NCBI GenBank assembly: GCA_002733505.1
Contig: NVVW01000010.1
Span: forward strand, 18,336 to 82,335
Source of the DNA: Methylophaga sp.
GTDB taxonomy: Bacteria; Pseudomonadota; Gammaproteobacteria; Nitrosococcales; Methylophagaceae
DNA length: 64,000 nt
Reading direction: 5' to 3'
The notes below the pieces were generated by a model. That model did no database searches. It saw only the letters and a program-made list of their open reading frames with translations, and was not told the DNA's origin. This document shows positions 1 through 64,000 of the stretch, one piece after another. How positions within the stretch are numbered: the first letter of the stretch is position 1; each line of letters opens with the position of its first letter. The position numbers and the translations under genes are program-made.

Positions 1-115
1 CCAGCGCCGCGTTACAATGCTTGACAAGGACTAGTCATTGCCTTCACATTGTGCCTTGCTCTGACCTTCGTGCTAAGCTCTGAAATCTGCATCTTCAAGT
101 AATTTGGGTATATAC
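1..115. repeat. Intergenic repeat element, right-hand part (copy A)
   Basis: The first ~115 bases match, with a few substitutions, the core and right end of copies near 41850-41938 and 62527-62641. Shared words include GTTACAATG, AAGGACTAGTCATT, CCTTCACATTG and GACCTTCGTGCTAA. The copy ends in TTTGGGTATA about 28 bases before ccoG. It is cut by the window edge, so its left end is not visible. Confidence 0.75.
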
Positions 116-142
116 TAAATCTGAATATGCCCGGATGAAGTA

Positions 143-1564
143 ATGAGTGAAGAATTAAATAATACGATAAATAATGTAGATGATATTTATGAAGAGGTGT
201 CAGACTGGCATATTAATGTAGGCGGTCTTAAAATTGTTGCGAAACGTCAGGCTGGACGGTTTCGTACTTTCAAATGGCTGGGCATGTCTATTTGGTCGCT
301 GTTCTTCTTAGGCCCTTATCTGCGCTGGAATGATTCACAAGCGATTTTATTTGATCTTCCCAATCGTCAATTTAATATTTTTCAAATTACCATTTATCCA
401 CAAGATATTTGGATGTTATCGCTCACATTGCTCTTTTTTGCTATCTTATTAGCCGTTGTGACCAGTATCGCTGGCCGAGTTTTTTGTGGTTATTTCTGTT
501 TCCAAACAGTTTGGACAGATATATTTACTTATATTGAAGGCAAGCTTGAAGGCAACACGCCGCCAAGAGCATTAAAATTTAATGAAGCGCCTTGGACTGC
601 GGATAAGCTGGCGCGAAAGGTGTTAAAACACAGCTTATGGCTGATTATTGCTCTGTTGACTGGGATTTCATTTGTAGCCTGGTTCACTGACGCATTTCAA
701 TTATGGAGGGATTTATTTAGTTTCCAAGCCCCACTATTTGCGCTAGCTGTTATAGGGGCTTTTATCGGTGGAACCTATCTATTTGCTGGTTTTATGCGTG
801 AGCAGGTGTGCTTTTGGTTGTGTCCGTATGCGCGTTTACAAGGCGTAATGTATGACCAAGATACTCTTTTACCTGCCTATGACGCAGAGCGGGGCGAGCC
901 TCGAGGTCGTGTAAAAAGAGGCGAAGATAAAGCTTCAAAAGGCAGCTGTATCGACTGTAAAATATGCGTTGCAGTCTGCCCTACCGGAATAGATATTCGA
1001 AAAGGCCAGCAAGAGGGCTGTATAACATGCGGTTTATGTATCGATGCCTGTGACACTATTATGGATAAGGTCAACCAACCACGTGGTTTAATTCGTTATG
1101 CATCGTATAAAGAACTGCATCATAATGCAGAAGCAATACCGCTTTATAAACGCCTTCGTATTTATGTGTATGGTTTTATTCTATTGGGTGCAGTAGCAGG
1201 TATTATTAATGGGTTTATGAGTCTTTCACCGACAGAATTTAAAGTAGATCATCAGCGCCAACCTTTATATGTGCTATTAAGTGATGGCTCTATTCAGAAT
1301 AAATATACCCTTAAACTTTTAAATAAAACGAAACAGGCTATTACGGTTAACTTTACAATAGAAGGTCTTGAAGGGGCAATATTACGTGGTGTGTCTGAAA
1401 TAACTATTGAACCTAGTGAGATAGTTCCTTTAACCGCTTTAGTTAAGGTTCCAGAAAAACATATGACTTTCGAACTCGCGCCCATCGTATTTAAAGGCAT
1501 AATAGTAGATTCTGATATAATTGTAGAATATAAAAGTGTGTTTATGGGGCCAAAACTAAAATGA
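143..1564 (+). CDS. ccoG: Cytochrome c oxidase accessory protein CcoG (FixG/RdxA)
   Basis: Membrane-bound iron-sulfur protein needed for maturation of cbb3-type cytochrome oxidase; the family is linked to copper reduction during Cu-B delivery. The 473-residue protein has several membrane segments in its N-terminal 240 residues. Two ferredoxin-type cysteine clusters follow, at C269/C272/C275/C279 (followed by P) and C293/C296/C299/C303. Another membrane segment lies near residue 350, and the C-terminal ~120 residues look like the Ig-like FixG C-terminal domain. Length is normal for the family. Its stop overlaps the ccoH start (ATGA), so the two are co-translated. A repeat element lies directly upstream, so any ccoNOQP operon would be further left, outside the window. 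Confidence 0.95.
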   Translation: MSEELNNTINNVDDIYEEVSDWHINVGGLKIVAKRQAGRFRTFKWLGMSIWSLFFLGPYLRWNDSQAILFDLPNRQFNIFQITIYPQDIWMLSLTLLFFAILLAVVTSIAGRVFCGYFCFQTVWTDIFTYIEGKLEGNTPPRALKFNEAPWTADKLARKVLKHSLWLIIALLTGISFVAWFTDAFQLWRDLFSFQAPLFALAVIGAFIGGTYLFAGFMREQVCFWLCPYARLQGVMYDQDTLLPAYDAERGEPRGRVKRGEDKASKGSCIDCKICVAVCPTGIDIRKGQQEGCITCGLCIDACDTIMDKVNQPRGLIRYASYKELHHNAEAIPLYKRLRIYVYGFILLGAVAGIINGFMSLSPTEFKVDHQRQPLYVLLSDGSIQNKYTLKLLNKTKQAITVNFTIEGLEGAILRGVSEITIEPSEIVPLTALVKVPEKHMTFELAPIVFKGIIVDSDIIVEYKSVFMGPKLK

Positions 1565-2064
1565 GTATCTCTCAAAGCAATAAAGAAGCATTAAAAAACC
1601 CATGGGTATTAGGAATTGCTACAGTACTATTGATTGCGATGAGCGGCACTTTTTTTCTTATCTATATCGCATTTAAGAACCCACCTAGCTTAGTCGATAA
1701 AAACTTCTATGAGAGCGGTAAAAACTATGAGGCAATACGGGATCAACTTGAGCAGCAGCAAATACTAGGGTGGACAGGGACTTTTATACTGCCCACTAAC
1801 ACACGAGTTAATCAGACTAAGATTTATGAGGTATTACTTCAGGATAAAAATTCTATCGCAATTGCTCTAGATTCGGTAGTAATGAAAGCGTATCGCCCTT
1901 CTGATATAAACGCTGATTTTTCAGCCATAATGTTAAATACTACACCCGGAATATATGCTGCGGAAATGAGTTTTAATTTACCAGGAACATGGGATCTAGT
2001 GGTAGAAGCCAAGCAAGGTGACAATGAGTATCTAATGACTAAGCGTATTAGTATCAGACCTTAA
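1561..2064 (+). CDS. ccoH: cbb3 oxidase assembly protein CcoH (FixH)
   Basis: Small membrane protein acting in cbb3 oxidase assembly. The 167-residue product has one N-terminal membrane segment (about residues 16-38), a short FYESGKNYEA motif typical of FixH just after it, and a periplasmic beta-rich domain. It overlaps ccoG by four bases and is followed 46 bases later by ccoI, the standard fixGHI order. No anomalies were seen. Confidence 0.9.
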   Translation: MSISQSNKEALKNPWVLGIATVLLIAMSGTFFLIYIAFKNPPSLVDKNFYESGKNYEAIRDQLEQQQILGWTGTFILPTNTRVNQTKIYEVLLQDKNSIAIALDSVVMKAYRPSDINADFSAIMLNTTPGIYAAEMSFNLPGTWDLVVEAKQGDNEYLMTKRISIRP

Positions 2065-2110
2065 ATTTGCTATTTGTATTTTACGACTATCTTTTGAACA
2101 GTACTAACGC

Positions 2111-4543
2111 GTGTCAATAAGCTGCTATCACTGTGGGTTGCCTGTCGAACAGCAAGGTTACTTTGCTGCTGAAGTGGCAGATGAAAAACGACAGTTTTGT
2201 TGTTTTGGCTGTCAAACTGTTTGTCAGACAATTTATCAGGCAGGCTTGCAAAGCTTTTATAAAAAAACACCGCAACAAACAGTATTAGCTCCTCCCCCAG
2301 TAATACCCCCTGAAATAGCCTCCTATGATTTGGATGAGGTGCAAGCAGATTATGTTGATGTCAAGGCTAAAATACGCACAATTAATTTATTAGTTGAGGG
2401 TATTCACTGTGCCGCCTGTGTCTGGTTGATAGAAAAGGTGCTATCGACACAAGGTGGTGTTGTTACCGCCAGTGTTAATTTAACCTCAAGGCGATTACGA
2501 TTAAGTTGGAATAACAGTGAGGCTACACTGTCTTCAATTTTGCAAGCATTAGGTTCTATCGGCTATGCAGCCATTCCCTTTGATGCTGAAACAGCGGAAG
2601 GTGTATTGGCAAAAGCGCATAAAAGTTTACTATACCGCATGGCATTCGCTGGTTTTGCGATGATGAACTTGATGTGGGTTTCAATCGCGTTATACACCGG
2701 TGCTGATGAGGGTGAATTTAGAAATTGGTTTCATTGGATTGGCTTTTTAATTGCCACACCAACACTGTTCTATGCAGGCTTCCCCTTCCTGCGTAATGCG
2801 ATATTAGGCTTAAAGCATCGACACTTAACCATGGATTTGCCTATTGCCATTGGCGCTTCAGCAACCTATATTTACTCAACATATATCACCTTTACCGGTT
2901 CTATTTATGGCGATGTTTACTTTGATACGGTGGTTAATTTTTTATTTGTTATTTTAGTGGGTCGCTATCTTGAGGCAGTCTCAAAACGTGAAGCATTATC
3001 TGCGACTACACGGTTATTAGAATTACAGCCAAAACTAGCCACCGTGGTAACGGCAGAGGGCGCTAAGATCGTTCCTATTCGAGCGGTAGTAGTGGGTGAT
3101 TTAATATTGGTGAAACCTGGAGAGAAAATCCCTGTTGATGGTATTGTGGTTGATGGTCAAAGTGCGGTGGACGAATCAATGTTAACGGGTGAATCAATAC
3201 CCGTGCTAAAAATGGTTGATGATAATGTGGTCGCCGGTAGCATTAATGGTGAAGGCGCTTTTACCGTCGAGGCGCAGCATGTTGTGCGCAACACCGCGCT
3301 CGCTAAAATTATAAATTTAATGGAAGATGCTCAAGCCTCAAAAGCACCCATCCAATGTACGGCAGATAAAATTGTGCCTTGGTTTGTGGTGGTGACTTTG
3401 TCACTGGCCTGTTTTACCTTTTTATATTGGTTGCCCTCCGATTTTGAAAAAGCATTATTGGCAGCAACATCTGTATTGATTATTACCTGTCCTTGTGCGT
3501 TTGGTATGGCTACACCGATGTCGATAGCGGTGGCGGCAGGAGTGGGGGCGCAGCATGGTATTCTTATTAAACAAGGTTCTGCTTTGGAGTCTTTATCAAA
3601 AGTAACACAATTTGTTTTTGATAAAACAGGCACATTAACGCAAGGTCAGTTGCGTGTAGTCGCGATTGAAGCCATAAGTGGGCTATCTGAAGATGAACTA
3701 TTGCTGCTAGCTGCTTCAGTTGAATACCACTCTGAACATGGTGTGGCAAAAGCACTAGTGACCGAAGCTGCAACTAGAGCATTAACCTTATTATCAACGA
3801 CTGGTTTTGTATCGTCACCGGGGCTAGGCGTGCACGCTTATTTAAAGCAGCAACAAATTGTTGTCGGTACAGAACGCTGGTTAAAATCACAAAATATAGC
3901 GATTGAACAGCAGTGGAAAATACAGCAAGACACATTTGAACAAGCCGGTATTAGCTGTGTGTTTGTGGCGCAGGATAACACGCTTATAGGCATCATTGGG
4001 CTGGCTGATCAGTTACGTGAGAATGCCCAGAAAACAGTTTCATTATTACAAGAACAAGGTATAGCAATCACGGTGTTAAGTGGTGATAAACAAAATGTTG
4101 TTGATGCCATAACCGCTGAATTAGGCGACGTTACGCGTTATGCTGAGGTCTTGCCAGAGGATAAATCAAAGCTCGTCAAAAAGTTGCAACAAGATCATAT
4201 TGTTGCCATGGTAGGTGATGGAGTCAATGATGCGCCTGCTTTAATTCAAGCAGATGTTGCCATTGCTTTAGCATCAGGTACCGATGTATCGATTGAAAGT
4301 GCTGATATTATTTTAAGTCATAATGAATTATATAAGGTAGCTGAGGCTAAGAAGCTAGCCGATCACACCTTGCGAACAATCAAACAGAACATTGCAATAT
4401 CAATTACTTACAATATTATTATGATACCGTTGGCAATGATGGCATTAGTGAGCCCATTGGTTGCTGCGGTCACTATGCCAATCAGTTCACTGTTAGTCAT
4501 TGGAAATGCTGTTAGAATTAAATATCGAATGAATTTTAAATAA
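2111..4543 (+). CDS. ccoI: Copper-exporting P1B-type ATPase CcoI (FixI)
   Basis: P-type ATPase that moves copper across the inner membrane for the Cu-B centre of cbb3 oxidase. The start is GTG at 2111; no better in-frame ATG precedes the conserved cysteine-rich N-terminus. That N-terminal region has paired Cys motifs (CYHC near residue 5, CCFGC near residue 37). An HMA domain follows with C100/C103. The membrane ion motif CPC is at 460-462, the phosphorylated Asp is D504 in DKTGT, and a GDGVNDAP hinge lies near the C-terminus. The 810-residue length is normal for FixI. The next cco gene, ccoS, is separated by 229 bases holding a repeat element. Confidence 0.95.
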
Positions 4544-4549
4544 GCACGT

Positions 4550-4743
4550 ATTTCCAAGTAGATTGGGTATGTCCCCAAGTTAAATCAATTTGCAGTCTTT
4601 ACCATTTCGTTATTGATCCTGCGGTTACTTCGTTTCGGCAGGTTTTTAGCCGGAATCTGACTATAAACAAGACTCCGGCTAAAAGCATACCGGAGTGACG
4701 GAGGAGCGAAAAGTCACAGATTGAATGATCACGGGTATATAAT
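4550..4743. repeat. Composite intergenic repeat between ccoI and ccoS (copy E)
   Basis: Begins with a solo right-end-like sequence (TCCAAGTAGATTGGGTAT, compare TTCAAGTAATTTGGGTATA in copy A). It ends in ATTGAATGATCACGGGTATA, identical to the right end of the copy at 62463-62641. Inside is a perfect 11-bp inverted repeat, TTTTAGCCGGA at 4644-4654 and TCCGGCTAAAA at 4674-4684. No coding potential was seen. Confidence 0.65.
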
Positions 4744-4772
4744 TAACTTACCTTAAAAATGGGAGAATTTAA

Positions 4773-4961
4773 ATGGAAGTCATATATGGCTTATTACCAG
4801 GCATGTTATTGCTTGGTATTATTGGCGTAGTCATTTTCTTTTGGGCGGTTAAGAGTGGCCAATACGATGATATGGATGGTGCAGCAAATCGAATTCTAAT
4901 GGATTCTGACCAAAAAGAAGACAACGAAGATAAAAAAGATAACAAGAATGATGATGAATAA
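4773..4961 (+). CDS. ccoS: cbb3 oxidase maturation protein CcoS
   Basis: Small membrane protein required for cofactor insertion into cbb3 oxidase. The 62-residue product has one membrane segment (about residues 8-27) followed by the family signature WAVKSGQYDDMDGAANRIL and a very acidic, Asn/Lys-rich tail. A clear ribosome site, GGGAG, precedes the ATG. Its end overlaps the following ligand-binding protein gene by 14 bases, which ties that gene and the c-di-GMP gene after it to the cco operon. Confidence 0.93.
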   Translation: MEVIYGLLPGMLLLGIIGVVIFFWAVKSGQYDDMDGAANRILMDSDQKEDNEDKKDNKNDDE

Positions 4962-6135
4962 CAGAGCCTTCATTGCAGTATTGCTATTCTTTTCACCGAT
5001 TTTATATTCAGCTGAAAATATAAAAGTAGGAATGACTGCAGCCTTGACAGGCTCGTCTGCAGAGCTTGGCTTTCATATGCGTACGGGGATTGACAGTTAT
5101 TTTGCTATTGTTAATAGACAAGGTGGTGTGAAGGGTAGGCTCATCGAGCTTATTGTGAAAGATGATGGCTACGAGCCTAAACGGGCTGCAAAAAATATGC
5201 GTCTATTGATTGAGCAAGAAAAGGTGCTAGCGGTGATGGGTAATGTGGGTACACCTACTGCTATTGTTACCGTACCCATTGCACAAGAAAAGGAAATACT
5301 GTTGCTTGGGGCATTTTCAGGTGGTGGTGTGTTGAGGCCTGAGCCAGCAAGCCGTTATATTATAAATTATCGAGCCAGTTACAGCGAAGAAACAGCAGAA
5401 ATGATCACGGGTTTATTAAGCGTTGGAATTGAGCCTAAGAAAATTGCTTTTTTCACCCAAGCGGATGGCTATGGTGACACCGTCTACCAAGGTGCAGTTA
5501 ATGCATTGAAAAATACTGGCTTTGAGGAAACAGAACAATTAATTCATGGGCGATATACACGAAATACATTAAATGTCGAAAATGCGGTGGCCGATATATT
5601 AGATGCACCCATTGAGCCGAAAGCGGTGATTATGGCTGCTGGTTACAAAGCTTCAGCTAAATTTATTATATTATTAAAAAAAGAAATACCGGATATATTA
5701 TTTCTTAACCTTTCGTTTGTAGGAAGCTACGCATTACTAAAAGAACTTGGTAGTAATGTGGATACTGTCATTATCACACAAGTTGTGCCTAGCTTAGATT
5801 CAGGTTTACCCATTGTGGAAGAATACCTAAAAGCTTTGCAACAGTTTGACCTAAATTTACCGGCTAACCTTGTATCGTTAGAAGGTTTTATTGTGGCAAA
5901 ATTATTTCACTATGGCTTGCTTAACGTGGAACAACAGATCACTAAAGAAAGTATTATTGATGGTATAGAAGCCATACGAGGAATTGACATTGGTTTGGGT
6001 CAAGGTATTTATCTTGATGAACAGGATCATCAAGTGATAAATAAGGTGTGGCTTACCTGTTTATGCCAAGGTGAATTAAGACAGTTTGATTGGAACGAAT
6101 TGCACAAAATACAAAACACAGTGGATATAGAATAA
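4948..6135 (+). CDS. Periplasmic ligand-binding protein, branched-chain amino acid type (Peripla_BP_6)
   Basis: Family I solute-binding protein resembling LivJ/LivK-type receptors. The 395-residue product starts with a signal peptide (about residues 1-21, ending near YSA). The first lobe has the typical IKVGMTAALTGSSAELG and a GGVKGR-type turn. Three consecutive ATGs (4948, 4951, 4954) could serve as start. No ABC permease or ATPase gene is nearby. Instead the gene overlaps ccoS upstream and is followed two bases later by a membrane GGDEF-EAL gene. This suggests a sensory role, with the bound ligand signalling to the periplasmic part of the next protein, rather than transport. That role is inference; the ligand is unknown. 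Confidence 0.8.
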   Translation: MMMNNRAFIAVLLFFSPILYSAENIKVGMTAALTGSSAELGFHMRTGIDSYFAIVNRQGGVKGRLIELIVKDDGYEPKRAAKNMRLLIEQEKVLAVMGNVGTPTAIVTVPIAQEKEILLLGAFSGGGVLRPEPASRYIINYRASYSEETAEMITGLLSVGIEPKKIAFFTQADGYGDTVYQGAVNALKNTGFEETEQLIHGRYTRNTLNVENAVADILDAPIEPKAVIMAAGYKASAKFIILLKKEIPDILFLNLSFVGSYALLKELGSNVDTVIITQVVPSLDSGLPIVEEYLKALQQFDLNLPANLVSLEGFIVAKLFHYGLLNVEQQITKESIIDGIEAIRGIDIGLGQGIYLDEQDHQVINKVWLTCLCQGELRQFDWNELHKIQNTVDIE

Positions 6136-6137
6136 GT

Positions 6138-9100
6138 ATGTATAGTACATGGAGTATCAAACACTTACTTCAATTATGGTCTGTTGTTACTATTGTAGCG
6201 ATTATTTTAATTGCATCCTTAGCAATCTATAGTAATGAGTTTTTTGCTACCACACAGAAAGACTTAACTGAGCATATTCTTCCTATAGAAAATGCCAGCC
6301 GGCAAATTAGTAGCGCGGTGGCATCATTTATTGCTCGCCAGCAGCAAATGGTGACATCAGAATCGTTAGGTTCACTTGAACAACTCGATTCCAGAAAACA
6401 ATTAGAAAGCTATTTTGATAAAAACTGGCAACAAATAACTGCATCAGTTGATAGTGAACAGGGTGCAAAAATAACAGGATCTTTGCAACAGTACTATAAG
6501 CAGTTTTTAGAGATCGATGACCAATTATTAGAATTGGTTAAGCATCACCATCGTATGCAGAATCAGATGGATGAACAAGTTGCAAGTGCCGAACAGCTTG
6601 GGCAAGAAATCCAGAATCATGTGGAATTTATATCAGGGCGTATTAATCTACAGCTAAGTCGGGCGAAGCGTAGTGCTCGATTATCGCAATTAGATGAAAG
6701 TATTCTAAGTCAGGGCCGTAATAATAAGGTTGATAATCAATATTCGGTACAAAAATTAAGTTATGATTTGGCCTTAAATATTTTAAGGCTTACAAGTTTA
6801 GCTCAAAAAATTAGACAGGCAAATAATACGGATAGCTTGGTCAGTATTAGTGGCAATGATATTCAGCAGTATGCATCCATTCTAAACCTTAACATTAACC
6901 AGTTAAGGAGCCAGTTATCAGATCAAGCTGAATTACTAGATATGACAAAACGCTTAGAAAATGAGATCACAGCATTGCTTGCTATTGTTATTAAAGATCA
7001 ATATTCAATTTATCAGCTTCGCTATCAGCAATTAAAAAACAATCAGCACTTGGTCGCAGGTCAGAAAAAATCAAGATTAGTGTTGGAAGTCGTTATGGCT
7101 AAACTTGAACAACTTTCTATCTTGGTGAGTGATAAAAGTTTAACAGCGGTAACGCGTTCTACTCAAGTTGCTGAAACTGCACGTTGGTCAATATTTTTGT
7201 TAAGCCTAATGATTATAGTGGGAATGTTTACCTTTATTCGTTCGATGTCTAAAGGTATTAATGCTTCATTAACGGATGTTAGCAGTGCAATGCATGCACT
7301 TTCATCAAAGAAATTCGATACGCGATTAGAAGTAATTGCGGGCAATAATGAATTTGCTGTGTTAGCTGAAGATTTTAATAAGTTTGCTAGTAATAACCAA
7401 GTGTTAATTGAAGATCTTGCTGAGGCAAAAGACGCTATACAAAGTCGAGAGCAGCATATCAGTACTATATTAAGAGGTGTGCCTGAAGCTATTTTAACCT
7501 TGTCGCCAAACGGTGAGATTCAATCATCTAACCCAGCTGCAGAGCACATATTAAAGGCAAGTAATGATGTGTTGATAGGGTTAAAGTTAATGCGTTTTTT
7601 TGCAGGAGAGCAGTCTATATTTACTCTGGCAGATCTTCAACGTAAATTGCAATATAGCCAAGAGTTTGAAGGCTTAGATTATAATAATCAGGCTTTTTCA
7701 ATATGGTTATCATTAAATTTAATTTCCAGTGAAAAAGAAAATTTATGGGTGTGTGTTATTTCAGATATTACTGCATGGAAGCGGGCTGAAGAGAATTTAA
7801 AAACAACCAGTTCTGAACTTGATGCAATATTAGAAAATGCCATGGTAGGCATAGCCCTAATCAAGAACAGAGTGGTTACTAGAGTTAATACCAAATTTGA
7901 GGATATTTTCAGGTGCAACCGTTCAGCAATTGAAGGACATTCATCTCGAAAGTTATACCCAACGGAGGAAATATATCAAAACCTAGGTGATGAAGGCTAT
8001 AAAGTATTGGCTAGAGGGGAAAACTATATAAGTGAGCTCCGTCTTTTAAGACAAGACGGAAATATCTTCTGGGGAATGATGTCAGGTAAAGCAATTGATA
8101 AAAACAATCCAAAAGCAGGCATAATTTGGCTGTTTGAAGATATAACGGAGCAACGAGATAAAGATGAGAAGTTACTTAAGCTTGCTAGTATTGATTCACT
8201 AACGGGATTGCCGAATCGTAGTGTATTTAATGATCGTTTGGAGCATGCCATTCATCAATCCCATCGAAAAGCCGTACGTTTAGCCGTTTTCTTCCTTGAT
8301 TTAGATCGCTTTAAGCATATTAATGACTCATTGGGTCATAAAGCGGGTGATATCTTACTTTGTGAAGTTGCTAACAGATTGAAACAATGTGTAAGAGAAG
8401 GTGATACCGTCGCACGATTGGGAGGCGATGAGTTTACCTTGATTTTGGAAGATATACGTTCGATACAATTTGTTGCAAAGGTGGCTGAAAAAGTATTAAC
8501 CGTTATTTCTCAAACCTATATTATCGATGGCACCGAAATAAGTATTAGCCCGAGTATTGGTATTAGCCTTTATCCTGCAGATGGTCAGGATTCGGATGTA
8601 CTATTACGAAATGCGGATGCTGCGATGTATCATGCAAAAGAGAATGGTCGAAATAATTTCCAATTTTATTCCGCTGAAATGAATTCCCAAGCAGCTGAAC
8701 GTCTTGCCATGCAGACAAGCTTGCGTAGAGCTGTCGAACAAAATGAGTTTTACCTTGCTTTTCAACCGCAGATAAACTTGATAACAGGAAAAATATCAGG
8801 TGCAGAAGCATTATTACGCTGGAATAGTTCAGAATGGGGACAGGTGTCGCCTGTTCAATTTATTCCTATTTTAGAAGATACTGGGCTAATAAATAGTGTA
8901 GGAGAAAGGGTATTAAGACAGGCATGCGAAGCTTATCTTGAGTTAAAAGATGAGCTAGAAGCTGACTTTCAAATGGCGGTTAATTTATCAGGTCGACAAT
9001 TTAGTGGTGGACAATTAGCATCGATTGTCAGGAATTTATTAGAAGAACTGGGCATGTCAGCCAAGCATCTGGAATTAGAGATCACAGAAAATATTTTAAT

Positions 9101-9497
9101 GGATGATACTAACTTGGCCATTTCGACACTCACGGAACTAAGTGATTTAGGAATTAGCTTAGCCATTGATGATTTTGGTACAGGCTATTCATCATTATCG
9201 TATTTAAAACAATTTCCACTTGATGTACTGAAAATTGATCGCAGTTTTGTTCGAGATATAACGGATGATGCCGATGATGCGGCCATTGTTGATGCGATTT
9301 TGGCGATGTCTCGTAAATTAAATTTAGAGGTAGTTGCCGAAGGTGTTGAAACAGTAGAGCAATTAGATTTTTTACAAGAACATGATTGCCCTCGGGTGCA
9401 AGGTTATTATTTCAGTAAACCGCTTAGCTTTGATGATTTTAAAGCTTTTATTGAACAAGGGCTTGGGGATAAATTGCCCAAAATAAGGAATGCTTAA
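6138..9497 (+). CDS. Membrane sensor with HAMP, two PAS, GGDEF and EAL domains (c-di-GMP turnover)
   Basis: Large bifunctional c-di-GMP enzyme of 1119 residues. The order is: membrane segment about 10-32; ~315-residue periplasmic region rich in helices; second membrane segment about 349-369; HAMP-like linker; PAS near 440-560; second PAS near 565-680; GGDEF domain with intact GGDEF at 762-766; EAL domain with intact EAL at 890-892 followed by LRW. Both catalytic signatures look complete, so synthesis and breakdown are both possible. The ATG at 6138 is preferred over an upstream in-frame ATG at 6090 because the latter would overlap the previous gene by 46 bases. The helical periplasmic region could read the upstream binding protein. 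Confidence 0.9.
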   Translation: MYSTWSIKHLLQLWSVVTIVAIILIASLAIYSNEFFATTQKDLTEHILPIENASRQISSAVASFIARQQQMVTSESLGSLEQLDSRKQLESYFDKNWQQITASVDSEQGAKITGSLQQYYKQFLEIDDQLLELVKHHHRMQNQMDEQVASAEQLGQEIQNHVEFISGRINLQLSRAKRSARLSQLDESILSQGRNNKVDNQYSVQKLSYDLALNILRLTSLAQKIRQANNTDSLVSISGNDIQQYASILNLNINQLRSQLSDQAELLDMTKRLENEITALLAIVIKDQYSIYQLRYQQLKNNQHLVAGQKKSRLVLEVVMAKLEQLSILVSDKSLTAVTRSTQVAETARWSIFLLSLMIIVGMFTFIRSMSKGINASLTDVSSAMHALSSKKFDTRLEVIAGNNEFAVLAEDFNKFASNNQVLIEDLAEAKDAIQSREQHISTILRGVPEAILTLSPNGEIQSSNPAAEHILKASNDVLIGLKLMRFFAGEQSIFTLADLQRKLQYSQEFEGLDYNNQAFSIWLSLNLISSEKENLWVCVISDITAWKRAEENLKTTSSELDAILENAMVGIALIKNRVVTRVNTKFEDIFRCNRSAIEGHSSRKLYPTEEIYQNLGDEGYKVLARGENYISELRLLRQDGNIFWGMMSGKAIDKNNPKAGIIWLFEDITEQRDKDEKLLKLASIDSLTGLPNRSVFNDRLEHAIHQSHRKAVRLAVFFLDLDRFKHINDSLGHKAGDILLCEVANRLKQCVREGDTVARLGGDEFTLILEDIRSIQFVAKVAEKVLTVISQTYIIDGTEISISPSIGISLYPADGQDSDVLLRNADAAMYHAKENGRNNFQFYSAEMNSQAAERLAMQTSLRRAVEQNEFYLAFQPQINLITGKISGAEALLRWNSSEWGQVSPVQFIPILEDTGLINSVGERVLRQACEAYLELKDELEADFQMAVNLSGRQFSGGQLASIVRNLLEELGMSAKHLELEITENILMDDTNLAISTLTELSDLGISLAIDDFGTGYSSLSYLKQFPLDVLKIDRSFVRDITDDADDAAIVDAILAMSRKLNLEVVAEGVETVEQLDFLQEHDCPRVQGYYFSKPLSFDDFKAFIEQGLGDKLPKIRNA

Positions 9498-10123
9498 AAA
9501 TTCATTTTAGGATCAATTAATTGATACTGCATAATGGTCTTTTCACTATCATTTGAGTAAATAGTGAGCCCTAAAGTAGGATATTGCCATATTGTAGTAT
9601 TAATATTATTGGGGTCTTGGCTGATCAAATCAGTAAGACCAAAGCGATGAAGTATCATTTCTTTAGTTAATCTTACAGAAGGAATATACGTTATCGCACT
9701 AACGGCTACATTAATAAGCGTTGCATTATCTTGATTGCTCAGCTGGTATTGATGAGCACCACTGGGTTGTAATCTAGCTTCGGTAGCACGTGACTTCATT
9801 TTTTCTATCAAATCTATATCTACTACTAAATTTAGCACTAATTTAGCGGATAAACCGCCCATATTAATGCTATTGAAAAAGGCCTCAACCGTATCCGCTT
9901 TATCTTGTTCTGAGAAAATAGATGTTTTGCCATAACTACTTAAAGCTTGTTGAGCTTGTTGATAATTTGTGGTGCCAAGGTGAATATCAAAGACATTAAT
10001 CTGTCCATCAGGCATAATTGTTATTTCCCAGGGCATGGGCGCTGATGCTTGTTTAGAGGGGATGAGCAATAGAGAAGCGATGCCTACGACAACTAAAACA
10101 AGCCCGATAAGAAATTTTTTCAT
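9494..10123 (-). CDS. Unknown exported or membrane-anchored protein
   Basis: Not recognised. The 209-residue product has an N-terminal hydrophobic stretch (about residues 4-22) without a lipobox cysteine, so it is either a cleaved signal or an anchor. The rest is soluble and beta-rich, with a PWEITIMPDGQINVFDIHLG start that looks like a conserved domain edge. It is the last gene of a minus-strand set with pip and dtd, 18 bases after dtd. It overlaps the end of the GGDEF-EAL gene tail to tail by four bases. Confidence 0.7.
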   Translation of the reverse strand: MKKFLIGLVLVVVGIASLLLIPSKQASAPMPWEITIMPDGQINVFDIHLGTTNYQQAQQALSSYGKTSIFSEQDKADTVEAFFNSINMGGLSAKLVLNLVVDIDLIEKMKSRATEARLQPSGAHQYQLSNQDNATLINVAVSAITYIPSVRLTKEMILHRFGLTDLISQDPNNINTTIWQYPTLGLTIYSNDSEKTIMQYQLIDPKMNF

Positions 10124-10141
10124 TTATTAAAACTACCTAAA

Positions 10142-10582
10142 TTATTTTGTGTGTAACCAGAAGGTGACAGGACCATCATTAGTTAATGAAACTTGCATAT
10201 CTGCACCGAATTGACCCGTTTTCACGGAAGTATGTAATTGTTGAGCTTGTTCGCATAAGTAATCAAATAATTGTAAACCTAAATCAGCAGAAGCTGCGGG
10301 TGTAAAGCTGGGTCTCATTCCTTTTGTGGTATTGGCTGGCAAGGTGAATTGAGGCACAAGCAATAGATCACCTTTTATATCTTGTAAAGAAAGATTCATT
10401 TTATCATTTTCATCACTAAAAATACGATAGCCTAACAATCGTTTTAATAATTTGTCAGCTTGGATGCGACTATCTTCACATTCTACACCGATGAATACTA
10501 ATAATCCTTGGCCTATAGATGCTATTTCGGTGTTTTTCACCACAACATTGGCATGTTGTACTCGTTGCAGTAGGCCTATCAT
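10142..10582 (-). CDS. dtd: D-aminoacyl-tRNA deacylase
   Basis: Hydrolyses D-amino acids, and glycine mischarged on tRNA-Ala, from tRNA: a cytosolic proofreading enzyme. The 146-residue length and motifs fit the DTD1 family: N-terminal MIGLLQRV, central VPQFTLPAN...KGMRPSF (the SQxT-like active loop reads PQFT here) and C-terminal NDGPVTF. It overlaps the pip gene upstream by four bases. Confidence 0.95.
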   Translation of the reverse strand: MIGLLQRVQHANVVVKNTEIASIGQGLLVFIGVECEDSRIQADKLLKRLLGYRIFSDENDKMNLSLQDIKGDLLLVPQFTLPANTTKGMRPSFTPAASADLGLQLFDYLCEQAQQLHTSVKTGQFGADMQVSLTNDGPVTFWLHTK

Positions 10583-11577
10583 GCTAATGATGTACCATCA
10601 GGCTCAAATCGTTTGGCCATGGTACGCGTTGCTTTTACCAAAGCATTGATCAGTACGGGCTCACCTGCGGCATGCCCAGCCATAGGTACAATAGCAAGTT
10701 CAGCTTCTGGCCATGCTTGATATAGTTGCCATGATTGTTGCATGGGACAGACAATGTCATAACGGCCATGAATAATCATCGTTGGAATATGTCTAATAGG
10801 CTTAATGTTGCCTAAGATTGGATTGTCAGCAATAAAGCAGTGATTAAGAGCGAAGTGTAACTGGATCCGAGAATGTGCTAGTGGTCCAATATCGTGTGAA
10901 GGATCGGCTTTGAATTCATGTTCACGTAAAGTGACGATAGTACCTTCCCATGCCTGCAATAACTTTGCCGCTGCCATTTGCTGCAATTCATCAACAGCTG
11001 TTAACTGTTGATAATAGGACTGTAATGGCGCCTGCTGATCTGATTCAGGTAGATGCTGAACTAAATTTTGCCATGCATCAGGAAACAGTCGAGATGCACC
11101 GCCCTCAGCATAGACCCAATCAATATCTTGTTGGCGACCAAGAAACACGCCCCTTAGAATCAGTGCGCGTACATTTTCGGGGTGTTGTTGAGCATAACAT
11201 AACGCTAATGTGGCACCCCACGATCCGCCAAAAATTAGCCAACGGTCGATATCCAGCGATTGGCGAATCGTATCCATATCATTAATCAAAAATTGAGTGG
11301 TATTATTTTCTAGTTCACCATGGGGTAATGAGCGCCCACAGCCGCGTTGATCAAATAAAATAATACGATAGCTATCAGGATCGAAATAACGTCGATGTTG
11401 TGGCCGACAACCAGAACCTGGCCCGCCATGTAGAAATACAATAGGCAGCCCATTTGGATTGCCACATTCTTCAATATAAATTTGATGTTGCTGCCCATCT
11501 TCCAATGTTTCCATCGAAATCTGATGTGTTTGGTACGGTTCAATATCTGGATATAATGAATACATAAATAAGCTCAT
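10579..11577 (-). CDS. pip: Proline iminopeptidase (alpha/beta hydrolase)
   Basis: Cytosolic serine peptidase releasing N-terminal proline. The 332-residue protein has the oxyanion-hole HGGPG near residue 50, a DQRGCGRS motif, and the nucleophile S119 in GGSWGAT. A late GRYDIVCP (Asp) and GHAAGEP (His) complete the triad. A second in-frame Met at residue 5 could be the true start. First gene of the minus-strand pip-dtd-unknown set, divergent from sucC with a 70-base gap. Confidence 0.93.
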   Translation of the reverse strand: MSLFMYSLYPDIEPYQTHQISMETLEDGQQHQIYIEECGNPNGLPIVFLHGGPGSGCRPQHRRYFDPDSYRIILFDQRGCGRSLPHGELENNTTQFLINDMDTIRQSLDIDRWLIFGGSWGATLALCYAQQHPENVRALILRGVFLGRQQDIDWVYAEGGASRLFPDAWQNLVQHLPESDQQAPLQSYYQQLTAVDELQQMAAAKLLQAWEGTIVTLREHEFKADPSHDIGPLAHSRIQLHFALNHCFIADNPILGNIKPIRHIPTMIIHGRYDIVCPMQQSWQLYQAWPEAELAIVPMAGHAAGEPVLINALVKATRTMAKRFEPDGTSLA

Positions 11578-11647
11578 TAAATATAAATGGTAATTATCGT
11601 GCTATTGCGAGAAAATATACACTAAATGACGATATTTAGGGTTAATA

Positions 11648-12820
11648 ATGAACTTGCACGAATTTCAGGCAAAACAACTTTTTAATCGCTATGACATACC
11701 CACACCGCAAGGTCAGGTGGTTACGAGCGGCTCACAGGCTAGGCAGGCTGCCGAGCAGTTAGGTGGAGAGCGCTGGGTAGTAAAAGCGCAAGTGCATGCG
11801 GGTGGGCGCGGCAAAGCAGGTGGTGTAAAGGTAGTTGATACTTTAGATGATGTTGAAAATAAAGCCTATGATTTATTAGGAAAACGTCTGGTAACACATC
11901 AAACCACAGCGGAAGGCTTGCCGATTAATCAAATATTAGTTGAACAACCAACGGATATTCAACGAGAGCTATATTTAGCGGTATTAGTTGACCGTGTGAG
12001 CGAGCAAGTTGTATTTATGGTGTCAGCACAAGGCGGCATGGATATTGAAGCCGTAGCAGCCGATACGCCTGATGAGATCCTTAATGTTTATGTTGATCCT
12101 GTTGTTGGTTTAAAGTCCTATCAATGCCGCCGTGTTGGTTTCTTTTTGGGCTTAACCGGCAGCGCCTTTAAACAGCTTGAAAGTATCATGCAAGGTTTAT
12201 ATCGCTTATTTACTGAAAGCGATGCCAGTTTGGTTGAAATCAATCCTCTGGTAGTAACCAGTGACAATGAATTAATAGCGGTCGATGCTAAATTGAATTT
12301 AGACGATAATGCTTTATTTAGACATGCAGAATTATCAGCGATGTTTGATCCTGCACAAGAAGATGAAGCCGAAGTGGTTGCGCAGCAATATGGTCTGAAT
12401 TATATTTCACTAGACGGTGAAGTGGCGTGTATGGTCAATGGTGCGGGGCTAGCTATGGCAACAATGGATTTAATTCAAAGCCAAGGTGGTCAACCAGCTA
12501 ACTTTTTAGATGTAGGGGGTGGCACAACCCCGGATCGCGTCGCTGAAGCATTTAAATTAATATTATCAGATAAAAAAGTGAAATCTATTTTAGTTAATAT
12601 TTTTGGTGGAATTGTACGTTGTGATTTAATTGCCGAAGGCATTATTCAAGCAGCGAAAGATGTGGGGTTATCGTTACCGGTGATTGTGCGATTAGAAGGC
12701 ACTAATGCGCAGCGAGGACGAGAGTTACTGGCAGCAAGTGGTATGAACTTGCATGTGGCGCAAGATCTAACGGATGCGGCTAAAAAAGCGGTGTTAGCCG
12801 CTCAGGAGGGTTCACTATGA
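11648..12820 (+). CDS. sucC: Succinyl-CoA synthetase beta subunit (ADP-forming type)
   Basis: ATP-grasp subunit of the TCA-cycle enzyme that makes ATP from succinyl-CoA. The 390 residues begin [12 protein letters not shown] and contain the nucleotide-binding [10 protein letters not shown] segment, a VEINPLVV metal site, and GGGTTPDRV and [10 protein letters not shown] loops in the C-terminal CoA-ligase domain. It overlaps sucD by four bases. The malate-CoA ligase (MtkA) family is closely related; no malyl-CoA lyase or serine-cycle gene is nearby, so SucC is preferred. It is not next to sucAB here but heads a set with nadE and glnB. Confidence 0.9.
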
Positions 12821-13689
12821 GTATTTTAGTGGATAAAAAAACACGCGTTATCTGCCAAGGTTTTACCGGCAAGCAAGGCACCTTTCATTCGCAGCAGGCC
12901 ATTGCTTATGGCACCAATTTTGTCGGCGGAGTCACCCCGGGTAAAGGCGGGCAATCGCATCTTGATTTACCCGTTTTTAATACCGTTCATTATGCGGTAG
13001 CAGAAACGGGTGCCAATGCCACGATGATTTATGTGCCTGCCGCTTTTGCTGCCGATGCCATTTTAGAAGCGGCTGATGCGGGTATCAAGGTAATTACTTG
13101 TATTACCGAAGGCATACCTGTGCAAGATATGTTACGTGTTAAACATGCTTTAAAGCATTCTGATTGCTATTTGATTGGCCCGAACTGCCCAGGAATTATC
13201 ACGCCCGGAGAATGTAAAATGGGCATTATGCCGGGTTCAATTCACTTACCTGGTAAAATTGGTATTGTGTCGCGTTCAGGTACGCTGACTTATGAAGCGG
13301 TTCATCAAACAACATTAAATGGTTTGGGGCAGAGCACCTGTGTTGGCATTGGCGGCGATCCGATCCACGGGATGAATTTTATTGATTGTTTAGCACTTTT
13401 TGAAAAGGATCCTCAAACAGAAGGTATTGTTATGGTAGGTGAAATTGGTGGACAAGCAGAAGAAGAGGCGGCTGATTATATTCGTCATCATGTCAGCAAA
13501 CCTGTGGTTGCTTATATTGCCGGTTTAACGGCACCAAAAGGCAAGCGAATGGGGCATGCGGGTGCCATTATTAGTGGTGGACAAGGCACGGCGAAAGCAA
13601 AACTGGCTGCATTAACTGATGCGGGAGTGCATATTGCACGATCGCCAGCGGAAATGGGTGATTGCATGCTTAAAGCGATGAGGGCCTAA
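12817..13689 (+). CDS. sucD: Succinyl-CoA synthetase alpha subunit
   Basis: CoA-binding, phosphohistidine-carrying partner of SucC. The 290-residue product has the N-terminal Rossmann CoA site ([11 protein letters not shown]), a [20 protein letters not shown] segment, and the catalytic phosphorylated H247 in MGHAGAI. Length is standard. It overlaps sucC by four bases, and nadE begins two bases after its stop, so translation is probably coupled through the set. Confidence 0.92.
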
Positions 13690-13691
13690 AA

Positions 13692-15335
13692 ATGGCTACT
13701 GATTTTTGCCTCATTATGGGACAAATAAACCCGGTGGTGGGTGATGTTGCAGGTAATGTGAAAAAAATCATTAAGGCGGTCGAGCAAGCAAAAAATAAAT
13801 TTAATGCGGATCTAATTGTTTTTCCTGAATTAACACTAACGGGTTATCCACCAGAAGATCTATTGCTCAGGCCGGGTTTGATTAAACGTGTTAATAAAGG
13901 CCTAAAAAAGCTAAAGAAAAAAATAAAATCAGTTGCAGTGTTGGTGGGGCATCCATCTGGCAAGGTTGGGCAGGAACTCTATAACGCTGCATCATTGATT
14001 GCTGAAGGGCAATGCCTAGCAACGTATTACAAACAATATTTGCCAAATTACAGCGTGTTTGATGAAAAACGCTACTTTGTAGAAGGTAATCAATCTTGTG
14101 TGGTGGAATATAAAGGGATTCAATTTGGCATTACCATTTGTGAAGATATTTGGTTTACCGCGCCTGCGGCGCAGGCTGCTGATGCGGGTGCAGAAGTTAT
14201 TGTCAATCTTAATGCATCGCCTTTTCGACAAGGTAAAGGTCAACTGCGTGAAGTAGAATTACAAAAACGTGTTGGAGAAACAGGTCTGCCTATTATATAT
14301 GTCAATCAAGTAGGTGGACAAGACGAGTTAGTCTTCGATGGCGGCTCATTTGCATTAGATGCCCGTGGTGAAAAAATTGCACATGCAACAAAATGGCAAG
14401 AGGGCTTGTATCCGATAACGATACATCGCCAACAAAATGGAATATTGTCTCTACAAGGTGAGCTTATAGAACCGCCAAATGATCTAAGTATGGTTTATCA
14501 AGCATTAGTGTGTGGCTTGCGAGATTATGTTAATAAAAACCACTTTTCTAGCGTTATTCTGGGATTATCTGGTGGCATAGACTCTGCGTTAACCTTAGCA
14601 CTGGCAGTTGATGCCTTGGGTGCGGAAAAAGTAAAAACAATTATGATGCCTTCTCGATATACTGCCCAAATAAGCCTTGATGATGCAAAAGATATGGCGC
14701 AGCGCTTGGGTGTTGAGCACAGTGAAATTGCAATAGATTCCTTATTTGAACATTTCGTTGATACATTATCAGAACAATTTGGCGATAAACCTGTTGATAG
14801 TACCGAAGAAAATATTCAAGCCCGAATACGTGGCATTATTTTAATGGCTATATCAAATAAGTCTGGCTCAATGGTGTTGTCAACGGGAAATAAAAGTGAA
14901 ATGGCGGTAGGGTACTCCACATTATATGGGGATATGGCAGGAGGCTTCTCGCCACTTAAAGATGTGTATAAAACCTTGGTTTATCAATTAGCAGACTATC
15001 GCAATAAAATACTAGAGATAATTCCTTCTCGGATCATCACGCGACCGCCATCAGCAGAATTAGCGCCCGACCAACTTGATCAAGATAGTCTTCCTGCTTA
15101 TGATATCCTTGATCAAATCTTAGAGCGATATATAGCGCAAGATTGGTGTTTTGAAGACTTAGTAGAAGCAGGCAATGATGCTGAATTAGTTGCAAAAGTA
15201 ATCAGTATGGTGGATCGTAATGAATATAAACGCCGCCAAGCGCCGCCAGGTATACGCATTACTGACCGCGCATTTGGGCGAGACAGACGTTATCCGATAA
15301 CATCGGGCTATACCGTTAAAGCAATAATAGAATAA
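13692..15335 (+). CDS. nadE: Glutamine-dependent NAD+ synthetase
   Basis: Final step of NAD synthesis, amidating deamido-NAD with nitrogen from glutamine. The N-terminal nitrilase-type glutaminase domain (about 1-260) has a Glu-Lys-Cys triad at E46, K114 and C150. The C-terminal synthetase domain (about 265-547) has the P-loop SGGIDS at 293-298. The 547-residue length is typical of the two-domain bacterial form. It sits directly before the PII gene, which fits its glutamine use. Confidence 0.95.
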   Translation: MATDFCLIMGQINPVVGDVAGNVKKIIKAVEQAKNKFNADLIVFPELTLTGYPPEDLLLRPGLIKRVNKGLKKLKKKIKSVAVLVGHPSGKVGQELYNAASLIAEGQCLATYYKQYLPNYSVFDEKRYFVEGNQSCVVEYKGIQFGITICEDIWFTAPAAQAADAGAEVIVNLNASPFRQGKGQLREVELQKRVGETGLPIIYVNQVGGQDELVFDGGSFALDARGEKIAHATKWQEGLYPITIHRQQNGILSLQGELIEPPNDLSMVYQALVCGLRDYVNKNHFSSVILGLSGGIDSALTLALAVDALGAEKVKTIMMPSRYTAQISLDDAKDMAQRLGVEHSEIAIDSLFEHFVDTLSEQFGDKPVDSTEENIQARIRGIILMAISNKSGSMVLSTGNKSEMAVGYSTLYGDMAGGFSPLKDVYKTLVYQLADYRNKILEIIPSRIITRPPSAELAPDQLDQDSLPAYDILDQILERYIAQDWCFEDLVEAGNDAELVAKVISMVDRNEYKRRQAPPGIRITDRAFGRDRRYPITSGYTVKAIIE

Positions 15336-15341
15336 GGATGA

Positions 15342-15683
<342 letters not shown>

Positions 15684-15705
15684 CTTCTTAAAGATTGAGC
15701 TTACA

Positions 15706-16488
15706 CTATTTAATCTTGGTTTGATGTACTTCGGCAACGCCAGGGTGGCCAGGGTAGTTCAGCCTTAATACTCGAAGCGCAGCATCAGACAAATCATTTA
15801 GCTCAAGGATCTTGTATGCCTTTGCCATAATAAGCAAGGCATCCGGCATGGCGGGGGTACGAGGATAATTTTCGATTACATATTTCCCTCGATTAGCTGC
15901 AGCAATGTGTGCGCCACGACGCATATAATAGTGAGCTACATTAATCTCATGCCGTGCTAAACGGTTACGCAAATAGACAATACGTTGAGCTGCGTCTTCA
16001 CTATATTTGCTTTTAGGGAATCGATGAACCAAGGTATTAAAATCCTTAAGTGCAAATCGAGCAGAACCAGGATCACGTTGTGATTCGTCGCGTGGAATGT
16101 ATTTTTCAAATAAACCAATATCACGGTTGAAGTTAATTAAACCGCGCAAATAAAAGGCATAATCCATACTGGGATTAAGTGGGTATACGCGCATAAAACG
16201 GTCTAATGTTGCGATCGCAGCTTCAGGATCATCCGCTTTATAATGAGCGTAGGCTGATTCTAATAGGGATTGTTGTGCATAACTACCAAAAGGAAAACGT
16301 GCTTCTAGCTGACTATAATATTGCAATGCAGTAGTATAGTCACCGGCATTAAGCGCGGCTTTTGCCTCTGAATAAACGCGCTCGACGGTCCAGCCACTTG
16401 CAGCGACAACTTCTTCTTTTTCTGAGAAAAAAGAACAGCCTGAAAGAAAAGTTAAACTAAGGGCGATAAGGAAATAATATTTTTTCAT
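15706..16488 (-). CDS. bamD: Outer membrane assembly lipoprotein BamD
   Basis: Essential TPR lipoprotein of the BAM complex that folds outer-membrane proteins. The 260-residue product has a lipoprotein signal ending LSGC (cysteine at about residue 18) and tandem TPR-like helices, including YSQLEARFPFGSYAQQSLLE and a HRFPKSKYSEDAAQRI segment. Length is normal. It converges on glnB with a 22-base gap and diverges from the L,D-transpeptidase gene. Confidence 0.95.
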   Translation of the reverse strand: MKKYYFLIALSLTFLSGCSFFSEKEEVVAASGWTVERVYSEAKAALNAGDYTTALQYYSQLEARFPFGSYAQQSLLESAYAHYKADDPEAAIATLDRFMRVYPLNPSMDYAFYLRGLINFNRDIGLFEKYIPRDESQRDPGSARFALKDFNTLVHRFPKSKYSEDAAQRIVYLRNRLARHEINVAHYYMRRGAHIAAANRGKYVIENYPRTPAMPDALLIMAKAYKILELNDLSDAALRVLRLNYPGHPGVAEVHQTKIK

Positions 16489-16616
16489 GGCGATAGGTTA
16501 CGCTAGCTGTATTTAGATGGCAAAATAGATTTTATGATTGGCATGATAAGATGTTTGATTTCAAGGCATATTCTGTACCGAATATTGAATATAAACTTAA
16601 GTAATATAGGAGCAAG

Positions 16617-17771
16617 ATGATTCGTTTTTTAGTTGGTATTATAAGTGGTTTATGGCTTTTATCTGCAAATGCAACAACATTTGATTTGGCAGATGATACA
16701 ACGCGAGTGGTCGGTCATAATTTAATTGTTATTAGCCATGAAGAAGATACTTTATTGGATATTGCGCGCCAATTTAATATTGGTTATAGAGAAATAGTCG
16801 ATGCAAATCCAGATTTAGATCCTTGGCTACCAGGTGGCAATAAACGTGTATTTGTTCCCAATCAGTTTATATTGCCAGATGCACCCCATAAAGGTATTGT
16901 GATAAACCTAGCGGAGATGCGCTTATTTTACTATCCAAAGCGACAACAAGGTCAGCGTCAACAAGTTATTACCCATCCGTTGGGCATTGGGCGAGAAGGC
17001 TGGACAACACCGTTAGGTAAGACTAGCATCATCCAAAAAAGGAAAGATCCGACATGGACACCGCCGGCATCAATACACGCGGAGTATATAGCAAAAGGCG
17101 ATCCCTTACCCAAAGTTGTACCTGCGGGGCCAGATAACCCTTTAGGTGCTTATGCGATGAGATTAGGCATGCCTGGTTACTTATTGCACGGTACCAATAG
17201 GCCATTTGGAGTAGGGATGCGTGTCAGTCATGGCTGTATACGATTATTCCCTGAAGATATTGAGCATTTATTTGGAATTGTAGCGGTGGGTACCCCCGTT
17301 GAGATCCTATATAAACCTTACAAGGCGGCCTTACACAAAGGTAAACTTTATCTTGAAGCGCATGCTATCCAAGATGATATAGATGTGCGAGAAGGTAATA
17401 ATATGACGCCTATGGTTGATGCTATTCTAAAAGCGCAGGATCATATTTTAGCAGATGATGATTGGCCATTTGCTGAAACTGTTGTTCGTAATCATGATGG
17501 TATTGTGCGACCTGTAAATCAAACAAGCACAGATATTGTTGAAGATGTATGGTTTGTTCATTCTGGTTTTACACAATACTCAAAAACAAAAATATCAAAT
17601 GCATTAGTGAGTCTTAATGCCGACTTTTGGCCATTACAAGATGGTGCAGTAGGTGAGGTATTAATTGGGCCGTTTGATAGTCAACAACAAGCAGATCAAA
17701 TGAAAATAGAGATTGCGCGATTGGCAGATATACCCGTTTGGGTGGTACTCATATCAAGTGACGCATTATAA
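16617..17771 (+). CDS. L,D-transpeptidase (ErfK/YbiS family) with LysM-like and SPOR-like regions
   Basis: Periplasmic cysteine transpeptidase that forms 3-3 crosslinks or attaches proteins to peptidoglycan. The 384-residue protein has a signal peptide (about 1-19), a LysM-like segment about 34-82, and a YkuD catalytic domain about 91-235 with C207 in SHGCIRL and H191 in LLHGTNRP. A C-terminal segment with VLIGPFDSQQQADQ near residue 355 looks like a SPOR-type peptidoglycan-binding repeat. The alanine-zipper lipoprotein gene immediately downstream on the other strand is a plausible attachment substrate (inference). Confidence 0.9.
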   Translation: MIRFLVGIISGLWLLSANATTFDLADDTTRVVGHNLIVISHEEDTLLDIARQFNIGYREIVDANPDLDPWLPGGNKRVFVPNQFILPDAPHKGIVINLAEMRLFYYPKRQQGQRQQVITHPLGIGREGWTTPLGKTSIIQKRKDPTWTPPASIHAEYIAKGDPLPKVVPAGPDNPLGAYAMRLGMPGYLLHGTNRPFGVGMRVSHGCIRLFPEDIEHLFGIVAVGTPVEILYKPYKAALHKGKLYLEAHAIQDDIDVREGNNMTPMVDAILKAQDHILADDDWPFAETVVRNHDGIVRPVNQTSTDIVEDVWFVHSGFTQYSKTKISNALVSLNADFWPLQDGAVGEVLIGPFDSQQQADQMKIEIARLADIPVWVVLISSDAL

Positions 17772-17781
17772 CAGTAGGCAT

Positions 17782-17814
17782 AAAAAAGCCGGGAATAAGT
17801 CCCGGCTTTTTAAA
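17782..17814. terminator. Bidirectional rho-independent terminator
   Basis: Perfect stem AAAAAGCCGGGA / TCCCGGCTTTTT around a short loop, with A-runs on one side and T-runs on the other. It lies between the ends of the L,D-transpeptidase gene (plus) and the lipoprotein gene (minus) and can stop both. Confidence 0.92.
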
Positions 17815-17824
17815 TGCAAATTTC

Positions 17825-18127
17825 TTATTTACTCATTGCTTTTTCGAACATACGGTCGATTTTTGCGCAACATTCATCAACAGAACTCTGTGCTGAATTT
17901 GCAGTGTCTTGTGCATTACGTGCAGCAGATTCAGCATCATTTGCAGTACGAACCGCACTATCTGCAGTGCTTTGTGCATTCTTAGCAGCTGATAATGCAG
18001 AATCAGCTGCAGATTGAGCTGACTCTACTGATGCTTTAAGTGCAGTCATTTCTACAGTGTTTGTTGCACAGGCTGTTAATAGTACTAAAGGTAAGATAAC
18101 TGCACCTAATTTTGTTAATGATTTCAT
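17825..18127 (-). CDS. Alanine-zipper lipoprotein (Lpp/OprI-like)
   Basis: Small abundant-type outer-membrane lipoprotein. The 100-residue product has a signal ending LLTAC (lipobox cysteine about residue 20), then an Ala/Ser/Asp-rich helix with regular spacing, typical of the Lpp/OprI alanine zipper. It ends in DRMFEKAMSK, resembling the OprI C-terminus where a terminal Lys is joined to peptidoglycan. A CysCys pair lies just before that tail, which is uncommon in this family. A strong ribosome site (GGAGAA) precedes the ATG. The + strand ORFs over this gene are shadows. Confidence 0.85.
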   Translation of the reverse strand: MKSLTKLGAVILPLVLLTACATNTVEMTALKASVESAQSAADSALSAAKNAQSTADSAVRTANDAESAARNAQDTANSAQSSVDECCAKIDRMFEKAMSK

Positions 18128-18289
18128 TTATTATTCTCCATTGATTCCGATTGATTTTTTAAGATTCATGATATTGCAAGAGCAACATACAGGATGAGGC
18201 TATCAGGAATTAATTGCACTGTCCAACACTACATTCAAACATTCACAAGGCATAGGGTTTAGTCTGACTTATAAACGACGTTTTTAATC

Positions 18290-18318
18290 TTGGGTATAAC
18301 TGAAATTGTTGCTATAAT
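18290..18318 (+). promoter_or_regulatory. Candidate sigma-70 promoter of suhB
   Basis: A perfect TATAAT at 18313-18318 follows TTGGGT at 18290-18295 with a 17-base gap. It lies in the 307-base divergent gap between the lipoprotein gene and suhB, ~120 bases before suhB. The rest of the gap shows no ORF and no recognised RNA. The upstream element is a weak match, so this rests mainly on the -10 box. Confidence 0.4.
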
Positions 18319-18434
18319 GAGCGGTTTTATAATCTTTAGTGTTGGTGAGCTAGATAATGCCAACGATATGATTAATTGATGGGGCCTCTAAATACATTAA
18401 GTGGTTCTTAACTTTGCTCTGGAAAAATTAGTTT

Positions 18435-19232
18435 ATGCATCCTATGCTGAATATCGCCATTCGGGCAGCACGAAATGCGGGGAATCTTATTATTCGCTCG
18501 CTACAACATGTTGAACACCTTGAAGTCACTACCAAAGGGCGTAATGATTTTGTCTCTGATGTTGATAGACTGGCTGAACAAGAAATCATTAATACCATCC
18601 ATAAATCATACCCAGAACATGCTATTTTGGCTGAAGAATCTGGAACGCAAGGTAGTAATGATGTTGTTTGGGTGATTGATCCGTTAGATGGCACTAAAAA
18701 CTTTTTGCATGGCTTTCCTCATTACTGTGTCTCAATTGCCATTATGGTGAAGGGAAAAATAGAACATGGCGTGATTTATGACCCTTTGCGTGATGAACTA
18801 TTTACTGCAAGTCGAGGTGCCGGTGCCAAACTGAATGATCGGCGTTTACGCGTGACTAAACGCAAAGAGTTAGAGGGCGGATTATTAGCAACTGGTTTTC
18901 CATTTAAATATCCGCAATATTTTGCTGCTTACTTAGAAACATTTAAGGCCGTTTTTCCTCAAGTAGCAGATATTCGCCGGACAGGCTCGGCGGCCTTAGA
19001 TTTAGCCTATGTCGCGGCAGGTCGATTAGATGGCTATTGGGAAATTGGTTTAGAAAAGTGGGATTTAGCGGCAGGTGTGTTACTCATTGAAGAAGCCGGT
19101 GGTGTAGTCAGTGATTTTACCGGAGGAGATGACCATTTTAACAGCGGTAATCTGGTGGTTGGTAATTTGCAGATACAGCAACAAATTCTTGATAGTATTG
19201 CGCCACACCTGACAGACGAATTAAAAAAATAA
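18435..19232 (+). CDS. suhB: Inositol-1-monophosphatase family protein SuhB
   Basis: Mg2+-dependent phosphatase; in enterobacteria SuhB also acts in rRNA transcription antitermination. The 265-residue protein has metal ligands in E67/E68 (LAEESG), the DPLDGT motif at 82-87 and WDLAAG at 209-214. Its length matches SuhB. It stands alone, with an upstream promoter candidate and typA 54 bases downstream. Confidence 0.93.
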   Translation: MHPMLNIAIRAARNAGNLIIRSLQHVEHLEVTTKGRNDFVSDVDRLAEQEIINTIHKSYPEHAILAEESGTQGSNDVVWVIDPLDGTKNFLHGFPHYCVSIAIMVKGKIEHGVIYDPLRDELFTASRGAGAKLNDRRLRVTKRKELEGGLLATGFPFKYPQYFAAYLETFKAVFPQVADIRRTGSAALDLAYVAAGRLDGYWEIGLEKWDLAAGVLLIEEAGGVVSDFTGGDDHFNSGNLVVGNLQIQQQILDSIAPHLTDELKK

Positions 19233-19286
19233 CTTTTTTATACATTTATATGCAAACAGCATTCACCTACAGAACTTAAATAAATA

Positions 19287-21116
19287 ATGACTATTACTAC
19301 TAGAAAATTACGCAATATTGCAATTATTGCGCATGTCGATCATGGCAAAACAACACTGGTTGATCAATTATTACGTCAATCAGGCACATTTAGTGACCAT
19401 GAAGAGTTGCAAGAGCGGGTAATGGATTCAAATGATCTTGAAAGAGAACGTGGTATTACTATCTTGTCTAAAAATACGGCAGTGCAATGGAATGATTACC
19501 ACATCAATATTGTAGACACGCCCGGCCATGCCGATTTTGGTGGTGAGGTGGAACGTGTTTTATCGATGGTTGATTCGGTATTATTATTGGTGGATTCTTC
19601 CGAAGGCCCGATGCCACAAACACGTTTTGTAACCCAAAAAGCATTAGCTTTAGGCTTGAAGCCTATCGTGGTTATTAACAAAATTGATAAACCAAGTGCG
19701 CGTCCTGGTTGGGTGTTAGATCAAACATTTGATTTGTTTGCCAATCTTGATGCCACCGACGAGCAATTAGATTTTGAAGTTATTTATGCTTCAGGCTTAA
19801 ATGGCTACGCTGGTTTAGATGACAGTGTTCGTGATGGTGATATGACACCTTTATTTCAAATGATTGTTGATAAAGTAAGCGCGCCTGATGTTGATACCGA
19901 AGGTCCATTCCGCATGCAAGTGTCATCGCTTGATTACAATAGTTATGTGGGTGTTATCGGCGTTGGTCGTATCGAACGTGGTAAAATTAAAAGCAATACA
20001 CCGGTAACAGTAGTCGATGCGGAAGGCAAAACACGTAATGGTCGGGTATTAACAGTCATGGGCTTTATGGGATTGAAACGCGAAGAAGTGGAAACGGCCG
20101 AAGCAGGTGACATTATTGCCTTTACTGGCCTAGATTCACTAAATATCTCAGATACATTATGTGATCCAACAGCTGTTGAAGCGTTACCGCCGTTATCAGT
20201 AGATGAACCTACGGTAACCATGACATTCCAAGTGAATAATTCACCTATGGCAGGTCAAGAAGGTAAATTTGTAACCACTCGTCAAATTAAAGAACGTCTA
20301 GATCGTGAATTGATCCATAACGTAGCACTTAAAGTTGAACAGATCCCAACCGATCCAGATAAATTCCGTGTATCGGGTCGTGGTGAATTGCATTTATCAG
20401 TATTAATTGAAAATATGCGCCGTGAAGGCTTTGAAATGGGCGTATCTCGTCCAGAAGTAATTATTCGTGAAGTGGATGGTGTAAAACAAGAACCTTACGA
20501 AGCGGTGACAGCCGATGTTGAAGCTGAGCATCAAGGTTCAATAATGGAAAAACTGGGTGAACGTGGTGCGCAGTTACAAGATATGGTGCCAGACGGTAAA
20601 GGCCGTGTGCGTTTAGACTTTATTATTCCTTCTCGCGGCTTAATTGGCTTTCGTACGGAATTCTTAACAGCTACGCAGGGTACGGGCTTAATCTTTAGCG
20701 TATTTGATCACTATGCTCCAGTGAAAGCGGGTAAATTTGGTGAGCGCAGTAATGGGGTGATGATTGCTAACGGTTTAGGTAAGGCTGTAGCCTTCTCAAT
20801 CTTCAATTTACAAGAACGTGGTCGTATGTTTATTGGTCATAATGATGATGTCTATGAAGGTATGGTGATTGGTATTCACTCGCGTGATAATGATTTGGTT
20901 GTTAATCCACTAAAAGGTAAGCAGTTAACTAACGTTCGTGCATCAGGAACAGATGAGGCGATCAACTTAACACCACCTATTCGAATGAGCCTAGAGCAAG
21001 CACTGGAATTTATTGGTGAAGATGAATTGTTAGAAGTCACACCTACATCATTACGTATTCGCAAGCGTTTATTGCTTGAGCATGAACGTAAGAGTGCATC
21101 TCGCAACAAAAAATAG
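19287..21116 (+). CDS. typA: Ribosome-associated translational GTPase TypA/BipA
   Basis: GTPase of the EF-G family that binds ribosomes and helps 50S assembly at low temperature or under stress. The 609-residue protein has the P-loop AHVDHGKTT at about 15-23, the RGITI switch, DTPGHADF, and NKID. The TypA-specific C-terminus follows, including [18 protein letters not shown]. Length is standard. A rho-independent terminator follows its stop. Confidence 0.96.
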
Positions 21117-21143
21117 TCAGCTGTTTTTAGCGAGATCAGCATT

Positions 21144-21176
21144 AAAAAGGGGGATCCATTTGGATGCCCTTTTTTG
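21144..21176 (+). terminator. Rho-independent terminator after typA
   Basis: Stem AAAAAGGG(GG)ATCC / GGAT(G)CCCTTTTT around ATTT, followed by a T-run, 28 bases after the typA stop. Confidence 0.85.
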
Positions 21177-21259
21177 TGATAAAGTAAGATGAATTACAGA
21201 AATCTAAACGAGAGATATTTTGTTGAGACAGTATTGCCACAAATGTTACAGTGCGGTTT

Positions 21260-22987
21260 ATGAGCGAAAATAAAAGTATCCAATTAGAACAAGCTAAGAT
21301 TCTATACAAGCAGTCATTAATATTATTTGGAACAATATTATTGCTAATCTTTATTGTGATGTTCTTCTTTAGAGGGCATCAACATTACAATCTACTTATT
21401 ATTTGGGCGTTTGTTGTTTTTATATTAACCATGGCACGTGTGGTTTTAGTTAAAGCATTTCATAGACAGCTTAGCATCGATAATCCGCGAAGATGGCTCA
21501 ATGCATTTGCAGGATCTGCTTTTTTATCTGGAGTTACATGGGGGGTTATGCTTGTCAATGTACTGCAACCGTCGTTAAACTCTGAAATATTAGTGATTTC
21601 ATTTATTTTAACGGGCATGGTGGCAGGCTCATTAGTGCCATTATCATGCTATATCCCCGCTTTTGCAGCTTTTGCAATACCGACGTTAGTACCTTTTTCT
21701 CTCTATCTATTAGCTCAGCCTGATCAGGCAACAAACCTAAGCGGTATGTTAGTTATTTTATATTTAGTGGCTTTAATGGGTTTTGCCGTAATGGTAAACC
21801 GAAATATTATTGATTCTATACAGTTACGTTTTGCCAATGTGGATTTATTGAATGATCTACAAATTCAAAAAGAACTAGCTGAAAAGGCCAATATTGATAA
21901 GTCTCGATTTTTAGCCGCGACCAGTCATGATTTACGTCAACCTTTGCATGCACTTGATCTTTATTTAGGTGCACTGCAACTGCAATTAGAAAAACCTAGT
22001 GATACCGAATTGTTGGATAAAGCCAGTGCTTCTAGTCAGGCTTTGAGTGAGTTATTAAATGCATTGATGGATATTTCCAAGTTAGATTCAGGTGCTGTTC
22101 AAATCAATGCAAAGATTTTTTCACTCACCCAACTGTTATCTACAATATGCAGTGAATATGAACAGCAAGCGAAAGAGAAATCGATAACTATCGAAGTGCA
22201 ATTGGATGAGGTTACGGTTAATACCGATCCTGTTCTGTTGGGGCGGATGTTGCGAAATTTAATTGTTAATGCGGTGACACATAATAAAAATTGTATGCTT
22301 AAGGTTTCAACTAGTCTTGATAATGGTAATGTGCAGATCGATATTAAAGACAGTGGACAAGGTATTGCAGTAGCAGAATTAGAGAATATTTTTTCGGAAT
22401 TTTATCAGCTTAATAATCCAGAACGTGATCGGACCAAAGGGCTGGGCTTGGGCTTAGCTATTGTTAAGCGTTTATCGTTATTGCTAGCGATCCCTGTTGA
22501 AGTGAAAAGTACGCTAGGCCGAGGCACTCAATTTTCACTACACTTACCTATCACTAGCGATGAGCTTATAGAGCTAGACATTAATGCTAACTCAGCTGTG
22601 GTTGATTTAGCGGGTCTATTTATTATTGTGATTGATGACGAAAGTGCAGTGAGAGATGCGGTTAAATCACTATTGCGCGCTTGGGGTTGTGAAGTGTTAC
22701 TAGCAAGCTCACAAACGGAGCTGATGGAAATATTAAAACAAGACAACTATCCGCTACCTGATATTATTATTTCAGATTATCGTTTGCGTGATAATAAAAC
22801 CGGTGTTGAGGCGATAGCGGCGGTGCGTAAATATTTTAAAGAAATGCTTCCTGCATTAATTATCACCGGAGATTCATCTTCTACTATTGCCATTGAGATA
22901 GCAGCTAAAAAATGCCGGTTATTACTAAAGCCAGTAAATAGTCAGACGCTGCGTACTGAAATCGAAGGCCTAATATCAAAAGCCTAA
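21260..22987 (+). CDS. Hybrid sensor histidine kinase with C-terminal receiver
   Basis: Membrane sensor kinase of 575 residues. The N-terminal ~190 residues hold several membrane segments and no obvious periplasmic domain. The dimerisation domain carries H223 in SHDLRQP, followed by an ATPase domain with NAVTHN and GLGLGLAIVKR. A receiver domain follows with phospho-acceptor D506 in ISDYRL. The ATG at 21260 is chosen over a GTG at 21251. It runs into the LuxR-type regulator gene tail to tail with a 12-base overlap, and the Tad pilus operon follows. A hybrid kinase beside a LuxR regulator resembles the PprA-PprB arrangement that controls Flp pili in Pseudomonas, so control of this pilus is a reasonable inference. 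Confidence 0.88.
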   Translation: MSENKSIQLEQAKILYKQSLILFGTILLLIFIVMFFFRGHQHYNLLIIWAFVVFILTMARVVLVKAFHRQLSIDNPRRWLNAFAGSAFLSGVTWGVMLVNVLQPSLNSEILVISFILTGMVAGSLVPLSCYIPAFAAFAIPTLVPFSLYLLAQPDQATNLSGMLVILYLVALMGFAVMVNRNIIDSIQLRFANVDLLNDLQIQKELAEKANIDKSRFLAATSHDLRQPLHALDLYLGALQLQLEKPSDTELLDKASASSQALSELLNALMDISKLDSGAVQINAKIFSLTQLLSTICSEYEQQAKEKSITIEVQLDEVTVNTDPVLLGRMLRNLIVNAVTHNKNCMLKVSTSLDNGNVQIDIKDSGQGIAVAELENIFSEFYQLNNPERDRTKGLGLGLAIVKRLSLLLAIPVEVKSTLGRGTQFSLHLPITSDELIELDINANSAVVDLAGLFIIVIDDESAVRDAVKSLLRAWGCEVLLASSQTELMEILKQDNYPLPDIIISDYRLRDNKTGVEAIAAVRKYFKEMLPALIITGDSSSTIAIEIAAKKCRLLLKPVNSQTLRTEIEGLISKA

Positions 22988-23575
22988 TATTTTTCGTGCT
23001 TTATTGCCTGCTTGGGTTCGGTTGTCCACCTCTAAAATAGTTAATAACTGGCTTACATATTGTTTAATAGTGCCTTCAGCAAGATGCATGTTCTCGGCGA
23101 TTGTTTTATTGCTATCACCTTTAGCTAAACAGGCTAATAATTCAAATTGCTTTCTGCTAAATTTTTCCGTTGATAATGGCATTTCGCTACCAGCTGATAT
23201 TTGAGGTTGATATAGGTCACCATCAAGTACGTTTGCTACCGCCTTGAGTATTTCTTGACCATCACTAGCCTTGGTAATATAGCCCGCTGCGCCACAGGTC
23301 AAACAGGCATCAATAGTATGCTGATCTTCGTTGGCAGAAACAACAAGCACGGGGAGAGCAGGAAACCGCTTTACTAATTCACAAATACTAGTTGCTCCAA
23401 ACATACCGGGCATTCCCAGATCAAGCATGACCAAATCTAAAGTGTTATTTAGTTGCTCATTTAAACCAGCCCAATCGGATGCAAATTCAATATCAACATT
23501 ATTATCTAATTGTTTTAGCCAAACAGCCATACTGTCTCGGAATAAACCATGGTCATCGGCCAGTAAAATTTTCAC
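22976..23575 (-). CDS. LuxR/FixJ-type response regulator
   Basis: Two-domain transcription regulator of 199 residues. The receiver has acidic D7/D8, phospho-acceptor D52 in VMLDLGMPG, and a conserved Lys near residue 103. The C-terminal GerE helix-turn-helix reads NKTIAENMHLAEGTIKQYVS. It is divergent from the Flp pilin gene, with 248 bases between the starts, and converges on the hybrid kinase. It is the likely regulator of the Tad operon (inference). Confidence 0.9.
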   Translation of the reverse strand: MKILLADDHGLFRDSMAVWLKQLDNNVDIEFASDWAGLNEQLNNTLDLVMLDLGMPGMFGATSICELVKRFPALPVLVVSANEDQHTIDACLTCGAAGYITKASDGQEILKAVANVLDGDLYQPQISAGSEMPLSTEKFSRKQFELLACLAKGDSNKTIAENMHLAEGTIKQYVSQLLTILEVDNRTQAGNKARKILGF

Positions 23576-23635
23576 TTATTTAACTCCTCAAATTAATTTT
23601 TAATACAAAGTGTGATACATTTAACTAAAAATGCA

Positions 23636-23705
23636 GATTATCTTTCAATAATACTGATTTTACCTCGAAGATACTAACTAAAGTTAATAGTAAATGATTA
23701 TCTTT
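23636..23705. promoter_or_regulatory. Pair of 10-bp direct repeats upstream of the Tad operon
   Basis: GATTATCTTT occurs at 23636-23645 and again at 23696-23705, exactly 60 bases apart, in the divergent gap between the LuxR-type regulator and flp. The spacing is close to six DNA turns, as expected if one protein bound both sites on the same face. A regulatory role is only suggested by position. Confidence 0.3.
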
Positions 23706-23823
23706 AAACTTATAATTTCATGTATCAACACACCGCGAGAACTTACATCTGGTTCTGTAATGAATACGGGTATATTCAAGGATGAAATATTTTTATAAAT
23801 TTTTATGCTTAGAGGATCTTACT

Positions 23824-24072
23824 ATGGCGACAACAAAGTTAAAGCAATTAGGACAAGGTATGACCGAGTACATCATTATCGTAGCATTGATAGCGATTAC
23901 GGCGATTACCGTTTATAATATTTTCGGCGATACGGTGCGTGGCCAAGTAGGTGATATGGCGGCTGAATTAGGCGGTGGGACAGCGACAGATGCCGGTGCG
24001 GCAGGTGCGGCGGCGGCCAATACTGAAGCGGTAGCAGATTATGGCTTAACAGATTTTAAACAGGCGGAATAG
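23824..24072 (+). CDS. flp: Flp-type major pilin
   Basis: Pilin subunit of the Tad (type IVc) pilus. The ATG at 23824 is chosen because it has a ribosome site (AGAGGA) and gives the usual short leader; the reading frame extends upstream to 23782. The 82-residue precursor has leader MATTKLKQLG, then QGMTEYIII. Cleavage after G10 would leave Glu at position +5 and Tyr at +6, as in Flp pilins. A hydrophobic helix follows, with an Ala/Gly-rich tail. First gene of the long pilus operon. Confidence 0.92.
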   Translation: MATTKLKQLGQGMTEYIIIVALIAITAITVYNIFGDTVRGQVGDMAAELGGGTATDAGAAGAAAANTEAVADYGLTDFKQAE

Positions 24073-24111
24073 CTAAGAGAGATACCTTTTAAGATTAAAT
24101 GACCATTTCTA

Positions 24112-26238
24112 ATGAGAACTTTTTATTGCCTACGCTATAAGCAAAGCGGGCAAGCTATAATATTTGGTTTGCTGTTTATGGCAGTGGCAGTAATGACCTT
24201 ATTGATTCTTTATAATCAGGGTCAGCTAGTGCATAGTCGTGTCCAAATAGAAAATGCGGCTGATGCGGCGGTGTATTCACAAGCTAAGCTGGCAGCACGC
24301 AATCAAAATTTTATTGCTTATACCAATAGGGCGATGGTGGCGAATGAAGTCTCGATTGGCCAAATGGTTGCCTTATTATCTTGGGCAAAACATTATAAAC
24401 AAGTACCTGCCTTCACTAGTTTCCCACTTTATAACGTTCCTATTGCACCACCATCCCCGGTTACGATGGGGCAAATTCTTAATGTGGTTACGACACCTTG
24501 GGTGCTGATGGGGACAGCGGTTGAAGCGCCAACAAACATTATGGTTAATAAGTGGCCAATGGTTATTTCCTATTTTAATGGTGCCTTAGGTTTGTTTCAG
24601 AAAGTATTTGCGCTTTCAACCATGGCAGCGCAGATAGAAATCAATTTAAATGTAGTTGAGGATCATGAGTTTGATCCTGATAATCCAGAAATGTACACCC
24701 CTGTTGTAGGTTGGTATTTCTTTACGCAAAACATATTGCTCACCTATTTCGGTGAGAACTTTAGCCCAGATAATGTGCATAATGCATTGGTGCCAGCCGA
24801 TACTGATGGTGCCGATGAACATGAGTTGGTGGCAGCATTCTTAGGCGGTCAAGTGGGCACGCTAGATACTATGATTAATGATAATACTCCAGGAATTGGT
24901 AGTAGGGCAGCAACCAATGTTGGTGGCGGTGTAAATGCAAATTTAAATGCAAGTGAGGAAGGTGATAGCGCGGTTGAAGCCTATCAGCGCTATGCTGCCA
25001 TTGTAAATAGGAATCGAGAAAGCTTTACTCAAGATCGCCATTGGGATTTTGGTATCAATGAAGGCGTCGGCTTTGATTTGGAAATTCCTTTAGGCATTGT
25101 TACTTTACGGATTGAACTTGATGTTGAGTTTTTTGCAGGCATAAAAAAGGATGGTGGTACCGCTTATTTAGCGAATAATGATTTAGCCAACAATGAGGAC
25201 TTATCCGGTCTAGGGTGGGCTTCAATTGATGTTGCTTCATTTGGTATTGAAGTTGATATTAGTTTATTTGTGAATGTTGAAATTTGTTTTATAGAGTGTA
25301 CTAATTTTGATTTAATTGATGTTGATTTTTCTATCCCCATGGGCTTGCCTTTAGCGGGAGCTACCCATCAAGTTGTGAGTGATGTTGTTGATAGCAAAAA
25401 ACAACTAGCTGATTGGGGGTTCCCGGGGATGAGTGATCCGGGTATGTATGGGGGTGATCCCGATGATTTTGTCAATAACGGCAGCTTTGATTTATTTCAT
25501 GCTGCAGCATTAGGATGGGGGCAAGCATCCCCTAGTTTATTGCCTGGAATGTATGGCATAAGACCTATTGATGTAACTGATAGCTATGGTGCTCCCCCTG
25601 CATTTTATTCATTGGGTGGTGTATTTCAAGAGTCGGGTGTCAGTTATGAATTTACTATTGCTTTAGCGAAAAGCTTAGATGATATTGCAACTAGCGACTC
25701 TGCCGCTATTGATATTAACACAGGCGATGATGCCGATTGGGATGACGGCAATATTGCGTACACGCGGTTTGATATAGACACACGCTCACGGGCAGAGGGC
25801 ACGGATTTTTCTGCCGCTTATCAGCGAGAGGCATGGATGGATGAGCGACCGATGATGACAGTAAGTTCAGCCGAAACCTATTTTTCAAACCCGATGCAAC
25901 AAAATAATGATGGCAGTGCTGAACCGGCCAGTTTATTCAGTCCATTTTGGGATGCCCGACTAAGAGAGCCGAGTGCAGTTGCTATATTAATTGCAACAGG
26001 TGAAGTTGATTGGGAAGATATGATTGATGGCCTCAGTGGCTCCGCAGTTGATATTGTTGAGTGGATGTTGAATGCCGTGGGCGATCGGGTTATTGATAGC
26101 AGTGTAGATTATTTAGTCGCTCAAGTTGACGCGCCCTTTGACAGTGTAATTGAGCCACCGCTACATGATGCCGCAACTCAAGTAAAAGATGTAGCTATAG
26201 GTGCGGCCATTGATCAGCTGGAGGACTTTCTGCCATGA
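24112..26238 (+). CDS. tadG: TadG-like pilus-associated protein
   Basis: Large single-pass protein of 708 residues with a prepilin-like N-terminus (SGQAIIFGLLFM) and a QIENAADAAVYSQAK segment characteristic of TadE/G-like proteins. The +5 Glu of the prepilin motif is replaced by Phe, so processing by a prepilin peptidase is uncertain. The long periplasmic region is Asp- and Gly-rich and has no domain I recognise; no von Willebrand A motif was seen. It overlaps the next gene by four bases. The tadG symbol is by position and N-terminal family only. Confidence 0.7.
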   Translation: MRTFYCLRYKQSGQAIIFGLLFMAVAVMTLLILYNQGQLVHSRVQIENAADAAVYSQAKLAARNQNFIAYTNRAMVANEVSIGQMVALLSWAKHYKQVPAFTSFPLYNVPIAPPSPVTMGQILNVVTTPWVLMGTAVEAPTNIMVNKWPMVISYFNGALGLFQKVFALSTMAAQIEINLNVVEDHEFDPDNPEMYTPVVGWYFFTQNILLTYFGENFSPDNVHNALVPADTDGADEHELVAAFLGGQVGTLDTMINDNTPGIGSRAATNVGGGVNANLNASEEGDSAVEAYQRYAAIVNRNRESFTQDRHWDFGINEGVGFDLEIPLGIVTLRIELDVEFFAGIKKDGGTAYLANNDLANNEDLSGLGWASIDVASFGIEVDISLFVNVEICFIECTNFDLIDVDFSIPMGLPLAGATHQVVSDVVDSKKQLADWGFPGMSDPGMYGGDPDDFVNNGSFDLFHAAALGWGQASPSLLPGMYGIRPIDVTDSYGAPPAFYSLGGVFQESGVSYEFTIALAKSLDDIATSDSAAIDINTGDDADWDDGNIAYTRFDIDTRSRAEGTDFSAAYQREAWMDERPMMTVSSAETYFSNPMQQNNDGSAEPASLFSPFWDARLREPSAVAILIATGEVDWEDMIDGLSGSAVDIVEWMLNAVGDRVIDSSVDYLVAQVDAPFDSVIEPPLHDAATQVKDVAIGAAIDQLEDFLP

Positions 26239-27212
26239 TGAAGTTTGTAAAACTTACCAAGCAAACAGGTCAGGCTATGACGGAATTTGTGGTATCTGTC
26301 AGTTATGTGTTTCTAGGCTTGTTTGTCATTGTACCTACGTTTGGCAAGATCATGGATCTGCAATTTCAAACCCAGCAAGCATCACGCTATGTCGCTTGGG
26401 AAAGAACAGTTTGGTTTGATCAAGGTGAGGCACCAGATGAAAGTGTACAAAGTACGGACTATTGGCAAAGTGTGGCAATACGTAATGATGCTGCTGTGAT
26501 GACATCAATGCAAAACCGATTTTTTTATGGTTCAGGTACCGGTGTTATTAAAGCCGTTACGATTGATGATATCGATGCCGGATCCACCGATGCCAGTCCG
26601 ATATGGACCTATGTACAAAGCAAAAACACCATGTATGGCGGTACCACATTAGATGAAGGTCTTGCTAGGCAGGATACACCTGGTATTGCTTATGAGATCC
26701 TCGGCGTTATGAATACTGGAATGTCAACTATTGCTGAACCATTAAATTCATTGATGGATTTTGTAGGTGGCAATAATGATGATTTTTTAACCTTTGCTTA
26801 TGAACTGGAAAATTATTATAGCCCGGTGATTACCACGCACATTAATATGGCAAATAGTCATGGTGGTGGCGTGGGGGTGTGGGATAGAGATGCTGCGGGG
26901 AATTGGGGTTCGGGCATTGAAGATGCAATTTTCCAAAATTGGAATGGTAAATTACAAGTGCGATCAGCCATATTAGCTGATGGTTGGAATACGCAGAGTT
27001 TAGAGCATTATCAACAACGTGCCGATGATTTTGTGCCTTCGACCTTATTTGATAACGATTTATTCGATGCGGTGATTACGGTAGCTAGCTTTTTAGATGG
27101 TGCTATAGGTGATCTTGAGTTTGGAGCAGTAGGTGTAGAACCTATGCCTGCAGTGGATGGTGAAGCCTTGGGTGTGGATTGTGACGATGGATTTTGCTAT
27201 TACGATGAATAA
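26235..27212 (+). CDS. TadE-like minor pseudopilin
   Basis: 325-residue protein with an N-terminal class III-type prepilin motif: G12 then QAMTEF, giving Glu at +5, followed by a hydrophobic helix. The remaining ~280 residues are predicted periplasmic, acidic and unlike any domain I recognise; the tail ends CDDGFCYYDE with a close Cys pair. It overlaps the TadG-like gene by four bases and the next gene by eight. Probably a minor subunit or assembly factor of the pilus. Confidence 0.75.
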   Translation: MMKFVKLTKQTGQAMTEFVVSVSYVFLGLFVIVPTFGKIMDLQFQTQQASRYVAWERTVWFDQGEAPDESVQSTDYWQSVAIRNDAAVMTSMQNRFFYGSGTGVIKAVTIDDIDAGSTDASPIWTYVQSKNTMYGGTTLDEGLARQDTPGIAYEILGVMNTGMSTIAEPLNSLMDFVGGNNDDFLTFAYELENYYSPVITTHINMANSHGGGVGVWDRDAAGNWGSGIEDAIFQNWNGKLQVRSAILADGWNTQSLEHYQQRADDFVPSTLFDNDLFDAVITVASFLDGAIGDLEFGAVGVEPMPAVDGEALGVDCDDGFCYYDE

Positions 27213-27873
27213 ACAATTTTATCTTATTTTCATAGCGTTAGCATTCTCAATGAATGTATGGGCTGACTGTGATTTTGATGATTTTCCTATTATGGATGAA
27301 ATGAAAGTTCAAAGCGTTCTGGATGATGCAAATTACAATAATCGGCCGATGATGGTGAGAAGCTTTTTGGCCGATGCCAGTTATTTAGAGGTAGTCGCCC
27401 ATTATCATAAGGTTTGGGATGAGCGCTACGATGACACTGCATTTGGGATTTGGCACCAGGTGACCACGATTACTGATGACTGCATGATGACAGTACAGAT
27501 CGCGGCACAACATGCACCAACAAGTTCAGGTCGCTTGATTATTAGTAATCCACCGCAAGGGAGTCCTCAAGCAAAATTAGGTGAGGGTGTATTGGCACCA
27601 GCGGATACTAGAGTTGTGTCTGATTTAATTACCAACGATGGCTCTAAACAAGGCCGAACGACCATGCTAACCAGCGCTGAAAGTGCGCATTCAGTAGCCG
27701 CATTCTATCTGAGTGAAATGCAGAGTAAAGGCTGGCATCTTCAGCGAAATTTTATGGAAGGTTCAGCCCATGCCTTAGTTTTTCGTGATGGTTTGGATAT
27801 TAGTAATATTGTTATTTTACCAACAGGCGATAATAAAACACAAATTCTAATTAACGAGGTGATAACGCAATGA
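27205..27873 (+). CDS. Unknown periplasmic protein in the Tad operon
   Basis: Not recognised. The ATG at 27205 gives a clean signal peptide (MNKQFYLIFIALAFSMNVWA) and an 8-base overlap with the upstream gene; an earlier in-frame Met at 27157 would spoil the signal. The 222-residue product has a mature CDFDDFPIM start and a central region resembling the small alpha/beta domains of pilus-associated exported proteins. It overlaps the next gene by four bases (ATGA), so it is translated with the pseudopilins. Confidence 0.7.
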   Translation: MNKQFYLIFIALAFSMNVWADCDFDDFPIMDEMKVQSVLDDANYNNRPMMVRSFLADASYLEVVAHYHKVWDERYDDTAFGIWHQVTTITDDCMMTVQIAAQHAPTSSGRLIISNPPQGSPQAKLGEGVLAPADTRVVSDLITNDGSKQGRTTMLTSAESAHSVAAFYLSEMQSKGWHLQRNFMEGSAHALVFRDGLDISNIVILPTGDNKTQILINEVITQ

Positions 27874-28898
27874 AACGTCGTCAATTAGGGCAAGCCATGG
27901 TGGAGTATATAATTGTTACTGCGGCTTTTGTGGGTGCTTTTTTCTGGAGTGCAAATGCTGACTGCCCAGGTTATGACAACTGTATATCTAAAGTACTCAC
28001 AGTGATGCATGACAATTTTGAAGGTTATTCTAATTCAATATCTTCAGTACAAAAATATGGCGATTTCACTACAGATGGTGGTGGTGATGCTAGTGGTGGC
28101 GGTGACGGCGGCAGTGGCGGTGACGATGGTGGCGGCAGTGGTGGTGACAGTGGCCCCCCCGTATTAAATCCAGATGGAATCACTGAAGTAGCGTTAGCTA
28201 CTAGTTCTACGGGTTTGAGCACCTATGGCTACTTGCGAGCAGATGGGACGGTTGTTGATGGTCGAGGTAATGTGGTGGGCTTTTATTCCGAAACCGATAA
28301 TACCCTAACAACAGTTGAAGGCAGTGTTATCAATAATGTCGTTATTGATCGCGTAATTGTAGATGAAGAGGGCAATATTTTACATTTACGTGCGGTCACT
28401 GGCTGTTCAGGATCGCCGGCTGCTGTTTATGCTTGGGGCTATAAAAGTAAAGCATCGGGCAAGGTATTTAATAACGTTAATCAAAATGAATTAAATATTG
28501 GAGGCTTATGTACAAAGGCTTCATTTAAAGTGGTTAATAATAATCAGCAACCGCAAGCCGGGCGCGTTATTGATGGTGAATATTATGCCGCTGTGTTTGC
28601 TGTTAGTGTGAGTAGCGCTCCTCTAGAGCCAAATGGGGAGGTGATTTATTGGCAAGATTTGGGCATTTGTTCCATCATGGCAATTGATTGGGATGATAGC
28701 GTCAACCACAGTGCCCATCCAGAAGATGTTTATGAGCAGCAGTTACTCTTATTTGCTGATGAAGATGAGAAAATTGGCGAAATGGATCAAATAGATTATG
28801 TTGAACAAACGGCAATCTATGGTGTGGCTGTTGAGCCCAATGATTGCCCTAGTGCACGAGTGATTTCCCAACCAGATCCAGTATTTCCATTTATATAA
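27870..28898 (+). CDS. Pseudopilin-like protein with Gly/Ser/Asp-rich linker
   Basis: 342-residue protein. The N-terminus has a prepilin motif with leader MKRRQLG then QAMVEY (Glu at +5). After the hydrophobic helix and ~50 residues, a linker at about 70-98 is almost entirely Gly, Ser and Asp. A ~240-residue C-terminal domain of unknown type follows, with several cysteines. The layout suggests a pilus-tip or adhesive minor subunit displayed on a flexible stalk. That role is inference; the signal and linker are seen directly. Confidence 0.72.
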   Translation: MKRRQLGQAMVEYIIVTAAFVGAFFWSANADCPGYDNCISKVLTVMHDNFEGYSNSISSVQKYGDFTTDGGGDASGGGDGGSGGDDGGGSGGDSGPPVLNPDGITEVALATSSTGLSTYGYLRADGTVVDGRGNVVGFYSETDNTLTTVEGSVINNVVIDRVIVDEEGNILHLRAVTGCSGSPAAVYAWGYKSKASGKVFNNVNQNELNIGGLCTKASFKVVNNNQQPQAGRVIDGEYYAAVFAVSVSSAPLEPNGEVIYWQDLGICSIMAIDWDDSVNHSAHPEDVYEQQLLLFADEDEKIGEMDQIDYVEQTAIYGVAVEPNDCPSARVISQPDPVFPFI

Positions 28899-28915
28899 TT
28901 TAGGTATTAATAGCA

Positions 28916-30631
28916 ATGAAAAAACAATCAGGACTCCGCTTAACTATTGTTGCAATTGTGTGCGGCATTTTAGCTGCGGCATTAACGATATTTTATTTAA
29001 AACAAGTTGAATCGAAATATCGAAAAGCAAGTCAACCTGTTCAGCAGCTTATGGTATCAGTAGTGGTGCCAAAAGCAGATTTGAAAAAAGGCAGTGTTAT
29101 TACCGCAAAATCTGTTGCAGCTCGTGATGTGCCAAAAGAATTTTTACCTTCAAATGTCATTATAGCGAAAGACTTTAAAAAGTTGGTGAATCGTACATTG
29201 TTGATGCCCGTTCAAACAGGCAGGCCTATCACTTGGGAAGCAGTAACCGGTAAATCAGCAAGAACATTCTCTGAAAATATTGAATTAGGCAGAAGGGCCC
29301 GTAGTGTCAAAGTCAATAAAGTTGATTCTTTTGATGGTTTGTTACGCCCTGGTGATCGTATTGATTTAATGGGAAGTTTCACCTTGACATCATTAGGTAT
29401 GGATGTGATTGCTACCGGTACTACTCAAACGGTTCCGGAAGATATTATTATGCCGATCCTTGAAAATATTGAAGTACTGGCCGCAGGCAAAGAAGATCTG
29501 CATGGTAGGAAATATGAATACAGTAATACTAAAAAATCAGTTGATGGCTTTAATATGGAGTTTACTATTGTCTCACTGAATTTAACGGCAAAACAAATTG
29601 CCCGCGTTGAGCTGGCAGAAGGTTTTGGCGATATGTTTGCGGTATTAAGGCATCCTAAAGATACCAGTAAAGTGAACTTTGATTATGTAGGCGTAGAGAT
29701 TTTATTTGAAAAAGATGAACCAGAAAAAATAGATTTGGTATTGAGTGCGGATGGTAAACCGCTAGGCAGAATTATTGGCGATAATATAGTCGATGAGAAT
29801 GGCAATATCATCGGTAAAGTAGTCAATGGGCAAGCGGTTACGTTTGATGGCAAACCGATGGGGCAGATAGTCACCAATGTGAGTGCCGATGATCCTATTC
29901 TTAATGTTGCAGAAATTGCTGATGTTGTACGCGATGCCGAAGGCAATATTATCGGCAAGATTGTGGATGGAAAAATCGTCGATGAAAGCGGTAATATTAT
30001 CGGGGAAGTCGATGAAAATGGCAATGCGGTGAGTTTAACGGGTGAAGTAATAGGTGTTATTGATAAAGGTGTTGCCTTAGATATTAATGGTAATGAGATT
30101 GCTTTGTCTTTGTCTGATGCGACCAAACAAATTTTACGTGAAGAACAAGTTGTACGTGATGCCGAAGGCAATATCATTGGCAAAATTGTTGATGGTCAGA
30201 TAGTTGATGAAAAAGGCAATGTTATTGGTAAAGTCGATGAGCTAGGTAATGCTGTCAGCTTAGACGGTGAGGTATTAGGTGTTATTGATACGGTTATGGT
30301 GACAGTGAGTGGCGAGATTGTTCGAGAACAGCAAGTTATCAGAGATGAGGATGGCAATATTATTGGTAAAGTTATTGATGGTCAGATCATTGATGAGCAA
30401 GGCAATGTTATAGGTAATGTTGATGAGAAGGGCAATGCTGTCAGTCTAGGCGGCGAGGTATTAGGTGTGATTGATACAGTCATGATGACAGTGAGTGGCG
30501 AGATTATTGATCCTACATCAACAATAGAAGAAGATATTACCACTGGCTTTCAACGTGATTATGTTGACTTTATTTCAGGTGGAACAGGTAAGGATGGCAT
30601 TATTCCTGTGATTAGAATTCGCAAACAATAA
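28916..30631 (+). CDS. cpaB: Pilus assembly protein CpaB/RcpC with added repeat region
   Basis: Periplasmic, inner-membrane-anchored Tad assembly factor. Residues 1-270 show the usual CpaB layout: membrane helix about 9-28, SAF domain starting near VSVVVPKADLKKG, then the RcpC core with DRIDLMG and VARVEL-type segments. The protein is 571 residues, about twice the usual 260-300. The extra part is a repeat array at about 285-530 built on GNIIGKIVDG and GNVIGKVDE units. The final RDYVDFISGG...VIRIRKQ resembles a normal CpaB end, so the array is inserted before the C-terminus rather than tacked on. The frame is open throughout. Confidence 0.88.
   Translation: MKKQSGLRLTIVAIVCGILAAALTIFYLKQVESKYRKASQPVQQLMVSVVVPKADLKKGSVITAKSVAARDVPKEFLPSNVIIAKDFKKLVNRTLLMPVQTGRPITWEAVTGKSARTFSENIELGRRARSVKVNKVDSFDGLLRPGDRIDLMGSFTLTSLGMDVIATGTTQTVPEDIIMPILENIEVLAAGKEDLHGRKYEYSNTKKSVDGFNMEFTIVSLNLTAKQIARVELAEGFGDMFAVLRHPKDTSKVNFDYVGVEILFEKDEPEKIDLVLSADGKPLGRIIGDNIVDENGNIIGKVVNGQAVTFDGKPMGQIVTNVSADDPILNVAEIADVVRDAEGNIIGKIVDGKIVDESGNIIGEVDENGNAVSLTGEVIGVIDKGVALDINGNEIALSLSDATKQILREEQVVRDAEGNIIGKIVDGQIVDEKGNVIGKVDELGNAVSLDGEVLGVIDTVMVTVSGEIVREQQVIRDEDGNIIGKVIDGQIIDEQGNVIGNVDEKGNAVSLGGEVLGVIDTVMMTVSGEIIDPTSTIEEDITTGFQRDYVDFISGGTGKDGIIPVIRIRKQ
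29924..30475 (+). repeat. In-frame repeat array inside cpaB
   Basis: Three clear 47-residue copies start at residues 337 (29924), 412 (30149) and 474 (30335). Consensus pieces are VVRDAEGNIIGKIVDG, IVDExGNVIGxVDE and GNAVSLxGEVLGVID. The last two copies share a further 15-residue trailer (TVMxTVSGEI...), giving a 62-residue (186-base) period. A weaker copy lies at about residues 285-320. It is coding repeat, not CRISPR: no spacers and the frame is kept. Confidence 0.93.
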
Positions 30632-30713
30632 TTTGGGTATAGGACCTTAATGCGTTAGCCATATTCAGGTAATGGGTATACATATTTTAAACTTAAAAAA
30701 TAAGAAGAAAAAC

Positions 30714-32210
30714 ATGATGAAAGTAATAATAAGGCAATCACTTTTGCTAGCATTGCTGTTAATGTTAGCGACTGTGGCAATGGATATACAAGCACATGCC
30801 CAACGTGTTTTAGCAAAGTCACTGATTTTGTATGAAGGTGAATCTAAAGTAATAAAGGTGCCTGATGTTGAGCGAATATCGGTAGGCAAGTCTGAGTTAG
30901 TGAGTACCACGCTATTAAAGAATGGTGAAATTGTGCTCACTGCTGAGGGTGCAGGTGAAACCAATATGCAAGTGTGGTTTAACGATGGTCGTCGGGAAAT
31001 TTTATCATTAATTATTGTGAGTTCTGATGGTTGGCGCGAAGCATATGAAATTAAAGAACTATTAAAAGATGTGCAGGGGATTAAAGTAACAACATTAGGG
31101 CGGCGAGTGGTTATTGATGGTGAGTTAAAGTTGCGTGATTTAGATAGGGTTAATATATTGAAAGAACGCTATAGCGATATTTTAGTGTTGGCGCGAACTA
31201 TTACCACTGATCAAGAAGTGTTAGAAATTAAAAGTCTACTTAAAGGTATTGCAGGGATCAAAATATCAGTTATTGACCAACAAGTTGTGGTAGACGGCAA
31301 TTTACAAAATCGGGACTTGGAGCGGATAAAACTGCTTCAAGAGCGTTATCCCAATATTTTGGTATTAGCACGTGAGATCACCGCTTTTGAAGAGAAGATG
31401 ATTTATTTTGATGTGCGGGTAACGGAGTTTTCTAAAGATTACACTGAAAATATTGGCATTAACTGGCAGAAGAGTTTTGGTGGTCCTATAGTAAATTTAG
31501 CTAAAAATGTGTTACATGCAGGTAATGCAACACCTGATTTTAGTGGTTCATCGACGGTTGCTGCATTTGACAATTTTCAGACTGCAACGTCGGCTAGCGC
31601 AGCATATTTTGGTATTGCGACAGAGATCACCTCAATTATTAACTTGTTGGAGCAATCAGGTGCGGCACTAACACTTGCCCACCCACGCTTGAGTGCACGT
31701 AGTGGTGGCTCTGCTAACTTAACCGTCGGAGGGGAAGTGCCGGTAGTAACCAGTTCAATTAATGGTTCAAGTGTTGAATATAAAGATTTTGGTATTTTGC
31801 TGAAAATTGAGCCAACGCTTGATACCTACAATAATATTACTGCACGTGTTGATATAGCAATTAGCCAATTAGATTTGGCGAATGCGGTCAATGGTCAACC
31901 CGCATTTAAAAAACGCTCAACAGTGAACGATGTAAAACTTAAGCCAGGAGAAACACTGGTTCTATCTGGGTTGATAACCCGCGAGGAACAAAAGACATCA
32001 AGTAATGTTAAGTGGTTATCGGATATCCCTATTCTGGGTCATTTATTCAGATCTAAAAGCTTTGTAGAGGGTGAAACAGAAATGGTTATTTTTATAACAC
32101 CTACCATTTTGGAAAACTTAGACGAAGGTATCAACCAACAAGAAATAGCTAAAGCTGCCAAGATGATTGAGCTGTTTGATTCTGAAAAACTTTACGATCT
32201 TATGGATTAA
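30714..32210 (+). CDS. cpaC: Tad secretin CpaC/RcpA
   Basis: Outer-membrane secretin channel of the Tad pilus. The ATG at 30714 gives a normal signal peptide ending near QAHA; the frame opens earlier at 30672, but that start would bury the signal. The 498-residue protein has an N-terminal pilus-type domain (LYEGESKVIKVPDVERISVG), then two tandem ~55-residue modules (EIKELLKDVQGIKV... and EIKSLLKGIAGIKI...) that look like duplicated BON/N-type domains. The secretin core follows, with VGGEVPVV and LKPGETLVLSGLI. An 82-base gap to cpaB holds no other gene. Confidence 0.92.
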   Translation: MMKVIIRQSLLLALLLMLATVAMDIQAHAQRVLAKSLILYEGESKVIKVPDVERISVGKSELVSTTLLKNGEIVLTAEGAGETNMQVWFNDGRREILSLIIVSSDGWREAYEIKELLKDVQGIKVTTLGRRVVIDGELKLRDLDRVNILKERYSDILVLARTITTDQEVLEIKSLLKGIAGIKISVIDQQVVVDGNLQNRDLERIKLLQERYPNILVLAREITAFEEKMIYFDVRVTEFSKDYTENIGINWQKSFGGPIVNLAKNVLHAGNATPDFSGSSTVAAFDNFQTATSASAAYFGIATEITSIINLLEQSGAALTLAHPRLSARSGGSANLTVGGEVPVVTSSINGSSVEYKDFGILLKIEPTLDTYNNITARVDIAISQLDLANAVNGQPAFKKRSTVNDVKLKPGETLVLSGLITREEQKTSSNVKWLSDIPILGHLFRSKSFVEGETEMVIFITPTILENLDEGINQQEIAKAAKMIELFDSEKLYDLMD

Positions 32211-32217
32211 TATTAAC

Positions 32218-33870
32218 GTGTTTGAATTAAAAATTGTAGATAAAAAAGGGACTGAGATTGACAATGTTCGCTGTGGTGCGGATAGCTGTGAATTAGGCAG
32301 TGCACGTGATGGCATTAGTCGCATAAGAGGTTGGCGCGTAGCGCCACAACATGCTCGGTTTGTTAAAGAATTGGCGGGTGTTTTTGTTGAAGATATTAGC
32401 AATGGCTACGGCATAAGCATAAATGGTAATGAAATGGAACGTTATGGACCACTTCAAGCTGAGGATATTATCACTATTGCTGGATATCGCATAACAGTGA
32501 TTAATGATGATGATGCAGGTGCAACGGAGAGTATCGAAGAAAACACGGCCATGGAGAATGAAGCTGATAGTTCTGAAGATATTTCGCAACAGAATAATAG
32601 TCGGTTAGTCTATATGGAGTGGGCAAAATTTGTTCATCAAGAGCTATTGCGTCAAATGGATCTCCGTCGCATGCATTTAGATGAATTAGCCCCTGAAAAA
32701 GTGAGAGAGAAGCTAAGTGTACTGGTTGAAGAGATCATTGTATCAATGGTAGATCGCCTTCCTAAAGCTCTTGAACATAATGTGCTTGCCAAAATTGTAT
32801 TAGATGAAGCTATAGGTCTAGGGGCATTAGAAGACTTGCTCGCAGACAGTAATGTGACAGAAATCATGGTCAATGCGTATGATGATATTTATATAGAAAA
32901 AGCGGGGCGGCTATTAAAAACAGATACTACCTTTACCAGTAATGACGCTGTTATGGCGACAATTGAACGCATTATTTCCCCATTAGGTCGGCGGATTGAT
33001 GAAAGTTCGCCAATGGTTGATGCACGTTTAGCCGATGGTTCTAGGGTAAATGCTATTATTCCGCCACTAGCACTACGCGGCCCGTGCATAACGATCCGTA
33101 AGTTTTCAGAAAAGAAATTAACAGATAGAGATCTGATCCGCTTTGTTACGCTTAATGAATCAATGGTGAGCTTTATTCGTATGTGTGTTGAACAAAGAAA
33201 GAATATTATTGTGTCAGGGGGAACCGGATCAGGCAAAACAACCTTATTGAATATTTTATCTAATTATATTCCGCTTAGTGAACGTGTGGTAACGGTTGAA
33301 GATGCGGCTGAGCTGCGTTTAGTACAACCCCATGTTGTGTCATTAGAAGCTAGACCACCCAATATGGAAGGGCGCGGACAAGTAACCATAAGAGATCTGG
33401 TTAAAAATTGTTTACGAATGAGGCCTGATCGAATTGTGGTGGGTGAGTGTCGAGGAGGCGAAGCACTTGATATGTTGCAAGCAATGAACACAGGTCATGA
33501 TGGCTCGTTAACGACTGCACATGCTAATACGCCAAGAGATATGTTACGGCGGATGGAAGTAATGGTGTTAATGGCGGGGATGGATCTGCCGGTATCGGCA
33601 ATAAGAGAACAAATAGCCTCGGCAGTGCATATTGTGATTCAGCAAACCCGTTTTGGTGACGGCAGTCGTAAGATCACTAATATTAGTGAAATTACGGGCA
33701 TGGAATCCGGTACGATTCAAATGAATGAAATTTTTAAATTTAAACAACAAGGCTTTGATGACAATGGTCGAATTAGAGGCGATTTTGTGGCAACGGGCAC
33801 CGTACCCAAATTTTACGAAGAATTGAGAGAACGGGGCGTTACCGTTGATATGAGTATTTTTCAACAATGA
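32218..33870 (+). CDS. tadA: Tad pilus ATPase TadA/CpaF with N-terminal FHA-like domain
   Basis: Secretion ATPase driving pilus assembly. The GTG at 32218 is chosen: it follows the cpaC stop and starts the folded region (FELKIVDKKG), whereas the frame opens inside cpaC at 32167. Of 550 residues, about 1-100 look like an FHA phosphopeptide-binding domain (GSARD, QHARF, DISNGYGISING). An acidic linker follows, then the CpaF ATPase with Walker A GGTGSGKTT at 334-342 and a GECRGGEALDMLQAMNTGH segment. Usual CpaF proteins lack the FHA part. No Ser/Thr kinase gene is in the window. Confidence 0.92.
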   Translation: MFELKIVDKKGTEIDNVRCGADSCELGSARDGISRIRGWRVAPQHARFVKELAGVFVEDISNGYGISINGNEMERYGPLQAEDIITIAGYRITVINDDDAGATESIEENTAMENEADSSEDISQQNNSRLVYMEWAKFVHQELLRQMDLRRMHLDELAPEKVREKLSVLVEEIIVSMVDRLPKALEHNVLAKIVLDEAIGLGALEDLLADSNVTEIMVNAYDDIYIEKAGRLLKTDTTFTSNDAVMATIERIISPLGRRIDESSPMVDARLADGSRVNAIIPPLALRGPCITIRKFSEKKLTDRDLIRFVTLNESMVSFIRMCVEQRKNIIVSGGTGSGKTTLLNILSNYIPLSERVVTVEDAAELRLVQPHVVSLEARPPNMEGRGQVTIRDLVKNCLRMRPDRIVVGECRGGEALDMLQAMNTGHDGSLTTAHANTPRDMLRRMEVMVLMAGMDLPVSAIREQIASAVHIVIQQTRFGDGSRKITNISEITGMESGTIQMNEIFKFKQQGFDDNGRIRGDFVATGTVPKFYEELRERGVTVDMSIFQQ

Positions 33871-34739
33871 TTGCAGAATTGATTAGTGGCGGCTTATTAT
33901 CAGCTATTGTATTACTGATATTTGTTTCAGTAACCGCTTTGATTGCGACATCAGCTAATTGGTTGGGTGAGTTTTCACGTGTTTATAAACAACGCTTTAC
34001 AAAAAATGCCGATCGGCAATTAGCCGATATGTTTGTATTTACCGATGTGAGCTATTTATTTCTCATCAATATCATTGCGTTACTTTTAATACCGACATTG
34101 GTTCACTACTTATTCCAGTTATGGGTTATTACATGGAGTGTTTTAGGGGTATTGCTGTTTATTCCAGGTCTGATATGGGCATCATTGCGAAAAAAACGTT
34201 TTCGTAAATTTGAAGCGCAATTACCCGATGCCTTTATAATGTTATCGAGTAGTTTGCAATCTGGAGCTAGTCTTAATATGGCGTTAGAAACGGTCACGAA
34301 ACAGTCCCCTGCACCCTTGAGCCAAGAGTTCGGTCTATTAGTAAAACGAATGAGGTTAGGGGTAAGTTTAGAGGACGGCTTGATTGAATTAGAACAGCGG
34401 ATCCCATTGCAAAGTTTTATTATGGCAAGCTCAGCTATTCGAATTAGTCGAGAAGTAGGGGGCAACCTAGTAGAAACAATTAACACTATGGCAAAAACAT
34501 TAAGACGTAAAAAAATGATGGAAGGAAAAATTGACAGTCTCACAGCACAGGGGCGGGCTCAAGGCACGTTTATGGCGATGCTGCCTATTGTGTTAGCAAT
34601 ATTATTAAGCTTTATTGAGCCCGAAGCAATGACAAAGCTTTATACCACCAAAGAAGGCTTGGTCGTGCTAGCGATAATGGTCATTATGCAGGTATTGGGC
34701 TTTATTTTTATTCGTAAAGTAACATCAATAGATAGCTAA
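33867..34739 (+). CDS. tadB: Tad inner-membrane platform protein TadB
   Basis: One of the two T2SF/GspF-type polytopic proteins anchoring the pilus motor. The 290-residue product has N-terminal membrane segments, a cytoplasmic T2SF domain (LPDAFIMLSSSLQSGASLNMALE) and two C-terminal membrane helices. It overlaps tadA by four bases. Length and order are standard. Confidence 0.92.
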   Translation: MIAELISGGLLSAIVLLIFVSVTALIATSANWLGEFSRVYKQRFTKNADRQLADMFVFTDVSYLFLINIIALLLIPTLVHYLFQLWVITWSVLGVLLFIPGLIWASLRKKRFRKFEAQLPDAFIMLSSSLQSGASLNMALETVTKQSPAPLSQEFGLLVKRMRLGVSLEDGLIELEQRIPLQSFIMASSAIRISREVGGNLVETINTMAKTLRRKKMMEGKIDSLTAQGRAQGTFMAMLPIVLAILLSFIEPEAMTKLYTTKEGLVVLAIMVIMQVLGFIFIRKVTSIDS

Positions 34740-34753
34740 GGAGGCAAGTAAGC

Positions 34754-35638
34754 ATGTTTGATGATCTAATTGTATTGGCAGCGGGTATGAGCGTAGGTAC
34801 TGCTGTTGCTTGTTCTGTTTTACTGCTGATCCTATTGGTTAGCATGGTAGGTAAGGATAGTCGGAAATATATGGATCCACCGCCAGCTTTTATGCTGCCG
34901 GTTTGGCCTTTAATTAAAATCGTGAGTTTTTTTATTGGCAATAATCTACCTGCCAGTTATTTAAATAAATTGGATGCAAAGTTACAAAAGAATAGTTTAG
35001 GATTTGTGCTGACAGCAGAAGAATATTTTTCTGCATGTTTTGTTTTTGCGCTACTGTTACCTGCATTAGCGGCTATTCCACTGGTTAGTTCAGGTGACGT
35101 CAGTGTGGGACTGTTAATTATTTTGGCAATCATTGGTTTTATATTGCCCGAAGCATGGGTGAAAGATGCACGTAGAAAACGAGATGTGGCGATTATTCAA
35201 AGCTTACCAACTTATTTAGACTATTTAAGTATGTGTGTCGATGCGGGTCTTAACTTCTCCGGCGCCCTTAAACAAGCCGTTGAAAAAGGCCCTAAAGGTG
35301 CAATGAATAACGAGTTTCGAATAGTGTTACGTGATATCAATTCTGGACAGACTAGGGCCGATGCTTTGAGCCGATTAGAACAGCGTGTTGCTCTCAAAGA
35401 TGTCACGATTTTTGTGAGTGCAGTGATCCAAGCTGAAAAAATGGGTTCCAGTATGCGAGAAACACTACTTATTCAGGCTGAACAACGCTTAGATGAACGT
35501 TTTCAACGAGCAGAAAAAATGGCAATGGAAGCTCCTGTTAAATTAGTAATTCCGCTTATCGCGTTTATTTTTCCGTTAACATTTATTATTTTATTATTCC
35601 CAATCGTAATAAAGTTTTTAGAGCAAGGCGCACTGTGA
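34754..35638 (+). CDS. tadC: Tad inner-membrane platform protein TadC
   Basis: Second T2SF-type platform protein, 294 residues. Membrane segments occur near residues 10-30 and 90-135. The cytoplasmic domain has LPTYLDYLSMCVDAGLNFSGAL, and the C-terminal helix pair ends in FPLTFIILLFPIVIKFLEQG. A good ribosome site (AAGGAGG) precedes the ATG. It ends in a GTGA overlap with the DUF192 gene. Confidence 0.92.
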   Translation: MFDDLIVLAAGMSVGTAVACSVLLLILLVSMVGKDSRKYMDPPPAFMLPVWPLIKIVSFFIGNNLPASYLNKLDAKLQKNSLGFVLTAEEYFSACFVFALLLPALAAIPLVSSGDVSVGLLIILAIIGFILPEAWVKDARRKRDVAIIQSLPTYLDYLSMCVDAGLNFSGALKQAVEKGPKGAMNNEFRIVLRDINSGQTRADALSRLEQRVALKDVTIFVSAVIQAEKMGSSMRETLLIQAEQRLDERFQRAEKMAMEAPVKLVIPLIAFIFPLTFIILLFPIVIKFLEQGAL

Positions 35639-35988
35639 AGCAGAGCGAGATAGTAATCTCACGCGATGGCTCACATATTGTTACTTTAAATGGGTTACAG
35701 ACTGAAACGCTGAAAGAGCGATTGGGTGGTTTGTTGGTCAAAAATAAATTGGCAGAAAAAGAAGGGTTATGGTTAACATCATGTAGTGCTATTCATACTT
35801 GTGGTATGAAATATAGCCTTGATTTAATTTATGTCGATAGACATGATCGTATTTGTGGGATCTCTGCAAACATAAAGCCTTGGCGTATGAGTTTGTGTCT
35901 TAAAGCAACGGCAACAATTGAGGTAATAGCGGGGAGCATTAGTCAGTTTGGTATTAGAGAGGGAGATAATTGTATATGGCAAAATTAA
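35635..35988 (+). CDS. DUF192 family protein in the Tad operon
   Basis: 117-residue protein starting with GTG, whose GTGA overlaps the tadC stop. It matches the DUF192 pattern: GLWLTSCSAIHTCGM, LDLIYVD and PWRMSLC. No signal peptide is seen, unlike exported family members. DUF192 genes are commonly found inside tad loci, but their role is unknown. It slightly overlaps the tadD start. Confidence 0.85.
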   Translation: MKQSEIVISRDGSHIVTLNGLQTETLKERLGGLLVKNKLAEKEGLWLTSCSAIHTCGMKYSLDLIYVDRHDRICGISANIKPWRMSLCLKATATIEVIAGSISQFGIREGDNCIWQN

Positions 35989-36431
35989 TGGTGACAATTT
36001 GTGCTTGTGTATTATTAAGTGCTTGCAATCATACATCGGTTAAAAAAATAACAAACTTGCTGGAACAACAAATTGAAGCAGACAATTACTACGCACAAGA
36101 TCAATGCGAAAAAGCACTACCACTTTACAAAGAGTTATCGCAGGCAATGCTGACAGATACTAATAGCCTCCTAAGGATGGGGAATTGTTATGCAAGAGAA
36201 CAAAATTACAGTCAAGCTGAGCGCGCTTATATTCTGGCATTAGAACGCGATCCAAGTTTTATAAAGGCGTGGTATAACTTGTCTTATATTCGAGCAAGAA
36301 TATTGGCTAGAACCGTGTCTGAAATGTATAAAAATGTTGATCCTTCTTCAGAAGATGCTGAAAAAATAAGGGCATTAACAGTAGATATACTTGCACCTTT
36401 CAATTTAGAATTAGATATGCAGCATGAATAG
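35976..36431 (+). CDS. tadD: TPR lipoprotein TadD
   Basis: Small outer-membrane-type lipoprotein with TPR repeats that assists Tad secretin assembly. The ATG at 35976 is chosen over an in-frame TTG two codons earlier. The 151-residue product has a signal ending LLSAC, and TPR helices including QCEKALPLYKELSQAM and YSQAERAYILALERDPSF. It overlaps DUF192 upstream and the TadE-like gene downstream by eight bases. Confidence 0.85.
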   Translation: MAKLMVTICACVLLSACNHTSVKKITNLLEQQIEADNYYAQDQCEKALPLYKELSQAMLTDTNSLLRMGNCYAREQNYSQAERAYILALERDPSFIKAWYNLSYIRARILARTVSEMYKNVDPSSEDAEKIRALTVDILAPFNLELDMQHE

Positions 36432-37260
36432 TCTCGATTTTATCTGTCGGCGTGATAGAACCGGAAAGGGACAGGCAATGATCGAGTTTCTTATTGTTAT
36501 TCCGGTATTAATTTTACTGATATTTGGAGCAATACAAATAGGGCTTATTTATTCTGCTAAGACAACATTAAATTATGCAACATTCCAATCGGCACGGTTA
36601 GGTGCGGTCAATAATGCAACGTATACTTCATTACGACGAGGACTTATTCGGGGTTTAGCGCCGTTATTTACTAGCACTGCAACCCTGACAAACCTAAAAA
36701 GTGATATAGAAACAGGGATCGATAGTAGTGGTGTTCGGCGTGATGCTACTAGTGAAGTGGATAGTTACACGCGGATCATTAGAATCAGCCCAATGAGCTC
36801 GCATTTCGACAGTGCGGCTTTTGGTGTGCAAAATGATGAGGGCATTTACCAGATCCCCAATGATAATTTAATGTATCGCCCAGATGATAGGGTTGATGAT
36901 GTATCTATCCAAGATGCAAATTTATTGAAAATTAGAGTTCAATATTGTTATAAACTAATGGTTCCATTGGTCAACCGCGTTATTGGTAGCTTAAGTGAAC
37001 TAAATAATCAGCGAACCAATCAACAGGTTTATGAAACACTACATGATCCGCGTTTTGCTGATGCCAATAGATTTCATGTTAATAATGCCGCTGGTATTTT
37101 AGCGAGTTATAATGAGCTGTGCGGTGATAGGGCACTTGATAATTCGGGGTTTATCATATCAGCAGATATTATTGTTAGAATGCAATCTACTGCTTATGAA
37201 GAAGAGAATGGTGATTTTGCAGCGAATATGTGTGATGGTGTCAGAATGTCATGTCCTTAG
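36424..37260 (+). CDS. tadE: TadE-like pseudopilin, last gene of the Tad operon
   Basis: 278-residue protein with leader ending G16 and QAMIEF (Glu at +5), a hydrophobic helix, then the canonical TadE segment NYATFQSARLGAVNNATY. The periplasmic part is ~220 residues and ends with a Cys pair (MCDGVRMSCP). It best fits classical TadE/TadF among the pseudopilins of this locus. A terminator follows, so the pilus operon probably ends here. Confidence 0.85.
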   Translation: MNSLDFICRRDRTGKGQAMIEFLIVIPVLILLIFGAIQIGLIYSAKTTLNYATFQSARLGAVNNATYTSLRRGLIRGLAPLFTSTATLTNLKSDIETGIDSSGVRRDATSEVDSYTRIIRISPMSSHFDSAAFGVQNDEGIYQIPNDNLMYRPDDRVDDVSIQDANLLKIRVQYCYKLMVPLVNRVIGSLSELNNQRTNQQVYETLHDPRFADANRFHVNNAAGILASYNELCGDRALDNSGFIISADIIVRMQSTAYEEENGDFAANMCDGVRMSCP

Positions 37261-37316
37261 TCTGATTTATCCCGTAGCAGTTTATCTTTCAATGATAAAT
37301 ATGATATTGAAAGTGT

Positions 37317-37348
37317 AAAAAGAGGTATCCTGTAGGGGTACCTTTTTA
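37317..37348 (+). terminator. Rho-independent terminator after the Tad operon
   Basis: Imperfect stem AAAAAGAGGTATCC / GGGGTACCTTTTT around TGTA, followed by a T-run, about 57 bases after the last tad gene. Confidence 0.8.
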
Positions 37349-37365
37349 TTTATGAGGCTTTAAAA

Positions 37366-37587
37366 ATGCGAATATTGGTTTTAATTGTAATCGGGCTTTT
37401 GCTTTATATGATTATAAATAATCTTTTTCGAAAAAAAGATAGGTTAGAGTCACCAGAGGAATTAGGCAAAATGGTGCGTTGTAAATATTGTGAGTTACAT
37501 ATTTTAGAGCAAGAATCTGTCGAATCAGCGGATGATTATTTTTGTTCACAAGCGCACCTTGAGCTTGAGGCTAAGCAGAAAAAATAA
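37366..37587 (+). CDS. PP0621 family protein
   Basis: 73-residue protein with an N-terminal membrane helix (about 2-20), then a zinc-ribbon-like CKYC ... YFCSQAH region. This matches the PP0621 family, which regularly precedes pilS-pilR in gammaproteobacteria. Function unknown. pilS begins within a few bases of its stop. Confidence 0.85.
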   Translation: MRILVLIVIGLLLYMIINNLFRKKDRLESPEELGKMVRCKYCELHILEQESVESADDYFCSQAHLELEAKQKK

Positions 37588-37597
37588 GGTGAAAATA

Positions 37598-39190
37598 GTG
37601 CGCCCGCAATCACCTGGTAGCGATATTTCTGCTTGGCGAGAATTGACCGCCTTTTCAGCGTATCGGATTTTTCTATCTGTTGCACTGTTTGTTGTTTTCT
37701 ACCTTAAGCTACCGCCGGAATTTCTAGGCGAGCAATCCCCCCATTTATACAAAATAATTAGTACGTTATATTTGTTTGTGGCAGCCCTCTTTATGGTGCT
37801 GGCATTGCAGCGTAGAACCACATTTGTCACGCAAGCAACAATACAATTACTTGTTGATGTTGTTATTTTAACCTTGCTGTTACACGCCAGTGGTGGTTTA
37901 GGCACGGGTTTCGGTGGTTTATTGATTGTCGTTGTTGTTGCGGGTGGTGCACTGATTCCTGGGCGACTATCTTTGTTTGTCGCGGCAGTAGCAACAGTAT
38001 TGCTCTTAGCTGAAGCTTTGCTGACAGCCCTTAATGGTGGCACCATTGAGTACAGCCAAGTGGGCATGCTCGGCGCTACTTTCTTTATTACAGCGCTATT
38101 AGCACAAATATTAGGCAGTCGTATTAGAAAAACGGAGCGATTAGTAGAGCAACACGCGGAAGATGCAAATAGATTAAGCCTATTAAATCAACATATTATT
38201 GAAAGGTTACATGTTGGGGTGATGATTGTTGATAAAGATAATATTGTTTATTCGACCAACAAGTCAGCTCAAGTTTTATTAGGTGTGACAGAAGCTATTA
38301 ATGGCGAGCATATATCAGAGCAGTTGCCTGAATTATTCGGTCAATTAGGCAATTGGCGTCAAGGTAGAGTAGGGGTGGTGGGTGAGTTCCAACCGCAACC
38401 AGGTTTTGCAGAAATATTACCTCAAATGATCGCCTTAGAAGAGGGTGACACCTTGATTTTTTTAACGGATACTACTGAGCTAACACAGCAAGCTCAGCAA
38501 ATGAAGTTAGCGTCACTTGGGCATATGGCGGCAAGTATTGCTCATGAAGTTCGAAATCCATTAGGGGCTATTAATCATGCGGCTGAATTATTGGCCGAAG
38601 CAGAAGTTGCAGAAAAAGACCAAAAATTATTAACGATAATTCAGCGGCAAAGTCTTAGAGTAAATGGTATTATTGACGCGGTATTACAGCTAGGAAGACG
38701 TAAGATCCTAAATAAATCAACATTTGTTCTAGCGCCTTGGTTGGAACAGTTTATAGAAGAATTTAAGCACAATGAACGTATTACTGAAGGTGCGATACAG
38801 CTAAAACTTGCATCTGTTCTTACACAGGTTAGGGTAGATCAAGAGCAATTAAGACAGATCATGGTTAACTTATGCAGCAATGCTTGGCATTATTCTGATA
38901 GAACGTCTGCGGATGAGACGAGACCGCAAATATTGATCCGTATGCGTAAAATAAATAACGAAATATTGATTGAGGTTATAGATAATGGTCCTGGTGTTTC
39001 GGAAACAGCATTACCTCAGCTGTTTGAGCCTTTTCAATCAGAACGCACAGGTGGAATTGGTCTGGGTTTATTCCTTGCCCGTGAAATGGCATTAGCAAAT
39101 GGCATAAGATTGGATTATATAACGACAGAAGGTAACTATGGCGGATACTTTAGGGTGACGTTCAATTCTGAATTAAAAGGAAAAATGTGA
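37598..39190 (+). CDS. pilS: Sensor histidine kinase PilS
   Basis: Kinase of the PilS-PilR pair controlling type IV pilin transcription through sigma-54. The GTG at 37598 is chosen because AAGGTGA lies about six bases upstream; the frame opens earlier at 37532 inside the previous gene. The 530-residue protein has six N-terminal membrane segments, a PAS domain near 200-290, H316 in IAHEVRNP and an ATPase domain with NGPGVS and GGIGLGLFLA. Its end overlaps the pilR start (TGATG). Confidence 0.9.
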   Translation: MRPQSPGSDISAWRELTAFSAYRIFLSVALFVVFYLKLPPEFLGEQSPHLYKIISTLYLFVAALFMVLALQRRTTFVTQATIQLLVDVVILTLLLHASGGLGTGFGGLLIVVVVAGGALIPGRLSLFVAAVATVLLLAEALLTALNGGTIEYSQVGMLGATFFITALLAQILGSRIRKTERLVEQHAEDANRLSLLNQHIIERLHVGVMIVDKDNIVYSTNKSAQVLLGVTEAINGEHISEQLPELFGQLGNWRQGRVGVVGEFQPQPGFAEILPQMIALEEGDTLIFLTDTTELTQQAQQMKLASLGHMAASIAHEVRNPLGAINHAAELLAEAEVAEKDQKLLTIIQRQSLRVNGIIDAVLQLGRRKILNKSTFVLAPWLEQFIEEFKHNERITEGAIQLKLASVLTQVRVDQEQLRQIMVNLCSNAWHYSDRTSADETRPQILIRMRKINNEILIEVIDNGPGVSETALPQLFEPFQSERTGGIGLGLFLAREMALANGIRLDYITTEGNYGGYFRVTFNSELKGKM

Positions 39191-40551
39191 TGCGGCCCCA
39201 AGCACTTATTATTGATGATGAGCCTGATATTTTAGATTTATTGCTGATGACATTGGAAACGATGGGCGTTGATTGTCGTACAGCTGAAAATATCGCTCAG
39301 GCACACAAAGCGCTGCAAGAACAAGTGTTTGATATTTGTTTAACGGATATGCGCTTGCCTGATGGTGATGGCATTGATTTAGTGAAAATAATGCAGCGAG
39401 ACTATCCTCAAACCCCCGTTGCTATGATCACTGCACATGGCAGTATGGAGCTTGCTGTCGAGGCGTTGAAGGCGGGCGCATTTGATTTTGTATCTAAACC
39501 GCTAAAGCTAAAAGTATTGCGAGACTTGGTGGAGACAGCCATTAGATTATCAAAAAAGACGGATAATTCACTTACAGAGCAAACTGTTGCAGACAAGAAA
39601 CTATTAGGTGAAACAGCAGCGATACGTGATGTGAAGAATAAGATTGCTAAATTAGCGCGCAGCCAGGCTCCTGTTTATATCAGTGGTGAGTCGGGTACAG
39701 GTAAGGAATTAGTTGCACGTCTTATCCATGAACAAAGTGCACGTTCAGAAGCTGCTTTTATACCGGTAAACTGTGGCGCAATTCCTGCTGATCTGGTTGA
39801 AAGTGAATTTTTTGGTCACAAGAAAGGATCGTTTACCGGTGCCATAGCCGATAAAGAAGGCTTATTTCAAGCCGCCAATAAGGGCACGTTATTTTTAGAT
39901 GAGATCGCTGATTTGCCGCTTGCCATTCAAGTTAAACTATTGCGTGCAATACAAGAAAAAGCGGTGCGCCCTGTAGGTGGCAATGAAGAAATAGCGGTTG
40001 ATGTGCGTATTTTGTGCGCAACGCATAATAATTTAGCCGAAAAAGTAAGGCAAGGTCAATTTAGAGAAGATCTTTACTATCGTGTAAACGTGATTGAGCT
40101 TAATGTACCTCCACTGCGAGAACGTAAAGAAGATATTGCTATTTTGGCAAAACATATTATTGATCAAATGGCAGAACGTCACCAGCGAGAAATACCTTCA
40201 ATATCAGATGATGCACTGACCGTTTTAAGTCAGCATTCATTTCCGGGTAATGTTCGAGAGCTTGAGAATGTATTAGAGCGAGCAATGACATGGATGGAGG
40301 GAGATGAAATTACTGCGGATGATCTTGTCTTAACGGAAACCACAGTTGCATCGGAAGGATCTGCAACAATGGAAGAGTCAAAAATACCACCATCAGCAAT
40401 AAATCTAGGAGGGCAGCTTGAAGATCAAGAGCGATTATTGATTACTCAGGCATTAGAATCTACACGCTGGAATAAAACGGCTGCCGCAAAAAAATTAGGG
40501 ATCACTTTTCGTGCTTTGCGATATAAGTTGAAAAAACTAAATTTGGAATAA
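39190..40551 (+). CDS. pilR: Sigma-54-dependent response regulator PilR
   Basis: NtrC-type activator of 453 residues. The receiver has D53 in LTDMRLPDGDG. The AAA+ domain has Walker A GESGTGKE at 166-173 and the sigma-54 contact loop GSFTGA at 213-218 (Ser in place of the common Ala, as in PilR relatives). The C-terminal Fis-type helix-turn-helix reads NKTAAAKKLGITFRALRYK. The ATG at 39190 shares its A with the pilS stop. Its pilin target genes are not in the window. Confidence 0.93.
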   Translation: MRPQALIIDDEPDILDLLLMTLETMGVDCRTAENIAQAHKALQEQVFDICLTDMRLPDGDGIDLVKIMQRDYPQTPVAMITAHGSMELAVEALKAGAFDFVSKPLKLKVLRDLVETAIRLSKKTDNSLTEQTVADKKLLGETAAIRDVKNKIAKLARSQAPVYISGESGTGKELVARLIHEQSARSEAAFIPVNCGAIPADLVESEFFGHKKGSFTGAIADKEGLFQAANKGTLFLDEIADLPLAIQVKLLRAIQEKAVRPVGGNEEIAVDVRILCATHNNLAEKVRQGQFREDLYYRVNVIELNVPPLRERKEDIAILAKHIIDQMAERHQREIPSISDDALTVLSQHSFPGNVRELENVLERAMTWMEGDEITADDLVLTETTVASEGSATMEESKIPPSAINLGGQLEDQERLLITQALESTRWNKTAAAKKLGITFRALRYKLKKLNLE

Positions 40552-40557
40552 TAGCTG

Positions 40558-40652
40558 TATACCCATAATTATTGAAACTGCATGATTCAGCAAGTGTTCT
40601 GGGCATAAACGTATTGTCTCCATGGATGGGAGTGTAGGCAAGAAATGTAGAG
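40558..40652. repeat. Intergenic repeat element, left-hand part (copy B)
   Basis: Starts with TATACCCATAATTATTGAA, close to the left inverted end of the copy at 62463-62641. It contains a 31-bp stretch (40617-40647, starting TCTCCATGGATGGG) identical to 41736-41766. It fills the gap between pilR and the end of ygfZ. Confidence 0.75.
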
Positions 40653-40661
40653 CCAATAAAT

Positions 40662-41597
40662 TTATTCAGCACTATTAATCACAGTTGAAGGCTCAACCTT
40701 TATAGCCGTACCATCGTTAAGTAAAAGTGCAGTAGAGCTTGCCGCTAATTTCAGGCTGAGTAATAGCTTAACCGTTTTCTCGATAAGCTGAACTGATACT
40801 ATATGACCTGCAATAGTGCCATTTTGTGTTGTTATTTGATCGGCGATATTAGGCAGCTGATTTGTTTTTGCTTCGGCAATAAAAAGTCTGCGACTAGCTT
40901 TGCCCAGATAATGTAAACGTGCAACCACTTCTTGGCCTGGATAACAGCCCTTGCTAAAACTAACACCGCCTATCAAATCAAGGTTCACTTGTTGGGGAGT
41001 AAATTTTTCTTTGCTTTGCGGCCAAATCATGGGCAGTCCTACTTCAATATCTAATTGCTCCCAGCTATTTTTTGGGGCTAATTGTATGCCTTGTTGCTTG
41101 AATTCACTGATGAGAACCGCAAGTTTATGTTGTTCGCAGATAAATATAAAACGATTGCCATCAATAGGATGTACTATGCTTTGAATGTTGATTGTTGAGG
41201 TATGGCTAGTGGTAATGGTGCCCATGCAGAATAATTGTTCACTTTCATCGCTAATCGTCACCTTTGAGCGTAGTATATACATGCTAAGTCGTTGCTGTAA
41301 TAAATTGCACATGTTCTTCGGTAAAAGGATTTGATAGCCATCATTTAGGCGAACGAGGAGGAATAAAGCAAACAAACGCCCTTTAACATTACAAAAACCA
41401 CTGAGTTGAGCCTGGTTAACAGCCAATACCGCCACATCATTGGTGAGTAAGTTTTGTAAAAAAGACTCAGCATCATCACCACTTACTTGCAATACTCCCA
41501 TTTCATCTAATGGTGCAAAGTAGTTATTTGATTGTAAATCAACGTTACCAGAAAGCATGGCTTGCTGTTGTAATAAATCTTGCCAAAAATCAGTCAT
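40662..41597 (-). CDS. ygfZ: tRNA-modifying/iron-sulfur assembly factor YgfZ
   Basis: Folate-binding protein of the GcvT-like family that supports iron-sulfur enzymes such as MiaB. The 311-residue product carries the YgfZ signature KGCYPGQEVVARLHYLG and the N-terminal LLTNDV segment. Length is typical. It lies between two repeat copies, converging with pilR and diverging from ygfX. Confidence 0.92.
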   Translation of the reverse strand: MTDFWQDLLQQQAMLSGNVDLQSNNYFAPLDEMGVLQVSGDDAESFLQNLLTNDVAVLAVNQAQLSGFCNVKGRLFALFLLVRLNDGYQILLPKNMCNLLQQRLSMYILRSKVTISDESEQLFCMGTITTSHTSTINIQSIVHPIDGNRFIFICEQHKLAVLISEFKQQGIQLAPKNSWEQLDIEVGLPMIWPQSKEKFTPQQVNLDLIGGVSFSKGCYPGQEVVARLHYLGKASRRLFIAEAKTNQLPNIADQITTQNGTIAGHIVSVQLIEKTVKLLLSLKLAASSTALLLNDGTAIKVEPSTVINSAE

Positions 41598-41679
41598 AAA
41601 TAGTGTTTCAGTGTGAAAGTGAATTACACTATTGTAGCTGACTTAACGAGGAAAGGGAGCTTTATACTCGTGTCCTTTC

Positions 41680-41938
41680 AAAGTGCCCGTAATGGATGGG
41701 GTAGCAAGGCATAATAGTAATGGAATAGTCGCTTATCTCCATGGATGGGAGTGTAGGCAAGAAATGCAGGAGCACAACATGTCTAGTTTCAGGCTTTGTA
41801 ACGACAAATATAATGATTTATCCTCTTGCCCTGCGGGAGATTATCGCGAATGCCAGCACCGCTTTGCCTACACATTGCGCCTTGTTCTGACCTTCGTGCT
41901 AAACTCTGAAACCTGCATCTTCAAGTAGTTTGAGTATA
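41680..41938. repeat. Intergenic repeat element, near full-length (copy C)
   Basis: Fills most of the 342-base gap between ygfZ and ygfX. The left part (41736-41766) is identical over 31 bases to copy B. The right part (about 41850-41938) matches copy A (CACATTGCGCCTTGTTCTGA, GACCTTCGTGCTAAACTCTG, CATCTTCAAGTAGTTTGAGTAT) but lacks about 30 internal bases. An 81-codon frame at 41683-41928 is not believed to be a gene. No sdhE-like sequence is present. Confidence 0.75.
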
Positions 41939-41939
41939 A

Positions 41940-42380
41940 ATGATAAAAAAGCATTTTAGTATTGCGATGGGGCGGTCTAAATGGCTACTATTCTATTTGA
42001 TCATTGCTCATGGGTTAATGCTAGCGATGATAATGACCTTATTACCCAATGTTTGGTTATCATTGTTAGTGGCAATAATAATATCAGCTAGCTTTATTTA
42101 TTATTGCCAGCGGCATCAGTGGCTAAAAAGTAATCGAGCAATTATCAGGGCTGAGCGCGACACCAAGGGGCGATGGCAGCTTTTTCATTCTGACAATACA
42201 TCAAAAGGAAAACTCAGTTTAAAGCAGTGTGTAGTCACATCAAAGTTAGTGATTTTATATCTATCAGGCGCATCATTTTGGGAAAGCCGAGCAATCATAA
42301 TTATTGCCGATGCAACAGATCCTGAGTTATTTCGCCAGTTACGAGTCTATTTACGTGATCCTAAGACTTTCCCGCAATGA
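41940..42380 (+). CDS. ygfX: YgfX family membrane protein
   Basis: 146-residue protein with two adjacent N-terminal membrane segments (about 12-55) and a basic soluble domain containing GRWQLF and LSGASFWESR, fitting the YgfX (CptA) family. In many gammaproteobacteria ygfX lies beside sdhE, ygfZ and nadB. Here ygfZ and nadB are present but sdhE is not seen. It starts directly at the end of a repeat element, with no clear ribosome site, and overlaps the nadB end by 20 bases tail to tail. Confidence 0.8.
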   Translation: MIKKHFSIAMGRSKWLLFYLIIAHGLMLAMIMTLLPNVWLSLLVAIIISASFIYYCQRHQWLKSNRAIIRAERDTKGRWQLFHSDNTSKGKLSLKQCVVTSKLVILYLSGASFWESRAIIIIADATDPELFRQLRVYLRDPKTFPQ

Positions 42381-43962
42381 TGGTATCTTGCGGGGGCTGT
42401 GACTCATTGGGTTCAGGGTAATCTAATGTGTAATGTAAACCACGACTTTCTTTTCGTAACAGTGCAGAACTAATAATTAGTTCAGCAATTTCAGCAAGGT
42501 TTCGTAATTCTAACAAATCACTGCTAATGCGGTGCTGGGTATAATAATCAGCAATTTCTTGTTGTAATAATTGTAGTCGTCTCTGTGCTTTATAAAGCCG
42601 TTCGTCACTGCGTACGATGCCCACATAATCCCACATAAACCGACGTAACTCATCCCAGTTATGGCTTACCGAGATTACTTCGCGTGCCGGGCGGACACGG
42701 CTGGCATCCCACGCAGGAATCACAGGCATATCGGTGGTTAAAGGCAGCTGTAGTTTAATGTGGTCGGCTGCTGATCGAGCAAAAACAATACATTCTAATA
42801 ATGAATTACTTGCCATACGATTTGCACCATGTAAGCCGGTGTGAGCCGTTTCACCAATGGCATAAAGCCCTGCTATATCCGTTTGGCCATGCAGATCGGT
42901 AATTATTCCACCGCAGGTATAATGTGCAGCTGGCACAACAGGAATAGAATCTTGCGTCATATCAATGCCAAAATCTAAACACCGTTGGTGGATAGTAGGA
43001 AAGTGTTCTTCAATAAACTGTTTCGGTTGATGGCGGATATCCAGATAAACACAATCATCACCTAAACGTTTCATTTCATGGTCAATGGCACGGGCGACAA
43101 TATCTCTAGGTGCTAGCTCGGCCTGCGGGTGGAATTTATCCATAAACTGTGTGCCGTCGGCTAGCAATAACTTCGCACCTTCACCGCGCAAGGCTTCACT
43201 AATCAAAAATGATTTAGCTTTAGGGTGATATAAACAGGTGGGATGAAATTGAATAAATTCCATATTAGCGACTCGGCAACCCGCTCGCCAACCCATTGCG
43301 ATACCATCACCAGTGGATACATCGGGATTACTGGTATAAAGATAAACCTTTCCTGCTCCCCCGGTTGCTAATACTGTTATCGGCGCGATAAAACTAACGG
43401 GCGTATCAGTTTTAATATCGAGTGCATAGCAGCCTAGGCATTGATTGTCTGCTTGACCTAATTGCTTACGACTAGTAATTAAATCGATACTAATATGGTA
43501 AGGGAATAGCTCAATATTAGGATGAGATTGTGCTTTAGCCAGCAAGCTTGTTTCAACTTCACGCCCCGTTGCATCTGCTGCATGAATAACTCTACGGTGG
43601 CTATGGCCGCCTTCTTGAGTAAGATGATATGTTTCAGAAGTGACGCCATCTTTAGTGAAAGAAACACCTTGCTCGATTAACCACTCAATATTTTCACGTG
43701 CTTTTTCAACGGTGAATCGCACGGCTTCTTCATTACATAAACCCGCACCAGAAAGTAAGGTGTCACTAATATGTGATTGCACCGAATCAGCTTGGTCAAG
43801 CACAACAGAAATACCGCCTTGTGCGTATAATGAAGCACCTTCTTGTAATTGGTCTTTTGATAATACTGCCACGCGTGCGTGGTCGGCTAAATGTAATGCA
43901 TGAGCCAACCCAGCTACACCGCTACCGATAATAAGTACATCAAAGTGATAAGTTGAAGTCAT
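42361..43962 (-). CDS. nadB: L-aspartate oxidase
   Basis: FAD enzyme oxidising L-aspartate to iminoaspartate, the first step of de novo NAD synthesis. The 533-residue protein has the N-terminal dinucleotide motif LIIGSGVAGL, LYAQGGISVV, the HTGLHGANRMASNSLLE flavin segment, and an Arg-rich helical C-terminus. Length is standard. It is divergent from rpoE, the usual arrangement in this class. Confidence 0.95.
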   Translation of the reverse strand: MTSTYHFDVLIIGSGVAGLAHALHLADHARVAVLSKDQLQEGASLYAQGGISVVLDQADSVQSHISDTLLSGAGLCNEEAVRFTVEKARENIEWLIEQGVSFTKDGVTSETYHLTQEGGHSHRRVIHAADATGREVETSLLAKAQSHPNIELFPYHISIDLITSRKQLGQADNQCLGCYALDIKTDTPVSFIAPITVLATGGAGKVYLYTSNPDVSTGDGIAMGWRAGCRVANMEFIQFHPTCLYHPKAKSFLISEALRGEGAKLLLADGTQFMDKFHPQAELAPRDIVARAIDHEMKRLGDDCVYLDIRHQPKQFIEEHFPTIHQRCLDFGIDMTQDSIPVVPAAHYTCGGIITDLHGQTDIAGLYAIGETAHTGLHGANRMASNSLLECIVFARSAADHIKLQLPLTTDMPVIPAWDASRVRPAREVISVSHNWDELRRFMWDYVGIVRSDERLYKAQRRLQLLQQEIADYYTQHRISSDLLELRNLAEIAELIISSALLRKESRGLHYTLDYPEPNESQPPQDTIIAGKS

Positions 43963-44009
43963 AATAAGGATTAATTAATTTAAGGTTTAGTATATTTTGC
44001 ACTGTTTAA

Positions 44010-44038
44010 GGAACAAAATTCAATCATTATGGTCAATC
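44010..44038 (+). promoter_or_regulatory. Candidate sigma-E-type promoter of rpoE
   Basis: GGAACA at 44010-44015 resembles the GGAACTT -35 of sigma-E, and GTCAATC at 44032-44038 resembles its -10, about 16 bases apart. It lies ~55-80 bases before rpoE. Autoregulation is common for rpoE operons. The match is partial. Confidence 0.35.
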
Positions 44039-44090
44039 AGTTAATAGATAAATATAATCTCCGGCAGTTCGGAGCGAGCCGGAATACAGG

Positions 44091-44666
44091 ATGAACGTGG
44101 ATTTAGAGCTAGTACAGCGTGTACAGGCAGGTGATAAAAAAGCATTTGATGTGTTGATTATGAAATATCAACAGCGGATTGTGCATGTTATTACCGGCTT
44201 TGTTCACGATCCAGTCGAGGCATTAGATGTGGCACAAGAAGCATTTATAAAAGCGTATCGTGCGATCCCCAATTTTCGGGGAGATAGCGCATTTTATACT
44301 TGGCTGTATCGTATTGCGATTAACACGGCGAAGAATTATTTAACAGCAAGATCTCGAAGACCACCGGCCAGTGATGTCGATGCGATGGATGCAACCAATT
44401 ATTACGATGCCCCCGAGCTTAAAGAGTTTGAAACGCCCGAAACCAAGATGATGAGTGACGATCTTGAACAAGGTATCCATCAGGCTATTGAGGCATTGCC
44501 AGAAGATACGGCAACCGCGATTAAATTACGAGAGTTTGAAGGCATGAGTTATGAAGAAATCGCAGAGGTAATGGAGTGCCCAATTGGCACGGTTCGGTCA
44601 CGAATTTTTCGTGCACGTGAGGCAATAGAATTACAAATACAACAAATAATGGGTGAAGGGGAATGA
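44091..44666 (+). CDS. rpoE: RNA polymerase sigma-E factor (RpoE/AlgU)
   Basis: ECF sigma factor for envelope stress. The 191-residue protein has region 2 with DVAQEAFIKAYRAIPNFRG and FYTWLYRIAINTAKNYL, and region 4 with LREFEGMSYEEIAEVMECPIGTVRSRIFRAREAI split by a short linker. First gene of rpoE-rseA-rseB-rseC-mucD; it overlaps rseA by four bases. Confidence 0.96.
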   Translation: MNVDLELVQRVQAGDKKAFDVLIMKYQQRIVHVITGFVHDPVEALDVAQEAFIKAYRAIPNFRGDSAFYTWLYRIAINTAKNYLTARSRRPPASDVDAMDATNYYDAPELKEFETPETKMMSDDLEQGIHQAIEALPEDTATAIKLREFEGMSYEEIAEVMECPIGTVRSRIFRAREAIELQIQQIMGEGE

Positions 44667-45223
44667 CAATGAATCATAATGAACTATTGTCTGCGTTAGT
44701 TGATGGTGAATTACATGGTAGTGAATTAGATCAAGCCTTGCGAGTTTTAGCTGAAAATAAGTTGGCAACAGCCCAATTTCAGCGTTATCAACAAACACAA
44801 GATGTATTAAAAGGCTACGCTGAGCGAGGCCTGAGTTCTCACTTAGTGAATAGAATATCGCTTGCATTAGAAAATGAGCCGGTTTATTCACAGCAAACAA
44901 GCCAACCCAAAGCTGAAGTGATTACTTTGCCCACACCATTTTGGAAGCAAATGACAGGTTTAGCAGTGGCGGCATCGGTAGGGGCTTTAGCAGTAGTTGG
45001 CGTTATGACACAACCCCAAAACAATTTAGTTACTAACAGCCCGATGGCGGCTATTGACACACCTACTGCAGTTATAACCGTTGCTCAAGCAGGTGAACGC
45101 TGGATCGTTGACGCGCCCGAAATAGAATATAGGCTTAATAACTATTTATTAGAACACAATGAACAAACGGGATCATCGGGGGTGTTTTCTTATGCCCGTG
45201 TCGTCTCTTATGGTGCGGAGTAA
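44663..45223 (+). CDS. rseA: Anti-sigma-E factor RseA/MucA
   Basis: Inner-membrane protein that holds RpoE inactive. The 186-residue product has the cytosolic anti-sigma segment ELLSALVDGELHGSELDQ, one membrane helix at about 96-115 and a periplasmic tail. Start is ATG 44663 (ATGA overlap with rpoE) or ATG 44669. It would be cut by DegS- and RseP-type proteases, which lie outside the window. Confidence 0.92.
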   Translation: MTMNHNELLSALVDGELHGSELDQALRVLAENKLATAQFQRYQQTQDVLKGYAERGLSSHLVNRISLALENEPVYSQQTSQPKAEVITLPTPFWKQMTGLAVAASVGALAVVGVMTQPQNNLVTNSPMAAIDTPTAVITVAQAGERWIVDAPEIEYRLNNYLLEHNEQTGSSGVFSYARVVSYGAE

Positions 45224-45230
45224 TAGCTGA

Positions 45231-46205
45231 ATGCCAATGCCAATGTCAATGAAAGTTGTTTTAAGTTTTTGTTTGTTGTTACTCGGCATATCCGCTCAAG
45301 CTGATGAGGCCGCGCTTTTGCTAGAGCGCAGCAGTTTAGCTACAAAACAACTTAGCTATAATGGTGTTTTTGCTGTTCAAAAGGCGGAAGATTTGCAATC
45401 AGTACGCATTATTCACCGAGTGGATGAGCAGGGTGTAGTTGAACGGCTAGCATCACTAAGTGGTGTCGAAAGAGAGTTCATTCGCACCAATGATCGCGTA
45501 ACCTGCATTTACCCTGAAGGCCAGCGACCTCAGGTTAATCGACAACCATTGGGGCGTGGCTTTCCTAGTGATTTGATCGTACGCATGAAATCAGCATCCG
45601 AATATTATAACTTAACTCTGGGGCAACAAGGGCGAGTGGCTGCATACCAAGCTCAAGAGCTATTTATGCAACCCATTGATCAATATCGCTACGGTTATCG
45701 TTTGTGGATAGAGAAAGAAAATGCCCTTTTATTGCAAGCTGATCTAATTAGTGAATATGGCAAAGTATTAGAAAAATTTGCATTTTCATCTGTTGTTATC
45801 AATGGTGAAATAACCGATCAGTTGCTACAGCCTCAAATGGTTGGCAATGAAATGACATGGAATCGTAAAGACGCTGAGCCGATGATTGATAATGCGATAC
45901 CGAATGCATCAAAATGGCAGATCACTTGGTTACCTAAAGGTTTTAACTTAACAGGTTATCAACATCGTTTTGCTAGAAATGGCGCACCACTGGAACAACG
46001 AATTTATAGTGATGGATTAAGCTCTGTTTCAGTTTTTATGGAAAAAATGCGTGCGCGCCACGGCCATTTACACGGCGGTTCACAAATGGGTACGGTGAAT
46101 GCTTTTGGTACTATTATAAATTCATATTTTGTGACGGTAGTAGGGGAAGTTCCAGCTCAAACAGTTGAAAAAATAGGCACCGCAATTCAGTATGATGAGG
46201 ATTAA
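45231..46205 (+). CDS. rseB: Periplasmic sigma-E regulator RseB/MucB
   Basis: Binds the periplasmic part of RseA and protects it from proteolysis; senses mislocalised lipoprotein or LPS. The 324-residue product begins with a Met-rich MPMPMSMK, so the start may be any of four ATGs (45231-45249). The signal ends near SAQA. The N-terminal LolA-like domain has YNGVFAVQ, and the C-terminal MucB domain has WQITWLPKGFNLTG. Eight bases separate it from rseA. Confidence 0.93.
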   Translation: MPMPMSMKVVLSFCLLLLGISAQADEAALLLERSSLATKQLSYNGVFAVQKAEDLQSVRIIHRVDEQGVVERLASLSGVEREFIRTNDRVTCIYPEGQRPQVNRQPLGRGFPSDLIVRMKSASEYYNLTLGQQGRVAAYQAQELFMQPIDQYRYGYRLWIEKENALLLQADLISEYGKVLEKFAFSSVVINGEITDQLLQPQMVGNEMTWNRKDAEPMIDNAIPNASKWQITWLPKGFNLTGYQHRFARNGAPLEQRIYSDGLSSVSVFMEKMRARHGHLHGGSQMGTVNAFGTIINSYFVTVVGEVPAQTVEKIGTAIQYDED

Positions 46206-46210
46206 TAGCT

Positions 46211-46624
46211 GTGATTGAACAACAAGCTGTTGTGACCCAGTGCGATGATAAAACTGTTTGGCTGAAAGTGGAGCGACAGTCAACATGTAGTGCTTGTCAG
46301 ATAAAACAAGGCTGTGGAACCGGCCTACTGAGCAATCATGTTGGCAAGCGGTTTTCCGAAATATCGGTTGATAAAACCAGTGATATACATGTCGGCCAAC
46401 AAGTACAACTCACTATTCCTGAGCAATCTTTATTGCAAGGGGCGATGTTAATGTACCTCGCTCCACTAGTATTACTCTTCTTTTTTGCAGCCATAGCAAA
46501 AACGTTAAATTTTAATGAAATTTTTGAAATTTTTTCAGGTTTGAGTGGTCTATTTATTGGGTTTTACTTAGTACGCCTGAGATTGAAAAAACGTAAATAT
46601 GGTGTACAAGCAAAAATAAAATAA
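46211..46624 (+). CDS. rseC: SoxR-reducing/sigma-E positive regulator RseC/MucC
   Basis: Small membrane protein with a cytosolic Cys-rich region. The 137-residue product starts with GTG, has CSACQIKQGCG (the RseC cysteine pattern) and two membrane segments at about 78-120. In Enterobacteria RseC also belongs to the Rsx/Rnf SoxR-reducing system. It lies in the conserved position between rseB and mucD. Confidence 0.9.
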   Translation: MIEQQAVVTQCDDKTVWLKVERQSTCSACQIKQGCGTGLLSNHVGKRFSEISVDKTSDIHVGQQVQLTIPEQSLLQGAMLMYLAPLVLLFFFAAIAKTLNFNEIFEIFSGLSGLFIGFYLVRLRLKKRKYGVQAKIK

Positions 46625-46641
46625 ATTGCAGAGGAACAATA

Positions 46642-48060
46642 ATGAAACAACACAAAATATGGATCGGATTGAGCATAGTATTAACTTACTTGTTACTAAG
46701 TACCAATGTCTATGCCCGAGGCAGCTTACCTGAGTTTACCGAGCTAGTTGCTGAAAATAGTCCGGCCGTGGTTAACATTAGTACAACAAAAAAGAATGAG
46801 CGCAAAAAAGTAGATTTACCTCCAAATATGAGGTTGCCTGAAGGCACACCGTTCGATGAATTATTTAAACACTTCTTTGATCGACGTGGCCAAGATGGTC
46901 AGCCTTACGAAACACATTCTCTAGGATCGGGTTTTGTGCTGTCATCAGATGGTTATATTTTAACGAATCACCATGTTATTAAAGATGCCGATGAAATTAT
47001 TGTACGCTTTAATGATCGCAGTGAATTTGAAGCAACACTACTTGGTAGTGATGAACGTAGCGATGTTGCCTTATTAAAAGTAGAAGCGACGGGGTTAAAA
47101 GCCGTTAAATTAGGCGACTCTAATGATTTGAAAGTGGGTGAGTGGGTGTTAGCTATTGGCTCGCCATTTGGCTTTGATTATTCAGCTACGGCAGGTATTG
47201 TGAGCGCATTAGGACGCAGTTTACCTAGTGATAGTTATGTGCCATTTATTCAAACCGATGTAGCGATCAATCCGGGTAACTCAGGCGGGCCATTATTTAA
47301 TTTAGATGGCGAAGTGATTGGTATTAATTCACAAATATATAGCCGTACAGGTGGCTTTATGGGCGTATCTTTTGCCATTCCTATGGATGTAGTGATGGAG
47401 GTAGTCGCACAAATTAAATCACAAGGCTACGTTAGCCGTGGCTGGTTAGGTGTGGTTATTCAAGATGTGACACGTGAATTAGCAGAATCATTTGGTTTGA
47501 AAAAACCACAAGGTGCATTAATTTCTAGAATATTACCTCAAAGCCCTGCAGCTAAAGCGGGTTTTGAAGTGGGTGATATTATTTTAGAATTTAATGGTAA
47601 GAAAATTAATAGATCATCTGCATTACCGCCGATTGTAGGGCGGACAACCATTGGTAAATCGGTTCCTGTAATTGTAATGCGTAATAATGAACGTAAAACA
47701 ATACACGTTAAAGTTGAGCAGTTGCCAGAAGATGATGAGGTGGCTCAATATAATGGTCAACCTAATAAATTAACAGATCAGCGTTTAGCCATTGAAGTAG
47801 TTGATTTAACCGATGAGCAACGTGAACAGCATGCTATTGAAGGTGGTGTTGTCGTGGTTAAAGTTGAATCCGGAGCCGCTGCAGCGGCAGGTATTCGCCG
47901 GGGTGATATTATTTCTAGCATTAATAACCAAAAAGTAACCGATGCAAAGCAGTTTTTAGATATTGCAAAAAAACTGCCAGAGGATAAAGCGATCCCTGTT
48001 TTAATTCAACGCGGACAAGGTGCTATTTTCTTAGCATTGCGGATTGAAAAATCTAAATAA
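46642..48060 (+). CDS. mucD: Periplasmic serine protease DegP/MucD (HtrA)
   Basis: Envelope quality-control protease and chaperone. The 472-residue protein has a signal peptide (about 1-25), triad H111 (TNHHVI), D141 (SDVALL) and S214 (PGNSGGPL), and two PDZ domains, the first with SRGWLGVVIQDV and the second near residues 385-465. As last gene of the sigma-E operon it fits MucD. A strong terminator follows. Confidence 0.95.
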   Translation: MKQHKIWIGLSIVLTYLLLSTNVYARGSLPEFTELVAENSPAVVNISTTKKNERKKVDLPPNMRLPEGTPFDELFKHFFDRRGQDGQPYETHSLGSGFVLSSDGYILTNHHVIKDADEIIVRFNDRSEFEATLLGSDERSDVALLKVEATGLKAVKLGDSNDLKVGEWVLAIGSPFGFDYSATAGIVSALGRSLPSDSYVPFIQTDVAINPGNSGGPLFNLDGEVIGINSQIYSRTGGFMGVSFAIPMDVVMEVVAQIKSQGYVSRGWLGVVIQDVTRELAESFGLKKPQGALISRILPQSPAAKAGFEVGDIILEFNGKKINRSSALPPIVGRTTIGKSVPVIVMRNNERKTIHVKVEQLPEDDEVAQYNGQPNKLTDQRLAIEVVDLTDEQREQHAIEGGVVVVKVESGAAAAAGIRRGDIISSINNQKVTDAKQFLDIAKKLPEDKAIPVLIQRGQGAIFLALRIEKSK

Positions 48061-48125
48061 ACTGAGATTGAGTAATTCAAGCACGACAGCACGGCAGTTT
48101 TGCCGTAAAATCTAACTTTAATTTT

Positions 48126-48164
48126 ATCGGCTGGATCGATTCAAATCGATCCAGCCGATTTTTT
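48126..48164 (+). terminator. Strong rho-independent terminator after mucD
   Basis: Near-perfect 15-bp stem ATCGGCTGGATCGAT / ATCGATCCAGCCGAT around a short loop, followed by a T-run. It separates the sigma-E operon from lepA. Confidence 0.93.
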
Positions 48165-48190
48165 ACTGTTTAGAAGGTAAAATATTCTTT

Positions 48191-49981
48191 ATGGAACACA
48201 TCCGTAACTTCTCTATTATTGCTCATATTGACCATGGTAAATCAACGATTGCAGACCGTTTTATTCAGCTGTGTGGTGGTTTGACCGATCGTGAAATGTC
48301 AGCACAAGTGCTTGATTCAATGGATATTGAAAAAGAGCGCGGCATTACCATCAAGGCGCAGTGTGTGTCGTTAGATTATAAAGCGCGTAACGGTGAAACC
48401 TATCACCTGAACTTTATTGATACGCCGGGTCATGTTGATTTTTCGTATGAAGTTTCACGCTCATTAGCTGCCTGTGAAGGTGCCTTATTAGTGGTCGATG
48501 CTGCGCAAGGGGTTGAGGCGCAGAGTGTTGCTAATTGTTATACCGCGATTGATTTAGGGCTAGAAGTGTTGCCAGTCTTAAATAAAATTGATTTGCCGTC
48601 AGCAGAACCGGATCAGGTTGCCCAAGAAATAGAAGATATTATTGGCATTGATGCGATGGATGCGGTGCGCTGTAGTGCCAAAACAGGTATTGGTATTGAA
48701 GATTTGTTAGAAGCCTTAGTTGAGCGTATACCCGCACCAAAGGGCGATCCTGATGGTGAGCTAAAAGCATTGATTATTGATTCGTGGTTTGATAATTATG
48801 TGGGTGTTATTTCTTTGGTGAAAGTAACCCAAGGGAGTATTAAAAAGCGCGATAAAATTAAAGTTATGTCTACTGGCCAAGAATATCAAGTTGAACAGGT
48901 GGGTGTGTTTACGCCTAAGCGAAATGAGCATGATGCACTATATTGTGGTGAAGTAGGTTATGTGATTTCGGGTGTAAAAGATATTAATGGTGCGCCAGTG
49001 GGGGATACCTTAACCCATGTTCATCATGGTGCTACGCAAGCACTACCTGGTTTTAAATCAGCAACACCACAAGTCTATGCGGGTATATTCCCTGTTAGCT
49101 CAGAAGATTTTGAAGCATTTCGTGACGCACTCGCTAAGTTAAGGCTAAATGATGCCTCATTATTTTATGAACCAGAAAGCTCGCAAGCATTAGGTTTTGG
49201 TTTTCGTTGTGGTTTCCTTGGCTTATTGCATATGGAGATCATTCAAGAGCGCCTTGAGCGTGAATATGATCTTGATTTAATTACCACTGCGCCAACCGTT
49301 GTTTTTGAAGTGTTAACAGCTAAAGGCGATATTCTTAACATTGAAAACCCCTCATTATTGCCTGATATGGGCTCGATTGATGAAATTCGCGAACCGATTG
49401 TTATCGCCGATATTTTGGTGCCGCAACAATATTTGGGTGCAGTGATCACGTTGTGTATTGAAAAACGTGGCGTACAAAAATCCATGCAATATATGGGTAA
49501 ACAAGTAGCGGTGAGCTATGAACTACCGATGAATGAAGTGGTGATAGACTTCTTTGATCGAATAAAGTCGGTCAGTCGTGGTTATGCGTCGCTAGACTAT
49601 CACTTTACCCGTTTCCAAGTGGCAAAGTTAGTGAAGCTGGATATATTGATTAATGGAGAACGGGTTGATGCGCTGTCAATGATTGTCCATAGCGATCAAA
49701 GTGTGTCGCGCGGTCGTCAATTGGTTGAGAAAATGAAAGAGTTGATCCCGCGGCAAATGTTTGATATTGCCATTCAAGCAGCCATTGGTGGCCATATCAT
49801 TTCTCGCTCAACGGTGAAAGCGATGCGTAAAAATGTTATTGCAAAGTGTTATGGTGGCGATGTATCACGTAAGCGTAAATTGCTTGATAAACAGAAAAAA
49901 GGTAAAAAGCGGATGAAGTCCATTGGTAAAGTGGATGTGCCGCAAGAAGCATTTTTAGCCGTATTACAATTAGATAAGTAG
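48191..49981 (+). CDS. lepA: Elongation factor 4 (LepA)
   Basis: Ribosomal GTPase affecting initiation and back-translocation. The 596-residue protein has the P-loop [34 protein letters not shown] and the LepA-specific C-terminal domain ([19 protein letters not shown]). Length is standard. First gene of a long plus-strand run. Confidence 0.96.
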
Positions 49982-50002
49982 AAATAAAGGAATAGTATAA
50001 AC

Positions 50003-50755
50003 ATGAGTTTTCCTGCAATTATGGTGCTCCTAGTCGCGGTGACGGGCATAATTTGGCTGATCGATAGCCTATTTTGGGCCTCAAAACGGTCAAAAGACCA
50101 GAAAGAGCCTATATTAGTCGAGTATGCTCGATCTTTTTTCCCTATTATTTTAGTGGTGCTGGTGATCCGTTCCTTTATTGCTGAACCATTCCGAATTCCC
50201 TCTGGTTCAATGTTACCCACTTTGCGAATTGGTGACTTTATTTTAGTCAATAAATTCGCTTATGGAGTCAGATTGCCGGTTATCAATACTAAGATTATTG
50301 ATGTGGGTGAGCCGCAGCGGGGTGATGTATTTGTATTTAGATACCCTAAAAACCCTAAAGTTGATTATATTAAACGTGTTGTGGGTTTGCCCGGTGATAC
50401 CGTTGGCTATTTTAATAAAACCATATATATTAATGGCGAAGAAGTAGCACAATCTGTACAGGAAAAGAATATTGATTTAGTCGGGCTTGTACCGATGAAT
50501 TATGAATTACGTATGGAAAAATTGGGTGAACATCAACATCAATTATTTGTCGATCCAAACCGAAATATGTTAGAAGGTGAAGTGGTTATTGCCGATGGCC
50601 ATTATTTTGCTATGGGTGATAATCGCGATAATAGCAATGATAGTCGTGTATGGGGGCCGGTGCCTGAAGAAAACTTAGTCGGCAAAGCATTTTTTGTTTG
50701 GATGAGCTGGGATCGTGGTATTGTTTGGGAACGAATTGGTAACACTATAAAATAA
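50003..50755 (+). CDS. lepB: Signal peptidase I
   Basis: Inner-membrane serine-lysine peptidase that removes signal peptides. The 250-residue protein has two N-terminal membrane segments, catalytic S69 in IPSGSMLPTL, general base K124 in YIKRVVGLPGD, and the late GDNRDNSNDSR box. Typical lepA-lepB pairing. Confidence 0.95.
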   Translation: MSFPAIMVLLVAVTGIIWLIDSLFWASKRSKDQKEPILVEYARSFFPIILVVLVIRSFIAEPFRIPSGSMLPTLRIGDFILVNKFAYGVRLPVINTKIIDVGEPQRGDVFVFRYPKNPKVDYIKRVVGLPGDTVGYFNKTIYINGEEVAQSVQEKNIDLVGLVPMNYELRMEKLGEHQHQLFVDPNRNMLEGEVVIADGHYFAMGDNRDNSNDSRVWGPVPEENLVGKAFFVWMSWDRGIVWERIGNTIK

Positions 50756-50767
50756 GAGGAAAATAAC

Positions 50768-51157
50768 ATGAATAATCAACGTGGAATGACTCTAATTAGC
50801 TGGGTAATCGTGCTTGGCATAATTGCATTTTTTGCTACGATAGCGTTGCGCCTTATACCGATGTATCAAGAATATTTTGCGGTCCAAAATATTATGAAGG
50901 GCATGGAGGAGGAGCTTAGAAATAATAAGTTGACTAAATCTCAAGCCAATCTTATGCTGATGAGACGTTTTAATACTGGCTATATTAAAAGTGTTAAGAA
51001 AGAAAATATTACCATTGAACGCGGTAAAAATAATGCTTTTGTGACCAAAATAAAACTTGATTATGAAGTGCGTGAACCTTTTATTGCTCAAATTGATCTG
51101 ATTGGTCATTTTGTAACAGAAATTGATGTTGAGCCTAAAGGCCGAACCGCTAGATGA
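50768..51157 (+). CDS. DUF4845 family membrane protein
   Basis: 129-residue protein with a type IV pilin-like start (MNNQRGMTLISWVIVLG), one membrane helix and a small extracytoplasmic domain (LRLIPMYQEYF). This is the DUF4845 family, usually between lepB and rnc. Function unknown. It overlaps rnc by four bases. Confidence 0.85.
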   Translation: MNNQRGMTLISWVIVLGIIAFFATIALRLIPMYQEYFAVQNIMKGMEEELRNNKLTKSQANLMLMRRFNTGYIKSVKKENITIERGKNNAFVTKIKLDYEVREPFIAQIDLIGHFVTEIDVEPKGRTAR

Positions 51158-51837
51158 TAACGGAGAAACAAGGTTTATTGTGTAAGCAATTGCAGCTTCA
51201 ATTTAATGAGCCGACATTATTGCAACAAGCCTTAACACATCGAAGTATGGGGGCTAATAATAATGAACGTTTAGAATACCTTGGTGATGCAATTTTAGGG
51301 TTTGTGATCGCCGATGCTTTGTTTAAACGCTTTGCTAATGTTAAAGAAGGCAAACTGAGCCGCTTACGTGCTTCACTGGTTAAAGGTGTGACATTAGCTG
51401 AAATCGCTAGAGAATTAAATTTGGGCGAGGTATTGATCCTTGGCCCCGGTGAATTGAAAAGTGGTGGCTTTCGGCGAGAATCAATTTTAGCTGATGCGGT
51501 GGAAGCTATTTTAGGTGCTTTTTATTTAGACAGTGGCTTGGAACAAGTGAAAGCATTGATTTTACGTTTATTCGATGAACGATTGAACTCCATTGATATT
51601 GATGAAATTATTAAAGATCCTAAAACACGGCTACAAGAATTATTGCAAAGTCGAAAGCAACCCTTGCCAATATACAGCGTCAGTGAAATAAAAACCAAAG
51701 ATTCTCAACCCTTATTTGAAGCTTCATGCCAAGTTGAATTATTAAGTAGTCTGGTAATAGCACAAGGCAATAGCCATCGAAAAGCAGAAAAAAAAGCCGC
51801 AGAGCGTGCATTGAAATTATTAGAAGAGAAGTTATGA
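51154..51837 (+). CDS. rnc: Ribonuclease III
   Basis: Double-strand-specific endoribonuclease for rRNA and mRNA processing. The 227-residue protein has the catalytic signature NERLEYLGDAILG, the second acidic site DAVEAILGAFYLD, and a C-terminal dsRNA-binding domain (DPKTRLQELLQSR). It overlaps era by four bases. Confidence 0.96.
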   Translation: MITEKQGLLCKQLQLQFNEPTLLQQALTHRSMGANNNERLEYLGDAILGFVIADALFKRFANVKEGKLSRLRASLVKGVTLAEIARELNLGEVLILGPGELKSGGFRRESILADAVEAILGAFYLDSGLEQVKALILRLFDERLNSIDIDEIIKDPKTRLQELLQSRKQPLPIYSVSEIKTKDSQPLFEASCQVELLSSLVIAQGNSHRKAEKKAAERALKLLEEKL

Positions 51838-52739
51838 CCGACAATACGTTTAAATCAGGTTATGTGGCGATTATCGGTCGCCCTAATGTAGGCAAGTCAA
51901 CCTTAATTAACCGCGTGCTAGGTCAAAAGTTGTGCATCACCTCGCGCCGCCCTCAAACCACACGTCATCGAATCTTAGGGATTAAAACATCGGCTGAAAG
52001 CCAGTTGATTTATGTGGATACACCAGGGCTTCATATTGATGGTAAACGGGCGATGAACCGTTATATGAACCGGGCGGCGGCATCATCGATTAATGATGTT
52101 GATGTGATCTTATTCGTTGTTGATGGTATGAATTGGACGGAAGAAGATGAGCGTGTTTTAGAGCGCTTAAAAGAAAATGCGAAAGCGCCCGTTATTTTAG
52201 TCATCAATAAAATGGATAAATTGGCAGATAAAGAGGTCATGTTACCTCATATTGAACTTTTGGCTGATAAATTTGATTTTGCGAATATATTACCTATTTC
52301 TGCCCGCCGTGGTTCGAATATGGAACAATTAGAACAAGAAATAACACAGTTAATACCTGAAGGCGAGTTGATTTTCCCAGAAGATCAATTGACCGATCGT
52401 AGCTCACGTTTTTTAGCCTCAGAATTAGTGCGAGAGCAATTATTTCGTCATTTGGGGCAAGAATTACCCTACTCGATTACGGTCGAAATTGAACAGTTTG
52501 ATGATGAAGAAAAAATGGTTCGTATCGGTGCGGTGATTTATGTTGAACGAGATGGACAAAAATCGATTGTGATTGGTAAAAAAGGTGGATTGCTTAAATC
52601 AGTAGGCAAAGGCGCTCGTATTGAAATGCAAAACCTATTCGGCCGCAAAGTGTTTTTACGGCTTTGGGTGAAAGTACGTGAAGGCTGGGGTGATAATGAG
52701 CGGATGCTGAAAAACTTGGGTTATACCGACGAGTTGTAA
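51834..52739 (+). CDS. era: Ribosome-assembly GTPase Era
   Basis: GTPase binding 16S rRNA during 30S maturation. The 301-residue protein has the P-loop GRPNVGKSTL, DTPGLH and NKMD motifs, and a C-terminal KH domain with the conserved GKKGGLLK. The rnc-era-recO order is classical. Confidence 0.96.
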   Translation: MTDNTFKSGYVAIIGRPNVGKSTLINRVLGQKLCITSRRPQTTRHRILGIKTSAESQLIYVDTPGLHIDGKRAMNRYMNRAAASSINDVDVILFVVDGMNWTEEDERVLERLKENAKAPVILVINKMDKLADKEVMLPHIELLADKFDFANILPISARRGSNMEQLEQEITQLIPEGELIFPEDQLTDRSSRFLASELVREQLFRHLGQELPYSITVEIEQFDDEEKMVRIGAVIYVERDGQKSIVIGKKGGLLKSVGKGARIEMQNLFGRKVFLRLWVKVREGWGDNERMLKNLGYTDEL

Positions 52740-52745
52740 ATAGCC

Positions 52746-53453
52746 GTGATAGCATTAATACCGTGTTTTATTTTGCATCAGAGACCTTACCGTGAAACAA
52801 GCTTGCTATTAGATGTATTCAGTGAACAATATGGAAGGGTCAGCCTTATAGCCAAAGGTGTTAGGCAAAAGAAACGCAGTAAAATGGGGTTGTATCAACT
52901 CTATCAGCCATTATTGCTATCATGGATGGGACGAAGTGAATTACTGACATTAACCTCTGCAGAAGCGCATGAGCCACGCTATATATTAAAAGCGGAAGCC
53001 GCGCTTTGTGGGCTTTATATCAATGAATTGATGGTTAAGTTGTTGCCATTGCATGAAGCTGAAGTTGAAATATTCGCAGCCTATCAAAATGCGTTAGAAT
53101 CGTTACAGCAAGCAGATAATACACAATTGACGTTACGCCTATTTGAAAAACGTTTGCTAAGCCATCTCGGTTATGGCTTGGTATTAGATCGAGAGTTTGA
53201 TAATGGACAGTTGATTGATGAGCAGCAACAGTATTATTATCAAGCAGATGCAGGTTTGGCACGCTGGTCTTTTGGCAATAAACAAGCCGCAATTTCAGGA
53301 CGAAGCTTACGACATTTAGCGGATGAAACAGGCTTTGATTCACAGAGCCTAAAAGAAATTAAGCAATTAATGCGGACGGTTATTCATTTTTATTTAGGTG
53401 GTAAACCGTTACAGAGTAGACAATTATTTACAGAATTACATAGGTTAAAATAA
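52746..53453 (+). CDS. recO: DNA repair protein RecO
   Basis: Mediates RecA loading in the RecFOR pathway. The 235-residue protein starts with GTG, has an N-terminal OB-fold ([20 protein letters not shown], then [12 protein letters not shown]) and a helical C-terminal domain. It lies six bases after era and before pdxJ, as usual. Confidence 0.93.
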
Positions 53454-53457
53454 ACAA

Positions 53458-54189
53458 ATGAGTATTTTATTAGGGGTGAACATTGATCATGTTGCGACAT
53501 TGCGACAGGCGCGTGGCACCCGTTATCCAGATCCGATCCAAGCGGCGATTGAAGCTGAGCAAGCTGGCGCGGATGGTATTACTCTGCATTTACGCGAAGA
53601 TCGCCGCCATATTCAAGAACGTGATGTGGCTATGTTATCTGATATTTTACAGACCAAAATGAACTTAGAAATGGCGGTTACGGAAGAAATGTTAGCCATG
53701 GCAGAAAAATATCGTCCAAGTGATTGCTGTATGGTGCCTGAAAAACGAGAAGAGTTAACAACGGAAGGTGGTTTGGAGATAGCGGGACAACTTTCTAAAA
53801 TAAAAGATGCCTGCCAACGTATGGCAGAAGCTAATGTGATTGTGTCGTTATTTATTGATGCTGACTTTGCTCAAATTGATGCCTCCGTTGAATGTGGTGC
53901 GCCTGTTGTAGAATTACATACAGGTCGTTATGCAGATGCTGAAACACCTGCCGAGCTAGCTCATGAGTTACAGGTCATTATTAACGCAGTTGAATATGCT
54001 CATAATCTTGGCTTACACGTTAATGCCGGTCATGGCCTTAACTATCATAATGTAGATAAGATTGCTGAAATCCCAAATATTATAGAGCTAAATATTGGTC
54101 ATGCGATTGTGGCGCGTTCAGTCTTCACCGGTTTTCAATCAGCAGTTGGTGAAATGAAACAATTAATGTTGCAAGCACGCCGCAGATGA
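53458..54189 (+). CDS. pdxJ: Pyridoxine 5'-phosphate synthase
   Basis: TIM-barrel enzyme forming pyridoxine phosphate in the DXP-dependent vitamin B6 pathway. The 243-residue protein has [30 protein letters not shown], and [11 protein letters not shown]. It overlaps acpS by four bases. Confidence 0.96.
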
Positions 54190-54566
54190 TTTTTGGTATT
54201 GGCACTGACTTAGTATATATTCCACGGATGCAATCATTGCTTGATAAGCATAATGATAAAATTGCGCTGCGAATACTAAGTGATGCCGAATTTGTTGGAT
54301 TTAAGCAAGCAGTCAACAAAGCTGCTTTTTTGGCCAAACGATTTGCCGCTAAAGAAGCCACTGCTAAAGCATTAGGCACAGGTTTTCGCGATGGTTTGAG
54401 TTTACGTCATATAGAAGTCGTCAATAATGGTGCCGGTAAGCCGGAATTAAAATTCTATCAGCGTGGTCTATCATTAATAGAACAGCATAATATCGACCGA
54501 AGCCTGCTCAGCCTGAGCGATGAAAATGAATATGCCATCGCATTCGTGACATTAGTGGAACATTGA
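54186..54566 (+). CDS. acpS: Holo-[acyl-carrier-protein] synthase
   Basis: Transfers phosphopantetheine from CoA to acyl carrier protein. The 126-residue protein has the [12 protein letters not shown] start and the [15 protein letters not shown] catalytic segment. Standard recO-pdxJ-acpS order. Confidence 0.95.
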
Positions 54567-54568
54567 TT

Positions 54569-55456
54569 ATGAAAAAATACCCTAGCATTGAAGCCTTTAT
54601 CGGTAATACACCGCTAGTACGATTACAGCGCTTGCCCGGTGATACTTCCAATACACTTCTAGTGAAACTAGAAGGTAATAACCCTGCGGGTTCAGTTAAA
54701 GATCGCCCTGTAATGAGTATGATTAGAGAGGCACAGGTACGTGGTGATATTAAACTGGGTGATACACTAATAGAAGCAACTAGTGGTAATACAGGCATTG
54801 CTTTGGCGATGGTAGCTGCTATTTTAGGTTATAAAATGCTGTTGATTATGCCCAAAAACATGAGCATGGAGCGACGCGCATCGATGCGGGCTTATGGTGC
54901 AGAACTTATTCTGACAGAGAGCATGGAAATCGCACGAGATTTAGCACTTGAAATGCAACAACAGGGTAAAGGCAAGCTGCTCAACCAGTTTGCTAACTTT
55001 GATAACCCATTAGCGCATTACCAGACTACAGGCCCTGAAATTTGGCGTGATACTGATGGGGATATTACTCATTTTGTAAGCGCAATGGGCACAACAGGCA
55101 CCATTATGGGTGTATCGCGATATTTAAAAGAACAAAGTGCTGAGGTACAAATTGTTGGCGTTGAACCAGCGGATGGATCAAGCATTCCGGGTATACGCCG
55201 CTGGCCAAAAGAATATTTGCCGGAAATTTTCGAAGCGGATCGTGTTGATAGTATGATTGAAATTGAGCAAGATGTTGCTGAAACAACTATGCGCCAACTT
55301 GCTACACAAGAAGGCATATTTTGTGGGGTATCATCGGGCGGGGCGGTTGCTGCTGCTTTAAGGCTATCAGAGCAAGTTGAAAATGCAGTGATTGTCAGCA
55401 TTATTTGTGATCGAGGTGATCGCTATTTGTCGACAGGTGTTTTCCCCTCCGATTAA
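54569..55456 (+). CDS. cysM: Cysteine synthase B
   Basis: PLP-dependent enzyme making cysteine from O-acetylserine and sulfide or thiosulfate. The ATG at 54569 is chosen over a TTG at 54563. The 295-residue protein has PLP lysine K44 in NPAGSVKDRP, the phosphate loop TSGNTGIALA and a C-terminal CGVSSGGAV. The short length and RRWPKEY segment favour CysM over CysK. Its stop shares a base with the start of the next gene. Confidence 0.92.
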   Translation: MKKYPSIEAFIGNTPLVRLQRLPGDTSNTLLVKLEGNNPAGSVKDRPVMSMIREAQVRGDIKLGDTLIEATSGNTGIALAMVAAILGYKMLLIMPKNMSMERRASMRAYGAELILTESMEIARDLALEMQQQGKGKLLNQFANFDNPLAHYQTTGPEIWRDTDGDITHFVSAMGTTGTIMGVSRYLKEQSAEVQIVGVEPADGSSIPGIRRWPKEYLPEIFEADRVDSMIEIEQDVAETTMRQLATQEGIFCGVSSGGAVAAALRLSEQVENAVIVSIICDRGDRYLSTGVFPSD

Positions 55457-57516
55457 TGATTACTCGCGTTTTATGCTCTTTAAGTATGCTGTTATTTTTA
55501 GTTACAGCGAATGCTAGTGACAATATTAAATTATCGATAGGGCAATGGTCTTTTGAAGATCTTCAAGCAACAAACCTGCAGTTTGATATTAATTTAACAG
55601 CAAAAGGCTTAGCGCTATATGCGCAGGCAGATAGCGTGCAATTAGCTGCGCCAATTGGCAAAATAACCAAGCTTAGTGTGCAGTGTGATGAATTAATCTT
55701 ACTTACTGAAACATTCTCATGCACGAGTGGCAAACTGTCTTTTTATCAGGCTGAATTAGGGCGGCAAAAAATAGCCTTCAAAATAGATGCCGAGCCCGAA
55801 AAAGATAAATATAAAATCAATCTTCAGGGAGTGAGCTTAGCGTCAGCAAACTTTGCTGCTACCGTTTTTTTAAATAAAAAAAATTGGCGATTAAGGGTAA
55901 ATACGCCTAAGCTTAAAATAACACAATTAATAAAGGCTGCTACTCCCTATTTGCAAGAGCAGCAACGTGCAATACTCGAAAACTGGCAGGCGCAAGGCAA
56001 TATTAAGTTGTCAGCAGATATAGCAGGTCGGAACGATAAAATTAATATTGCAACGATCAATTTAGTAGCTACATCAATCAATGTGACAGATACGATGAGT
56101 CGCTATGTAAGTGAAAATGTGACTTTGGAACTGGATGTTGAAGCTAAAAATAATAAGCACAATTGGCAGTGGCAGACCGATCTAATTATTGACACAGGAC
56201 AGGCATACGGTGAGCCGATATTTATTGACTTTGATGTAACTCCAGTGAGTTTGCATGCAACAGGCTTATGGCAGCAAACAAGTGGTCACTTAGTGATTAG
56301 CACGGCTGAATTTAATCAAAAAAATGTAGTTCAAGTGGTAGGTGATTTTAAGGGTAGCTTTGCAAAAATAGAGCAGCTTAATATTAAAATTGCAAAAGCT
56401 AAGGTAGCGGGTTTATATGATCATTGGCTGCAACCTTTTGTGCTTGGCACAGCAGTCGATAGTCTGGATCTAACAGGGACTGCGACTTTAGATTATCACC
56501 AAACGGCAGACAATTATCATTTGTCATTAGCACTTCAAAATTTATTTGTTAGTGATACCTTAAATCGTTTTTCAGTTGATGATGTAAATGGCAGCTTGGG
56601 CTGGACAAACTATGATCACCCAATGCAATCTAATATAGGCTGGAAAAAAGCAATTGTGTACGCTATTCCATTAGGGCAATCACAGTTTCAAGCGCAAACA
56701 GTGTCGTCCTCTTTAACATTAACTCAGCCGTGGGATATTGCTATTTTTGATGGACAATTAAAAATAAATAAATTTGCTTTATATCGACCAGGAGAACAGC
56801 AGGAAAAATGGAGGTTTGATGGTCGTTTAACGCCTATTTCAATGGAGCAAGTAAGCGCAGCTCTTGGCTGGCCATTGCTTCACGGAAAATTAGCAGGAGT
56901 GATCCCAAATGTGAGCTATATTGATAAGCATATTAAAGTTGATGGCGCATTAACGGTTAAACTTTTTGAAGGCACAACGGTTATTAGCGATTTACAACTC
57001 GATCAGCCTTTTGGATCGTTACCGCAACTTTATGCCAATATTGACTTGAAAGAGATGAATTTATCCATATTGAGTAAAACATTTGATTTTGGTGAAATTA
57101 GCGGAAAATTAGCAGGAAAAATACAAGGCTTACGATTAGCGAATTGGCGACCAGTGCAATTTGATGCCCGTTTTGCCACACCCCAAAATGATAAAAGTCG
57201 CCGCAGAATTAGCCAAAAAGCAATTGATAGCCTCACCAAAGTGGGTGGAGGTGTAGGCGGAGCCTTACAACGCAGTTTTTTACGCTTCTTTGAGGATTTT
57301 TCTTATCAACGTTTGGGTCTAAGTTGCAAACTTCATAATGAAGTGTGTGAAATGGCAGGTGTCGGTGAGGCCAAAAACGGCTATTATATAGTGAAAGGTG
57401 GCGGATTGCCGCCACGGATAAATGTAGTGGGGCATACTCGTCGCGTAGATTGGCCAGATTTAATTAATCGCTTAAAAACAGTCAGTGAGAGTTCAGGTCC
57501 GGTTGTAATAGAATAA
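55456..57516 (+). CDS. Large exported YdbH/AsmA-like protein
   Basis: 686-residue protein with a signal peptide (about 1-20, ending NAS), then long repetitive beta-strand sequence with few charged clusters, as in AsmA-like lipid-transport proteins. The C-terminal region (FGEISGKLAGKIQGLRLANW, then FLRFFEDFSYQRLGLSC) looks like a conserved domain in gammaproteobacterial homologues. It precedes a YdbL-type lipoprotein gene, as ydbH does in E. coli, where YdbH-YnbE form an intermembrane bridge tuned by YdbL. The link is therefore position plus fold type, not clear sequence identity. No ynbE-like gene is seen between them. Confidence 0.6.
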   Translation: MITRVLCSLSMLLFLVTANASDNIKLSIGQWSFEDLQATNLQFDINLTAKGLALYAQADSVQLAAPIGKITKLSVQCDELILLTETFSCTSGKLSFYQAELGRQKIAFKIDAEPEKDKYKINLQGVSLASANFAATVFLNKKNWRLRVNTPKLKITQLIKAATPYLQEQQRAILENWQAQGNIKLSADIAGRNDKINIATINLVATSINVTDTMSRYVSENVTLELDVEAKNNKHNWQWQTDLIIDTGQAYGEPIFIDFDVTPVSLHATGLWQQTSGHLVISTAEFNQKNVVQVVGDFKGSFAKIEQLNIKIAKAKVAGLYDHWLQPFVLGTAVDSLDLTGTATLDYHQTADNYHLSLALQNLFVSDTLNRFSVDDVNGSLGWTNYDHPMQSNIGWKKAIVYAIPLGQSQFQAQTVSSSLTLTQPWDIAIFDGQLKINKFALYRPGEQQEKWRFDGRLTPISMEQVSAALGWPLLHGKLAGVIPNVSYIDKHIKVDGALTVKLFEGTTVISDLQLDQPFGSLPQLYANIDLKEMNLSILSKTFDFGEISGKLAGKIQGLRLANWRPVQFDARFATPQNDKSRRRISQKAIDSLTKVGGGVGGALQRSFLRFFEDFSYQRLGLSCKLHNEVCEMAGVGEAKNGYYIVKGGGLPPRINVVGHTRRVDWPDLINRLKTVSESSGPVVIE

Positions 57517-57530
57517 AAAAAGGAAAAAAC

Positions 57531-58130
57531 ATGAAACAACTTAAATGGTTTACCAGCAGCTTTATGACGTTAATGTTGGTGTCGTGCGTCACTATTAATA
57601 TTTATTTCCCCGCAGCAGCAGCTGAAGAAGCGGCCGATCGGATTATTGAAGACGTGTGGGGGCCCGAAACACAAGAAAAACAACAAGAACCCGAACAACA
57701 AAGTCTCATCAACAATATTGGTCATACAAATATTGCTGTCCTTGCGTTGAATTGGATGATTTCACCTACACAAGCTGCAGAGCCTGATTTAAATATCAAT
57801 TCGCCAGCAATTAATGCCATTCAAGCGAAAATGAAAATACGTCATGCTAATTTAAAAACCTATTACTCAAGTGGAGCCATAGGTTTAACAGTAAACGGAT
57901 TAGTGACAATACGTGATGCGAAATCTATTCCATTAAAGAGTCGGAATGCTGTTAAAGGTCTAGTGGCTGATGAGAATAAAGATCGTAATGCGCTTTATGC
58001 AGAAATAGCGCGTGCTAATGGACACCCTGAGTGGCAGGCAGATATTCAATCAACGTTTGCACGTCGCTGGGTAAGTAAGGCATCATCAGGTTGGTGGTAT
58101 CAATCTGGAGGTAGTTGGAAGCAGAAATAA
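57531..58130 (+). CDS. ydbL: YdbL family lipoprotein (DUF1318)
   Basis: 199-residue lipoprotein. The signal ends LVSC, followed by VTINIYFPAAAAEEAADRII, the hallmark start of DUF1318 proteins. The C-terminal domain holds INAIQAKMKIRHANL, GLTVNGLV, ENKDRNALYAEIARANGHPE and GWWYQSGGSWKQ. In E. coli YdbL modulates the YdbH-YnbE bridge. Here the mature protein is longer, with an extra Gln/Glu-rich stretch and a hydrophobic region near residues 64-80. A terminator follows. Confidence 0.82.
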   Translation: MKQLKWFTSSFMTLMLVSCVTINIYFPAAAAEEAADRIIEDVWGPETQEKQQEPEQQSLINNIGHTNIAVLALNWMISPTQAAEPDLNINSPAINAIQAKMKIRHANLKTYYSSGAIGLTVNGLVTIRDAKSIPLKSRNAVKGLVADENKDRNALYAEIARANGHPEWQADIQSTFARRWVSKASSGWWYQSGGSWKQK

Positions 58131-58162
58131 CCAACATGTTAAAATAAAAGAGTTTTACCATT

Positions 58163-58197
58163 AATCCAGTGATGCTGTACGATCACTGGGTTTTTTA
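58163..58197 (+). terminator. Rho-independent terminator after the ydbL-like gene
   Basis: Stem ATCCAGTGAT / ATCACTGGGT with loop GCTGTACG, followed by six Ts. It ends the long lepA-to-ydbL run. Confidence 0.9.
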
Positions 58198-58213
58198 CAT
58201 TAGAGATTAAAAT

Positions 58214-59554
58214 ATGGCTCGACGTCGTAGATCCCGTAGACAAAGATTACCGCAAGATCCAGTAGAAACAACGGTCGAAACTTTATCGCATGATGGTCGA
58301 GGCATTGCCAGAATTGATGGCAAAACGGTATTTATTGATGGTGCATTGGCGGGAGAAACGATTAATTTTCTCTACACCAAGAAAAACAGTAAATACGATG
58401 AAGGTAAAATCGTTGATTTATTAGCTAATAGCAGCAGTGACCGTATTGACGCTAAATGCCAACACTTCGGCGTATGTGGGGGATGTAGTTTGATGCATAT
58501 GTCACCGCAGGCTCAATTAAAGCTAAAACAGGCTACATTAGCCGAGCAATTAAGCCACTTTGGTGGCTTAACACCTGAATCATGGTTGGAGCCGTTGAAA
58601 GGGCCTTTATGGGGCTATCGACGTAAGGCGAGATTGGGCGTGAAACATGTGCCGAAAAAAGGGCGTGTGCTGGTTGGCTTTAGAGAAAAAGGTTCACCTT
58701 TTTTGGCGGTATTAGAACAGTGTGAAGTATTAGATCAACGCGTTGGTGGGCGTTTAGCAGAATTAGGTGAGATGATTGCGGGTTTAGAAGCACATAATCG
58801 CATTGCTCAAATTGAAGTGGCGATGGATGATGAGCATGTAGCGTTAGTTTTTAGAAATCTTGACCCACTAACAGAGAGTGATCAACTCGCCCTAATAGCT
58901 TATGGTCAAGCCAATGATTTATGGATTTATTTACAATCAGGTGGACCCGATACGGTAACAGCGATTTGGCCTGAAAACCCACAGCTAAGCTATGCGCCTG
59001 AACAAGGTTTGCAACTTCGTTTTGAACCGGGTGATTTTACCCAGGTGAATGCAGAAATTAATCATAAAATGATTCAGCGAACGATGGAGTTGTTAGCTGT
59101 TTCAGCTGAAGATAGGATCTTGGATTTATTCTGTGGTTTAGGCAATTTCACCTTGCCATTAGCAACACGCGTAACAGAAGTAGTGGGTGTGGAGGGTGAC
59201 GCTAATTTAGTAAAACATGCGCGCCAAAATGCCAGCAATAATAATTTAGATAATGCTACTTTCGAGAAAGCAGATTTAACCCAAACCGAATTAAAAGATT
59301 ACCCTTGGGCAAAGGCAGGCTTTAATAAAATTCTATTAGATCCGCCACGTAGTGGTGCATTTGAGGTCTTGCATCAATTGGCCGCATTAGGTGCTGAACG
59401 ATTGGTCTATGTGTCCTGTAACCCTGCCACCTTAGCCCGCGATGCCGGCGAACTAGTTAATAATCATGGTTATACTTTGGTGACAGCAGGCATTATGGAT
59501 ATGTTTCCACATACCCGCCATGTTGAATCAATTGCCCTGTTTACTAAAAAATAG
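58214..59554 (+). CDS. rlmD: 23S rRNA (uracil-1939-C5)-methyltransferase RlmD
   Basis: Methylates U1939 of 23S rRNA using SAM; carries a 4Fe-4S cluster. The 446-residue protein has a basic N-terminus and TRAM domain, cluster cysteines C82, C88, C91 and C170, the SAM site LDLFCGLGNFTLPLA, and nucleophile C402 in VSCNPATLARD. Length is typical. Confidence 0.94.
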   Translation: MARRRRSRRQRLPQDPVETTVETLSHDGRGIARIDGKTVFIDGALAGETINFLYTKKNSKYDEGKIVDLLANSSSDRIDAKCQHFGVCGGCSLMHMSPQAQLKLKQATLAEQLSHFGGLTPESWLEPLKGPLWGYRRKARLGVKHVPKKGRVLVGFREKGSPFLAVLEQCEVLDQRVGGRLAELGEMIAGLEAHNRIAQIEVAMDDEHVALVFRNLDPLTESDQLALIAYGQANDLWIYLQSGGPDTVTAIWPENPQLSYAPEQGLQLRFEPGDFTQVNAEINHKMIQRTMELLAVSAEDRILDLFCGLGNFTLPLATRVTEVVGVEGDANLVKHARQNASNNNLDNATFEKADLTQTELKDYPWAKAGFNKILLDPPRSGAFEVLHQLAALGAERLVYVSCNPATLARDAGELVNNHGYTLVTAGIMDMFPHTRHVESIALFTKK

Positions 59555-59559
59555 CTTTT

Positions 59560-60678
59560 ATGAGTGCACAAAAACTGATGAAAGAAGGCTTGGGTGCAGA
59601 TGCTGTTGCACGCATAACCCACGTTTTATCAGTAATTATAAAAGGCTTTCCTGCTGAGGATTTTAGCTGCTCTGCCTTAGCGGGCTTAGCGCCGTTAGAA
59701 TTAAAACAGCGCGTCACGCATTTAATAGCAATATTAGCTGATTATTTACCCAATGATTTTCAAGCTTCAGCCACTATTTTATTAGAGGTAAAACAACATT
59801 GGGATTGGGGTAATGAGGATGATGCACTCAGTGGTTTTGCTGCTTGGCCGCTTATTGATTATGTGGCGGTCTATGGCATTGATGAACCTGAGTTAGCATT
59901 AACGGTATTAAAAGATCTCACACCACTATTTTCTGCCGAGTTTGCCATTCGTCCTTTTATTCAGCAGCACTTTGATATTACTTATCAACAATTATTAGTG
60001 TGGTGTAATGATGCGGATGAGCATGTCAGGCGATTAGTTACAGAAGGTATTCGACCTCGTTTGCCATGGGGACTACGCTTAACCAGGTTTTGTGATGATC
60101 CACAGCCTATTTTTACACTTTTAGAAAAATTAAAAGATGATCCTAGCGTGTATGTGAGAAAGTCGATTGCTAATAATCTAAACGACGTTAGTAAAGATAA
60201 CCCAGATGATGTTGTTAGAATCTGCCAGCGTTGGATAAAAGATGCATCGCCGCAGCGGCAATTTATTATACGGCAAGCACTGCGAACTTTAGTAAAAGAC
60301 GGCAGGCCAGATGTTTTTCCTTTGTTAGGCTATACGGCTAAACCGCAAGTTGAGAAGCTAGATATCAAACTAAAGAATATTAACGTTAAGTTAGGTGAAA
60401 CGCTTGAGTTTTCAACAATATTAGAATCAAATTCAGATAAAGCTCAATCATTCGTTTTAGATTATAAAGTGCATTATGTAAAAGCCAATGGAGCAACAAC
60501 CGCTAAAGTGTTTAAGTGGAAAAATATGACACTGCAGCCTAGGCAAAATGTACAATTACAAAAATTACATCCATTTAAACTAATTACCACTCGAAAATAT
60601 TATGCCGGCACACACAGTATTGAATTGCAGATTAATGGCAAAAGTCTGGCTAAGGCCGATTTTGAGCTAGTGATCTGA
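59560..60678 (+). CDS. AlkC-type DNA alkylation repair glycosylase
   Basis: HEAT-repeat DNA glycosylase removing small alkyl adducts such as 3-methyladenine and 3-methylcytosine without base flipping. The 372-residue protein has HEAT-like helices over about 1-255, including VRRLVTEGIRPRLPWG and VYVRKSIANNLNDVSKDNPD, matching AlkC/AlkD-type repair proteins. It has a separate beta-rich C-terminal domain (about 265-372) like the Ig-like domain of AlkC. No operator or ada gene is nearby, and it lies six bases after rlmD. AlkC rather than AlkD is inferred from the extra domain. Confidence 0.82.
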   Translation: MSAQKLMKEGLGADAVARITHVLSVIIKGFPAEDFSCSALAGLAPLELKQRVTHLIAILADYLPNDFQASATILLEVKQHWDWGNEDDALSGFAAWPLIDYVAVYGIDEPELALTVLKDLTPLFSAEFAIRPFIQQHFDITYQQLLVWCNDADEHVRRLVTEGIRPRLPWGLRLTRFCDDPQPIFTLLEKLKDDPSVYVRKSIANNLNDVSKDNPDDVVRICQRWIKDASPQRQFIIRQALRTLVKDGRPDVFPLLGYTAKPQVEKLDIKLKNINVKLGETLEFSTILESNSDKAQSFVLDYKVHYVKANGATTAKVFKWKNMTLQPRQNVQLQKLHPFKLITTRKYYAGTHSIELQINGKSLAKADFELVI

Positions 60679-60680
60679 TC

Positions 60681-61094
60681 ATGTTACAAATATCGCAAAC
60701 AGTCTCTATCCCAGATGATGAAATTGAGCTTATCGCTATTCGGTCACAAGGTGCGGGTGGACAGAATGTTAATAAAGTTTCATCGGCAATTCATCTTCGC
60801 TTTGATATTAATGCATCATCCTTATCTGACTTTTATAAAGCACGATTATTAGCGTTAAAAGATCGCCGAATCAATAAAGACGGTGTGGTTGTAATTAAGG
60901 CACAACAATATCGGACACAAGAGAAAAATCGAGATGATGCGCTTGAGCGATTGCAAGCGCTAATCAAAAAGGCAGGCACAGTGCAAAAGGCAAGGCGCGT
61001 TACAAGAGTAAGCACAGGAGCACGTAAAAGACGAATGGATACTAAAACACAGCGTGGCAAGATCAAGGCACTGCGCGGCAAGGTTGCAGAATAA
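60681..61094 (+). CDS. arfB: Ribosome rescue hydrolase ArfB (YaeJ)
   Basis: Releases peptides from ribosomes stalled without a stop codon. The 137-residue protein has the catalytic GGQ at 26-28 (GAGGQNVNK) and a very basic C-terminal tail (ARKRRMDTKTQRGKIKALRGK) that enters the empty mRNA channel. It lacks the other domains of RF1/RF2. Length matches ArfB. Its last base is shared with the dacB start. Confidence 0.94.
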   Translation: MLQISQTVSIPDDEIELIAIRSQGAGGQNVNKVSSAIHLRFDINASSLSDFYKARLLALKDRRINKDGVVVIKAQQYRTQEKNRDDALERLQALIKKAGTVQKARRVTRVSTGARKRRMDTKTQRGKIKALRGKVAE

Positions 61095-62305
61095 TGAGCT
61101 ATAGAATATACGTGATTTTATTGTTATTAGTCTTTTCTTTAAATGTCACGGCGAATCAACTAATCGGTAGCATTGCTGAATTACAAGATGCGGGTGTGTT
61201 ATTAGTTGATAAGCAAGGAAAAACAGTTGTATCTTTACAAGCAGAAAGAGCGTTCATTCCAGCATCCACTACAAAGCTAGTCACAGCTTGGCTAGCGTTA
61301 AACCACTGGGGCGAAGATCATCATTTTAAAACGGACTTTTATTTAGATGATGCAACCAACACTTTGTGGGTGAAGGGCGGTGGCGATCCATTTTTAGTTT
61401 CAGAAGAATTAGTCATACTTGCCAGCAACTTAAAACAACTAGGCTTGCAAAATATTGATGCGATAGGCTTAGATGTGACGCTATTTCAACCGGATCTAAA
61501 GGTGCCTGGTGCCAGCGCCACCAACAACCCCTATGATGCAGTTCCGACTGCTATTGCCGCAAATTTTAATACTATTGCAATTAAGAAAGTGGCAGCAAAA
61601 ATAGTTTCTGCCGAAACGCAAACGCCACTTACTCCATTTGCTGAAGGTCTTGCCCGTCAGCAGCAATTATCAAAACGAACTTTGCGTATTAATACCGGGG
61701 CATCATCACATAATGCAGAGCGCTATTTTGCTGAATTATTAGCGGCTGTTTTGCGTCAGCAAGGAGTTATAGTAGCCGAACAAATTGTATGGGGTAAGGT
61801 GCCGCCACAAACTGCTTATTACCGTCATAGCAACAGTAAAACATTAGCTGAAATTATTCGACCGATGATGACATATTCGACTAACTTTATTGCGAGCCAG
61901 CTGGTATTGATGTTAAGCGCAGAGTATTATCAGCGACCCGCAAACTTTGCAGATGTTGAACGTTATATGGAGGCAATTCTACAAGAAAAATTTAATTGGC
62001 AAAGGGTTAGTTTGAAAGAAGGTGCCGGTTTATCACGAGAGAATAAACTAAGCCCCAAACAGTTAGTGCAATTGTTAGAAGCATTTCGACCATGGAAATA
62101 TCTGTTGCCAGAAGTTGCGCCAGGGATCTATGCTAAATCAGGCACCCTGAATAAGGTGAGCACCCTTGCTGGCTATGCTGTAGACAGTAACCAGCAATGG
62201 AATGCCTTTGCGTTAATGATGCAACAATCGGTTTCACTTTGGCGTAGAAATCAGATCGCCAGTGAAATAATGTTATTACTGCATGAGCAAACCAAAAACA
62301 ACTAA
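61094..62305 (+). CDS. dacB: D-alanyl-D-alanine carboxypeptidase/endopeptidase (PBP4 type)
   Basis: Periplasmic peptidoglycan hydrolase of peptidase family S13. The 403-residue protein has a signal peptide (about 1-20), SxxK at S58-K61 (ASTTK), SxN at S262-N264 and KSG at 348-350. It is shorter than E. coli PBP4 (477 residues), with less sequence between the first two motifs. The 3' end overlaps a small minus-strand gene by 30 bases. Confidence 0.9.
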   Translation: MSYRIYVILLLLVFSLNVTANQLIGSIAELQDAGVLLVDKQGKTVVSLQAERAFIPASTTKLVTAWLALNHWGEDHHFKTDFYLDDATNTLWVKGGGDPFLVSEELVILASNLKQLGLQNIDAIGLDVTLFQPDLKVPGASATNNPYDAVPTAIAANFNTIAIKKVAAKIVSAETQTPLTPFAEGLARQQQLSKRTLRINTGASSHNAERYFAELLAAVLRQQGVIVAEQIVWGKVPPQTAYYRHSNSKTLAEIIRPMMTYSTNFIASQLVLMLSAEYYQRPANFADVERYMEAILQEKFNWQRVSLKEGAGLSRENKLSPKQLVQLLEAFRPWKYLLPEVAPGIYAKSGTLNKVSTLAGYAVDSNQQWNAFALMMQQSVSLWRRNQIASEIMLLLHEQTKNN

Positions 62306-62380
62306 TGCTATCCACATTATTGAGAAAACAAAAATAATAGTTGTAAAGCTTTCAATAACCCATTGTTCTAGTTTTTCCAT
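62276..62380 (-). CDS. 34-residue single-pass membrane protein, paralogue 1
   Basis: Very short gene. The minus-strand ATG at 62380 has a good ribosome site (GAGG, seven bases upstream). The product begins MEKLEQWVIESF, and residues about 14-32 form one hydrophobic helix with WIALVV. It is 20/34 identical to the product at 62704-62808. A longer in-frame start at 62497 exists but would read through the FNR box and promoter region. A perfect TATAAT lies at 62400-62405 on the minus strand and an FNR-type box at 62444-62457. Its 3' end overlaps dacB. Function unknown. Confidence 0.75.
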   Translation of the reverse strand: MEKLEQWVIESFTTIIFVFSIMWIALVVFGLLMQ

Positions 62381-62399
62381 AAATACCTCAGCACATTTT

Positions 62400-62405
62400 A
62401 TTATA
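62400..62405 (-). promoter_or_regulatory. -10 promoter element of the first small membrane-protein gene
   Basis: Minus-strand TATAAT 20 bases before the ATG at 62380. The FNR-type box centre would then lie near -58, close to a class I activator position. Confidence 0.45.
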
Positions 62406-62443
62406 GTTGAAGCATATCTTCCTCCAATAACAATATAAAGGCA

Positions 62444-62457
62444 TTGATCCAGATCAA
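62444..62457. promoter_or_regulatory. FNR/ANR-type operator (first)
   Basis: TTGATCCAGATCAA matches the TTGAT-N4-ATCAA consensus at all fixed positions. It lies 63 bases before the small gene at 62276-62380 and suggests oxygen control by an FNR-family protein. Confidence 0.8.
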
Positions 62458-62462
62458 AGTCT

Positions 62463-62641
62463 TGAATGATTACGGGTATATACCCATAATCATTCAATCT
62501 GTAAATTTCAGACCAAAAGCTAGAAAGCCAGCACTTCGTTACAATGTTTGATAAGGACTAGTCATTACCTTCACATTGCGCCTTGTTCTGGCTTCCTATT
62601 TTTGCCCTGAATCTTCACACATTGAATGATCACGGGTATAT
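62463..62641. repeat. Intergenic repeat element with inverted ends (copy D)
   Basis: The left end TATACCCATAATCATTCAAT and right end ATTGAATGATCACGGGTATA are near-perfect inverted repeats, MITE-like. An additional inverted copy of the end (TTGAATGATTACGGGTATA) abuts the left end, making a 36-bp palindrome at 62463-62498. The core (62527-62600) matches copy A. It lies between the two small membrane-protein genes. Confidence 0.8.
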
Positions 62642-62652
62642 ATGGCAGGCAT

Positions 62653-62677
62653 AAAAAAACCAGTCAAAAGACTGGTT
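62653..62677 (-). terminator. Rho-independent terminator of the second small gene
   Basis: On the minus strand, stem AACCAGTC / GACTGGTT around TTTT, followed by a T-run; 27 bases after the stop at 62704. Confidence 0.85.
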
Positions 62678-62703
62678 CTTAAGTGAGGAGGAAATAAGTT
62701 AAG

Positions 62704-62808
62704 TTATTGATTCATTAAGCCATAAACAACAAGTGCAATCCAAAAAACTGAAAATGCGATAATAAACCATGGAAATTTCTCAATAACAAATGTTTCTAGT
62801 TTTTTCAT
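62704..62808 (-). CDS. 34-residue single-pass membrane protein, paralogue 2
   Basis: Reads from the minus-strand ATG at 62808 to TAA at 62704. The product begins MKKLETFVIEKFPWF and has one hydrophobic helix (about 14-32) with WIALVVYGL. It is the same length as the protein at 62276-62380 and shares 20 of 34 residues, which argues strongly that both are real genes. A weak ribosome site (AAAGAGA) precedes it, and a terminator follows. A perfect FNR-type box lies 24 bases before the start. Divergent from bioA. Function unknown; not a match to CcoS, CcoQ or CydX that I can recognise. Confidence 0.75.
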   Translation of the reverse strand: MKKLETFVIEKFPWFIIAFSVFWIALVVYGLMNQ

Positions 62809-62832
62809 CTTTATGTCTCTTTAGGATTAATA

Positions 62833-62846
62833 TTGATCTAGATCAA
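62833..62846. promoter_or_regulatory. FNR/ANR-type operator (second)
   Basis: TTGATCTAGATCAA matches TTGAT-N4-ATCAA fully and is a perfect palindrome. It lies between the divergent small gene (24 bases before its ATG, too close for class II activation) and bioA (69 bases before its ATG). It could repress the small gene, activate bioA, or both. Confidence 0.8.
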
Positions 62847-62915
62847 GAATATAGCAGTTATCATCTATTTAAGCGAATTTTTTGCGTATGCAACGCAGCC
62901 TGATATGATCACAGT

Positions 62916-64000
62916 ATGAAGCAGAATGATAATTTAGATTTTGATGCACGGCACATATGGCATCCTTATAGCAGCGTAGCTTATCCACCGACTAATCATG
63001 AGGTTGTATCGGCGGAAGGTGTGCGCTTAACATTAGCAGATGGGCGCACCATAATTGATGGCATGTCATCGTGGTGGTCTACAATTCATGGTTATAATCA
63101 CCCACGTTTAAACCGAGCGGCAAAACAGCAAATAGATCAAATGTCACATGTCATGTTTGGCGGCCTGACGCACCAGCCGGCAATAGAATTAGCACGTAAG
63201 TTAATTGATATAACAGCACCGCCATTACAAAAAGTCTTCTTTTCAGACTCAGGTTCTATCGCGGTTGAAGTTGCCATTAAAATGGCGATTCAATATTGGT
63301 TTGCACAAGGGAAAAGTAAAAAGCAGCGTCTGTTAAGCCTTCGCAATGGTTATCACGGTGATACCTTTGGTGCAATGGCAGTCAGTGATCCTGAAAATGG
63401 CATGCATAATATGTTTGCAGAGGTGTTGCCAACACATCTTTTTGCCCCCGCCCCGACTTGCGTCAATGATGACGACTGGCAAGACAATGATATTAGCGGA
63501 TTTCGCCAATTAATCAGTGAACATAATGATGAGATCGCTGCGGTGATATTAGAACCGTTAGTGCAAGGAGCAGGGGGCATGCGTTTCTATTGCCCTGAAT
63601 ATCTTCGTCAAGTTCGAGCACTATGTGATCAATACCAGGTACTATTAATTTTGGATGAAATAGCCACTAATTTTGGGCGAACAGGTACTTTATTTGCCTA
63701 TCAACAAGCCGATATTTGCCCTGATATTTTATGTTTAGGCAAAGCCCTAACAGGCGGGTATATGACATTAGCCGCCACATTGTGTACGGATAAAGTAGCT
63801 CAAGGGATCGCGGCAGATGGTTGCGGGCTACTAATGCACGGCCCCACTTTTATGGCAAATCCATTAGCCTGCCGCGTTGCCTGCGAAAGTATTGATGTAT
63901 TACTGGAATCAGATTGGCAACAAAAAGTGAAGATAATTGAACAGCAACTTATTGCGGAACTAATGCCTTATCAAACCATGGATTTGGTGAAAGACGTCAG
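62916..64000 (+). CDS. bioA: Adenosylmethionine--8-amino-7-oxononanoate aminotransferase, partial
   Basis: PLP enzyme forming diaminopelargonate in biotin synthesis. The frame is open from ATG 62916 to the window end, 361 complete codons, so the C-terminus is missing. Motifs are RHIWHPYSSV at the start, SSWWSTIHGYNHP, LILDEIATNFGRTG, and PLP lysine K276 in CLGKALTGG. It stands alone, without bioB/F/C/D visible. The FNR-type box upstream is unusual for bioA; no BirA-type operator was recognised. Confidence 0.93.
   Translation, partial: MKQNDNLDFDARHIWHPYSSVAYPPTNHEVVSAEGVRLTLADGRTIIDGMSSWWSTIHGYNHPRLNRAAKQQIDQMSHVMFGGLTHQPAIELARKLIDITAPPLQKVFFSDSGSIAVEVAIKMAIQYWFAQGKSKKQRLLSLRNGYHGDTFGAMAVSDPENGMHNMFAEVLPTHLFAPAPTCVNDDDWQDNDISGFRQLISEHNDEIAAVILEPLVQGAGGMRFYCPEYLRQVRALCDQYQVLLILDEIATNFGRTGTLFAYQQADICPDILCLGKALTGGYMTLAATLCTDKVAQGIAADGCGLLMHGPTFMANPLACRVACESIDVLLESDWQQKVKIIEQQLIAELMPYQTMDLVKDV

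Follow-up and report, generated by a model that had tools for sequence, protein, structure and literature searches.

The CpaB/RcpC alignment-complex protein of the Tad locus in the window (the whole stretch of 64,000 nucleotides that was analysed) was found to be enlarged by an array of about 300 residues of repeats in linker L3, between its ring-forming domain D2 and its C-terminal hairpin. We give about an even chance to this array being a spacer arm or tether built of beta modules, with a reach that depends on how many of them there are. The first-pass annotation had implied that the repeats were unique to this protein; instead, arrays in L3 were found in a clade of gammaproteobacterial Tad systems, while most CpaBs elsewhere are without them.

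The identity of the protein as CpaB, as previously annotated, was confirmed by matches to TIGR03177 (122.9 bits, cut-off 71), to PF16976 RcpC (58 bits, cut-off 28.8) and to SAF. The CpaB profile match ended near aa 252, and the core profile matched the solved RcpC of P. aeruginosa (9gzr) at E 1.4e-17. The protein is laid out as an N-terminal membrane helix (aa 5–38 in the AlphaFold model, partly at low confidence), SAF (D1), RcpC (D2), the repeat array in L3 and the C-terminal hairpin, the last located by its sequence motif and modelled by AlphaFold at pLDDT <50 (Table 1). This order, with a putative hairpin at the end, is shared with P. aeruginosa RcpC, the gene of which also lies beside that of the secretin; however, RcpC has a short L3, as opposed to about 300 aa of repeats in the window CpaB. 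At 571 aa the protein is, as had been noted, about twice the normal size, since most array-free CpaBs measured are 257–302 aa long.

Table 1. Features of the Tad locus and of its CpaB, in window coordinates.
Feature	Position	Strand	Basis
Probable Flp major pilin, 96 aa	23782..24072	+	ORF, prepilin-like N-terminus; conserved in related loci
TadG-like protein	24112-26238		Tad domain (Pfam)
CpaB/RcpC alignment-complex protein	28916..30631	+	571 aa ORF
SAF domain (aa 49-109)	29060..29242	+	Pfam PF08666, 34.5 bits
RcpC ring domain D2 (aa 117-245)	29264..29650	+	Pfam PF16976; profile match to solved RcpC 9gzr
Array module 1, degenerate (aa 263-336)	29702..29923	+	AlphaFold strands aa 271-323
Array module 2 (conserved repeat aa 337-383 and 28-aa spacer)	29924..30148	+	DNA repeat, AlphaFold
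Array module 3 (aa 412-473, 62-aa period)	30149..30334	+	DNA repeat, TRF, AlphaFold
Array module 4 (aa 474-535)	30335..30520	+	DNA repeat, TRF, AlphaFold
C-terminal hairpin motif VDFISGGTGKDGIIPVIRIRKQ (aa 549-571)	30560..30628	+	Counterpart of RcpC secretin-docking hairpin; function from PMC12307814
Secretin CpaC/RcpA, expected CpaB docking partner	30672..32210	+	Pfam Secretin 129.5 bits, PF13629 44.1 bits
CpaF ATPase, N-terminal FHA fusion	32167..33870	+	Pfam T2SSE 202.5 bits, FHA 27.5 bits (cut-off 20.7)
TadB and TadC platform proteins	33867..35638	+	Pfam T2SSF in both

The conserved 47-aa repeats, each opening with V[VI]RD, begin 75 and 62 residues apart, at aa 337, 412 and 474, and are preceded by a degenerate unit at aa ~266–323. 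The first-pass description of three 47-residue repeats plus a degenerate one, the last two with a 62-residue period and all inserted ahead of the usual C-terminus, was therefore accurate. An array was indeed present at the 29771–30480 given for it, but on account of the degenerate unit its true start lies ~60 nt earlier, at about 29711; its last module ends near 30505–30520. Independently, at the DNA level, three in-register copies of 186 nt were observed at 29906, 30131 and 30317, and TRF reported an array at 30167–30505 with a period of 186 and a score of 517. The copies differ at 43–70% of synonymous sites and at only 10–17% of nonsynonymous sites (dN 0.11–0.20 versus dS 0.64–2.0). This synonymous divergence excludes an assembly artefact, and a collapsed or false repeat, which had been named as a possible refutation, is further ruled out by separately assembled genomes in which this architecture recurs with a different number of copies. 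As dN is well below dS between copies, the array protein appears to be under purifying selection. An antisense open reading frame at 29683–30183 was set aside as a mirror of the CpaB repeat.

A resemblance of the repeats to DUF3659 (PF12396) had been suspected and was substantiated by profile search, with 46 bits for the whole CpaB and 53.8 bits for the array against a cut-off of 24.8; the match consists of six to seven stretches and it is their total score that lies above the cut-off. The beta-flower families Bflower (PF21784; 46–51 bits (46.4 bits; cut-off 25)) and Bflower_2 (PF21785; 57–61 bits (56.7 bits; cut-off 38)) were also matched, and CpaB was the only match to PF21785 in the genome of the window. 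Every DUF3659 and beta-flower match was lost when the array was residue-shuffled or reversed, indicating that the matches are not due to composition. Pfam matches of array CpaBs to flagellar hook D1, DUF6799, fvmX5 and Spa1_C were rejected as likely cross-matches of Gly/Asp repeats. The core was poorly predicted in the first AlphaFold model, probably because the alignment consisted of four sequences, and modelling of the array alone resulted in four all-beta modules with pLDDT mostly 80–93, in keeping with the short beta-hairpins anticipated. Foldseek returned no match at E <= 0.001 for either model against the PDB or for the array model against BFVD, with very high rmsd in the alignments, and when the full-length CpaB was searched by sequence against solved structures, no relative of the array was returned. 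Of the solenoid spanning the periplasm that had been suggested, the span fits the position of L3; a continuous solenoid is not evident from the models, which give four modules and have unreliable Foldseek alignments. With the array as query, searches of plasmids, of phages and of 274 gammaproteobacterial genomes at E <= 1e-12 gave as sole match the CpaB of the window's own genome, and thus no function could be borrowed from elsewhere.

The distribution of the arrays was evaluated in 369 gammaproteobacterial genomes, 54 of which had a CpaB over the cut-off. On reading the proteins, L3 arrays were found in 13 of the 54, the window included; four more array proteins (two from Gilvimarinus, one from Methylophaga and one from G010, a genome of the window's genus) raised the number to 17, and a contig-cut copy of an array CpaB was present in G024. 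L3 spanned 138–523 aa in array CpaBs compared to 30–89 aa in array-free ones, the latter range being that of the proteins for which L3 could be delimited on either side; automatic placement of the L3 borders missed the array proteins L069 and L068. Despite this variation in L3 length, D2 and the C-terminal hairpin are retained. In fact, every array CpaB with an intact end has its array exactly between these two elements, followed by a hairpin motif in extended form that reads approximately [DEQ][FLY][IL].GG....[GN][VIA]. Several sequence types of array occupy this one place, other lineages keeping the place and not the sequence, and DUF3659 was matched by 13 of the 17 array CpaBs versus 0 of 34 array-free ones. 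The number of modules is about 3 in G010, 4 in the window, 5 in L021 and about 8 in Gilvimarinus. In a phylum-wide sample, the open frame was at most 393 aa in every CpaB among the matches listed (to about E 3e-59).

When the presence of an array was mapped onto trees of the CpaF and CpaB cores, it required only 2 changes as opposed to 13–15 with shuffled labels, and a single array clade was not rejected on the CpaF tree (p-AU 0.32). Methylophaga and Gilvimarinus are the nearest named relatives at the CpaB locus, and the window locus groups with Methylophaga, same-genus and Gilvimarinus loci with a support of 100/100 despite their different families. CpaB relatives were found in 2 of 24 other genomes of the window's genus, meaning that the Tad locus is sporadic there. 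This sporadic occurrence, together with the grouping with Gilvimarinus of another family, suggests that the locus at 23782–37260 may have been acquired by horizontal transfer. Four FHA-type loci (L053, L063, L071 and L072) encode CpaBs with long array-free tails after D2; these tails may be what is left of arrays since lost, or may be of other types.

The Tad locus encodes a Flp-like pilin, a TadG-like, a TadE-like and a prepilin-like protein, CpaB, the secretin, FHA-CpaF, TadB, TadC, a DUF192 protein, a TPR protein and TadE. The secretin contains a tandemly duplicated BON-like periplasmic segment of 59 aa (aa 119–177 and 178–236; 31026–31379). Two such segments occur only in array loci (6 of the 17), with one or none elsewhere; the duplication is suggestive of a longer conduit, though it covers only about three lineages. 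An FHA-like N-terminal extension of CpaF, tested against Pfam in the window, was present in all array loci with a readable CpaF, and a 'GW' subtype of FHA marks the array-bearing branch as well as some array-free sister loci. CpaF with an N-terminal FHA domain is also a feature of the Tad-like Kil system of Myxococcus. Kil is however without TadG, RcpB and the pilotin TadD, and its secretin is without N0 (PMC8460266), whereas the window locus has a TadG-like and a TPR protein and its secretin has an N-terminal domain (PF13629). The prepilin-like protein at 27870–28898, for which no Pfam match was found, has a Gly/Asp-rich tract with one hairpin-like stretch, DGTVVDGRGNVVGFY, in a style like that of the CpaB repeats. 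The DUF192 gene (35635–35988) lies between those of TadC and the TPR protein and recurs in many related Tad loci. Directly downstream of the locus, at 37532–40551, are genes for a PilS-like histidine kinase and a sigma-54 response regulator, a pair that possibly regulates it.

The functional reading of the array draws on RcpC of P. aeruginosa, in which D2 forms a dodecameric ring with contacts from L3, L3 joins the ring to the C-terminal hairpin, this hairpin is modelled as docking on the N-domain of the secretin, and its deletion abolishes Tad function (PMC12307814). An insert between D2 and the hairpin must accordingly affect how far apart ring and secretin lie or how they are mechanically linked, and as the array sits between the ring and the tip that in Pseudomonas docks on the secretin, it is probably a length-adjustable spacer arm. 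Against this reading, L3 of RcpC itself touches the neighbouring protomer (PMC12307814), and a long insert must leave these contacts intact. The window CpaB would be an ordinary Tad alignment-ring protein in which a modular arm of beta-hairpins has lengthened L3. Up to twelve arms, taking the dodecamer from P. aeruginosa RcpC, would rise from the ring anchored in the inner membrane, and the C-terminal hairpin of each would dock on the N-domain of the outer-membrane secretin as in the P. aeruginosa homologue. Acting as a spacer or tether with a reach given by its number of modules, the arm would hold the ring and the secretin together where the periplasm is wider or varies in width, and it may also keep the sticky pilus from touching the cell wall. 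The position in L3, the predicted beta modules, the occurrence across a clade, the differences in copy number between species and the purifying selection come from the present analysis; that the arm sets the distance from ring to secretin is an inference. It is conceivable, though doubtful, that the copy-number-variable arm is a molecular ruler or telescoping tether for this distance that is tunable by evolution. Between the lengths of L3 and of the secretin there was no correlation (rho −0.19, p 0.48, n 16, with the L3 value of L069 estimated by hand) and hence no direct length matching was seen.

The arms might alternatively enclose the pilus channel above the ring as a sheath or gate, either to shield the adhesive pilus or to retain it until docking of the secretin, with the length of the arms being secondary. 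Such a function agrees with the position of L3 and with the AlphaFold modules, twelve beta arms would be bulky enough for it, and the authors of the RcpC study propose that the hairpin region may act as a lid on the ring and that the conduit may hold the pilus away from the cell wall (PMC12307814). We consider it unlikely, as no sequence feature singles out gating and a length spread of 138–523 aa is unexpected of a fitted lid.

The array contains 1% aromatics and carries a net charge of −37. Nearly aromatic-free and strongly acidic in the window's lineage, it looks more like a spacer than like a domain that binds a ligand, and this composition would fit an inert spacer as expected. The peptidoglycan binding suggested in the first-pass annotation is not supported, given the same properties. 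More generally, that the array binds peptidoglycan, lipid or another envelope ligand is quite unlikely, although the beta-flower profiles matched above their cut-offs belong to a clan (CL0395) that includes the phosphoinositide-binding Tubby domains (PMC10584680). The likeness extends to the tips of the hairpins, the defining beta-flower motif being [DNEQ]xxG (PMC10584680) and that of the array D-x-[DN]-G. Beta-flower petals are however basic and Phe-tipped (PMC10584680), whereas the CpaB modules are without aromatic or basic tips and are repeated inside a ring protein, the best stretch of the array covers just part of the profile, and arrays of other lineages share the place without the sequence. 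The beta-flower barrel is closed and shallow, with 4- or 5-fold symmetry; the array model has four all-beta modules. Slippage-driven expansion of little function, tolerated in a flexible L3, would account for the variable copy number and for a recent near-identical repeat duplicate in G010 (dS 0.35), yet it is very unlikely in view of the purifying selection on the copies, their confident folding and the retention of arrays through a large clade. A calcium-stiffened rod, in which Ca2+ bound by the D-x-[DN]-G turns would make a flexible arm rigid and its loss the reverse, is suited by the acidity and by the tip consensus D-x-[DN]-G-N (D first in 64 of 78 aligned hairpins) but is highly improbable, as no Ca2+-binding family scored over the cut-off in the Pfam search of CpaB and some array types (L066, L043 and L060) are near neutral.

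In the literature searched, neither a mention of DUF3659 in Tad proteins nor a description of repeats in CpaB was found. The parts are known; what is new, and was not found in that literature, is a Tad alignment protein with folded L3 repeat arms across a clade. The proposed spacer arm bears on the question of how a periplasm 20–50 nm wide is crossed by Tad and other type IV pilus machines. The modelled RcpA–RcpC complex is ~3 nm short of the measured periplasm width, a gap that its authors ascribe to linkers (PMC12307814); for Caulobacter an additional protein, CpaI, has been proposed as a bridge (PMC13170226). CpaBs with linkers grown by folded modules, to lengths that differ from lineage to lineage, constitute a natural length series for tests of the distance between ring and secretin.
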